41,725 nt of DNA from contig JAPLFJ010000023.1 of the NCBI GenBank assembly GCA_026390735.1, forward strand, positions 1-41,725, given 5' to 3'. Made by a program: the position numbers and the translations under genes. Numbering within the stretch: position 1 is the first letter of the stretch; every line of letters starts with the position of its first letter. The stretch is from Ignavibacteriota bacterium (lineage in GTDB: Bacteria > Bacteroidota > Ignavibacteria > Tepidaquicellales > Tepidaquicellaceae). Below, in pieces: positions 1 through 41,725 of the stretch. The notes below the pieces were generated by a model, which ran no database searches, was not told where the DNA came from, and saw nothing but the letters and a program-made list of their open reading frames with translations.

Positions 1-2
1 TA

Positions 3-116
3 CAGGCAGATATGGACAAGTTGAGAACGAGAATACGAAGTAAGTTAATACCACAAAGACCAGGTAGGCACTTTCCAAGAAGAACAAAGTTAAAAGGATA
101 TAAGAAATACATATGA
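3..116 (+). pseudogene. 3' end of a probable transposase (partial, runs off the left edge)
   Basis: An open frame enters from the left edge and stops at TGA 114-116. The visible 37 residues are very basic and include the stretch IPQRPGRHFPRRTK. An RPGR-x-[FY]-PR tail recalls the C-termini of IS4-type DDE transposases, but this is recalled similarity, not a search. Six bases after the stop begins a sequence (122-151) that recurs in inverted orientation at 41593-41622, as an insertion-sequence terminus would. The family assignment is weak; that it is the tail of a mobile-element gene is moderately supported by this context. Confidence 0.35.
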
Positions 117-121
117 ACTCT

Positions 122-180
122 TATGTTAGCGCCATTACTCCCTGGAGGGGTACGTCCGCCCTGGCGGACGGGGGGTGGGT
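122..180 (+). repeat. Palindromic intergenic repeat, copy 1, fused to a possible IS end
   Basis: Bases 122-151 (TATGTTAGCGCCATTACTCC onward) match the reverse complement of 41593-41622 with about two mismatches. From about 137 the sequence follows a repeat plan also seen at 367-427 and 41557-41606: a TGGAGGGG arm, a variable hairpin (here GTCCGCC 154-160 with GGCGGAC 163-169), then a G-rich tail ending GGGTGGGT at 180. The left half of the first hairpin seen in the copy at 370-385 is here replaced by CCATTACTCC, as if an element had inserted in that hairpin loop. Confidence 0.65.
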
Positions 181-363
181 ATGGTCACCCTTAAGGTCTT
201 CGACATTAACGGCCGCGAAGTCCAGACACTCGTAAACGAACAACTCGCACCAGGAACATACGAAGCAACATTCGACGGTTCATCATTATCATCAGGCACA
301 TATTTCTATAAACTAACTTCGGGAGATTTTACACAAACAAAACGATTAACATTATTGAAATAG
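175..363 (+). pseudogene. Orphan T9SS C-terminal sorting-domain fragment
   Basis: The 62-codon frame holds the second half of a type A T9SS sorting domain: VTLKVFDINGREVQTLVN, then a PGTYEATFDG turn, then SGTYFYKLTSG and a final basic strand ending LTLLK. It resembles the last 60 residues of the intact Asp-box protein ending at 10925. The first half of the domain (NYPNPFNPTT and the strand after it), and all of the cargo protein, are missing. The palindromic repeat ending at 180 abuts the fragment, so the first few codons come from repeat DNA. It is best read as the broken 3' end of a secreted-protein gene. Confidence 0.7.
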
Positions 364-366
364 AAG

Positions 367-427
367 AGTCCCCTCCTTTGAGGGGTGGATTCCCGTTCGC
401 TTTTCAGAACGGGAAGACGGGGTGGGT
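367..427 (+). repeat. Palindromic intergenic repeat, copy 2 (intact)
   Basis: Two successive hairpins: CCCCTC/GAGGGG (370-385) and TTCCCGTTC (390-398) with GAACGGGAA (407-415), followed by GACGGGGTGGGT (416-427). This is the complete form of the plan seen in part at 137-180 and 41557-41606. The hairpin stems differ in sequence between copies while staying paired, and the flanking TGG and GGGGTGGGT modules are constant. It lies just after the sorting-domain fragment. Confidence 0.65.
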
Positions 428-448
428 GCTCTTATTATTTAAATACAA

Positions 449-490
449 AAAAGGATGGCAGACTTATTCAAAAGCCTGCCATCCTTTTAT
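449..490. terminator. Bidirectional intrinsic terminator
   Basis: A 13-bp stem, AAAAGGATGGCAG (449-461) with CTGCCATCCTTTT (476-488), encloses a 14-nt loop and has an A-run on one side and a T-run on the other. It sits 26 bp beyond the stop of the lipase-like gene on the minus strand and would end that transcript. It can also stop transcripts arriving from the left. Confidence 0.85.
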
Positions 491-515
491 TATAATTATG
501 TTACTTTTTAATATC

Positions 516-1649
516 TCAATTACTTGTTACCAGTACATAATACGGATACACTGAGTGGTTTTCCCAGACCTGTGACTTTGCAGGGTCGTTCGGGAATAGT
601 TTGTAATATTCGGCATTCGGTACCATCGGTATGTTCAGCCCCGCTCTTTCAAAATCGGTTGTCGTAAGAAATTCAGGCTCAACGTATCCCGGCATTACTT
701 TCTGTACTTTCGGATATACATTTTCGTGAACTATCTTCCTGACTTCTTCTCCTGCACTGGGAACGACTCCGAGAAACTTTTTTGCTGATTCATCGAACTT
801 TTCTCCGGGCTTGTAATTCACGGACGTGAAAAATCCTTTCAGGTTCATGAACGGACTTATCTTCGGGAAATCCTGTGCTGCCTGAAGCGTTATGCCTATA
901 CTCGGTACCCAGTCGAGTACGTTGTTTACTGACATTGCCCAGCCGCCCATCGTTAACTTTTCGTAATCGTATGCGTACTGTACGTTTCCCGTTTTCGGTG
1001 CTGCTATGGTATAAGTTTTAAACTTTATGTCCTTCGGTAGTTTGCCGTCTTTCTGAAGATAAAGCAGGTACGATGTTGCCAGAAATCCGATTCCGCTTCC
1101 CTGACTGTGTCCGAGAATTACGAAGTCACGGATTCCGTCTGCATACTGTTTCTTTATCTGTTCCAGAAGTTCATCCGATATATGTCCTAAGCCAAGAAGC
1201 ATTCCGATATGGACAGCCGCGTCGGGCAGTTCGGCAACTTTGTACTCAAACGTTTTAGTGTCAGACATTTTTATCTTTCCGATTGCAGGTACCATCGGCA
1301 CGTAGAACGCTGCAGTAAAACTCAGCGCAGCAGTATCTACTATTGAACCTCTTATTGCGAGTATTGCTTTCTTGTCTTTTGTAACCCATACATCAAACCT
1401 GTTCATAAGCGGCGATACCTTCGAACGGAAGACGCGCTTAATGTCTTTGGGTTCAGGTGTCTTGAAGCCGCCGATGTCGGCTGAGTCGTACGTCCGCTCC
1501 ATTACTGGCAGAAGTGCTGTAAGTTCCTTCTTATCGTATCCCGGTTGCAGTCCCTTTTTGCCGCATCCCGTAATTAATACCAGAATTGCTGAGATAATTA
1601 TTATAGATGAAAGTAGACCCTTAAATCTTAAATTTGAAAGTTTCTTCAT
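516..1649 (-). CDS. Class 3 lipase-like alpha/beta hydrolase lipoprotein
   Basis: 377 residues. The N-terminus is a lipoprotein signal peptide with lipobox LITGC (Cys29), so the protein should be anchored in a membrane outside the cytoplasm. The body has the class 3 lipase pattern: nucleophile elbow GHSQG (180-184, Ser182), an Asp in VLDWVPS (Asp246) and a late His in ENHSVYPYY (His365), together a plausible catalytic triad. The IAAPKTGN segment (about 215-222) fits the family core. Substrate cannot be told. It is a single gene with its own promoter (1679-1707, TTGAGT-N17-TATAAT) and its own terminator (449-490). Confidence 0.75.
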   Translation of the reverse strand: MKKLSNLRFKGLLSSIIIISAILVLITGCGKKGLQPGYDKKELTALLPVMERTYDSADIGGFKTPEPKDIKRVFRSKVSPLMNRFDVWVTKDKKAILAIRGSIVDTAALSFTAAFYVPMVPAIGKIKMSDTKTFEYKVAELPDAAVHIGMLLGLGHISDELLEQIKKQYADGIRDFVILGHSQGSGIGFLATSYLLYLQKDGKLPKDIKFKTYTIAAPKTGNVQYAYDYEKLTMGGWAMSVNNVLDWVPSIGITLQAAQDFPKISPFMNLKGFFTSVNYKPGEKFDESAKKFLGVVPSAGEEVRKIVHENVYPKVQKVMPGYVEPEFLTTTDFERAGLNIPMVPNAEYYKLFPNDPAKSQVWENHSVYPYYVLVTSN

Positions 1650-1960
1650 ATTCCTGCTTTAAGTTTTTAATGAATAGCATTATACCCATTCTGTAAAATA
1701 AACTCAACTTAATAGCACCTCCTATCCAAACGACTCCCCTCCTTCGTCGCTAGTCGGAAATCAAAAACCGTAGTTCCGCCATTCCTGGCGGGAACAAATT
1801 TGTTTCAATCGGCCTCGGTGGATTGAACTACAAACAATCCTTTTTCTCATATTTTACTACTCAATGACTGTTTTTATATCTATTATTTTCCTAATTTCTG
1901 CAAATTCAATTTTGTGTTGAATTGTATACGACAAATATTAAATTAATTTAAATAATATAT
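1650..1960. other. Gene-free region with degenerate palindromic repeat
   Basis: Divergent intergenic region between the lipase-like gene and etfB. It contains the minus-strand promoter at 1679-1707. After CGACTCCCCTCCTTCG (about 1730-1745), which resembles the start of the intact repeat at 367, there is a nested palindrome: outer arms GTAGTTC (1770-1776) and GAACTAC (1825-1831), an inner imperfect hairpin GTTCCGCC/GGCGGGAAC, and a competing stem TTCAATC (1804-1810) with GATTGAA (1821-1827). No clear promoter for etfB could be picked out of the AT-rich 1840-1960 stretch. Confidence 0.55.
1679..1707 (-). promoter_or_regulatory. Promoter of the lipase-like gene
   Basis: Read on the minus strand: TTGAGT (plus 1702-1707), a 17-bp spacer, TATAAT (plus 1679-1684). 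Transcription would start about 20-25 bases before the ATG at 1649. The -10 matches the general sigma-70 consensus. Confidence 0.65.
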
Positions 1961-2710
1961 ATGAAAATTGTAGTTTGTGTTTCTACTGTTCCTGACAGTA
2001 CGACTAAAATCAAGGTCGGCGGGAGCGGTAAATCTATAGATGAAGCCGGAGTTACTTTCATCATCAATCCGTACGATGAGTTCGCCGTTGAAGAAGCTGT
2101 TCAGCTTAAAGAAAAGAATACAGGCGAAGTGATTGCCGTTTCTTTCGGAACTGACAGAGCCAAAGAAGGCATTAAAAAAGCTTTCCAGATGGGTGCCGAT
2201 AAAGGTATTCTGATTAAAGCAGCTAGCGATGATTTCGATTCGTACACTGTTGCGAAAAATCTTGCAGCAGTTATTAAGGATTTAAGTCCTGATATAGTTC
2301 TTTTCGGAAAACAGTCAATAGATTTTGACGGTCTCGTAGTTCCGAAAATGACTGCAGAATTTCTCGGTATGCCTTCGGTTAACGTTGTTACCAAACTTGA
2401 ACTGAATGGTACAGACGCAACTATCGAAAGAGAGATTGAAGGCGGTAAGGAAACCCTGAAGGCAAAACTTCCGCTGGTTATCGGTGCACAAAAAGGTCTT
2501 AACACTCCAAGGTATCCAAACCTTAAGAGCATTATGGCTTCGAAGTCGAAACCTATTGAAGAGAAAGCTGCTATTGATGAACCTGTTAAATCTTCTGTTC
2601 TTGAAATGAACCTGCCTGCCGCAAAAGGTCAGGGCAAGGTATTCAGCGACGGCGCTGCGAACGTGCCCGAACTGGTGAGACTTTTAAGAGAAGAAGCTAA
2701 AGTAATTTAA
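1961..2710 (+). CDS. etfB: Electron transfer flavoprotein beta subunit
   Basis: 249 residues, the normal length for EtfB. The start MKIVVCVSTVPDSTTKIKV and the stretch IINPYDEFAVEEAVQLKE match the family N-terminus; VLFGKQSIDFDGLVVPKMTAEFLG matches the region around the AMP-binding site. EtfB pairs with EtfA, encoded 19 bp downstream, to carry electrons from acyl-CoA and other flavin dehydrogenases to a membrane quinone reductase. The likely membrane partner in this window is the Fe-S protein at 13128-15140. The gene opens the first plus-strand cluster. Confidence 0.93.
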   Translation: MKIVVCVSTVPDSTTKIKVGGSGKSIDEAGVTFIINPYDEFAVEEAVQLKEKNTGEVIAVSFGTDRAKEGIKKAFQMGADKGILIKAASDDFDSYTVAKNLAAVIKDLSPDIVLFGKQSIDFDGLVVPKMTAEFLGMPSVNVVTKLELNGTDATIEREIEGGKETLKAKLPLVIGAQKGLNTPRYPNLKSIMASKSKPIEEKAAIDEPVKSSVLEMNLPAAKGQGKVFSDGAANVPELVRLLREEAKVI

Positions 2711-2729
2711 AGAAGGAGAAGAATTTAAA

Positions 2730-3734
2730 ATGAGTAAAATATTAGTTTTCGCAGAGACAAAAGATAATGTATTCAAAGCCAATGCTTTTGAAGTGGTTTC
2801 AGCAGGTAAGTTCCTCGCGGATAAACTCGGTTCTGAGTTTGCAGTAATTACTATAAACGATGCAGGCGATGAACAGATTAAAGCTCTTGGTAAATACGGT
2901 GCTGCAAAAGTTTATCAGCTTAGCCTGAATGAACTTAATGCAAAGAGCGGTATTGCTGACATTAAATATTCGCACGGTGCATTTGCATCGGCGGTAAGCA
3001 GTTTTGCAGACGCAAACGCCTACGACGTTGTACTGCTTTCAGGTACTTCTTTCGGAAGAGAGATTTCGCCAAGTATAGCAGCTAAGACGGGATCGGCAAT
3101 AGTACCTGACGTTATAGATTTTATTCCTGAAGACGGCGGTGTCAGTTTTAAAAGACCTGCATACGCGGGAAAGTGTTACACAAAGGTTAAAGCAAACGGC
3201 GGCAAGGTAGTTGTTACTTTAAGGCCGAACGTTCTTAAAGCAGTTGAAAACAGTGCAGACTCAGCAGTTGAAAAGATTTCACCTGATTCGGTAAATATAA
3301 GTGCTAATGATTTCTCTGCATACGTAAGTGAGGTATCAGTAGCAAGCGGTAAGCTGGACGTTGCCGAAGCAGACATCATCGTTTCGGGCGGAAGAGGTTT
3401 ACGCGGCCCTGAGAACTTCCATCTTGTGGAAGAACTCGCAGGAGTGCTCGGTGCGGCAGTTGGCGCTTCGAGAGCAGTAGTCGATGCAGGATGGCGTCCG
3501 CACGGTGAGCAGGTTGGACAGACAGGTAAGACTGTTTCGCCAAGTCTTTATGTTGCCTGCGGAATAAGCGGTGCAATTCAGCATCTTGCAGGAATGTCTT
3601 CTTCAAAGTACATAGTTGCAATAAACAAAGACAAAGATGCACCAATATTTCAGGTAGCAGATTACGGAATTGTGGGCGACGTTTTTGAAGTATTGCCTGC
3701 GATGACTGAAGAGATTAAAAAACTAAAAGGTTAA
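2730..3734 (+). CDS. etfA: Electron transfer flavoprotein alpha subunit
   Basis: 334 residues. Residues 1-190 form the N-terminal domain. The C-terminal FAD-binding domain is complete: SGGRGLRGPENF (219-230), GQTGKTVSP (263-271), GISGAIQHLAGM (278-289) and ADYGIVGDVFEV (310-321). It forms a heterodimer with EtfB and holds the FAD. A Shine-Dalgarno sequence (AGAAGGAGAAG) lies in the 19-bp gap after etfB, so the two are co-transcribed and this start is well supported. Confidence 0.94.
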   Translation: MSKILVFAETKDNVFKANAFEVVSAGKFLADKLGSEFAVITINDAGDEQIKALGKYGAAKVYQLSLNELNAKSGIADIKYSHGAFASAVSSFADANAYDVVLLSGTSFGREISPSIAAKTGSAIVPDVIDFIPEDGGVSFKRPAYAGKCYTKVKANGGKVVVTLRPNVLKAVENSADSAVEKISPDSVNISANDFSAYVSEVSVASGKLDVAEADIIVSGGRGLRGPENFHLVEELAGVLGAAVGASRAVVDAGWRPHGEQVGQTGKTVSPSLYVACGISGAIQHLAGMSSSKYIVAINKDKDAPIFQVADYGIVGDVFEVLPAMTEEIKKLKG

Positions 3735-3833
3735 GAAGTATTTGCCTTTTAATTAATTTAAGGATATTTTAAGTTTATATTGAAACAATTAAACGTTTAA
3801 ATGTGTATTAATATATAGAGAGGAGATGATAAA
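3735..3833. promoter_or_regulatory. AT-rich leader with a 12-bp palindrome
   Basis: A perfect palindrome TTAAACGTTTAA occupies 3789-3800, just after a TTGAAA at 3780-3785. A strong Shine-Dalgarno (GAGGAGATG) precedes the ATG at 3834. The palindrome could be an operator, but an AT-rich palindrome of this length may also be chance. Confidence 0.3.
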
Positions 3834-4481
3834 ATGGACAATAAAGAATTAATAAAAGTTGAGATTTCCGGTATACCTGTTTCGTCTTCTGTAAGCGGCG
3901 GAGGGTTTGCCTTATTATTGAAAGAAGTGGAAGGAGAAAGAAGACTGCCTATTATTATAGGTCACTTCGAAGCTCAGGCTATTGCATTTGAAATTGAAGG
4001 TCTGAAACCACCGAGACCTCTTACACACGAATTGATTAAAACAATCCTTGAGTCATTAAACTATAGTATCGAATCGATTGTCATAAATGAGCTTAGAGAT
4101 TCCACTTTCTTTGCAAAGATTAAACTTGATACTGATGACATTGACGAAATTGACGCAAGACCTTCTGATGCAATTGCTTTGGCTCTGAAGTTTAGTGCGC
4201 CTATATTTGTTGCTAAAGAAGTTATGGATGAAATAGGTTTCGTTCCGAAGATAAATGATGATGACGAGATTACGGACTTTGACGGTCTGGACTTTAATGA
4301 AGACGACGGCAAAGATGAGGATCCTGCTGAGATTGAAGACTTGCTTGATAACCTTGGGAAAGAAGTACAGTTAAAGAAATTGCACAACGCTCTTGAAGAA
4401 GCAGTGAACAACGAAGAATTTGAGAAAGCTGCCGAATTAAGGGATAAGATTAAAAATTTGGAAATATCTAATTTAAACTAA
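3834..4481 (+). CDS. Bifunctional nuclease family protein (DUF151) with UVR motif
   Basis: 215 residues. The N-terminal 140 residues are the BFN/DUF151 domain, with LPIIIGHFEAQAIA (38-51) and DARPSDAIALAL (107-118). A very acidic linker (141-170, mostly Asp and Glu) leads to a UvrB/UvrC-type helical hairpin at about 180-211 (LKKLHNALEEAVNNEEFEKA). DUF151 proteins are reported to have nuclease activity in plants, but the bacterial role is not settled. The UVR tail suggests protein-protein contact with nucleic-acid enzymes (inference). Domain order is usual for this phylum. Confidence 0.88.
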   Translation: MDNKELIKVEISGIPVSSSVSGGGFALLLKEVEGERRLPIIIGHFEAQAIAFEIEGLKPPRPLTHELIKTILESLNYSIESIVINELRDSTFFAKIKLDTDDIDEIDARPSDAIALALKFSAPIFVAKEVMDEIGFVPKINDDDEITDFDGLDFNEDDGKDEDPAEIEDLLDNLGKEVQLKKLHNALEEAVNNEEFEKAAELRDKIKNLEISNLN

Positions 4482-4487
4482 TAAAAC

Positions 4488-5048
4488 ATGAAACTAAAAT
4501 TATTTCTCGCATCTCTCATCATCTTAGTTTTAATTACAAACGGGTATTCGCAATACAAGCTGCAAAGTCTTGATAAGGGTAAAAAAGATTTTGTCCTGCC
4601 GACTCCTTTTAATAAACAGGGCATAGCTCCTCAGATATTTCTGGGTGGTTCTGCGGGTGTTGCTTATATGGACGACAACTCTGGTTTGGCAATGGGTATG
4701 TTTGCTGAAATAAAGACGGAATCTTTTTCCTTCGTCCCTCAGGCAAACTATTGGAAAGTAGGAGACAAGAATAATTTTGAAGCTGCCGGTCTTGTAAGAC
4801 TCAGGTTTAAGTCTGCGTCTATTGAACCCTATGTTGACGGCGGTATTGGAATAAATTTCTACAACTTCACAGTAGACAAAGTGCAGCAGAGTTATACAAA
4901 AGTAGGTCTTGACCTTGGCGGAGGTCTTGATTTTACAGGCGTAGGTTCAAACTACTCTATCTTTATTGATGCTAAGTATAAAATCATAGTAAGCGACCCT
5001 AACATAAAAGGTTATACTCTGATGGGTGGCATCAAATTCTATATGTAA
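4488..5048 (+). CDS. Small outer-membrane beta-barrel protein
   Basis: 186 residues with a signal peptide, MKLKLFLASLIILVLITNGYSQ, cleaved around residue 21. The remainder alternates aromatic and small or polar residues in short strands (FSFVPQANYWKVG, ARLRFK-type and SIFIDAKYKI-type stretches) and ends in an aromatic residue pair (GGIKFYM), as in small eight-stranded barrels. It follows the DUF151 gene by 6 bp and precedes a terminator at 5075, so it closes that transcription unit. No specific function is recognised. Confidence 0.7.
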   Translation: MKLKLFLASLIILVLITNGYSQYKLQSLDKGKKDFVLPTPFNKQGIAPQIFLGGSAGVAYMDDNSGLAMGMFAEIKTESFSFVPQANYWKVGDKNNFEAAGLVRLRFKSASIEPYVDGGIGINFYNFTVDKVQQSYTKVGLDLGGGLDFTGVGSNYSIFIDAKYKIIVSDPNIKGYTLMGGIKFYM

Positions 5049-5074
5049 ATTATAAAAATAATTGATTAAATTTT

Positions 5075-5098
5075 AAGGGGATGTAAGTCCCCTTTTTT
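5075..5098 (+). terminator. Intrinsic terminator
   Basis: Stem AAGGGGA (5075-5081) with TCCCCTT (5088-5094), 6-nt loop, then a T-run to 5098. It ends the unit that includes the DUF151 and beta-barrel genes. The next gene, coaX, begins 18 bp later. Confidence 0.85.
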
Positions 5099-5115
5099 AA
5101 TATTAAAAACTTAGC

Positions 5116-5898
5116 TTGAAAAGACTATTAATTGATATTGGCAACTCAAGAATGAAAGGTTGTATCACCGAAGGAAAGAAACTCGGTAAGATTCATTTTA
5201 AGAATTATCGGAAATCTGATTTCACAAAAGATTACAATGATTTTCTGAATGCGTTCAACCTTTTTCAGGGCAGTTCTTATCTGAGGAATCAGATTGCGAT
5301 TAACTTTGAATCTGTTTATATATCTCTGCTTGACAGTGGAGCTCAAGCAAAAGTTACATTCAATACTCCGGGATTTACTCCGCATTTTATAAATACTCAG
5401 ATTCCATTACCCATTGAAATCGATTATACTCACACACTCGGAAGCGACAGGATTTGCTCCGCAGTAGGTGCTTACAAAAAGTTTAATAGTAAGACCAATA
5501 TTCTGATAATTGATCTTGGCACTGCAACAACATTTAACATAGTCTCAAAAGGTGTTTATAAAGGCGGTATGATTTCAACAGGCATTAAAACTTCGGCAGA
5601 TGCACTTATGAACAATACTTCCCTTCCCGAGGTTACTTTCAAACACGAAATACGACTGATTAATAACGATACCGAAAGCGCAATCATTTCCGGTATCGTG
5701 TTTCAGCAACTGCTTTTCGTTCAGAAAGCCATTGAAGAATACAAAAAACTTTACAAAGATCTTTTTGTAGTGGCTACAGGCGGAGGAGCAGAAATTATTA
5801 TGAAGCACGAAACGGGTATTGATAAGTTTGAACCGAACCTCGTGCTCGAAGGACTAAACCATATAGCAATTTACAATGAAACTATTCGAAAGAAATAA
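5116..5898 (+). CDS. coaX: Type III pantothenate kinase
   Basis: 260 residues, family length. It catalyses ATP-dependent phosphorylation of pantothenate, the first step of coenzyme A synthesis. Family signatures: DIGNSRMKG (7-15, phosphate-binding loop), LGSDRICSAVGAY (108-120), IDLGTATTFNIV (132-143, with the catalytic-type Asp) and YKGGMISTGI (148-157). The start is a TTG codon; no ATG lies early enough to keep the essential DIGNS motif. Its 3' end overlaps the next gene by 23 bp, indicating translational coupling. Confidence 0.9.
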   Translation: MKRLLIDIGNSRMKGCITEGKKLGKIHFKNYRKSDFTKDYNDFLNAFNLFQGSSYLRNQIAINFESVYISLLDSGAQAKVTFNTPGFTPHFINTQIPLPIEIDYTHTLGSDRICSAVGAYKKFNSKTNILIIDLGTATTFNIVSKGVYKGGMISTGIKTSADALMNNTSLPEVTFKHEIRLINNDTESAIISGIVFQQLLFVQKAIEEYKKLYKDLFVVATGGGAEIIMKHETGIDKFEPNLVLEGLNHIAIYNETIRKK

Positions 5899-6739
5899 GT
5901 ATAAGATAAAACCCGAATGGGTTTTCAATCAAAGCGGTAACCTCTGGAAATTTATATTCGGAGGAAAAGATTTTATTGCAGGCGAGACAAGAGACCTTGA
6001 AGCGAAGAAACTCTACCTGTTCACTCTGGAAATCAAAACGGGTAAGAAACATCTGAAAGACTTTATGTTCGAGGACGGCAACTACTGGGTTTCTACAGAA
6101 GGCGCTTCTTCAAATTTACTCTACCTCAACAGGTTTGAGAAACCAGAACTCCCCTACCATAAGAATATTATTGCAGTCGATTTAAGAACAGGCAAAACAT
6201 TGTGGGAGAATGAAGACTACGAGTACTTCTTTTCAACTGAGGATAAACTCTTCGGAATAAAAGCGAAGTTTGGAAAAGCTGACCTTGTGGAAATTAATAT
6301 TGCAGACGGTAAAGTGATTCGTATGATTTCGGAGGAAGAATATACTGATGTACTCGAGATGAAAAGAAAGACTGATGATGATTTGTACACTGAATACTAC
6401 GACTATCCGAAACCTGTTTCAGCCTTCCCGCCTGAAGACAGTGCGGCTGAAATCATAAGCGAAGAGATAAAGAATGCCGAAGGCGAAATAGAATACATTC
6501 TTAAAAGCGGTAAACTTTTCTTCAATTATTATGTACCTGCTGAGATAAACATAAAAGACTTAACAAGAAAGTATTATAAAAATATATTCTGTATTTATGA
6601 CGTTGAGTCGCGCGAGAAACTTTATGAAGATGTGCTAAACCAAAGTTCAAGTTTCAACGTACCCGATAATTTCTTCTGCAAGGATGATTACATGTTCTAC
6701 CTTAGAGAAAAGAAAGATATTGTCGCAATTAAATTATAA
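5876..6739 (+). CDS. DUF4905-like protein
   Basis: 287 residues, no signal peptide or membrane segment. The pattern recalls DUF4905: an early W(K/R)xxFGGKDFIAGETRD stretch (24-40), a YWVSTEGASSNLLYL segment, and IIAVDLRTGKTLWE (about 98-111), which looks like one blade of a PQQ-type propeller. It probably folds as a small cytoplasmic beta-rich domain. The start overlaps coaX by 23 bp and the stop is 2 bp before the yjbQ-type gene, so the three genes are one operon. No function is known for the family. Confidence 0.6.
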   Translation: MKLFERNKYKIKPEWVFNQSGNLWKFIFGGKDFIAGETRDLEAKKLYLFTLEIKTGKKHLKDFMFEDGNYWVSTEGASSNLLYLNRFEKPELPYHKNIIAVDLRTGKTLWENEDYEYFFSTEDKLFGIKAKFGKADLVEINIADGKVIRMISEEEYTDVLEMKRKTDDDLYTEYYDYPKPVSAFPPEDSAAEIISEEIKNAEGEIEYILKSGKLFFNYYVPAEINIKDLTRKYYKNIFCIYDVESREKLYEDVLNQSSSFNVPDNFFCKDDYMFYLREKKDIVAIKL

Positions 6740-6741
6740 TA

Positions 6742-7164
6742 ATGGCAACTTACTTTGAAGAAATAATAAAGTCGTCTGAAGCAAACTGTCAGATATTCGA
6801 TATCACAGAGGACATCGAAGAAATTATTGAAAAGTCAAAGATAAAGAACGGAATAGTAACAGTCTTCGCTATCGGCTCTACAGCCGGCGTCACAACACTC
6901 GAATATGAACCCGGTCTTATCAAAGACCTTCCGAAACTAATGGAGAAACTCATTCCGACTTATCAGAACTACGGTCACAACGAAACCTGGGGCGACGGCA
7001 ACGGGCACTCGCATCTCCGCTCGGCACTCATCAAAACAAGCCTCACTATCCCGCTTGTAAATTCAGAAATGACACTCGGCACCTGGCAGCAAATCGTCTT
7101 CATCGATTTCGACAACAAACACCGCACACGCCGGATCGCTATCCAGATAATGGGCGAAAACTGA
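6742..7164 (+). CDS. YjbQ/UPF0047 family protein
   Basis: 140 residues, full family length. The conserved core is complete: TVFAIGSTAGVTTLEYEPGL (40-59), YGHNETWGDGNGHSHLRSAL (77-96, with His79, His89 and His91) and GTWQQIVFIDFD (113-124). YjbQ proteins have been linked to a secondary thiamine-phosphate synthase activity; the true role is uncertain. It begins 2 bp after the DUF4905-like gene and ends 12 bp from the stop of a convergent gene, with no terminator between them. Confidence 0.88.
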   Translation: MATYFEEIIKSSEANCQIFDITEDIEEIIEKSKIKNGIVTVFAIGSTAGVTTLEYEPGLIKDLPKLMEKLIPTYQNYGHNETWGDGNGHSHLRSALIKTSLTIPLVNSEMTLGTWQQIVFIDFDNKHRTRRIAIQIMGEN

Positions 7165-7176
7165 AATCAAGGAGCA

Positions 7177-7938
7177 TCAATCTTCTGTTTTCAGGGTAAT
7201 ACCATTCCATTTCTTTTTCTTATCCTCATCGGGCATATAGTCGAAAAGTTCCTCGAAGAAAGTATCAGACCATTCGTATTTATTCTTTAAATCATTAAAC
7301 TTTATGGCGGCAACCATAACGTATGCCTTTTCGGCTAAGTATTTTTCCTGACGGATTATATGATCCGGACGAAATTTAACGGGGATAAAACCATCGGGAG
7401 ATTCGTTTTCAATTGTCTGGAATGTAGTATCGGCTGTAATGGTTTTTTCTCTTACCCGACCCTCGTGGGAATAAGCGAATAATCTGTCGAGAATAAAGAC
7501 ACAGAATAATACATAAGGCGGTTCGAGATGTTTAGGGTTGGCACGTTCAAGTTTAAACTCAAAAGAAATATCCATTTCATCCATTGTAATATTCCTCACG
7601 AGCATTTTATCGTCACAATTTGGCGTGAATCCAGATCCGGGGAGAATACGTTCATATTCAACGAAAGGCTGATTCCTTATCATAAGTCTGGTGTTATTAT
7701 TCAGACCATCGGCATCAATTGCTCTCCAGAAAGCCTGAATCTTTTTGTCTTTACGCAACTTTGAATTAAGTCTTTGTCTTCGGGAGAATATTTTGCGTGT
7801 AAGCTTCACTTTATCGCTCTTAGTTTTGTATCTAAGGGGTTTAGCAGAGACATAAACCTTGCCATATCTCAGACGGGAAACTATAGTCCCGATTTTCCCT
7901 CTAAGGAATCCAAAAACACCGCTATCAAATTGTGCCAT
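7177..7938 (-). CDS. DUF6266-like protein
   Basis: 253 residues. The N-terminus (FDSGVFGFLRGKIGTIVSRL, then GKVYVSAKP) resembles the opening of DUF6266 proteins, which are common in Bacteroidota as small families of unknown role. Residues 40-75 are highly basic, rich in Lys and Arg. The rest looks like mixed beta strands with no motif I know. The 5' leader holds a 10-bp perfect hairpin (7963-7986) and a promoter at 7996-8026. Assignment rests on N-terminal resemblance only. Confidence 0.5.
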   Translation of the reverse strand: MAQFDSGVFGFLRGKIGTIVSRLRYGKVYVSAKPLRYKTKSDKVKLTRKIFSRRQRLNSKLRKDKKIQAFWRAIDADGLNNNTRLMIRNQPFVEYERILPGSGFTPNCDDKMLVRNITMDEMDISFEFKLERANPKHLEPPYVLFCVFILDRLFAYSHEGRVREKTITADTTFQTIENESPDGFIPVKFRPDHIIRQEKYLAEKAYVMVAAIKFNDLKNKYEWSDTFFEELFDYMPDEDKKKKWNGITLKTED

Positions 7939-7962
7939 AACCTGATGATTTATTTAAGAGAA

Positions 7963-7986
7963 AATAGTAAATTAGTATTTACTATT
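7963..7986. promoter_or_regulatory. Perfect inverted repeat in the leader of the DUF6266-like gene
   Basis: AATAGTAAAT (7963-7972) and ATTTACTATT (7977-7986) around a 4-nt loop, 25 bp upstream of the ATG at 7938. The half-site AATAGTA/TACTATT occurs again as an inverted pair at 8314-8336. It could be an operator or an RNA hairpin in the leader. Confidence 0.4.
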
Positions 7987-7995
7987 GAATGAAAT

Positions 7996-8026
7996 AAAAG
8001 CTAAGTGGGAAAATTTTATTTTTCAA
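7996..8026 (-). promoter_or_regulatory. Promoter of the DUF6266-like gene
   Basis: On the minus strand: TTGAAA (plus 8021-8026), 17-bp spacer, TAGCTTTT (plus 7996-8003), one base from the Bacteroidota -7 element TAnnTTTG. Its -35 lies 6 bp from the -35 of the divergent promoter at 8033, so the two are back to back. Confidence 0.55.
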
Positions 8027-8032
8027 AAAGAC

Positions 8033-8063
8033 TTGACAAAAGAAAGATAATATATTATATTTG
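8033..8063 (+). promoter_or_regulatory. Strong promoter with no protein gene close downstream
   Basis: TTGACA (8033-8038), a spacer of exactly 17 bp, and TATATTTG (8056-8063), matching both the sigma-70 -35 and the Bacteroidota TAnnTTTG -7 element. No convincing coding sequence follows until 8948. The promoter at 22590 has the same build. Confidence 0.75.
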
Positions 8064-8167
8064 TATACTCAATAAATCAGGGGAACATAATCAAATGTTA
8101 GCAGTATAAACTGCAACAACCTCTGAAAAGACCGAAAAACAACCTTTCAAAAAAAGAATCAAGAAAA

Positions 8168-8206
8168 TGGCGTAGATGTGGCGTACTGCTGGCGTGAATC
8201 TGGCGT
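8168..8206 (+). repeat. Four TGGCGT units at exact 11-nt period
   Basis: TGGCGT occurs at 8168, 8179, 8190 and 8201, always followed by five unrelated bases. The period is exactly 11 nt, about one turn of B-DNA, so a protein reading TGGCGT would meet all four copies on one face. It begins about 100 nt downstream of the inferred transcription start. Confidence 0.85.
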
Positions 8207-8371
8207 ATTTCTCTCGAGATTATCTCCTTAATAGGTCGAGAGAACGTCGATACTCATCCCTTAAAAGGGATACGCTTTTCCTCCATATACATTCAAATCT
8301 TATGATAAAACATTACTATTGTAATACATAATAGTAGTATAGTGACTATATTACTGAGGACAGCCAGTACA

Positions 8372-8388
8372 GCAACCTAGAAGGTTGC
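8372..8388. repeat. GCAACCT palindrome, copy 1
   Basis: GCAACCT-AGA-AGGTTGC forms a 7-bp hairpin. A near copy, CAACCT-GA-AGGTTG, lies at 8438-8451. Short CAACCT palindromes of this type look like small dispersed repeats. Both copies are in the gene-free region. Confidence 0.6.
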
Positions 8389-8437
8389 CTTACCCTTAAA
8401 ATAACGCAATACAAACATCCTGCTTGTGATGGTGTAA

Positions 8438-8451
8438 CAACCTGAAGGTTG
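8438..8451. repeat. CAACCT palindrome, copy 2
   Basis: CAACCT (8438-8443), two loop bases, AGGTTG (8446-8451). Same core as 8372-8388, 66 bp further on. Confidence 0.55.
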
Positions 8452-8490
8452 CATTAAACTCTTAAATAGTAACATAGACTTAATACTTGA

Positions 8491-8947
8491 TATGAAAAGG
8501 AGAATCAATTATATAATTATGTTCAGATTCTTAATAAATAAGTTGATTTTTCAAACAAAACAAACTAATTTATGTTGGGGTCAAGAAGGGTATTTAGGAA
8601 ATGGGGTTGATGTATGTTCTTTAACATTGCCGGGATTTCTTTTTATGAATTTGACTCAATTGTCGGTTTATCCAATATTTGTTACAATTCTCAGTATTAA
8701 CCAAAAATGTATTCAAATCTAATCAAATTTATACTGCCAATTTGTTTATTGACAAAACAATGTTATTATACCGGAAATCCAGAGTCATTAAATATTATCA
8801 TAGGATGATAATATTTACAATTTTACAATTTATATTTTATTATAAATAATTAAATAATGAGGGATACATTTAAAATACTAAAAACAAGAAATAAATTTTT
8901 CAAATACATATATATTTTGTATCCTTTACGAAAACAGGTTTAAGCAA
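8491..8947. other. AT-rich stretch without a supported gene
   Basis: A 76-codon frame (8492-8722) is present, but its product (Leu/Ile/Phe rich, no motif, no ribosome binding site) is not convincing. A TTGACA at 8749-8754 has no -10 at a usable distance. Nothing else is recognisable. Confidence 0.4.
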
Positions 8948-9148
8948 ATGGATAAAGTTGACAGACCCTACAAATATTCATTTCATACAGTAATTCGCAG
9001 AGACGGCAGAATAAAAGGATACTTCGTTTCTTTTGACTTCACAAAAGATGCAATGACAGAAATCTGCAGACTCGATAGAGTCGGCGAAATAGAAATCGTC
9101 CCAATAACAGTTTCATCATTGCTAAGAGCAGAACAGCATAAGCATTAA
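8948..9148 (+). CDS. Small protein of unknown function
   Basis: 66 residues, balanced charge, with beta-type strands (YKYSFHTVIRRDGRIKGYFV, GEIEIVPITV) around an RRDGRIKG turn. No signal peptide or membrane segment. Amino-acid composition looks like a real folded protein, unlike the frame before it. No ribosome binding site is clear. I do not recognise the family. Confidence 0.45.
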   Translation: MDKVDRPYKYSFHTVIRRDGRIKGYFVSFDFTKDAMTEICRLDRVGEIEIVPITVSSLLRAEQHKH

Positions 9149-9269
9149 CAGTTTTATTTCTTCCCTAGCGGAGAATGGGAAGGACGAAAAAGCAAGATAA
9201 GATTAAAGAATATTATAATAAATAAAGCTTAAATTAATTAGTTTTTATCTAAATTAAAAAGGTCAATTA
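9149..9269. other. Short intergenic region with a hairpin
   Basis: CTTCCC (9160-9165) pairs with GGGAAG (9177-9182). It is followed by AT-rich sequence and lacks a T-run, so it is not a clear terminator. Confidence 0.35.
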
Positions 9270-9605
9270 ATGTATTACAAAATATCTCTCCCAAAAAATG
9301 GTAAAATTATAAAAGATAACTTGTTGAAGCATTTTGAACTGATTGAAATAAATCATAAAACCGCCAGAGGCGAAACTAGAAATATTTCCTTACATTGTAA
9401 ATATGACTTTACACCTGTTGATTTGGATAAATTCTATAACGAAGAAATTGATATATACTTAAAAATAGATGAAGAAACAGATAAAGTGAAAAAATTTATT
9501 AATGATTATGGATTTAAAAAAGTAGATAAATTGCCAAAAGAAGCTAATATAATTTGCGGGAATGAAAATCCAGTTTGCATGAGACTAAACTGGAATAAAA
9601 GATAG
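9270..9605 (+). CDS. Small protein of unknown function
   Basis: 111 residues, rich in Lys and acidic residues and AT-rich in base composition. It has no signal peptide. Two stretches look like beta strand then helix (ISLHCKYDFTPVDLDKFY and VKKFINDYGFKKVDKLP), and three Cys lie at about 50, 95 and 102. It stands alone in the accessory island, 39 bp before the secreted Asp-box protein. No family was recognised. Confidence 0.5.
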   Translation: MYYKISLPKNGKIIKDNLLKHFELIEINHKTARGETRNISLHCKYDFTPVDLDKFYNEEIDIYLKIDEETDKVKKFINDYGFKKVDKLPKEANIICGNENPVCMRLNWNKR

Positions 9606-9644
9606 AATCCTTATTAATTTGTATTCATAATTAAATATAAAATA

Positions 9645-10925
9645 ATGAAAAGAAAAACTTTACTATTTGCTATTATTATTACTTTGACACTATATTTGTC
9701 GGTTTTAAGTGATAATTGTATTAGCCAATGGGTTAATGTGACCGTTCAAGGTGAGGGTGCCATATATTCCCTTATATCATTTCAGTCAAAAATTTTTGCT
9801 GGAACAGACTATTATGCATATTACTCCCAAGATAACGGAAATACTTGGACTCGTTCTAATGGTATGAATTCTCAACATGTTTATTCATTTGCAGTAAACG
9901 GTAATTATATTTATGCGGGAACAGCTGCTGCTTCTACATTTTTGCCGTCTTTTTATTTCTCTAGTAACGGAATTAACTGGTCTGGAGCTGGTATGGAGTA
10001 CCGCGAAATCAATGCTCTTGCAACCAATGGTAACAATGTTTATGCTGGGGTTTATAATAGTTTTCCGAACTATGGAGGTTTTTATCTCTCTACTAATAAT
10101 GGAATGAACTGGACTAAAACGGCTTTCAATAATTCATACACTGTTGCACCAATTGAAGTTATAGGTAACTATATTTACGTCGGTGCTTATAATTCTTCCA
10201 ACATTCCTGGTCTTTATTTCTCAACAAATAACGGTTATAATTGGACGCAAACTTCTTTAAATAATTGTTATGTTCGTGGGATTAAAGTAATTGGAAATAA
10301 TATTTTTGCAGTAGTTTATTATACAAATAATACAGGAGGAGTATATCGTTCCACTAATAATGGTATCAATTGGGCTGCTACTTCATTGATTGGTGATGTA
10401 AATACTATCGAAGTTGGTGGAAACAATATTTTTGCAGAAACGACATATAATTTATCTAGCGGAACTGGAGGTTTTTATTATTCAACTAATTATGGAACTA
10501 GTTGGGTTCGAAATAATCCAAATTTTAATAGTAATATATATTTAAATAAAATATTATTCGCTAATGATTTTATCTTTATAGGTTCAAGCTCTGGTCTGGA
10601 TCTCTGGCGTCGTCCTTTATCTGAGATTATAGGAATTCAAAACATTAGCTCAGAAATACCTTTAAAATATTCATTATCGCAGAACTATCCAAACCCTTTT
10701 AATCCAACTACAAACTTAAAATTTGATGTTCCAAGAGCAGGTGATGTAAAGATTGTTGTTTATGATTTAATGGGACGCGAAGTGCAAACACTCGTAAATG
10801 AATCACTCAAGCCTGGGACATACGAAATATCATTCGATGGAAGTTTATTAAATAGTGGAGTATATTTTTATATGATTACAGCGGGAAATTATTCTGAATC
10901 AAAAAGAATGTTACTGATTAAATAA
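9645..10925 (+). CDS. Secreted Asp-box (BNR) repeat protein with T9SS sorting domain
   Basis: 426 residues. Signal peptide in the first 30 residues (hydrophobic core FAIIITLTLYLSVL). The body carries about six Asp-box-like motifs of the form S-x-N/D-x-G-x-x-W (SQDNGNTW, SSNGINW, STNNGMNW, STNNGYNW, STNNGINW, STNYGTSW), spaced like blades of a beta propeller. The last 80 residues are a type A T9SS sorting domain starting NYPNPFNPTT and ending with a basic strand. The protein should cross the outer membrane through T9SS and be processed by the PorU/PorV machinery encoded at 22783-27987. Sialidase catalytic residues were not found, so a binding or structural role is more likely. Confidence 0.85.
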   Translation: MKRKTLLFAIIITLTLYLSVLSDNCISQWVNVTVQGEGAIYSLISFQSKIFAGTDYYAYYSQDNGNTWTRSNGMNSQHVYSFAVNGNYIYAGTAAASTFLPSFYFSSNGINWSGAGMEYREINALATNGNNVYAGVYNSFPNYGGFYLSTNNGMNWTKTAFNNSYTVAPIEVIGNYIYVGAYNSSNIPGLYFSTNNGYNWTQTSLNNCYVRGIKVIGNNIFAVVYYTNNTGGVYRSTNNGINWAATSLIGDVNTIEVGGNNIFAETTYNLSSGTGGFYYSTNYGTSWVRNNPNFNSNIYLNKILFANDFIFIGSSSGLDLWRRPLSEIIGIQNISSEIPLKYSLSQNYPNPFNPTTNLKFDVPRAGDVKIVVYDLMGREVQTLVNESLKPGTYEISFDGSLLNSGVYFYMITAGNYSESKRMLLIK

Positions 10926-10976
10926 TTATATTCTATTGCTATAATAAAATGATTTTAAGAAAACAAACTATTTGAT

Positions 10977-12413
10977 ATGTCAATTCCTGATATAGTTGAG
11001 AATAACAGTGAAGAGCAAAAGATGCTGCTTTATGAAGCCGCTTTCGATAAATTTATCTTAAAAGACGACGACGAAGCGGTTGCTATATTAGACGATTTAT
11101 TAGAAATTGATGAAGAAAATGCTGATGCTTATTCAATGCGAGCCACATGTTTAAATAATCTGGGTTTTCATCTTGATGCTATTGATGATTACAGGAAATC
11201 ACTTGAATTAAAAGATGATGCAAATATTAATGGGCTTTGTGGCAACGCATACATGGCTATAGGTGACTATAAGCAAGCTTGTGGTTTTCTAGAAAAAGCT
11301 GTAAATGATGGTTTGAAAATATACAATTTCTCACTTTTGGCCGTAACAGAGTTTCAAGATAATGAATTGATGTTGAAAACAGTAAAGCAAAAAGCGGAAA
11401 AAGAAAATAGGCTTAAGAGAAGAACAAAGACTAAAATAGAATATGATTTAAATTCATCACCAAGGGAAGTTATCAATGCTTTGAAAGATGAATTGAGCAG
11501 ATTTAAAGCAATATTCGAATTAGATCCCGAAAATAAAGAATTAAAAGACTTATATGACGAAAGTAAACAAAAGCTTAAATTATTTAGTATTTTAATTGAC
11601 TATTTGAAAAGAACGGATAACTTCACTATTGAAAATTTAATCAAAGATTTAATGGAAATAGATTATAATTCTATTGAAGCTACAGAACTTGCGACTATGT
11701 ATATAAAAGAATTTGCGAACAATGATAAATTGAATAAACAAATAGTAGAATCAATAAGAGATGAAATGAAAGAATCTATTCGAAATGATTTTAAAGATAT
11801 ATCAGGAAAAGAAATATCAGAAAATTTAAGTAACGAACTTTATGAGATGTTGAAAGAAAAGTACTCAAAAAAATTTGGCGAAGATAAATTATCCTATCTA
11901 AATTTATTATATAAATCATTAATTCAAGTATTTATTGAATCACCTCTATTTCTTGAAGATTCAATTAATGATTTAGAGTCACTAAACCATGATATTAAAA
12001 ATAGAATTCCTAAAGAAGCAACATATCTTGCAATGTACTCAATCATTAAATTTTCTTTAACCTCTAAGAGTGTTATTGAAAAATACGATAGTGAAGATAT
12101 TGGTACCGCTTATCCAATAGCTGTTAAAGAAGCAATAAGTGAATTTGGCTTTTACTATAAAGCTCAAACATTAGATTATGTTGAATACGAATTAAATCAT
12201 AATTATTATGAAATTTGTTTAAAAGACGTAAACGATGCTGATACCAAAGTAAATAAATTAGCACTAAGTTTTATGATGAAAGTTCATCAATTTGACACTA
12301 AAAATTTAGATATCAACAATAAAATTGATGAAGAGAACCTTCTAGGGGTTTATAATATTGGGAAAAAAGTAATTGAGACTGTTAAAGAGTCTTATCGTAG
12401 GACTAATATTTAG
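10977..12413 (+). CDS. TPR-repeat protein of unknown function
   Basis: 478 residues, cytoplasmic by absence of signal peptide. Residues 10-120 contain two to three tetratricopeptide repeats (DEAVAILDDLLEIDEENADA, then LGFHLDAIDDYRKSLELK, then GDYKQACGFLEKAV). The rest is highly charged, helical and coiled-coil-like (ELKDLYDESKQKLKLFSIL; DEMKESIRNDFKDISGKE) with no motif I know. Base composition is more AT-rich than the core genes, as for the rest of this island. Probably a scaffold or adaptor (inference). Confidence 0.65.
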   Translation: MSIPDIVENNSEEQKMLLYEAAFDKFILKDDDEAVAILDDLLEIDEENADAYSMRATCLNNLGFHLDAIDDYRKSLELKDDANINGLCGNAYMAIGDYKQACGFLEKAVNDGLKIYNFSLLAVTEFQDNELMLKTVKQKAEKENRLKRRTKTKIEYDLNSSPREVINALKDELSRFKAIFELDPENKELKDLYDESKQKLKLFSILIDYLKRTDNFTIENLIKDLMEIDYNSIEATELATMYIKEFANNDKLNKQIVESIRDEMKESIRNDFKDISGKEISENLSNELYEMLKEKYSKKFGEDKLSYLNLLYKSLIQVFIESPLFLEDSINDLESLNHDIKNRIPKEATYLAMYSIIKFSLTSKSVIEKYDSEDIGTAYPIAVKEAISEFGFYYKAQTLDYVEYELNHNYYEICLKDVNDADTKVNKLALSFMMKVHQFDTKNLDINNKIDEENLLGVYNIGKKVIETVKESYRRTNI

Positions 12414-12623
12414 TATTACAAAGTAAGGGGTTTAATAAAATATTTTCGTAATATTAATAAATTATTAATAAAAGTGTTTACTTACTTATAATAAGATAAA
12501 GTATGCCATGCCTCTATCTCAAGACAATCTTCTAAACTACTCTTTAATCAGAAAATAATTCTCATCAACTCTTAATAATTTAATTATTAGTTAATATTTT
12601 AGTAAAACAAAGTATATTGAACT

Positions 12624-12746
12624 ATGGAAAAGATTTATGTTATATCAGTTTGCAAAGGTGCTGGTAAGACGACAACTTTGTTTACTTTTCCTCCTACCAA
12701 TGTTGCTTTGGAAGGAGGTCTTATTAATTTGAAAACCTGCTTTTAA
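12624..12746 (+). pseudogene. Micro-frame with a P-loop-like motif
   Basis: A 40-codon frame opens MEKIYVISVCKGAGKTTT and then runs out of similarity, ending KTCF. An N-terminal strand followed by KGxGKTTT is how ParA/MinD-type ATPases begin, and the rest of such a domain is missing, so this may be a gene remnant. A chance match is also possible, since the motif is short. Confidence 0.3.
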
Positions 12747-12776
12747 ACATTATTCGATATATCTATATAAATAGCA

Positions 12777-12807
12777 TTGTTACAGATTGTAATTCTTTGT
12801 AATTTTA
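12777..12807 (+). promoter_or_regulatory. Weak promoter before the antitoxin-like gene
   Basis: TTGTTA (12777-12782), 17-bp spacer, TAATTTTA (12800-12807), one base short of TAnnTTTG. It lies 33 bp before the ATG at 12840. The match is modest. Confidence 0.3.
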
Positions 12808-12839
12808 AAGTGTATTTATAAAACATAAAATTAAATTAT

Positions 12840-13043
12840 ATGATAATAGAAAGAAGTCAGAATAATGAAATATTAATCCGGCTGAAACCAAACATCAATA
12901 AATTTGGATTGCAAAGATTATTGGATTATATAAAATATTTAGAAACAACATCCAAAAGCAAAGCCGTTCAAAGCGAAGTTGACGAAATAGCAGATGAAGT
13001 TACTTCAAACTGGTGGAAGAAAAACCGAAAGCATTTCATTTAA
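12840..13043 (+). CDS. Orphan antitoxin-like small protein
   Basis: 67 residues. The layout (a short beta strand EILIRLKPN, then LQRLLDYIKYLE, then SKAVQSEVDEIADEVTSNWW and a basic tail KKNRKHFI) resembles small Bacteroidota antitoxins that precede RelE/ParE-type or PIN-domain toxins; the ADEV-x-x-x-WWKKN tail is the most telling part. No toxin gene follows: the next gene, 84 bp away, is a large Fe-S membrane protein. It is either a solitary antitoxin or a remnant of a pair. Confidence 0.5.
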   Translation: MIIERSQNNEILIRLKPNINKFGLQRLLDYIKYLETTSKSKAVQSEVDEIADEVTSNWWKKNRKHFI

Positions 13044-13127
13044 AAGTAGACATACCTTCCGCTCTCTTCCTTTATTATATTTTTTCTTAATCTCTAATTA
13101 ATTAACTTCACAAAATTTTAATATCAG

Positions 13128-15140
13128 ATGATAAAAAGTATTCTATTTGCAGTTATTTTAATCGGTGCTGTTTTGTTTTTCCTCTATTCTTTAAGGAATT
13201 TCATTTCTTACATTAAACTCGGTAAGAAGGAAAACAGACTTAACAACATACCGCAAAGGTTAATCAACACTCTGAATATCGCATTCCTGCAGACGAAACT
13301 GTTCAGGAGCAGACTCGCGGGATTCCTCCACTTCTGTATTTACTGGGGTTTTCTTACGTTGTCCCTCGTAATCCTTGAATCAGTATTCGAAGGTTTCTTC
13401 CCGAACTTTTCTTTTCATTTTATCGGAAGAATCTATTCAGTACTTACTTTAACTCAGGATTTCTTCGGAGCACTCGTCTTCTTCGTTGTGCTTTTCTCAT
13501 TAGGCAGAAGATACATTGCAACCCCGAAAAGACTTCAGGTGGATGCTGCTGCACGCAACGATGCTGTACTGATACTCGTTATGATTCTTTTTATTATGAT
13601 TACTATGTTTGGTACCAATGCAGAAAGAATACTTCTCGGTAATTCACACGGGTTCAGACCAATTTCAAATTTCATTGCACATATCATCGGCGGTAACGGA
13701 AGTCATCTGTTTTATGAGATTAACTGGTGGGGACACATTTTAATAGTACTCGGATTCCTGAACTATTTACCATACTCAAAACACTTTCACGTTTTATCGT
13801 CAGTGCCTAATACTTTTCTTTCAAACTTTAAGATTGACAAAAAGAATACTCTTAAGCCTATTAACTTCGAGGATGAAACTATCGAGCAATATGGTGCAAA
13901 AGACATTGAAGATTTAAGCTGGAAGCAACTGCTCGACGGTTATACCTGTACAGAATGCGGAAGATGTACTGAAGTATGTCCTGCAAATTCTACGGGTAAA
14001 CTTTTAAACCCGAAGAAGATTGTTAAACAGGTAAGGAAACGCACAACTGCAAAAGGTCCGCTAGTTATCGGCAAAGTGGAAAAACATCCCGAACTTGATA
14101 AGACTCTCGTTCACGATTACATCACTCAGGAAGAACTCTGGGCTTGCACTACCTGTGCTGCCTGCGTTGAAGAATGTCCTGTGATGATTGACCACGTTAC
14201 AACAATCGTTGAGATGAGAAGAAACCTTACTATGATGGAATCTGCATTCCCGCCTGAACTTAACACAGTCTTTAAGAACCTAGAGAACAATGAATCTCCA
14301 TGGGCATTCCCTCCTGAGCAAAGAAACGACTGGATAGATGAATTTACAGAAGAGATGACAAAAGAAGGAAAAGACCTGAAGATGAAGAAGATGAGTAATG
14401 CAGGTACTGCGGACAATCTGGATGTACTGTTCTGGGTTGGCTGTGCTGGTGCATTCGACAGTCGTTACAAGAATGTAACAAAGTCATTCGCAAAGATTAT
14501 GAATACAGCGGGTGTGACTTTCGGAGTACTTGGCTCAGAAGAGAAATGCAACGGCGATACGGCAAGAAGACTCGGCAATGAATTTCTTGCACAGCAGTTC
14601 ATTCAGCAGAACATCGAAACGTTTAAACGCTACAATATCAAGAAAGTTGTAACTGCCTGTCCTCACTGTCTGCACGCGCTGAAGAATGAATACTCTCAGT
14701 TTGGAGTTGAACTTGAAGTCACACATCACTCGGAGTTTATCAGCAAGCTGATATCAGAAGGAAAGATAAAACCGGAAAAGAAGACTGAACAAAAATACAC
14801 ATACCACGATTCCTGCTATCTTGGAAGATATAATAACATTTACGATTCGCCGAGAAATTCTTTATTAAGCGTACCGGGTCTTGAGATAGTAGAAATGGAC
14901 CGTTCGAAAGATAAGGGATTCTGCTGTGGTGCGGGCGGCGGAAGAATGTTTATGGAAGAGACTGAAGGCAAACGTGTCAACATAGAAAGGACTGAAGAGG
15001 CGTTAAACACAGGTGCATCTACTATAGCATCTGCTTGTCCGTTCTGTATGACAATGCTTACTGACGGCATAAAAGAAAAGGAAAAGACGGATGATGTGAA
15101 GATTAAGGACATAGCTGAAATTATTGCTGAAAGCCTTTAA
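13128..15140 (+). CDS. Membrane Fe-S oxidoreductase, EtfD-like (ETF:menaquinone reductase candidate)
   Basis: 670 residues. The first 260 contain about six membrane helices of the nitrate-reductase-gamma type, expected to hold heme b. Two 4Fe-4S motifs follow: C274-x2-C277-x2-C280-x3-C284 (CTECGRCTEVCP) and C340-x2-C343-x2-C346-x3-C350 (CTTCAACVEECP). Two Cys-rich CCG-type domains end the protein, the first around WVGCAG to ACPHC, the second around HDSCYLGR, GFCCGAGGGRM and ACPFC. This order matches EtfD-type proteins, which pass electrons from EtfAB to menaquinone. etfBA lie 10 kb upstream and no other ETF reductase is in the window, so that role is a sound inference but unproven. Confidence 0.8.
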   Translation: MIKSILFAVILIGAVLFFLYSLRNFISYIKLGKKENRLNNIPQRLINTLNIAFLQTKLFRSRLAGFLHFCIYWGFLTLSLVILESVFEGFFPNFSFHFIGRIYSVLTLTQDFFGALVFFVVLFSLGRRYIATPKRLQVDAAARNDAVLILVMILFIMITMFGTNAERILLGNSHGFRPISNFIAHIIGGNGSHLFYEINWWGHILIVLGFLNYLPYSKHFHVLSSVPNTFLSNFKIDKKNTLKPINFEDETIEQYGAKDIEDLSWKQLLDGYTCTECGRCTEVCPANSTGKLLNPKKIVKQVRKRTTAKGPLVIGKVEKHPELDKTLVHDYITQEELWACTTCAACVEECPVMIDHVTTIVEMRRNLTMMESAFPPELNTVFKNLENNESPWAFPPEQRNDWIDEFTEEMTKEGKDLKMKKMSNAGTADNLDVLFWVGCAGAFDSRYKNVTKSFAKIMNTAGVTFGVLGSEEKCNGDTARRLGNEFLAQQFIQQNIETFKRYNIKKVVTACPHCLHALKNEYSQFGVELEVTHHSEFISKLISEGKIKPEKKTEQKYTYHDSCYLGRYNNIYDSPRNSLLSVPGLEIVEMDRSKDKGFCCGAGGGRMFMEETEGKRVNIERTEEALNTGASTIASACPFCMTMLTDGIKEKEKTDDVKIKDIAEIIAESL

Positions 15141-15172
15141 TTAGTTTGGTGTTAACATTTTTCACTAATTAA
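15137..15172. other. Hairpin after the Fe-S protein gene
   Basis: TTAATTAGT (15137-15145) pairs with ACTAATTAA (15164-15172); the loop contains the palindrome TGTTAACA (15150-15157). There is no T-run, so it may be a weak terminator, mRNA 3' stabiliser or operator for metK. Confidence 0.35.
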
Positions 15173-15239
15173 TGCGATTTATTTTTCATAAATTATATTA
15201 ATAACAATTTAAACAATTTAATAACTTTAATAAAACATT

Positions 15240-16388
15240 ATGTCATATTTATTCACGTCCGAATCAGTAAGTGAAGGGCATCCAGATAAAGTATGCGATC
15301 AGATTTCTGACGCAATACTTGATGATATTTTAAAACATGATCCAACTGCAAGAGTTGCGTGTGAAACTTTCTGTGCAACAGGATTAGTATTAGTAGGTGG
15401 TGAAATTACAACAAAGCACTATGTAGATGTTCCTACATTGGTAAGAAAAGTAGTTGCTGACATCGGATACACAAAGGGCGAATACAGATTCGACCATCAT
15501 TCGATAAACGTTATGTCTGCAATAAACACACAATCTCCAGATATAGCAATGGGTGTTAACACAGGCGGTGCAGGTGACCAGGGTATGATGTTCGGTTATG
15601 CATCGAACGAAACGAAAGAATACATGCCGATGACGCTTGTATTCTCACATCAGTTAGTAAAGAAACTTGCTGACATAAGGAAGAAGAATTCAAAGTTAAT
15701 GCCTTACTTAAGACCAGATGCAAAATCGCAGGTAACGATAGAATACGGCGCAGACAGAAAACCAATTCGCGTTGAGGCAGTTGTAGTATCCACACAGCAC
15801 GACCCTGACGTATCACAGAAGAGAATAAAAGATGACATTATAAAGAACGTTATCAAAAAAGTTATACCTGCAAATTTACTTGATAAGAATACAAAGATTC
15901 ACGTTAACCCGACTGGTAAATTCGTAATCGGCGGCCCGCACGGTGATACAGGGTTAACAGGAAGAAAGATTATTGTTGATACATACGGCGGCAGAGCCCC
16001 ACACGGCGGCGGTGCTTTCTCAGGCAAAGACCCTTCGAAGGTAGACCGTTCAGCGGCATACGCAGCAAGACACATCGCAAAGAACATCGTTGCAGCAAAG
16101 CTCGCAGATGAATGTTTGATTCAGGTGTCTTATGCAATCGGTGTTGCAGAGCCGGTATCAATATTCGTTGACACTTACGGAACAGGTAAAGTATCCGACG
16201 AGAAATTAGCAGCATTCATAAAGAAGAATATAGATTTAACACCTGCAGGAATCATCAAGAGATTAGACCTCAGAAAACCTGTTTACAGAAACACTGCCGC
16301 ATACGGACATTTTGGCAGAGACGAAAAAGGTTTTACATGGGAAAAGCTTGACCTGAAGGATAAATTCTTAAAAGCTTTTAAAAAGTAA
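15240..16388 (+). CDS. metK: S-adenosylmethionine synthetase
   Basis: 382 residues, normal length. Makes S-adenosylmethionine from methionine and ATP. All signature regions are present: [16 protein letters not shown] (13-28), [12 protein letters not shown] (110-121), [13 protein letters not shown] (231-243) and [19 protein letters not shown] (256-274). It stands alone between the Fe-S gene and a strong terminator (16415). No SAM riboswitch was recognised in the 99-bp leader and there is no Shine-Dalgarno, as for most genes here. Confidence 0.96.
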
Positions 16389-16414
16389 TACCGGATATGG
16401 TTTTAAATAAGACT

Positions 16415-16445
16415 AACCCGTTGTTCATAAGACAACGGGTTTTTT
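16415..16445 (+). terminator. Intrinsic terminator after metK
   Basis: Perfect 10-bp stem AACCCGTTGT (16415-16424) with ACAACGGGTT (16432-16441), 7-nt loop, T-run to 16445. Confidence 0.9.
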
Positions 16446-16464
16446 ATTAACAGGAATTATCTGA

Positions 16465-17222
16465 ATGAGACATTTTATTGAAGGGTTCTTATATCCTTTT
16501 AAAAACATAGGTCTTTTCTTTAAGTATCCTAAAACGATACTGTACTCGATTATCCCCGTTTCATTAAACCTGATTATCTACGTCCTGAGTTTCGTATACT
16601 TTTTCAATAAAATAATGTACGGAAGCGGTAAACTCACGGGAGCAATGGGTCCTGACCCGGGATTCTTTGCAGAGTTCTTCCACGCCGTAATCCTTGTTGT
16701 TTCATTCCTGATATTGCTCGTTCTATGTTACTTCATAATTGTTATCGTTGGCGGGATTGTATCTGCTCCCTTTAACGAGAACATTTCTCTTATAATAGAG
16801 GAAGCCCTAACAGGCAGAAAAACGATTACCATCCGGGGTTCTGGAAAGATACGTGGTACAACATACTTGCCGAACTGAAAAAGCTCGCATTCTATTTTTC
16901 ATTCCTGCTGATATTCTTTTTAATAGGGTTTATACCTTTAATAGGTGAAATTATTTCAGTAGTTTTGGGTACGATATTTTCGTTTTTCTTTAATGCTCTT
17001 GATTTTTTTGATTACCCGATGACACGGAAATATTTTACACTCAGAGACAAGATTAAAGTTACTTATGCTAAACCTATGTACACGCTCGGATTCGGATGCG
17101 CATCTTTTTTGATTATGTTTTTACCCGTTGTTAACGTTCTTATGAAACCATTATGCGTCGTCAGCGGTACGGCTTTCTATTTTGAGAAGAAGTACGATCT
17201 GATAAACTTAAAAACCAATTAA
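16465..17222 (+). pseudogene. EI24/CysZ-like membrane protein, split by a -1 frameshift
   Basis: The first frame (16465-16878) gives residues MRHFIEGFLYPFKNIGLFF with two to three membrane helices and SAPFNENISLIIEEALTGRK, typical of the EI24/CysZ family, and then 18 unrelated residues. The -1 frame continues the protein without loss from the run GCAGAAAAACG (16814-16824): K-NDYHPGFWKDTWYNIL, more membrane helices, ending FYFEKKYDLINLKTN at 17222. So one base is missing or slipped at a five-A run. Restored length is about 252 residues, right for the family. It may be a true inactivating mutation, a sequence error, or ribosomal slippage on AAA-A; the heptamer is not a classical slippery site. 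Confidence 0.75.
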
Positions 17223-17234
17223 CATTCTACAATA

Positions 17235-19481
17235 ATGATTACAGAACCAGTCGTTGATTTGAAGTTAGCGAAGGAACTCGGATTAACAGAAGAAGAGTTT
17301 CAGAAGATTTTAGATACACTCGGCAGAATGCCAAGTTACACAGAACTCGGAATATTTTCCGTGATGTGGAGCGAACACTGTTCTTACAAGAATTCAATTC
17401 TTCAGTTAAAAACCCTTCCGAGAAGCGGCGGTAAACTGCTCGTTTCTGCGGGTGAGGAAAATGCAGGACTCGTTGATATCGGTGACGGACTTGCAGTTGC
17501 GTTCAAGATTGAGTCTCATAACCATCCTTCTGCTGTTGAACCATATCAGGGTGCAGCAACTGGTGTCGGCGGAATACTCAGGGATATATTTACAATGGGT
17601 GCACGTCCGATTGCTTCTCTTAATTCATTAAGGTTCGGAAAGATTGATGATGACGAAGAGTCAATCACTAACCGCAGTAAGTTCTTATTCAAGAACGTTG
17701 TTAAAGGTGTCGGTGATTACGGCAACTGTTTCGGAGTGCCGACAGTCAGCGGTGAAGTGTACTTTGAAGAATGCTATCACGATAATCCTCTCGTTAATGC
17801 AATGGCAGTGGGCATTGTTAAGCACAACGAGACTGCTTCTGCAACTGCTGAAGGAGTTGGCAACCCTGTTTTTATTGTCGGTTCATCGACAGGTAAAGAC
17901 GGAATACACGGTGCTACTTTCGCTTCGGAAGAAATATCCGAAGAGTCGGAAGCAAAGAGACCGAGCGTTCAGGTTGGCGACCCGTTCACGGAAAAACTTC
18001 TTCTCGAAGCATCGCTCGAAGTTATAAGGTCGGGTGCAATAGTCGGTATTCAGGATATGGGTGCGGCAGGGATTACCTGTTCATCCAGCGAAATGAGTGC
18101 AAAGGGTAAATGCGGTATGGAAATAAACCTTGACCTCGTTCCTCTCCGCGATGAGAATATGTCAGCTTACGAAATTATGCTTTCAGAATCTCAGGAGCGT
18201 ATGCTTCTTGTTGCACACAAAGGAAAAGAGCAGGTTGTAAAAGATATATTTACGAAATGGGATTTGAACGTAGTTGAAGTCGGTAAGGTAATCGCAGAGG
18301 ACAGGATTAAAATAAGTTACAAAGGTAAACTTGAAGCAGATATACCCGCAGACATTCTCGTTCTCGGAGGCGGTGCTCCTGTTTATAAGAGAGAGACAAA
18401 AGAACCTGAATATTTAAAACAGACAAGAGTATTTAATACCGATGAAATAAAAGAACCGAAGGATTTAAATGAAGTACTTATAAAACTTCTTGAATCACCA
18501 AACATCACAAACAAGAGATGGGTTTACGAACAGTACGACACACAGGTCAGAACTAACACTGCATTGATGCCGGGAGGCGATGCGTCTGTAATCAGAATCA
18601 AGAAGACTAAAAAAGGTCTGGCAATGAAGACTGACTGCAACAGCAAGTATACATACCTTAATCCATACGTCGGCGGTATGATTGCCGTTTGCGAAAGTGC
18701 GAGGAACGTTGTGTGCACTGGTGCAAAACCGCTCGCAATAACAAACTGTCTTAACTTCGGTAATCCGTACAACCCTGAAATGTATTATCAGTTCGTAGAA
18801 TGCGTAAGAGGTATGGGTGATGCGTGCAGGTATCTTGACACACCCGTGACAGGCGGCAACGTGAGTTTCTACAATCTCTCAAGAGACTATGCCGTCTTCC
18901 CTACTCCTACAATCGGAATGGTTGGACTGCTTGAAGATATTGACAAAATGATGACGAGTTACTTTAAGAATGAAGGCGACACTATAATTATTCTCGGTAA
19001 AGACAAATATGAAATAGGCGGAAGTGAATACCTGAGCAGAATACACAAACAGATAAAAGGAAACGCTCCCGGGCTTTCACTCGAAGACGAGAAGAAACTT
19101 TGTGACACAGTTTTAGACCTCATCGACAAAGGATTAATAAACTCTGCACACGATATAGCCGACGGCGGTCTTGCGGTAGCACTGGCAGAAGCCTGTGTAA
19201 TGAACAGGGAAAAACAAACAGGATGCGAAATAAGTATTAAGGTAAACGGACGCAATGATTTTGCAATGTTCAGTGAATCACAGAGCAGAATAATTATATC
19301 CTGCGGGAAGAAGTCTGAGAAGAAAGTTTTAGAAGTCCTGAACAAATCAGGTGTTGATTTTGAAATCGCAGGAGTTGTAAAAGGAAACAAACTTAAGATT
19401 AATGATTTCATAGATACTGATGTAAGCAGGATTAACGGAAGTTACTTCAATACGATTCAGAAAATAATGGAAAATAATTGA
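17235..19481 (+). CDS. purL: Phosphoribosylformylglycinamidine synthase, PurL subunit
   Basis: 748 residues, the small PurL type that works with separate PurS and PurQ subunits (not in this window). Catalyses the ATP- and glutamine-dependent conversion of FGAR to FGAM in purine synthesis. Motifs: [11 protein letters not shown] (44-54), [21 protein letters not shown] (93-113), two PurM-like repeats with the mid-protein break near residue 375, GGDASVIRI and [16 protein letters not shown] in the second repeat. It starts 12 bp after the broken EI24 gene, and its stop overlaps the TTG start of the next gene. Confidence 0.95.
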
Positions 19482-20134
19482 GGTTAAGACACTACATAAA
19501 TATTTGTCTGGTACTCGCTGTCGCTGCAATACTTGCAGGATGCGTAGCATCACCGCGTCATCCGAAAAACGAGAAGAATGAGAACGAGAGAGATACAGTA
19601 GGCATAAACGTTAATGATGATGATCAGGACTCTGACTCAGACAATTCAGAAGGTTCTAACCTTATAATAAAGACTGCTTTATCAGAAATGGAAAACGAAA
19701 TGTATTCCATAACCGCAGACACTACTTTCCTGTACTGGCTGAAGAATAAACCCATAATCCTGAGGAATACAACCAAGTGTAATATATTTGCTTTGAACAC
19801 TTTATTCAAAGCCGGATACAAAACTCCAAAGACAAATGCACTTGCAAGAGATTTATACAATGACGATTTATTTAAGGATATAATTCCCGTAGTAAAAATA
19901 AAGAGCATAGAGGAAATACTTAAGGGAGACCTGGTTGTGTGGAAAGGCCACGTAATTATATTTGAATCATTGGCATACATCAAAGATGACCCGTACGCAA
20001 AGGGTTTATGGGCAGGGACATCCAAAAAAGATAACGGAACGACAGTAAAAAATAATGTTATGCACGGCAAATATCCCCTGAAAGGCGAGTTTGTCGTCCG
20101 GAGACCCCAGAAAGCCGTAAAAAGCCAAAAATAG
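19478..20134 (+). CDS. Lipoprotein with an NlpC/P60- or CHAP-like cysteine peptidase domain
   Basis: 218 residues. Signal peptide with lipobox ILAGC (Cys22), then an acidic low-complexity linker (33-60, [13 protein letters not shown]). The C-terminal part has a possible active site: Cys101 in [11 protein letters not shown], and His158 in [14 protein letters not shown], the usual GD-x-V-x-x-GHV-x-x-F pattern of NlpC/P60 and CHAP peptidoglycan hydrolases. The start is TTG, overlapping the TGA of purL (TTGA), so it is translationally coupled. The family is inferred from motif layout. Confidence 0.65.
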
Positions 20135-20226
20135 AAAAAAGCAATAATTATACCTTTTATACTTTAAAATTTTCTTATATATCGCTATATTCATAATTAT
20201 TAAAAAAATTAAAGGAGTAATCTAAA

Positions 20227-20469
20227 ATGACTAAAGCAGAAGTCGAAGTAAAAGTAAAACAAGCAATTATAGACAAATTAGGTGTTGAAGAATCAAAGAT
20301 CACTGAAAGTGCTCACTTCATCAACGATTTAGGTGCAGATTCACTTGACACAGTTGAATTAGTTATGAAATTCGAAGAAGAATTTGATATTAAAATTCCT
20401 GATGAAGATGCAGAAAAAATCACAAAGGTTGACGATGCAGTCAATTACATTCTTAACAAATTAGGATAA
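20227..20469 (+). CDS. acpP: Acyl carrier protein
   Basis: 80 residues, acidic four-helix carrier. The phosphopantetheine attachment site is Ser39 in [13 protein letters not shown] strong Shine-Dalgarno (AAAGGAGTAATC) precedes the ATG, one of few in the window, fitting a highly expressed protein. It carries growing acyl chains for fatty-acid synthesis. It is followed 14 bp later by fabF and then rnc, a conserved order. Confidence 0.97.
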
Positions 20470-20483
20470 TCTAAAATAGTTTA

Positions 20484-21731
20484 ATGAAAAAAAGAGTTGT
20501 AGTTACAGGAATTGGTGCATTAACTCCGGTCGGTTTAAATACCGATGAGTTTTGGAAATCAATAACGGAAGGTAAGAGTGGTGTTGGAACTATTACTTAT
20601 TTTGATACTACTGAATTTGATACTAAATTTGCTGCACAGTTAAAAGGTTTCGATCCGTTGAATTATATGGACAGGAAACTCTCACAGAGAATAGACCCTT
20701 TCACACAGTATGCCCTGGTCGCTTCTGACATGGCAGTTGCTGACAGCGGTTTAAACCTTGATACTGTTAACAAAGAAAGAATCGGTGTTGTATACGGTTC
20801 GGGTATCGGCGGTATGTGGACTTATCACAAACAGCAAACAATTCTGTATGATCGTAAAGGTAATCCTGACAGGATCAGCCCTTTCTTTATTCCTATGCTC
20901 ATCGCAGATATTGCTGCAGGTAGAATTTCCATGAAATTCGGGTTCAAGGGTCCTAATTTCGCAACTACTTCAGCCTGTGCTACATCTGCCAACGCAATTA
21001 TCGATTCTATGATGTTAATTCAGAGAGGTGATGCAGATGTTATGATAACGGGCGGCTCTGAAGCTGTTATCTGTCCTATGGGTATCGGCGGATTTAATGC
21101 CATGAAAGCATTGTCTACACGTAACGATGCACCTGAAAAAGCATCCAGACCATTCGAGAAAAACAGAGATGGTTTTGTAATGGGTGAAGGCGGTGCAACA
21201 CTGGTAATTGAAAGTTTAGAACACGCACTCGCAAGAGGCGCGAATATTTATGCGGAAATTTCCGGTTTCGGTATGACAGGCGACGCTCACCATATCACTG
21301 ACCCTTCACCGGGCGGCGAAGGTGTTGCACGTGCGATGAGAATCGCAATCGCTGACTCAGGACTGAAACCTGAAGATATTGATGTAATTAATGCGCACGG
21401 TACTTCTACTCCTCCTAATGACAGGAATGAAACCGCTGCAATTAAAACTGTATTTGGTGAATATGCTCAGAAATTAAATGTGCATTCGATTAAATCTATG
21501 GTTGGTCACTTACTAGGTGCAGCCGGAGCTATTGAATCGATTGCTGCAGTACTTACCATTAAACACGGTGTGGTACCGCCAACAATTAACTATGAAGAAA
21601 AAGACCCTGATTGCGATTTGAATTATACTCCTAACACAGCTGTGAAGAGAGAAGTAAGAGCTGTATTATCGGACAATTCAGGATTCGGCGGACACAATAC
21701 AGCAACTGTTTTCAAACGATTTGAAAATTAA
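20484..21731 (+). CDS. fabF: Beta-ketoacyl-ACP synthase II
   Basis: 415 residues, family length. Elongates fatty acids by condensing acyl-enzyme with malonyl-ACP. The catalytic triad is complete: Cys165 in TTSACATSAN, His305 in NAHGTSTPPND and His342 in SMVGHLLGAAGA. The C-terminus NSGFGGHNTATVFKRF also matches. It lies between acpP and rnc in one operon. Confidence 0.97.
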   Translation: MKKRVVVTGIGALTPVGLNTDEFWKSITEGKSGVGTITYFDTTEFDTKFAAQLKGFDPLNYMDRKLSQRIDPFTQYALVASDMAVADSGLNLDTVNKERIGVVYGSGIGGMWTYHKQQTILYDRKGNPDRISPFFIPMLIADIAAGRISMKFGFKGPNFATTSACATSANAIIDSMMLIQRGDADVMITGGSEAVICPMGIGGFNAMKALSTRNDAPEKASRPFEKNRDGFVMGEGGATLVIESLEHALARGANIYAEISGFGMTGDAHHITDPSPGGEGVARAMRIAIADSGLKPEDIDVINAHGTSTPPNDRNETAAIKTVFGEYAQKLNVHSIKSMVGHLLGAAGAIESIAAVLTIKHGVVPPTINYEEKDPDCDLNYTPNTAVKREVRAVLSDNSGFGGHNTATVFKRFEN

Positions 21732-21756
21732 AATATACTTTTGCTGTTGATGTTGT

Positions 21757-22575
21757 ATGTTTAAAACCATAAAAAGACTAAAAGTATTTATACCATTTTT
21801 GAAAAAGGAATCTCACTCAGAAGATTCCTTTTCAAAAGCCTCTAAGAAGATTGATTTTGAGAAATTTCAGTCTGCTATCCACTATAAGATAATCGACAAA
21901 AACTATTTCATTACTGCATTAACGCACCGTTCTTTCCTGAAAATCAGAAAAGACCCGACTGCGCCGTATTTAATATCCAACGAAAGACTTGAGTTTTTAG
22001 GCGATGCAGTTCTTGATTTAATAGTTGCAGAGTTCCTGTACAGGAATTTTCCTTTGAACGAAGAAGGCGACCTCACTAAATTCAGGTCTATACTCGTTAA
22101 TAAAAGGTTCCTCGCAGAAAGAGCAAAGAATTTAAGGATACAGGAATATCTTCTGGCATCCAATACAGCTCTGAAATCCATTGACCAGGGTTATGATGCA
22201 ATTCTTGCAGATGCTTATGAAGCGTTAATCGGTGCTATATTCCTCGATTCAGGTTACGAAAATGCAAAGAAGTTCTTAAACCAGGAAATATTCTCAAAAC
22301 TTGACGTTAAGTGGCTTAATCAGTTTGACGAAAACTTCAAGAGCAGGTTCCTTGAATATGCTCAGGCACATACAGATTTTATTCCCGACTACAGAGTTAT
22401 AAAAGAAGAAGGCCCGGAACATCACAAATTATTTACTGTTGAAGTACATCTGGCAAACCATTGCCTGGGTATCGGAAAAGGTAAATCCAAAAAACAGGCC
22501 GAACAGGAAGCCGCCAAGAATGCTTTACAGAATCTTGATGCTATTGATAAATTAGGAATTAAGAGGAAAAAGTAA
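21757..22575 (+). CDS. rnc: Ribonuclease III
   Basis: 272 residues. The RNase III domain carries the signature NERLEFLGDAVLDLIV (75-90), EGDLTKFRSILVNK, and DAYEALIGAIFLDSGY with the second set of metal-binding acids. A double-stranded RNA-binding domain ends the protein (FLEYAQAHTDFIPDYRV to KQAEQEAAKNALQNL). The N-terminal 30 residues are an extra basic extension common in this phylum. It cuts double-stranded RNA, including rRNA precursors. Third gene of acpP-fabF-rnc. Confidence 0.95.
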   Translation: MFKTIKRLKVFIPFLKKESHSEDSFSKASKKIDFEKFQSAIHYKIIDKNYFITALTHRSFLKIRKDPTAPYLISNERLEFLGDAVLDLIVAEFLYRNFPLNEEGDLTKFRSILVNKRFLAERAKNLRIQEYLLASNTALKSIDQGYDAILADAYEALIGAIFLDSGYENAKKFLNQEIFSKLDVKWLNQFDENFKSRFLEYAQAHTDFIPDYRVIKEEGPEHHKLFTVEVHLANHCLGIGKGKSKKQAEQEAAKNALQNLDAIDKLGIKRKK

Positions 22576-22589
22576 TTTAACTTTAAGGC

Positions 22590-22620
22590 TTGACTATTTT
22601 TAAAATCAAATATATCTTTG
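22590..22620 (+). promoter_or_regulatory. Promoter upstream of porU
   Basis: TTGACT (22590-22595), exactly 17-bp spacer, TATCTTTG (22613-22620), a full TAnnTTTG match. It begins 14 bp after the rnc stop and lies upstream of a terminator-like hairpin (22701-22759), so transcripts from it must pass that hairpin to reach porU. Confidence 0.7.
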
Positions 22621-22700
22621 TAGAAACAAAAAGGAGATAATTTATTTAAGAATTACATTACAATTTAAAATTAAACAAGATAAGAGTATAAAAAATAAGC

Positions 22701-22759
22701 AACCATTTATTAAAGAATAACTGTTCGTGTGCAATCCAATCTTTAATAAATGGTTTTTT
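22701..22759 (+). terminator. Terminator or attenuator in the porU leader
   Basis: Perfect 15-bp stem AACCATTTATTAAAG (22701-22715) with CTTTAATAAATGGTT (22741-22755), loop of about 25 nt, followed by a six-T run (22754-22759). It would end the acpP-fabF-rnc transcript, but it lies about 75 nt downstream of the porU promoter and only 23 bp before the porU ATG. Confidence 0.75.
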
Positions 22760-22782
22760 ATTAAACTAATTATAACAAGTTT

Positions 22783-25700
22783 ATGTATAAAACTAAATTT
22801 TTAAATCTGCTTTTGTTTTTACTGGCCGGCACTATGCTCTTTGCCCAGACCGGTAAGAAGAACAATAAGTCTGTTCAGTATGATTCGCCTGTTGATTTCA
22901 GGGTCATCAGTTCAAACAGTTCTTATGTGGAGTTTGAATTTACACCTAAATATACTACAAGCGTTGAATTCTTAAACGCTGCGCATAATTCTTCTCTCGC
23001 GGGTAAACCTGATTTAGGAAGCAGGAATTTCCCTGTTATAACTCCAGGTGATATAAACAACAGGATTGAGATTCTGGATGTAAAATTTGAGGATTTATAC
23101 AATGTTGATGTAAAACCCGTTCCGACTCCAAAAAAAGGCAGTAACAGTCTCGAAGTTCTTTATGACTATAATTATGATGAGAAAACGTATTCAGGCAATT
23201 CACTTTATCCAAAAGTTAATGCTGAGTTTATTCAGGATGGTAAGTTCAGGAATAAATATTTCGGTATAGCACAGATTTATCCAGTACAGTTTAATCCTTT
23301 AAATAAATCAGTAAGAAGAATTACATATATTAGAGTAAGAGTTGCATTCGGCAAAAGTCCAGTGTTTTCTGCTAAGCTACAGACGAAACAGGAGCTGGAA
23401 TTCCTCAGGGATATTTCCATTAACTGGGAAAATGCTGTTAACTGGGTAACACCTGAATTTAATTCATACAAATCCACAATACAGAACAGCGTTCTGGCAA
23501 CGGGAGATTTCTTTAAGATAGAAGTGAAAGAAACAGGAATGTATAAGATAGATAAGAACTTCCTGAATTCTGCAGGGATAAACACTGCCAACATTGACCC
23601 GCGTACTATTAAGATATACGGTAACGGCGGCAAGGAACTCCCCTATCTGAACTCTGCACCCGCTCCAGAAGATTTACTACAGAATCCGATATACGTTTCG
23701 GGTGAATCGGATGGCGTGTTCAATGACAATGATTATGTTTTATTCTACGGACTTTCCCCGCATCAATGGATACAGCAAGGCAATACTTTTATGCATAAAC
23801 TGAATACTTATTCAAACGTTAACTATTACTGGATTACTTTCGGAGGTTCAAACGGAATGCGTATGCAGGAAATACAATCTACCAGTATTCCTAACTTAAA
23901 TCCTGTTGATCGTTTCGTTGATAAACTTTTTGAAGAACCTGAAATTAATAACCTTGGTGCAACTGGTAACCTTTGGGTCAGCCAGAGAATCGGTTACGGC
24001 GAGTCATTTTCTTTTAACAAACAACTTACGGGTTACATTCCGGGAACAGATGTAAAATGCAATCTGGTACTGGGTAATGGTACTACTACTTATGATGCAT
24101 ATTATTCGGTTACAGATAACAATTCAGGCTTCTCAGGTGCGTACAGTGTTTATGCTGTTAACGGAGTTTTCTCTCACATAAGTTTATCAGTACCACCAAT
24201 TTCGTTTCAGTATCCACTGGCTTCCGGCAATACCATGAACCTTAAAGCAACGTTAACTCAGGCATACAATGTACCTTCTGTTTCGGGTTACTACGATTAT
24301 CTCGAAGCTTTTTACAGCCGGGGATTAAATTCTGCTGAGAATAATCTGTTAAAAATCACATCATCCGATTCAACAGGTACTATGGAATATCAGGCGTCTA
24401 CATTCAGTTCTTCCACAGTAAAAGTATTCAAAGTTTCGACTCAGACTGATATACAGATTATTAATCCTATATCATATACGAATGGCACAGTCAGGTTTCA
24501 GGACAACTCAACTCTGCTTGCTAAAAAAGATTTCTATGTTGTGGGAGATAATTCTTATAAGACACCTTCTTCAATTACGTCAAAGGTTCCTAATCAGAAT
24601 TTAAGAGGAATATCTGACGGTGCCGATTTTATCATTTACACAACGAGTGATTTTCTTTCTGCAGCAAACAGGTTAAAGACCCAGAGAGAAGCACCGGGAG
24701 AAGGTTCACCTAATTATCTGAAGACCCTTGTAGTTGATATAAATCAGGTATACAATGAATTTTCAGGCGGTCTTGTTGACCCTGTGGCAATGAGAAGCTT
24801 TCTGAAATATGCTTACAATAACTGGTCAAGAAGGCCTGTTTATGTACTGTTCCTTGGTGACGGAAGTTTTGACTATAAGAACATATATAATGCAGGTACT
24901 AAGAATTACGTTCCGCCGATTGAAAGAACAGACCCGACTATGAATGAAATTGCGAGTTATAACAGCGATGACTTTATAACCGAAATAAATGAGGACTACC
25001 AGACTCCCGAAGCAGTCAGAACTGATTTTTCTTCAGGCAGGTTCTGTATAAATTCTCTGCGCGATGCAAATTTAATAATCGATAAGATTTTACAGTATGA
25101 ATCTAACCAGAATATCGGTATCTGGAAGAAGAAGATAATGTACTGTGCGGATGACGGATGGACGACTGAAAACAATCAGGGTGAAGAAGGCGACCTGCAT
25201 ACGCGCCAGTGCGAAACTATTGCAGAAGTTTACACATCAAAAGATTTTGAGAAGGAAAAGATTTATATAGTTTCATACCCCGCAATTATCACTCCGCAGG
25301 GAAGAAGAAAACCGGGAGCTAACGTTGATATCATAAAAGGATGGAATGAAGGCAGATTACTGATAAACTGGACAGGGCATGGCAGTACAGATTTATGGGC
25401 ACACGAACACGTATTCGTTAAAGACGAATCCATTCCTTTAATGACGAACAAGAATAAGTATCCTATTGTCACAATTGCAAGTTGTGACCTTGCGAGATGG
25501 GATGACCCGTTTATAGTTAGTGCTGCGGAACAGCTTATTTTCGTACCCGAAGCAGGTGCAATAGCTGTCATTGCTGCAACAAGACCTGTATACGCTAATT
25601 ACAACGAAATATTCAACAATGCACTCTGGAATAATATAATGTTTTATAAAGATACATTGAACTTACCCATCAGGATTGGTAAGGCAATGTATAACGTTAA

Positions 25701-26838
25701 GAATCAGCTTGCATCAATCGGTGAGAATGACATGAAGTTCTGCCTGATTGGCGACCCTACTTTAAGAGTCGGTATTCCTCAGTATTTTACGAGGATTGAC
25801 AGTATTAACGCTAAATCAGTCTACGATACCGCAATAGTGAAATCACTGCAGAAGATGAGAATCAGCGGCAGTGTATTAAAAACGGATTCTACTTTCTGGA
25901 ATAACTTTAACGGTGATATTGACATCAAGGTACTTGACGTCGACAAGAACATCACGATTGTGGATTTCGGAAGGACTTTCAATTACAGACTGGACGGCGG
26001 AGTTATTTTCAAAGGTTCTGCAAAAGTTAAAAACGGACTTTGGTCAATAGAGTTTATCGTTCCGAAAGATATTTCCTACAGCAGCGGTAACGGTAAAATA
26101 CTAGCATACTTTAACAACACATCCTATGAGGGTTCGGGATATACTGACCGTTTTATACTTAGCGGAATAGATACGACTGCAGTATCTGACACACTCGGGC
26201 CTGACATTTCCCTCTATATGGATAACAGGACTTTCAGAAGCGGAGATGTAGTAAACCAGAACGCAAAATTAATCGCCGACCTGTACGATTTCAGTGGTAT
26301 TAATTTAACGGGGACAATCGGGCATAAGATTGAAGCTGTTCTGAACAATAATGACAATAACAAACTTGATTTAACACCGTATTATAATACAACAAATGGT
26401 TATCAGTTCGGAACTGTTGAATATAGTTTTAACGGATTACCTGACGGTGATTATACTTTAAAGTTTAAAGCATGGGATACATATAATAACTTTAAAGAAA
26501 CCAGTGTTAATTTTGTAGTTAAGAGTACTTCATCTCTGGTGGTTTCGAATCTGTTTAACTACCCTAATCCGATGAAGGATAATACAAGTTTCACTTTCCA
26601 GCACAATTTTGATACACCTTTGAGTGCCGACATACTGATTTATTCGGTTGCAGGAAGAAAAATTCAGACGATTAAAAGAACTAATATCACTGAAAAGAAT
26701 GTTTCAATTGAGTGGGACGGCAAAGATGCCGACGGTGATTATATAGCTAATGGAACATATATTTATAAAGTGATTGTAAAGACAGAAGACGGTTCGTTCT
26801 CAAACGTTCAGACCGGTAAATTAGCAAGATTAAAATAA
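22783..26838 (+). CDS. porU: Type IX secretion system sortase PorU
   Basis: 1351 residues, typical of PorU. Signal peptide MYKTKFLNLLLFLLAGTMLF. The gingipain-like C25 peptidase domain carries the catalytic pair His866 in NWTGHGSTDLWAHE and Cys901 in IASCDLARWDDP. The C-terminus (about 1258-1351: NLFNYPNPMKDNTSFTFQ, ILIYSVAGRKIQTI, WDGKDADGDYIANGTYIYKV) is a sorting-domain or FlgD-like fold, as expected for PorU. It removes the sorting domain of T9SS cargo at the cell surface and attaches the cargo to lipopolysaccharide. Its partner porV follows 33 bp later. Confidence 0.93.
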   Translation: MYKTKFLNLLLFLLAGTMLFAQTGKKNNKSVQYDSPVDFRVISSNSSYVEFEFTPKYTTSVEFLNAAHNSSLAGKPDLGSRNFPVITPGDINNRIEILDVKFEDLYNVDVKPVPTPKKGSNSLEVLYDYNYDEKTYSGNSLYPKVNAEFIQDGKFRNKYFGIAQIYPVQFNPLNKSVRRITYIRVRVAFGKSPVFSAKLQTKQELEFLRDISINWENAVNWVTPEFNSYKSTIQNSVLATGDFFKIEVKETGMYKIDKNFLNSAGINTANIDPRTIKIYGNGGKELPYLNSAPAPEDLLQNPIYVSGESDGVFNDNDYVLFYGLSPHQWIQQGNTFMHKLNTYSNVNYYWITFGGSNGMRMQEIQSTSIPNLNPVDRFVDKLFEEPEINNLGATGNLWVSQRIGYGESFSFNKQLTGYIPGTDVKCNLVLGNGTTTYDAYYSVTDNNSGFSGAYSVYAVNGVFSHISLSVPPISFQYPLASGNTMNLKATLTQAYNVPSVSGYYDYLEAFYSRGLNSAENNLLKITSSDSTGTMEYQASTFSSSTVKVFKVSTQTDIQIINPISYTNGTVRFQDNSTLLAKKDFYVVGDNSYKTPSSITSKVPNQNLRGISDGADFIIYTTSDFLSAANRLKTQREAPGEGSPNYLKTLVVDINQVYNEFSGGLVDPVAMRSFLKYAYNNWSRRPVYVLFLGDGSFDYKNIYNAGTKNYVPPIERTDPTMNEIASYNSDDFITEINEDYQTPEAVRTDFSSGRFCINSLRDANLIIDKILQYESNQNIGIWKKKIMYCADDGWTTENNQGEEGDLHTRQCETIAEVYTSKDFEKEKIYIVSYPAIITPQGRRKPGANVDIIKGWNEGRLLINWTGHGSTDLWAHEHVFVKDESIPLMTNKNKYPIVTIASCDLARWDDPFIVSAAEQLIFVPEAGAIAVIAATRPVYANYNEIFNNALWNNIMFYKDTLNLPIRIGKAMYNVKNQLASIGENDMKFCLIGDPTLRVGIPQYFTRIDSINAKSVYDTAIVKSLQKMRISGSVLKTDSTFWNNFNGDIDIKVLDVDKNITIVDFGRTFNYRLDGGVIFKGSAKVKNGLWSIEFIVPKDISYSSGNGKILAYFNNTSYEGSGYTDRFILSGIDTTAVSDTLGPDISLYMDNRTFRSGDVVNQNAKLIADLYDFSGINLTGTIGHKIEAVLNNNDNNKLDLTPYYNTTNGYQFGTVEYSFNGLPDGDYTLKFKAWDTYNNFKETSVNFVVKSTSSLVVSNLFNYPNPMKDNTSFTFQHNFDTPLSADILIYSVAGRKIQTIKRTNITEKNVSIEWDGKDADGDYIANGTYIYKVIVKTEDGSFSNVQTGKLARLK

Positions 26839-26871
26839 TAATAATAATAATTAATATTTAACGGAGGTAAA

Positions 26872-27987
26872 ATGTTAAGTAACATGAAAGTAAGATCATT
26901 TGTAGGATTGGTATTAGCTATATTGGCTATTATGTCTATAGACAATTCTTACGCACAGAACACAATTTCGACAGGTGTACCGTTTCTTTTGATAGGCCCT
27001 AACTCAAGGTTTTCGGGTATGGGTGAAACAGGTACAGCAATCTCTGATGATGCATCGGCAATGCACTGGAATCCTTCAGGTCTTGCGTTTCAGACAACAG
27101 GTTCAGAAATAAACTTTACGCACTCTCCATGGTTACCGGGCTTAGGATTATCGGATCTTTTTTACGATTTTTTGGCTGCAAAGAAGTATATCAAATCAAT
27201 TAACGGTACGGTTGGTGCGAGTTTAACTTATCTGAATATCGGTGAAGTCATTACGACTGACGAATTTGGTAATTTAACCGGCAAAGATTATAAAGCATAC
27301 GAATTTGCTTTTGCTCTCGGATACGCAACTAAAGTAAGTAAACCTGTTGGTGTTGGTGTGGTAGCAAGATTAATCTATTCCAGACTTTCTCCAAATGACG
27401 TTACAGTTGGAAATGAAAAAGGAAACGGTGTTGCTTTCACAACAAGTTTTGACCTTTCTATGTTGTACAAAATGGACAGGGGTCCTAAATTCCTGAAAGA
27501 TAAATTCTCGTTTGGTGTTAATCTTTCAAATATGGGTCCTAAGATTTCATACGTTGACGCAGCACAGGCAGATCCTCTCCCGACTCAGTTAAGGTTTGGT
27601 ATTGCATACAATATTTTAAGGAATGAAGGTAATGACTTATCTATAACTGCTGACTTCTCGAAGTTAATGGTTAACAGAAATTCACCGACAGACGTAGACC
27701 CTTTCTATAAAGCATTTTACACATCCTGGAAAGGCGGTATAGAGGGGATTGCAAAATCATTCCAGACATCAGTTGGTGCTGAATACTGGTACGGAAGCCC
27801 GAAACTTATCGCATTAAGGGCAGGTTATTTCTATGAAGATCCTTCAAACGGTAACAGAAGGTTTATGACCTTAGGTGCAGGATTAAGGTATTCGCTCTAC
27901 GGATTTGATTTCAGTTATATTACAGGTACAGAAGACAACCATCCACTGGCAAATACGCTTAGATTCGGATTGATTGTCAACTTTTAA
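26872..27987 (+). CDS. porV: Type IX secretion system outer-membrane protein PorV
   Basis: 371 residues. Signal peptide to about residue 28 (LAIMSIDNSYAQ). Family start NTISTGVPFLLIGPNSRFSG then MGETGTAISDDASAMHWNPSGLAF, followed by strands of a 14-stranded FadL-like barrel. A good Shine-Dalgarno (ACGGAGGTAA) fixes the ATG at 26872; a second ATG four codons later is less well placed. PorV shuttles cargo from the translocon to PorU. A terminator at 28018 closes the porU-porV unit. Confidence 0.93.
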   Translation: MLSNMKVRSFVGLVLAILAIMSIDNSYAQNTISTGVPFLLIGPNSRFSGMGETGTAISDDASAMHWNPSGLAFQTTGSEINFTHSPWLPGLGLSDLFYDFLAAKKYIKSINGTVGASLTYLNIGEVITTDEFGNLTGKDYKAYEFAFALGYATKVSKPVGVGVVARLIYSRLSPNDVTVGNEKGNGVAFTTSFDLSMLYKMDRGPKFLKDKFSFGVNLSNMGPKISYVDAAQADPLPTQLRFGIAYNILRNEGNDLSITADFSKLMVNRNSPTDVDPFYKAFYTSWKGGIEGIAKSFQTSVGAEYWYGSPKLIALRAGYFYEDPSNGNRRFMTLGAGLRYSLYGFDFSYITGTEDNHPLANTLRFGLIVNF

Positions 27988-28017
27988 TTAGACTTAAATC
28001 CCTTTATAAAAGTTATT

Positions 28018-28052
28018 AAAAGGCATATATTTATTGATATATGCCTTTTAAA
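28018..28052. terminator. Intrinsic terminator after porV
   Basis: Perfect 13-bp stem AAAAGGCATATAT (28018-28030) with ATATATGCCTTTT (28037-28049) and a 6-nt loop. A-rich on one side and T-rich on the other, so it may act in both directions. Confidence 0.85.
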
Positions 28053-28078
28053 TTTATTAATAATTCCAAAATAGTCAG

Positions 28079-31000
28079 ATGAAAACATTTTCATTAATAG
28101 CGTTAGTATTTATTTTAACCTGTTCTGCTGCATTTTCCCAGAGTAAAATTTTCAAGCAGGGAGTTAAATTATCGCATCCGTTATCTTCAACGGGTAATCC
28201 TAAGTTCATTAAATCGGGCTTGAAATCGACAGATTCTCTGAAGATTGTTGCGATATTAGTGCAGTTTCAGGAAGATGACAACACATTATCTACGGGAAAC
28301 GGAAAATTTGACTTATCAAACAAGTATTATAACCCTGCAACTCAAAGGGATACAGTAGTAGACTCCCCTCCATATGACAGTTCATATTTTGCTGACCATT
28401 TATTGTTTGTTAAGAATTATTTCAATAAATCATCCAAAGGGAAATTAAACATCAGTTATGAAATATACGGGAAATTATTAACTTTGCCCAAGAAAATGCA
28501 GGAATATGCTCCGCTGAAGAATGAAACTAATCTGAAACTCGGAGAGTTATTCAAGGATTCATGGGCTATTGCAGACAGCAGTATAGATTTTTCCCAGTAT
28601 GACCCGGACAAGACTGCATTCGTACTTTTCCACGCAGGAGTAGGAAGAGACATTGATCTTTCATCGATTTACGGTTTCGACCCGACACCTTATGATATTC
28701 CATCAGTTTATCTAGGACTTAAATCACTTCAGGAAATATACGGACAGAGTTATCAGGGTTACCAGACTCAGGAGGGTTTTATTATTAAAAACACTTTAAT
28801 CATTCCTTCTACTGAACTCAGAGAACTTGATGTAAGCGGAGGAAAGTATTTATTGCAACTTGGAATTAATGGAATCTTAACAAGCAGCGTTGGAAGTTTT
28901 CTCGGTCTTCCTGATTTATTCAACACAAAGACAGGCAAGACTGCTATCGGCAGGTTCGGATTAATGGACGGACAATCTTTATTCAGTTTTAACGGTATCT
29001 TCCCTCCTGAACCATCGGCATGGGAGAAAGTTTACTTAGGATGGGTTGAACCTATTACTATCTCTTCAGGTGACAGTTACTACAACGTCAAATCATCATC
29101 GACTCCTGAACAAAAGGATTCAACGATGTTTAAAGTACTTATGAACAGCAAAGAGTATTTTCTGATTGAGAACAGGAACAGAAACCCTTTTAACACAGGA
29201 CAGAGAGTTTACACACACAACAGGGCTTTCAGAGACTCAACATTATACACAAAAGACGTACCTGGATTCATAAATTATGATATATATTCAGTTGACGGGA
29301 ATTTAACAGACGTATCATATCTCGACTGGAGTTTACCCGGTGATATATCGGATACTGCAAACTACCGCGGCGGTATATTAATCTGGCATATTGATGAAAA
29401 TGTTATTGATGCAAACATTCTTTCGAATTCTATAAACAACACGATTGAACACAAAGGCATAGACCTTGAAGAAGCAAAGGGTTCGCAGGATATAGGTGTG
29501 ACCTTTAATACTCCTTTTGGTGCAATCACTGCAGACGGTTCATTCGTCGATTTCTGGTACAACGGAAAACACTATGTACCTGCTACAATCTACAGGAATG
29601 AATTTACGCCGACTTCTATACCGAACTCATTAAGTTATTCACTGGCAAACAACAACATAAACATTACAGGATTCGATACTATAAACTATGCTATGAAATT
29701 CAGGGTAAAGATAGGAAGCAAATCACTTTCTCCTATAACAGGTTATCCGAAATACATTGGCGGTACGATTAACAACGAGTTCTCACAGGTTGTTCCTTTA
29801 GACATAAACAATAACGGTAAAGAGGTACTATTCGTTAACAATGGTACTAACTTATACGCATTTAAGAATGACGGTACAGGTTTATCATCTGCAAACGGAC
29901 TATTATTAAACGGTTACGGAAGCATGCCCGTTACATCAGGGTTCTTCGGATACACAGGCGACGTTAGATTAATATCGGTTAAGAATAACACAACAAATTC
30001 ATCACTCGGTATAATCAAGGTAAACGCTTCGGGTATCACAGATACTGCATTTACAACGATGAACAATAAGGTTACCGCAGCTCCGCTGTTAATTGACTCA
30101 TCTAAAGTAGTACTGGGTTTCAGCAATGGATATGTATACGAAAAGTTACTGAATGTGAATCAGTTCAATGCAACGGACACAGTTACCAAACAACAGATTA
30201 ATAAGTTCTCACGAGATAACGGAAGCAGTTACAGGTATATAACGAGTCCCTTACTTAATAATGTGTACAGTAACTTAACATCGGGAGCAGCAATTGATTA
30301 TCTGACACAGGTATCAACGAGTGAACTCAGACTGAATGATACAAGAATAAACATATCATACAACGCAACAATAAACAATATCGTAACAGCTGATGTCAAC
30401 AAAGACGGCAAACAGGAAATACTGTTTACGAGCAGTAACATGCTTTATGCCATAAACTCAGGGGGTGTCCTGCTCGACAATTTCCCTGTTAAGTTAAATT
30501 CAAACATTCTTTCGGGAATATCGGTAGCAGACGTAAATGATGACGGTATATTCGATATACTCGTAACTTCAGCATCAGGTGATTTAAACTGCATTAGTAT
30601 GACAGGAAAGAACATAGACGGTTTCCCTGTTAAGATAGGAACCAACACATATTCAACTCCAGCACTGTTTAATTATTCTGACACACTTGCAATTTCAGTA
30701 ATATCAGGAGACGGATATATGTACAGTTTCAAAACAGACAAAGTATATAAACCACAGAACATTCTCTGGAAGAATTATTTAAGAGATAAGAACTTCTCAA
30801 ACAATAACTTCAGAGGTGTACAGTCATCCGTATCTTACTCGGAAAAATTACCGAAGGACAGAGTTTACAACTGGCCAAACCCTGTTTATGATTCAAAGAC
30901 ATACATCAGGTATTACATCAACGGAAACGCAGGCACAGTGAACATCAGGATACTCGATTTATCGGGTGAACTTGTCACTAAACTTACCGGCACAACATTC

Positions 31001-31129
31001 TCAAACAACGACAACGAAGTTATCTGGGATGTGTCAAAAGTAGCGAGCGGACTGTATTACGGAGTTGTGGAAGCAACGATAGACGGTTCAACTGAGACAA
31101 AGGTTATTAAAATAGCGGTAGTTAAATAA
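28079..31129 (+). CDS. M6-like protein without its zinc motif, T9SS cargo
   Basis: 1016 residues. Signal peptide MKTFSLIALVFILTCSAAFSQ. Residues about 50-330 follow the M6 (immune-inhibitor-A-like) plan: VAILVQFQEDDN, SYFADHLLFVKNYFNKSSKGK, then the region where the HExxH zinc motif is expected. Here it reads SSVGS (269-273), followed by the normal FLGLPDLFNTKTG and GRFGLMDG. So both zinc His and the catalytic Glu are replaced and peptidase activity is unlikely. The middle holds FG-GAP/VCBS-type repeats (DINNNGKEVLFV, ADVNKDGKQEILF, ADVNDDGIFDILV). The last 80 residues form a T9SS sorting domain (NWPNPVYDSKTYIRYY, then DLSGELVTKL, then SGLYYGVVEA). It sits directly after porU-porV. Confidence 0.8.
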   Translation: MKTFSLIALVFILTCSAAFSQSKIFKQGVKLSHPLSSTGNPKFIKSGLKSTDSLKIVAILVQFQEDDNTLSTGNGKFDLSNKYYNPATQRDTVVDSPPYDSSYFADHLLFVKNYFNKSSKGKLNISYEIYGKLLTLPKKMQEYAPLKNETNLKLGELFKDSWAIADSSIDFSQYDPDKTAFVLFHAGVGRDIDLSSIYGFDPTPYDIPSVYLGLKSLQEIYGQSYQGYQTQEGFIIKNTLIIPSTELRELDVSGGKYLLQLGINGILTSSVGSFLGLPDLFNTKTGKTAIGRFGLMDGQSLFSFNGIFPPEPSAWEKVYLGWVEPITISSGDSYYNVKSSSTPEQKDSTMFKVLMNSKEYFLIENRNRNPFNTGQRVYTHNRAFRDSTLYTKDVPGFINYDIYSVDGNLTDVSYLDWSLPGDISDTANYRGGILIWHIDENVIDANILSNSINNTIEHKGIDLEEAKGSQDIGVTFNTPFGAITADGSFVDFWYNGKHYVPATIYRNEFTPTSIPNSLSYSLANNNINITGFDTINYAMKFRVKIGSKSLSPITGYPKYIGGTINNEFSQVVPLDINNNGKEVLFVNNGTNLYAFKNDGTGLSSANGLLLNGYGSMPVTSGFFGYTGDVRLISVKNNTTNSSLGIIKVNASGITDTAFTTMNNKVTAAPLLIDSSKVVLGFSNGYVYEKLLNVNQFNATDTVTKQQINKFSRDNGSSYRYITSPLLNNVYSNLTSGAAIDYLTQVSTSELRLNDTRINISYNATINNIVTADVNKDGKQEILFTSSNMLYAINSGGVLLDNFPVKLNSNILSGISVADVNDDGIFDILVTSASGDLNCISMTGKNIDGFPVKIGTNTYSTPALFNYSDTLAISVISGDGYMYSFKTDKVYKPQNILWKNYLRDKNFSNNNFRGVQSSVSYSEKLPKDRVYNWPNPVYDSKTYIRYYINGNAGTVNIRILDLSGELVTKLTGTTFSNNDNEVIWDVSKVASGLYYGVVEATIDGSTETKVIKIAVVK

Positions 31130-31137
31130 ACGACATT

Positions 31138-32241
31138 ATGTTAATTGCGGTATTCACAATTATTGCAATTTATTTTGCGTTACACATAATATTTTATGCA
31201 GGTTTAAAGAAATCCGTATCAATTGTTAAGAATGATACGGATTTTCTGCCTTCGGTATCAGTCCTGGTTGCAGCACGCAACGAAGAACAAAATATTGCAA
31301 ACTGTATCGCATCCCTGAAGAAATTAAATTACCCTAAAGACAAACTAAGGATAATACTCATAAACGATAACTCAGATGACAGGACGGAAGAGTTAATGCT
31401 TAAAGAAACCAGCGGACAACCAGAGTTTCTTGTGCTGGACACTAATGATTACAAAGGTTCGGGTTTAAAAGGAAAGGTAAACGCATTATCGTACGGTATA
31501 TCAAAGAGTACGGGTGAGTTATACATGATGACCGATGCCGACTGCGAAGTGCCTTCTGAGTGGGTCAGAGACACCGCAAAGTATTACAGTGAGGACACAG
31601 GCCTGATATGCGGATTTACTATGATTGATTACAGCGGTACATTCTTTTCAAAATTACAGGCACTTGACTGGATATACCTTCAGTCATTTGCGTCTGCGAG
31701 TTCGGGGATAAATTCAGAGTTAAGTTGCATCGGGAACAACCTATCAGTCAGTGCAAAAGCATACAGGGAAATAGGCGGCTATGAGAACCTTAAGTTTTCA
31801 GTAACGGAAGACCTTGCATTAATGAAGAGAATAAAAGAAGAGAAGGCGTTTAGGATAAAGTATCCCATCAACAGGAGCTGCTTAATTAAAACCAATGCAT
31901 GCGCTGATATAAAGGAACTATACAGACAGAAGAAAAGATGGTTCAGAGGCGGAGCTGATATCAGTTTACTCGGTTATCTTCTTGGGTTTGAACTGTACGC
32001 AATGAACTTAATGCTGCTGTTCGGATTATTCTTCCTGAATGTGCCTGTTTATTTATTCGTAGTGCTGGTTAAATTCATTTCAGAATTGATAATAATGGTC
32101 CCCGTTTACAGAAGGTTCAGTTACAAAGGATTAATAGTTTACTTCCCGTTATTTCAGTTATATTTTGCGGTGATTGGTTTACTGTTACCGTTTACATTTT
32201 TAACAGGCAGTAACATAGTCTGGAAAGAAAGAAAACATTAG
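31138..32241 (+). CDS. Family 2 membrane glycosyltransferase
   Basis: 367 residues. An N-terminal membrane helix (1-22), then a GT2 domain: SVLVAARNEEQNI (41-53), LINDNSDDRTEEL (74-86), a metal-binding DAD (Asp133, Asp135 in MTDADCEVP), TED (223-225) and QKKRWFRGG (264-272), the Q-x-x-RW motif of processive or membrane GTs. Two to three membrane helices end the protein. It starts 8 bp after the M6-like gene and its stop codon overlaps that of a convergent gene by 4 bp. The sugar and acceptor are unknown; proximity to T9SS genes is only suggestive of surface glycan work. Confidence 0.85.
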   Translation: MLIAVFTIIAIYFALHIIFYAGLKKSVSIVKNDTDFLPSVSVLVAARNEEQNIANCIASLKKLNYPKDKLRIILINDNSDDRTEELMLKETSGQPEFLVLDTNDYKGSGLKGKVNALSYGISKSTGELYMMTDADCEVPSEWVRDTAKYYSEDTGLICGFTMIDYSGTFFSKLQALDWIYLQSFASASSGINSELSCIGNNLSVSAKAYREIGGYENLKFSVTEDLALMKRIKEEKAFRIKYPINRSCLIKTNACADIKELYRQKKRWFRGGADISLLGYLLGFELYAMNLMLLFGLFFLNVPVYLFVVLVKFISELIIMVPVYRRFSYKGLIVYFPLFQLYFAVIGLLLPFTFLTGSNIVWKERKH

Positions 32242-32885
32242 AACTTGATTAGTGGGAAATGGAACTGAGTTTTGATTGAGAGAGCCGAATATTCACTCCC
32301 GAAGTTATAAGAAGTAATAATATCAAATATATACAGAGTAAACCCTAAACCCGCACCAAATACCACTTTCGAGTCAGTCGCTTTTATTCCTTCAATCGGT
32401 GTGTCAGGTGACAAGGTTCTTTTAATGTTATAAGAACATACTTCGCCAACCAGGAAAGGCATCGTAAAGTTTGATTTCAGGTATTTATTAAGCAGTATAT
32501 AAATTCCGCCTCCGAAAGAAGTAATCTTGGTTTCCATAGAATTGAGAAGGTGCGCAGTCCTGAATGCATCACTGCCCGGATATTTCTGAAACTCTACTTT
32601 ACCGAAAACAACTACGGGATAGATTGAAATGGAAGCATACTCAAGTTTAACACCATAAGATACAGAGTACCTTGAATTATTACGGAGCTCACTCATCGGA
32701 ACGTCAAACCCCAGCAGAGGAGCTATAAATATCCCCGAAGGTCTCGGGCTCGAAGCAGTATAAACCTTTATTGTTGTATCTTTGGTAATCTCCTGCTTTG
32801 GTTCGGTTCTTTCATCCTGCGAATAAGCAAATGATGAGGCAACAGATAAGAGCAGCAATATTGTTAATACTTTGAGACTATTCAT
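32238..32885 (-). CDS. Outer-membrane beta-barrel protein
   Basis: 215 residues. Signal peptide MNSLKVLTILLLLSVASSFAYSQ, a short Thr/Lys-rich linker, then alternating strands (VSYGVKLEYASISIYPVVVF, KVVFGAGLGFTLYIF) and a final strand SIKTQFHFPLIKF. No binding motif is seen. It is the last gene of the minus-strand operon and overlaps the upstream DUF2520 gene by 8 bp and the convergent glycosyltransferase stop by 4 bp. Confidence 0.65.
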   Translation of the reverse strand: MNSLKVLTILLLLSVASSFAYSQDERTEPKQEITKDTTIKVYTASSPRPSGIFIAPLLGFDVPMSELRNNSRYSVSYGVKLEYASISIYPVVVFGKVEFQKYPGSDAFRTAHLLNSMETKITSFGGGIYILLNKYLKSNFTMPFLVGEVCSYNIKRTLSPDTPIEGIKATDSKVVFGAGLGFTLYIFDIITSYNFGSEYSALSIKTQFHFPLIKF

Positions 32886-33744
32886 TCTTTAATAATTCCG
32901 AAATCTTCTTTAAATTAATACCTTTGTTTTTAACACCCGCTACTTCCGCCAGGAGCCTTGAAGTTGCTTTATAATATTGAACATATTTTGGATATTTTCC
33001 ATGCAATAAGTTCAAGTGTGAATTTATTGTATTGGTATCCCCTCTTGAGACAGGACCCGTCAGAGAGTCCGAAACACCGACGCTGTGTACATTCTTTGCT
33101 GTATTGTAGAAGAGCGGTTTAAGTATTTCAAGGAACTTGCTCTCAGTTAACTTCAGCGACTTTGAGAACATCTTCAGCAGATAGAAATTCGCAATCAGGA
33201 AGTTTGAAGACACTACACAACTTAAGTGGTATAATGCTTTCTTATTCTTAGGGATAATAACGTATCCTGACTTTAACTTACCTGCTGCTTTCTTTATGAA
33301 GGAGACTGCACTCTTTCCGCCTTCGATGCCGAAGTAAATTCCAGTGAGAAGTTTATTATTTGTGAAAGATAACTTAGAGAATGTCTGTGCGGGATGGAAT
33401 GACCCGATGTTAATCACTGCAGTCTTCAAAGGTTTAAAGATATCAGAGGTCAGCAGACCGCTTGTATGAAGGAGTATCTTTCCTTTAAAGTTAAGCTTAC
33501 TTATTTCCTTAATATACTTCTGGATGTTATCATCTTTAAGGCAGACAATTATTACGTCTGACTTCCCTATCACATCTTCGCTTAGGGTTGTACGTACATC
33601 TTTACATCCGCACTTTGGCTTTATCTTTCTGAGTCTTGGAAGATTCTTATCAATCAATGTAACGATCTTAAACCCTGCTGCATTTAGTTCGATTGCCAGT
33701 GCAGAGCCGACTTTACCAACGCCGATTATCGTTACATTATTCAT
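32878..33744 (-). CDS. Rossmann-fold protein with DUF2520 domain
   Basis: 288 residues. An N-terminal NAD(P)-binding fold with the GxGxxG signature (VTIIGVGKVGSALAIELNAA, 4-23) and VIIVCLKDDNI, then a helical DUF2520 domain from about residue 130 (GIYFGIEGG, LYHLSCVVSSNFLIANFYLL, LTGPVSRGD). The layout matches 6-phosphogluconate-dehydrogenase-like reductases, but no substrate is known for this family. It overlaps dtd by 4 bp. Confidence 0.83.
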   Translation of the reverse strand: MNNVTIIGVGKVGSALAIELNAAGFKIVTLIDKNLPRLRKIKPKCGCKDVRTTLSEDVIGKSDVIIVCLKDDNIQKYIKEISKLNFKGKILLHTSGLLTSDIFKPLKTAVINIGSFHPAQTFSKLSFTNNKLLTGIYFGIEGGKSAVSFIKKAAGKLKSGYVIIPKNKKALYHLSCVVSSNFLIANFYLLKMFSKSLKLTESKFLEILKPLFYNTAKNVHSVGVSDSLTGPVSRGDTNTINSHLNLLHGKYPKYVQYYKATSRLLAEVAGVKNKGINLKKISELLKNE

Positions 33745-34187
33745 TTGTCTAATATTATAGTTACGGGACCGTCGTTTATTAACTTCACCTGCATATCAGC
33801 ACCGAATACTCCGTCTTTAACTTTATCCTCAGCATAGTTCTCTCTTGAGTGCTTAAGGAAATACTGATACATAGGGTCAGACTTTTCCGGTACCTCTGCG
33901 TTAATGTAACTTGGTCTGTTACCGCTCTTGCCGTTATCGGCACAGAGTGTAAACTGTGATATAATCAGCAGTTCGCCTTTAATGTCTTTAACGCTGAGGT
34001 TCATCACGCCTTTATCATCATCGAATATTCTTAAGTCGAGTATCTTCTGAGAAAGTTTATCTGTGTTGGATTCATCGTCGCCCTTTTTAATACCGAGCAG
34101 GACAAGAAGTCCATTACCGATTTCATTATGAATCTTACCTTCAATCTCTACCGAAGCACTTTTGCATCTTTGAATTACTGCTATCAT
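33741..34187 (-). CDS. dtd: D-aminoacyl-tRNA deacylase
   Basis: 148 residues, full length. It hydrolyses D-amino acids wrongly attached to tRNA. Signature motifs: SQFTLCAD (77-84, with the conserved SQFT nucleophile loop) and the C-terminal NDGPVTIILD (137-146). Four-base overlaps join it to prmC upstream and to the DUF2520 gene downstream. Confidence 0.95.
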   Translation of the reverse strand: MIAVIQRCKSASVEIEGKIHNEIGNGLLVLLGIKKGDDESNTDKLSQKILDLRIFDDDKGVMNLSVKDIKGELLIISQFTLCADNGKSGNRPSYINAEVPEKSDPMYQYFLKHSRENYAEDKVKDGVFGADMQVKLINDGPVTIILDK

Positions 34188-35044
34188 TTCTCCAGTATTA
34201 AAATTCTGTAGTTATTATTGTAATCCTTCACGAACCTGAACTTCTCTATGTTGTATTCTTCAAGCATCTTTTCCAGTGCGGGCTTTGCATTGTACGCTAT
34301 TTCAAGGTAGTACTTTGCGCTGCCTGCATTAAACATACTGATAAACTTTTTATAGAATGTAAGTCCGTCCGTATTATCAGTCAATGCAAGTTTTGGTTCA
34401 TATTCTCTTACTTCAGCGTCGAGTTCATTGTATTCGTTCAGAGGAATGTACGGCGGATTTGATACCACGTATTCATAATTCATTTCAGTAAGTCCCATAA
34501 AGTCAGACTTCTCTACCTCTAAATCATTTACGCTGTTAAAATCTGCATTCTTCATGCATAAAGCAATTGCTGTAGGAGAAACATCTATACCTTTATAATT
34601 ACACTTTATGTTCATCTTCTCAAGTTCTTTGCATACTGCAATTGCTATACATCCAGAGCCGATACCAACTTCAAGTATATTTACTTGCTGCAATCCTAAG
34701 TCCTTAATATCCTTCAGCAGATTCTCTACGAGTACTTCCGTATCGGGTCTTGGAATAAGCACTGATTTATCGACCAGAATATCGTATCCATAGAAGTTAG
34801 TCTTTCCTGTGATGTACTGCACGGGCTCATTGTTCAGACGTCTTCTCAGATGGCTTTTAAACATCTCTGTTTCGCTCTTCTGCAAAGGTTTATCGAACTC
34901 CAGGTACAGGTCAAGCCGTTTGCATTTAAGTGCATCTGCCATAAGCAGTTCGGCATTGAGTCTTGGATCGCTGATATTCTTTTCCTTTAGCAGGTTAGCA
35001 GAGTAATTCAGAATCTCAAGCAGAGTTGTAAGTTTTTCACTCAT
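34184..35044 (-). CDS. prmC: Peptide chain release factor glutamine methyltransferase
   Basis: 286 residues. It methylates the GGQ glutamine of release factors using S-adenosylmethionine. The N-terminal helical domain is followed by VLIPRPDTEVLVENLL (95-110), the SAM-binding ILEVGIGSGCIAIAV (123-137) and the catalytic NPPY (196-199). It overlaps dtd by 4 bp and lies 4 bp after the amidohydrolase-like gene, so all five minus-strand genes form one operon. Confidence 0.95.
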   Translation of the reverse strand: MSEKLTTLLEILNYSANLLKEKNISDPRLNAELLMADALKCKRLDLYLEFDKPLQKSETEMFKSHLRRRLNNEPVQYITGKTNFYGYDILVDKSVLIPRPDTEVLVENLLKDIKDLGLQQVNILEVGIGSGCIAIAVCKELEKMNIKCNYKGIDVSPTAIALCMKNADFNSVNDLEVEKSDFMGLTEMNYEYVVSNPPYIPLNEYNELDAEVREYEPKLALTDNTDGLTFYKKFISMFNAGSAKYYLEIAYNAKPALEKMLEEYNIEKFRFVKDYNNNYRILILEK

Positions 35045-35048
35045 TATT

Positions 35049-36707
35049 CTATTTACCGAAGACTATCTTTCCGTTAACGACTGTCTTCAGTACTTTAATA
35101 TCTTTAATCTTCTTTGCGTCGAAAGTGAAAATATCATCGGAGAGCACTACAAAGTCGGCATATTTATCCTTTTCGAGTGTTCCCTTTGTTTTTTCCTCAA
35201 ATCCTGCATAGGCTGCATAAACCGTGAATGCTTTGATTGCATCAAGTACAGATAATTTCTGATTCAGGTTAGGAATGTTGCTCATATTTGTATCCAATGG
35301 CTGCCTGTTAACGAGCAAATGAATAAGAGTAAGCGGGCTGATGTAATTGCTGTACGGGAAATTTGAACCTGCAGTAATGTACTTTGTGCTCTGCAGCATT
35401 GCATTCCACATACCAACGTTGTTTGAATTGGTTTCAGGTATAAAGTCTTTAAGTATTTCGATATTAGACATTGTTTCCTCAGGACGCACGGAAGGAATAA
35501 TCTTTAATGCGCCTAGTCTATTAACATCATTCGGCGAAATAAACTCAATGTATTCAAGAACTGTTCTGTGGTCTTTAGGATTCTTTTCCTTTAAGACTTT
35601 TTCTATTACGTTCAGGTTATTCGTAACAGCTTTATCACCTACTGATTTAATATAGAATTGAAAACCTTTATCGAGTGCTTTCTTGTAAGCAGTTTCAATT
35701 TCTTCATCTGTTGCGTAAAGGAATGTATTCCTTGTATCAATTTTGTACTTATCATTCATAGAAGCTGCCTGAAGGTTCAATGCTCCGTCATAGTCTATAG
35801 AAACGGCTCTAACCGTCAGATAATCTTTATAGTTAACCTCTATACCCTTACTTAAATACTCTTCGAATGTTTCGTCACCGGCGCTTAAAATTCCGTACAT
35901 CTTTACTGCCAGTTTATTACTGTCAATAATCTGCTTGAATAAGCTTATTGATTCCTTGTTTACTGTTCGATCGTGAACTTCCGTGATACCGTATTTTGCG
36001 AGTTCAAGAGTAGCAATCTGAAGCGAACCCGTTAAATCCTCTTTTGATATTTCAGGTGACTTTTCCTTAACTAAATTAACTGCTTTATCGAATAACAAAC
36101 CCGTCAACTCACCCTTTTCGTTCTTCTCAATTTCGCCATCTTTTGGGTTTGGTGTAAGGTTTGTAATCTGGAGAGTCTGGAGTAATTTTGAGTTAGTCCA
36201 CACCATATCGCCTGTAACATTTACTATATAAACATTATGGTTAGGAGCGGCTGCATCAAGTATAGTTTTATCTATTTTAAGCAGTTCTTCTTCTTTGAAG
36301 TTTAACTCATTAAGCGCATACCCGACAACCCAGCTACCTTCTTTCTTTGCCTTGGCATTTTCTGAGATAATTTTCTGAGCTTCCTCAATGGACTTTACGT
36401 TTGAAAAGTTTATGAAATTAAGGTTTCTGGCAAATTCCACGAGTGAACCTTCCATATCAGTAAATCCCGGAATTACAGTCTTACCACTGAGGTCAACCAC
36501 ATCTTTCGTATCGAATTTCTCTTTAATCTTTGCAGTAGTTCCTATTTCAAGAATCTTACCGTCTCTCACAGCCATTGCCTCATAAACTGTATTATTCGCA
36601 TCGAGGGAATAGATTTTACCGTTTACGAATAGAGTCACAGGTGATTTTGAGCACGAGGTAAGAGCAACTACCAATAATATTATTAACAATGATTTAATAT
36701 ATCGCAT
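35049..36707 (-). CDS. Amidohydrolase-like lipoprotein that has lost its metal ligands
   Basis: 552 residues. Lipobox ALTSC (Cys19). The fold is that of YtcJ-type amidohydrolases: NGKIYSLDANNTVYEAMAVR, VIPGFTD (78-84), YDGAL (306-310), GDKAV (357-361) and a C-terminal GTLEKDKYADFVVL. Every usual metal or catalytic position is changed: the HxH after PGFxD is E86-G-S88; the His of xHAIGD is Lys354; RIEH is VLEY (Tyr386); QPxH is RPEE; GSD is GSN (Asn449). The protein is therefore probably a non-catalytic relative, perhaps a binding protein. First gene of the operon; no clear promoter was found upstream. Confidence 0.8.
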   Translation of the reverse strand: MRYIKSLLIILLVVALTSCSKSPVTLFVNGKIYSLDANNTVYEAMAVRDGKILEIGTTAKIKEKFDTKDVVDLSGKTVIPGFTDMEGSLVEFARNLNFINFSNVKSIEEAQKIISENAKAKKEGSWVVGYALNELNFKEEELLKIDKTILDAAAPNHNVYIVNVTGDMVWTNSKLLQTLQITNLTPNPKDGEIEKNEKGELTGLLFDKAVNLVKEKSPEISKEDLTGSLQIATLELAKYGITEVHDRTVNKESISLFKQIIDSNKLAVKMYGILSAGDETFEEYLSKGIEVNYKDYLTVRAVSIDYDGALNLQAASMNDKYKIDTRNTFLYATDEEIETAYKKALDKGFQFYIKSVGDKAVTNNLNVIEKVLKEKNPKDHRTVLEYIEFISPNDVNRLGALKIIPSVRPEETMSNIEILKDFIPETNSNNVGMWNAMLQSTKYITAGSNFPYSNYISPLTLIHLLVNRQPLDTNMSNIPNLNQKLSVLDAIKAFTVYAAYAGFEEKTKGTLEKDKYADFVVLSDDIFTFDAKKIKDIKVLKTVVNGKIVFGK

Positions 36708-36889
36708 AATGATTTAATTTATTTGTTTAATCTGAATATCATATTAACATAATAAATAAAGCATTCTTTTAAAATGCAATTTCAGTCTTCATTCTAAAAT
36801 AGTTAATATTATATCAGGTATATGCCCCCCATAAAAGTATCACTTAAAGTGGTATTGATTTAGTTATAATTTGTTAATATCTTACAGAC
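36708..36889. promoter_or_regulatory. Divergent intergenic region
   Basis: AT-rich 182 bp between the amidohydrolase-like operon (left) and the MerR gene (right). A TATAAT on the plus strand at 36865-36870 could be the -10 of the MerR gene, but the -35 at 17 bp (ACTTAA) is poor. A GTAT-x-CACTTAAAGTG palindrome (CACTT/AAGTG, 36841-36851) lies just upstream and might be an operator. Confidence 0.3.
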
Positions 36890-37381
36890 ATGAAGCAAAG
36901 TAATGTATCAATGAAAGATAAGTTTACTATGAAGAAACTTTACTACTCAATCAGTGAGGTAGGTAAAATCACTGAACTTGAGCAGTATGTTTTAAGGTAC
37001 TGGGAAACAGAATTTGAGCAGTTAAAGCCTGCGAAGAATCTGGCGGGGAATCGTATATACACGAACAAGGACATAAAGTTAATACTTTACATCAAAAGAC
37101 TTTTAAAGGAAGAGAAATATACAATCGAAGGTGCAAAGAAACTGCTTAAGACCTATAACTTTAAGGACGAGCAGGCAGAAGCATCTGAACCTGTAAGAGA
37201 AAACAAGACTCACGTGAAGAAGATTACGCAGCCTATGCGTAACGAAACCAAACAAACTAAGGAATTAAGTCTTTTCAGTTCAGAAGAAACATCTGCAAAC
37301 GATGAAGAAACAAAAGAACTAAAGAGAGACCTCAAAGAATTAAGAACATTCTTAAGCGACCTGTTAAACGATTTAGACTAA
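36890..37381 (+). CDS. MerR family transcriptional regulator
   Basis: 163 residues. A winged helix-turn-helix of the MerR type: YYSISEVGKITELEQYVLRY (18-37), WETEFEQLKPAKNLAGNRIY (38-57) and DIKLILYIKRLL (61-72). The C-terminal half is charged and ends in a predicted helix (KELKRDLKELRTFLSDLLND) with no Cys-based sensor. An internal Met24 is an alternative start. Regulators of this small type often stand near ettA in this phylum. The target is unknown. Confidence 0.85.
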   Translation: MKQSNVSMKDKFTMKKLYYSISEVGKITELEQYVLRYWETEFEQLKPAKNLAGNRIYTNKDIKLILYIKRLLKEEKYTIEGAKKLLKTYNFKDEQAEASEPVRENKTHVKKITQPMRNETKQTKELSLFSSEETSANDEETKELKRDLKELRTFLSDLLNDLD

Positions 37382-37474
37382 TCAGAATCAGATATTAAGG
37401 TACATCCGTTACGGTCTTTTTATATCCTAATAAATTACATTAATTATTATTAATTTATCCAAATTAAAATATCT

Positions 37475-39145
37475 ATGGCAGATAATAAGATTATATTTTC
37501 AATGGTGGGAGTTACGAAAACATTCCCCCCTCACAAGACAGTTCTGAAGAACATATACCTGTCGTTTTTCTACGGCGCAAAGATTGGCGTTATAGGTCTG
37601 AACGGTTCAGGTAAATCAACACTGCTGAAAATCATAGCAGGGCTTGAAACATCGTTCGACGGCGAAGTACACTTCACAAAGGAATACTCAGTAGGGTTTC
37701 TTTCACAGGAACCTGAACTGGACGACAAGAAGACTGTGAAAGAAACAGTTATGGAAGGCGTACAGGAAATAGTTGACATTTTAAAGGAATACGAAGAAGT
37801 GAATAACAAGTTTGCCGAACCGATGACGGATGACGAAATGACGAAGCTCATAGAGCGTCAGGGAGAACTTACAGAACTTATCGACCATAAAGGCGGATGG
37901 GAAATTGACGCAAAGTTATCGCGTGCTATGGATGCCCTGCGCTGTCCTGATGATGACGAATTAATCGAAACACTAAGCGGAGGCGAAAGAAGACGTGTTG
38001 CGTTGTGCAGACTTCTTCTGATGGAACCGGATATATTATTACTTGACGAACCTACAAACCATCTTGATGCAGAATCAGTAGAATGGCTTGAACTTCATTT
38101 ACAGCAGTACAAAGGAACAGTCATAGCCGTAACTCACGACAGGTATTTTCTGGATAACGTTGCGGGCTGGATACTAGAACTCGACCGCGGAGAAGGCATT
38201 CCATGGGAAGGAAACTATTCGTCGTGGCTTGACCAGAAATCGAAGCGACTTGCGATGGAAGAAAAAACAGAAAGCAAACGCCGCAAGACACTCGAACGCG
38301 AACTTGAATGGGTGAGAATGTCTGCAAAGGCACGTCACGCAAAATCGAAGGCAAGACTTCAGGCATACGACAAACTTCTGAACGAAGACACAAAACAGAA
38401 AGAAGACAAACTTGAAATATACATTCCAAACGGACCGCGTCTGGGCAATAAAGTAATTGACGCAATAAAAGTGAAGAAATCATTCGGAGATAAAATGCTG
38501 TTCGAAAACCTGAACTTCTCACTTCCCCCTGCGGGAATCGTTGGAGTTATCGGACCGAACGGTGCTGGTAAAACTACTTTATTCAGAATGATACTTGGGA
38601 CTGAGAAACCAGACGACGGAAGTTTCGACGTCGGTGAAACAGTAACGATTGGATACGTTGACCAGAGCCACATAGAACTCAATCCCGAAGATACAGTCTG
38701 GAAGGCAATTTCCGAAGGTGCAGAATCGATTGAACTAAGTGGCAAACAGTACAACTCGCGTGCTTATGTAGGAAGGTTTAACTTCAACGGAGCCGACCAG
38801 GAAAAGCTCGTAAAGAATCTATCGGGCGGAGAAAGAAACAGGCTTCATTTAGCATTAACATTAAAAACACAGGCAAACGTATTACTGCTTGACGAACCCA
38901 CTAACGACATAGACGTAAACACGCTGCGTGCACTGGAAGAAGGACTCGAAGACTTTGCAGGATGTGCGGTAATCATATCACACGACAGATGGTTTTTAGA
39001 CAGAATTGCAACTCACATACTCGCATTCGAAGGAGACTCGGAAGTTTGCTTCTTTGAAGGCGGATATTCTGAATACGAAGAAAACAAGAAGAAGAGGCTT
39101 GGAGATGCAACACCTAAGAAATTCAAATACAAGAAACTATTCTGA
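37475..39145 (+). CDS. ettA: Energy-dependent translational throttle protein
   Basis: 556 residues, exactly in the range of EttA. Two ABC-F ATPase domains: Walker A GLNGSGKST (41-49) and GPNGAGKTT (360-368); LSGGE signatures at 167-171 and in LSGGERNRLHLAL; Walker B DEPTNHLD (191-198) and DEPTNDID. The arm insert between 95 and 140 and the basic linker (260-300) are present. The C-terminus KKRLGD-x-x-PKKFKYKKLF fits EttA. It binds the ribosomal E site and couples elongation to ATP/ADP ratio. Confidence 0.93.
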   Translation: MADNKIIFSMVGVTKTFPPHKTVLKNIYLSFFYGAKIGVIGLNGSGKSTLLKIIAGLETSFDGEVHFTKEYSVGFLSQEPELDDKKTVKETVMEGVQEIVDILKEYEEVNNKFAEPMTDDEMTKLIERQGELTELIDHKGGWEIDAKLSRAMDALRCPDDDELIETLSGGERRRVALCRLLLMEPDILLLDEPTNHLDAESVEWLELHLQQYKGTVIAVTHDRYFLDNVAGWILELDRGEGIPWEGNYSSWLDQKSKRLAMEEKTESKRRKTLERELEWVRMSAKARHAKSKARLQAYDKLLNEDTKQKEDKLEIYIPNGPRLGNKVIDAIKVKKSFGDKMLFENLNFSLPPAGIVGVIGPNGAGKTTLFRMILGTEKPDDGSFDVGETVTIGYVDQSHIELNPEDTVWKAISEGAESIELSGKQYNSRAYVGRFNFNGADQEKLVKNLSGGERNRLHLALTLKTQANVLLLDEPTNDIDVNTLRALEEGLEDFAGCAVIISHDRWFLDRIATHILAFEGDSEVCFFEGGYSEYEENKKKRLGDATPKKFKYKKLF

Positions 39146-39839
39146 TAGTTTCATAAAGAAAGTTTTCGAAAGCATCGTTGACTTTGCATACCCAAAGATA
39201 TGCTTAGTCAGCGATTGCCGTATAAGTCCGGGCAACTCAAACGACTTCGTATCGGACGCCGTACTCGCAAAACTTGAACTGATAAAAGAAGAAGAGTTTT
39301 CATTCATACGCACGAAGATAAACGCAGACTTCTTTTATTCGCGATACGCATTCCGCCACGACAACGAAATACAGACACTCGTCCATTATTTAAAATACAA
39401 GAAGTTCACAAAGATAGGACACTTCCTCGGCACCATAACAGGCGAACAATTAGCAAACAAGTTTACCGACAAACTCAAAGAATATAAATACCTGTTACCC
39501 GTTCCCCTATTCGGCGGCAAGCTCAGGGAACGCGGCTACAATCAGAGTCTTTACATTTGCAACGGCATAGCTGAAGTCACGGGACTTGAAATCATAAACG
39601 AGACTATGATACGCGTGAAGAACACAAAGTCACAGACGGGATTATCGTATCAGGAAAGAATCACAAACGTACAGGACGCATTCGAACTCAACAGCAAATC
39701 GGGCAGAACTATTGACGGAGGAATCCTCGTAGTGGATGATGTGCTGACCACGGGCTCTACAGTAAAGGAAGTAATAAGGCTGCTGAAGCAATCGACGAGT
39801 GTGAGTGTTGGGGCGGTGACGGTGGGGCTTGCTCGTTAG
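39105..39839 (+). CDS. comF: ComF family phosphoribosyltransferase-like protein
   Basis: The best start is ATG 39105 (244 residues), overlapping ettA by 41 bp; the longer frame from 39006 would lie inside ettA and gives no family sequence. The core is typical: YLLPVPLFGGKLRERGYNQS, TKSQTGLSYQERITNVQDAF and the PRPP loop GILVVDDVLTTGST. The N-terminal zinc ribbon usually has four Cys; here only KICLVSDCRI remains. ComF proteins take part in DNA uptake; other competence genes are not in the window. Confidence 0.88.
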   Translation: MQHLRNSNTRNYSDSFIKKVFESIVDFAYPKICLVSDCRISPGNSNDFVSDAVLAKLELIKEEEFSFIRTKINADFFYSRYAFRHDNEIQTLVHYLKYKKFTKIGHFLGTITGEQLANKFTDKLKEYKYLLPVPLFGGKLRERGYNQSLYICNGIAEVTGLEIINETMIRVKNTKSQTGLSYQERITNVQDAFELNSKSGRTIDGGILVVDDVLTTGSTVKEVIRLLKQSTSVSVGAVTVGLAR

Positions 39840-39927
39840 TTAGTTGTTCGTTGTCTGTTGATAGTTGTTGATTTATCTCAATACTTGAATTATTAATTAA
39901 ATGGTATGTCTTTACCTTGTTTTATAA

Positions 39928-40028
39928 GGACTGCTTAGGGAGTACTTACTGAGATATAAGGGAGATAAATGGAGTACCAGGGGACGATAAGTGGACTTTC
40001 AGGGGACTGTGAGTGGAGAATAATGGGT
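39928..40028 (+). repeat. Ten degenerate GGA(G/C) units at 11-nt period
   Basis: GGAC/GGAG begins at 39928, 39939, (TGAG 39950), 39961, 39971, 39982, 39993, 40004, 40015 and, in weaker form, 40026. Every step is 11 nt except one of 10 (39961 to 39971). Best units: GGACTGCTTAG, GGAGTACTTAC, GGAGTACCAGG, GGACTTTCAGG, GGACTGTGAGT. The period is not a multiple of three, so this is not a coding repeat. Confidence 0.85.
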
Positions 40029-40124
40029 TTTGTTGTATTATCAGTGATTTATTTCGTTAAATTGAAGAATAATACAATTTTTAACGAATAATACTGATTA
40101 AATCAGAGTATTCTGATGATAATT

Positions 40125-40153
40125 AATATACTAAAATCGGATTTGATTGTCAA
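40125..40153 (-). promoter_or_regulatory. Leftward promoter pointing into the 11-nt array
   Basis: On the minus strand: TTGACA (plus 40148-40153), 17-bp spacer, TATATT (plus 40125-40130). Transcription would start near 40117 and run left through two hairpins, then the array, toward the 3' end of comF. No protein gene lies on that strand. Confidence 0.6.
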
Positions 40154-40245
40154 GTCATTTTTACGGTACCTGTATGTGTATTTTTACTTTGTCATTGCCT
40201 AAAAGTGCTTGTTTTTATTAAGTGAAGTGAATAAATTATTAATAA

Positions 40246-40269
40246 ATGAAGTATATAATTCAAATAGCG
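40246..40269 (+). repeat. 24-bp direct repeat, copy 1
   Basis: Begins ATGAAGTATATAATTCAAAT and is identical over 24 bp to 40632-40655. Read as codons it gives MKYIIQIA then a stop, i.e. the start of the secreted protein at 40632 without the rest. Confidence 0.9.
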
Positions 40270-40292
40270 TGAAGGACAAAAGATTACATATT

Positions 40293-40628
40293 ATGAAAGG
40301 TAAGACTATCCAGGTATATATTATATTTCTTACAATACTCGATATGTTCTCTATCGTTTCTATTCTTGAATTTCAAAATAAATTGAGGTGGCTAAATCTC
40401 GATTTACCTAAAATATTTTATTTCTATGTTTGTTTTCTATTGATACCACTATATTTTATTAATATGTTTGTTTTTATGTTTTGTTACTTTTCGAAATCCA
40501 AGATGAATATGACCTTTACTATATTGTACTTTGTAAATACTCTAATATTGTCTTTGCTGGCTTTTTATTCTGCTATTTTTCTATATGAAATAACAGACGG
40601 TAATTTATTAACTTTGATTTTTCGATAA
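40293..40628 (+). CDS. Small membrane protein of unknown function (1)
   Basis: From the ATG at 40293 it has 111 residues; a longer TTG-started frame from 40209 is less likely because its extra 28 residues overlap the duplicated 24-bp repeat. About three membrane helices: VYIIFLTILDMFSIVSIL, FYFYVCFLLIPLYFINMFVF and FTILYFVNTLILSLLAFYSA, with a Lys-rich turn FSKSKMNM. A similar layout is seen in the product of 41151-41471. It lies between the two copies of the 24-bp repeat. AT-rich; no family known. Confidence 0.5.
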   Translation: MKGKTIQVYIIFLTILDMFSIVSILEFQNKLRWLNLDLPKIFYFYVCFLLIPLYFINMFVFMFCYFSKSKMNMTFTILYFVNTLILSLLAFYSAIFLYEITDGNLLTLIFR

Positions 40629-40631
40629 GAT

Positions 40632-40655
40632 ATGAAGTATATAATTCAAATAGCG
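40632..40655 (+). repeat. 24-bp direct repeat, copy 2
   Basis: Identical to 40246-40269; it forms the first eight codons of the secreted-protein gene. The copies are 386 bp apart (start to start). Confidence 0.9.
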
Positions 40656-41084
40656 GTGGTGGTGATGGTGATGTGCGGGAGTGTGTACGGGCAGGAGAAG
40701 ATAAATAGGGATATATTTAATTTTAAAGATTTTGGGTTTATTTATGATGATAGTACGTATTGTGCTTTTGATGGTGGAATTGGATATTTTAAAGTGATTC
40801 TTTTCATGACCGAATATAATAAAGACAAACATACTTTGAATATCTCAGGAAAGGTCTGTGACAGAAAAAGTTATGAGGCTTTTTGTGAAATTTATGCGTA
40901 TATAGGAAGTTTTGATACTGTTAAATGCAGGTTAACAATTAAAAATCGGTTTTCAATTGATTGTACCGGATATTTCAATACAATCTTAGATATATCAGCT
41001 GATGAAAAACTGTATTTCGATTGTTTAGGCTATTCTTTGATAGAATGTAGTATTGATAAACAAAAACTGAAAAAATATCTTTGA
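40632..41084 (+). CDS. Small secreted protein of unknown function
   Basis: 150 residues. A signal peptide (MKYIIQIAVVVMVMCGSVYG) with cleavage near residue 20. The mature part has eight Cys and beta-type strands (YFKVILFMTEYNKDKH, TLNISGKVC, YLIECSIDKQKL-like end), suggesting a disulfide-stabilised periplasmic or secreted domain. It has no T9SS sorting domain. The first 24 bp of the gene are the second copy of a direct repeat found at 40246. Not recognised. Confidence 0.55.
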   Translation: MKYIIQIAVVVMVMCGSVYGQEKINRDIFNFKDFGFIYDDSTYCAFDGGIGYFKVILFMTEYNKDKHTLNISGKVCDRKSYEAFCEIYAYIGSFDTVKCRLTIKNRFSIDCTGYFNTILDISADEKLYFDCLGYSLIECSIDKQKLKKYL

Positions 41085-41137
41085 TGAGTTCCCAAGGTGG
41101 ACGTTTAAGAGCGAACGCTTCGCGTTTGTTGAATGAG

Positions 41138-41145
41138 GGGGAGGA
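41138..41145 (+). promoter_or_regulatory. Shine-Dalgarno that fixes the start at 41151
   Basis: GGGGAGGA, 5 bp before ATG 41151. An earlier ATG at 41133 would make this purine run coding (MRGRKI), which is unlikely. Confidence 0.65.
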
Positions 41146-41150
41146 AGATA

Positions 41151-41471
41151 ATGGGAAATAAGTTATTTTTGACTGTGTTTTCGGTAATAAATACTATTGC
41201 AATTATTGGATATTTGGAATTGAATGGAGTTATTAAAATTACATCAAATATAAATATAGTATTTGGTTACATTGGTCTCTTTATTGTAATATTTTATCTA
41301 TTGATTGCATTGGTTTATTTATCATTTCTCGGTATGATGTTCGCTTATGACAGGAATAAGATTAAGAATGAGAGTTTGTATTTTAAATTGGTTTTAACAA
41401 TTAGTTTGATATTGACGGTTATTAATTCTGTAATGTCTGTGATTTTCTTTTTGAAGAATGGTGATTCATAG
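41151..41471 (+). CDS. Small membrane protein of unknown function (2)
   Basis: 106 residues from the ATG at 41151. About three hydrophobic helices: LFLTVFSVINTIAIIGYL, INIVFGYIGLFIVIFYLLIA and LVLTISLILTVINSVMSVIF, joined by a charged turn FAYDRNKIKNES. The layout and helix spacing match those of the product of 40293-40628, so the two may be distant paralogues flanking the secreted protein. No known motif. Confidence 0.5.
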   Translation: MGNKLFLTVFSVINTIAIIGYLELNGVIKITSNINIVFGYIGLFIVIFYLLIALVYLSFLGMMFAYDRNKIKNESLYFKLVLTISLILTVINSVMSVIFFLKNGDS

Positions 41472-41485
41472 GAGTTATTTATTTG

Positions 41486-41531
41486 TTTCAAATCCCGATA
41501 AATCGGGATGCACAGAACGCGCTGTTTGAAA
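41486..41531. repeat. Palindromic element with three-way-junction fold
   Basis: Outer stem TTTCAAA (41486-41492) with TTTGAAA (41525-41531). Inside it are a perfect 8-bp hairpin ATCCCGAT-AA-ATCGGGAT (41492-41509) and a 4-bp hairpin ACAG-AACGCG-CTGT (41512-41525). This looks like a small dispersed structured repeat. It lies just after the last gene and could also act as a transcript end. Confidence 0.65.
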
Positions 41532-41556
41532 TACAATTTAACAGACTAAAATCGCG

Positions 41557-41622
41557 ACCCACCCCGTCTCCGTCTAAAGAACAGACGGATCCACCCCTCC
41601 AAGGAGTAATGGCACTAACATA
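41557..41622 (-). repeat. Palindromic intergenic repeat, copy 3, fused to a possible IS end
   Basis: Inverted relative to copies 1 and 2. Read on the plus strand: ACCCACCCCGTC, a variable hairpin TCCGTCT (41569-41575) with AGACGGA (41583-41589), CCACCCCTCC, then GGAGTAATGGCACTAACATA (41603-41622). The last part is the inverted partner of 122-141. Confidence 0.65.
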
Positions 41623-41670
41623 GTAAATTAATAGAATAATGGTTATATTAGAGTAATTAAATTAAACAAG

Positions 41671-41725
41671 ATGACTCCAAATGTATCCTTGCAAAAAAGT
41701 ACACAAATAAGGGACCTAATGCGTA
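41671..41725 (+). CDS. Possible 5' end of a mobile-element gene (partial, runs off the right edge)
   Basis: An ATG frame, MTPNVSLQKSTQIRDLMR, remains open to the window edge. It starts about 50 bp inside the inferred IS terminus (41603-41622) and points away from it, as the start of a transposase would. Only 18 codons are visible and they cannot be assigned. Confidence 0.3.
   Translation, partial: MTPNVSLQKSTQIRDLMR

Follow-up and report, generated by a model that had tools for sequence, protein, structure and literature searches.

Periodic 11-nucleotide arrays with locus-specific cores lie beside DUF6266-like genes in an Ignavibacteriota genome

Introduction

REPs are palindromes that are dispersed together with RAYTs, which are transposase-like proteins. 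The arrays that we describe here resemble them as dispersed intergenic repeats with gene-linked copies, but neither palindromes nor transposase-like proteins were seen in our case. In type III toxin–antitoxin systems (ToxIN and its kin), a protein is paired with a multi-repeat RNA that it recognizes specifically, with a repeat of around 36 nt that contains a pseudoknot (PMC8860590). ParR–parC systems have short direct repeats near the gene for the binding protein; these are 10 or 11 bp long in some plasmids and family-specific (PMC9426499). The FopS/RbpB system of Bacteroides, also in Bacteroidota, involves paralogous small RNAs that have their own promoters and a common sequence motif (PMC11697453). 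Finally, the TAACTGA repeats of Beggiatoaceae, Cyanobacteria and some Bacteroidetes are short intergenic direct repeats of unknown function, with a 7-nt unit and a single core, and no pattern in the downstream genes is reported for them (PMC4679880).

The window analysed here, a stretch of 41,725 nucleotides, contains an array that differs from each of these. Its unit is 11 nt and, across related loci, the RNA predicted from such an array can run divergently from the gene or have no adjoining gene at all (orphan). No ToxN-like endoribonuclease was found for the linked protein family in Pfam (E up to 1) or PADLOC with 20 members, or in NCBIfam with 7. Unit length and, judged by sequence, the protein family thus place the arrays outside type III toxin–antitoxin systems. 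As in ParMRC, the repeats adjoin a gene for a possible binder, here a DUF6266-like protein that is a candidate only; unlike parC, they lie on chromosomal contigs, number dozens per genome and come with a foldable leader, and no ribbon–helix–helix (ParR) family was among the Pfam matches at E up to 1 (20 members). In contrast to FopS, the core varies between loci, and the arrays are associated with a protein family. DUF6266 is mentioned in none of the open-licence PMC papers searched, and among the papers listed there no account of its association with arrays was found. The arrays beside the family genes, each with its own motif, point to an undescribed protein-and-address-tag system.

An 11-nucleotide array between genes

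The 11-nt array at 39928–40018, to which a sequence-only reading of the window had drawn attention, is real. Its GGA[G/C] units were read directly at window positions 39928, 39939, 39961, 39971, 39982, 39993, 40004 and 40015; position 39950 holds a variant unit, TGAG, and the would-be tenth unit at 40026 reads GGTT, so the ten units first claimed reduce to eight strict ones and one variant. The claimed period held up, with all steps being 11 nt except for the one from 39961 to 39971, which is 10 nt. The 22-nt higher order is also present, GGGGAC and AGTGGA alternating along the array, and TRF reports period 22 at 39960–40007 and period 11 at 39978–40008. The region had been called gene-free. 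A coding repeat is rejected because 11 is not divisible by 3 and the ORF list of the window has no ORF of at least 100 aa over the array. A comF-like gene (with a phosphoribosyltransferase match) lies on one side and small ORFs lie on the other.

Shuffling, which had been proposed as a check on chance, gave a divided answer. The motif chain passed clearly: across 300 first-order Markov shuffles of the window, scored on both strands, no chain of six GGA[GC] at steps of 10 or 11 nt arose and the longest had 3, and when any 3-mer with a two-base fourth position was allowed, the longest chain in 20 shuffles was 4, short of the 6 in the array. Plain self-identity at lag 11 was only borderline, because the array scores 26/44 and 22 of 200 simulated windows match that value somewhere; when 29/44 is required, the array is detected at lag 22 (30/44) and missed at lag 11. 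Independent support comes from its retention in a second species. Absence from every relative had been named as a result that would count against the array, whereas the same-genus genome G004 has a copy of the element that is 86% identical, in the same gene neighbourhood (an ABC-type ATPase, the comF-like gene and a secreted-type ORF).

Two other features were seen near by. The ORF at 40632 opens with 24 bases that also occur at 40246, as if a gene start had been duplicated, and window positions 39836–39880 carry tandem repeats at lags 7, 14 and 21, distinct from the 11-nt arrays.

A predicted RNA gene around the array

Judged from the surrounding sequence, the array is probably the 3′ part of a small RNA on the minus strand, with the following predicted parts:

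40125–40153, minus strand: sigma70-type promoter, TTGACA-17-TATATT, about 136 nt ahead of block 1
40019–40119, minus strand: structured leader, with a hairpin at about 40117–40102, a long hairpin at about 40098–40040 and then a linker
39966–40018, minus strand: array block 1, five 11-nt units with RNA core TCC (GGA at 39971, 39982, 39993, 40004 and 40015)
39928–39965, minus strand: array block 2, four 11-nt units at 39928, 39939, 39950 (variant) and 39961

The leader alone folds at z −4.66 relative to shuffles, and the whole transcript folds at z −2.52 on the minus strand compared with −0.54 on the plus strand. The single 10-nt step is the boundary between the five-unit and the four-unit block. 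By eye, C50, C68, C55, 4C121 and 4C136 likewise have a second block with a core of its own, and in 4C136, C55, C50 and C68 roughly five units with one core come before three or four with a different one. The second core of C50 recurs after the orphan array on C10 (L193).

Searching with the array and its right flank revealed further copies in this genome (G000). With ten loci anchored, a −35-like box lies 175–178 nt ahead of the equivalent array unit in all 7 comparable copies, C28, 4C136 and 4C121 not being comparable because they belong to another class or lack TTGACA. The spacing is kept even in C50, although its leader sequence otherwise differs; C29 and C50 have less canonical −35 boxes (TTGCTT and TTGATT). 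A covariance model of six copies, searched against 59 genomes, gave 9 matches at E ≤ 1 in G000 and 5 in G004, and these 14 include the six model sequences, with the weakest, C46 (E 0.23), being uncertain by score. Matches in six other genomes had E values of at least 0.066. C68 and 4C121 fit the model yet have no TTGACA box. An ORF lies downstream of the array in five related loci (C56, C29, C55, 4C575 and C46) and is divergent from the array transcript in two (C28 and 4C136). No known Rfam family matched at gathering score in 14 loci searched; within 39000–41725 of the window, the only Rfam match was SNORD27, far under its threshold and away from the array. In other array loci (L104, L108, L097 and L092), a GGAACTTT or similar run stands at the place of TTGACA, which we take to resemble an ECF sigma −35 element.

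A family of DUF6266-like proteins

The sequence-only reading had suggested searching for further arrays, and the search was productive: this genome has dozens, many of them adjoining genes of one protein family. The ORFs at the related loci listed above belong to this family, whose proteins are around 250 aa long and have 40 matches in G000, one of them in the window. There are at least 24 matches in G004, a lower bound because the search scored at most 26 candidates per genome, and 9 further genomes have one to three matches each. Overall, matches were found in 11 of the 99 genomes searched, with none in G001–G003, which are among those 99 and belong to the same genus.

By profile comparison, the family proteins are distant homologues of DUF6266: hhalign against 13 DUF6266 proteins gave a probability of 97.1% and an E value of 5e-11 over 125 columns. 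Single sequences stay below the cut-off of PF19781 (DUF6266), the best in the genome reaching E 0.655 and 10.7 bits against a cut-off of 23.4. Genes matching PF19781 itself occur in 11 of 148 genomes of the phylum. The family proteins are strongly basic at the N terminus, with a mean net charge of +10.5 over the first 75 residues (57 proteins, range +5 to +18), compared with +0.5 for 270 control ORFs (95th percentile +6) and +8.7 for 13 DUF6266 proteins; a crude pattern for a hydrophobic leader matched none of the 57. Pfam (E up to 1) and PADLOC gave nothing above threshold with 20 members, NCBIfam gave nothing over its cut-off with 7, the best PHROGs match had an E value of 0.0044 and the single match among solved structures had an E value of 0.66. 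Viral contigs contained no relative of the family, and a scan of genome contigs found two loci, both in the MAG 'uncultured Ignavibacteriae bacterium LaPlata-15m-a_bin-535'. Plasmids and phages gave no match to one DUF6266 protein, which was used there as the query in place of the Ignavibacteriae proteins. An AlphaFold model of a family protein was poor (mean pLDDT 41.8), too poor for a binding fold to be read from it.

Arrays lie upstream of the family genes

The family gene in the window is accompanied by a second array, with its own predicted promoter and leader, that the sequence-only reading did not include:

7177–7938, minus strand: DUF6266-like gene (253 aa; C51:7210–7938, E 1.7e-64), divergent from the second array RNA
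8033–8061, plus strand: predicted promoter of the second array RNA, TTGACA-17-TATATT
8067–8168, plus strand: predicted leader of the second array RNA, with closing stem UCAGGGG/CCUCUGA and a conserved A-rich linker; z −3.89
8169–8212, plus strand: second array, four 11-nt units with core GGCGT at 8169, 8180, 8191 and 8202

Across the family, scoring the upstream 600 nt for lag-11 identity of at least 28/44 revealed an array at 23 of 37 genes in G000 and 14 of 20 in G004 (drawn from 40 and 24 matches, respectively), compared with 7 of 280 control upstreams, which can themselves include real orphan arrays. Lags 10 and 12 gave 0/37 each in G000, 0/20 and 1/20 in G004, and 1/280 and 0/280 in the controls. 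Among 15 family genes from nine further genomes of the class, 8 have an array, compared with 1 of 53 segments taken from those loci (p 7e-6). Phylum-wide, true DUF6266 genes have one in 6 of 14 cases, compared with 1 of 51 segments elsewhere in the loci (p 2e-4); the 14 come from 16 among the matches listed, leaving out L178, which begins at a contig end, and L190, which is broken. When the best lag was taken instead, it was 11 or 22 in 24 of 30 family upstreams and in 8 of 114 control segments drawn from loci fetched as chance matches. Some DUF6266 loci have notable lag-10 scores (G167b 34, also among the six positives; G202 27; G187 26). Many genes have no array at the 28/44 threshold (14/37 in G000, 7/15 in the other genera and 8/14 for DUF6266), which counts against reading the arrays as addresses of the proteins. 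Upstream of the DUF6266 gene at L188 (G116b), an 11-nt array precedes an inverted copy of itself, and the two would form a long hairpin.

Arrays also occur away from the family. In 400 kb of G000, eight stretches reach lag-11 identity of at least 30/44 and none does so at lags 8, 9, 10, 12 or 13. One of the eight, L206:15613, is probably coding; the other seven sit between other genes. Equal samples, in a comparison that covers G000, G002 and G010 only (the G004 sample, largely masked N, was excluded), gave one stretch in the congener G002 and none in G010, in neither of which the family was found; at a threshold of 28/44 the counts are 9, 3 and 1, respectively. Lags 7, 14 and 21 are frequent in the G000 and G002 samples. 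By eye, three orphans carry the cores of gene-linked arrays: L193 that of C9, L202 that of C58c and L204 that of C59. Another three (L196, L198 and L206) share the core GAGACCAA/GAGACTAA, which was seen by eye in no gene-linked array examined.

Cores vary by locus and are conserved in orthologues

The array had been described by its GGA(G/C) motif, but GGA itself is not the point, because other loci hold the same 11-nt period with quite different cores. Read in gene orientation, these include TCCAC, CACTTCAAA, TGCGGT, CCCCAT, TGCATT, TCTCGT, GCGATAT, GCTAACTATAT and TACGCTTCAGA. The period is constant, and the unit sequence varies from locus to locus and is common to most orthologues. Arrays resemble each other above background only when their proteins are more than about 50% identical (16 pairs: 9 at 50–60%, 2 at 60–70% and 5 above), and fairly close proteins can have different cores, as in C29b/C65 (61% identical) and C16c/4C332b (70%).

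Within arrays, the core appears to be held more firmly than the remainder of the unit. In nine pairs taken as orthologues, from which C16c/4C332b was left out, 13 of 222 core-phase positions differ, compared with 51 of 266 others (p 1e-5), an excess that can be partly ascertainment because the cores were picked from one of the two arrays. In two orphan pairs, the flagged array included, TCC positions changed in 0 of 30 cases and the others in 15 of 79 (p 0.01), the core having been set as TCC after C56 and C29.

RNA or DNA

The sequence-only reading offered helical phasing or a repeated RNA module. The array proves to be one of a large class with a period of 10–11 nt, and of the two readings the RNA module, on the minus strand, is favoured by the placement of promoters and the folding of leaders. 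A promoter scoring at least 17.5, a level near the 95th percentile for random 270-nt control sequences, points into the array at a distance of 105–156 nt, limits that were taken from the data themselves, in 13 of the 45 arrays scanned. It runs in the same direction as the gene in seven (C56, C29, C55, C65, C59, 4C343 and 4C575) and points away from it in six (C28, C42b, C51, C55b, 4C225 and 4C136). The other 32 of the 45 have no strong promoter at that distance, which counts against the RNA reading; promoters of at least 17.5 lie at other distances in seven loci (C9, C58c, 4C225, 4C674, 4C293, 4C332b and C32b). Nineteen leaders, selected for a clear promoter, fold at a mean z of −2.43 (sem 0.41) in sense and −1.45 (sem 0.25) in antisense. 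That the antisense strands are also below zero again counts against an RNA, and six of the 19 are no better than z −1.1 (C28, C42b, C55b, 4C225, C59 and L204). In the divergent class, the closing stem is fixed in place and its bases vary (UCAGAGG/CCUCUGA, UUAGGGA/UCCCUGA and UCAGGGG/CCUCUGA), in a comparison that is a hand alignment only and that C55b and 4C225 fit less well. A Rho utilisation site, with C-rich units 11 nt apart, was considered because the window RNA is C-rich and G-poor; it is rejected as a general explanation, because no more than 29 of 45 arrays have more C than G and because some arrays are G-rich on the transcribed strand (GGCGT).

The arrays themselves have no strand-specific folding (z −0.28 versus −0.34, 37 arrays), and a period of 10–11 nt, as also found at DUF6266 loci, is about one turn of B-DNA, which keeps a DNA reading in contention. 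The arrays could be helically phased DNA operators or centromere-like sites, with the DUF6266-like protein binding one helix face as ParR binds parC, and with transcription incidental. Direct repeats with locus-specific cores fit such an arrangement, and ParR of R1 binds 11-bp repeats and that of pB171 10-bp repeats, in family-specific pairs (PMC9426499). Counting against helical phasing are the strong promoters that read into the array whether facing the gene or away, the leaders that fold, and the promoter spacing that stays constant even where the leader has diverged (C50). We regard the DNA reading as unlikely, though a serious contender.

A model of array RNAs as protein addresses

We put it at about an even chance that the flagged array is the tail of a structured RNA whose repeated core is the address of a cognate DUF6266-like protein. 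Our observations comprise the array, its conservation and its paralogues, a promoter-like site and a foldable leader whose spacing is constant, and the association of 10–11-nt arrays with a gene family in which cores are locus-specific; from these we infer RNA production, protein binding and an effect of binding. A sigma70-type promoter of its own would drive transcription of the small RNA on the minus strand, and the RNA would belong to a dispersed family of array RNAs paired with paralogous basic proteins of the DUF6266 superfamily, each RNA having a folded 5′ leader and then blocks of around four to five 11-nt units. The repeated core would be recognized by one cognate protein, with one protein per 11-nt turn, such that the array may serve as a multivalent platform that regulates, stores or positions it. 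Orphan arrays, including the flagged one, would be extra platforms without an adjoining gene that extend the network.

A broader claim, which we offer tentatively and hold to be somewhat less probable, is that the DUF6266 superfamily comprises phylum-wide, sequence-specific nucleic-acid binders of fast-diversifying specificity, each with a multivalent 10–11-nt RNA (or DNA) address beside its gene, and that same-core orphans form an addressable network. If true, the protein–array pairs would amount to a ready-made recognition code. DUF6266, a domain of unknown function in several Bacteroidota families, gains a testable genomic partner in the gene-specific periodic array. If the protein reads its array, one genome would offer dozens of natural protein–address pairs from which to work out the recognition code and the role of the system, and a class of intergenic repeats missed by gene annotation would be explained.

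Alternatives to an address

The arrays could instead be selfish or neutral 11-nt minisatellites or mobile repeats, spread with, and perhaps by, the protein family and having no regulatory function. Dispersed orphans, many gene copies and a patchy distribution would fit, as would the abundance of heptad-type repeats (lags 7, 14 and 21). We nevertheless consider this improbable, given the unchanged TCC positions (0/30 versus 15/79), the phylum-wide period of 10–11 nt, the conservation of leader and promoter along with the array, and the scarcity of 11-nt arrays in the two family-free samples, though other tandem lags are present there.

Slightly less credible again is a base-pairing small RNA, with the core as a multi-copy seed against mRNAs and the protein as a chaperone or mere neighbour, in the manner of FopS/RbpB. 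Such an RNA would have the promoter-like site, foldable 5′ part and repeated tail seen here, and paralogous multicopy small RNAs have been described in Bacteroides (PMC11697453). But complementarity between the array and its own mRNA start had a mean rank of 0.409 (chance 0.5, sem 0.059, 24 loci), which is not significant, complementarity with the whole gene had a mean rank of 0.525, and the cores differ among most loci.

A CsrA/RsmA sponge acting through the GGA motifs on the plus strand is rejected: CsrA was not found in this genome, which is 97% complete, a match being present in 5 of 59 relatives; other loci have the period but not GGA; and the RNA is predicted from the minus strand.

Repeats at the contig end

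The last 135 bases of the window (41591–41725) recur without a difference, and in the same orientation, in a stretch at the end of contig C45 (L125), where a DUF6266-like family gene lies close to the identical stretch; the identity is probably a repeat at a contig break. By eye, a dispersed element that contains CACCCCGTC and CCTTGGAGGGG, or the complements of these, is present at around 41550–41615 of the window and in the upstream regions of L125 and L126, and it recurs ahead of a few family genes.
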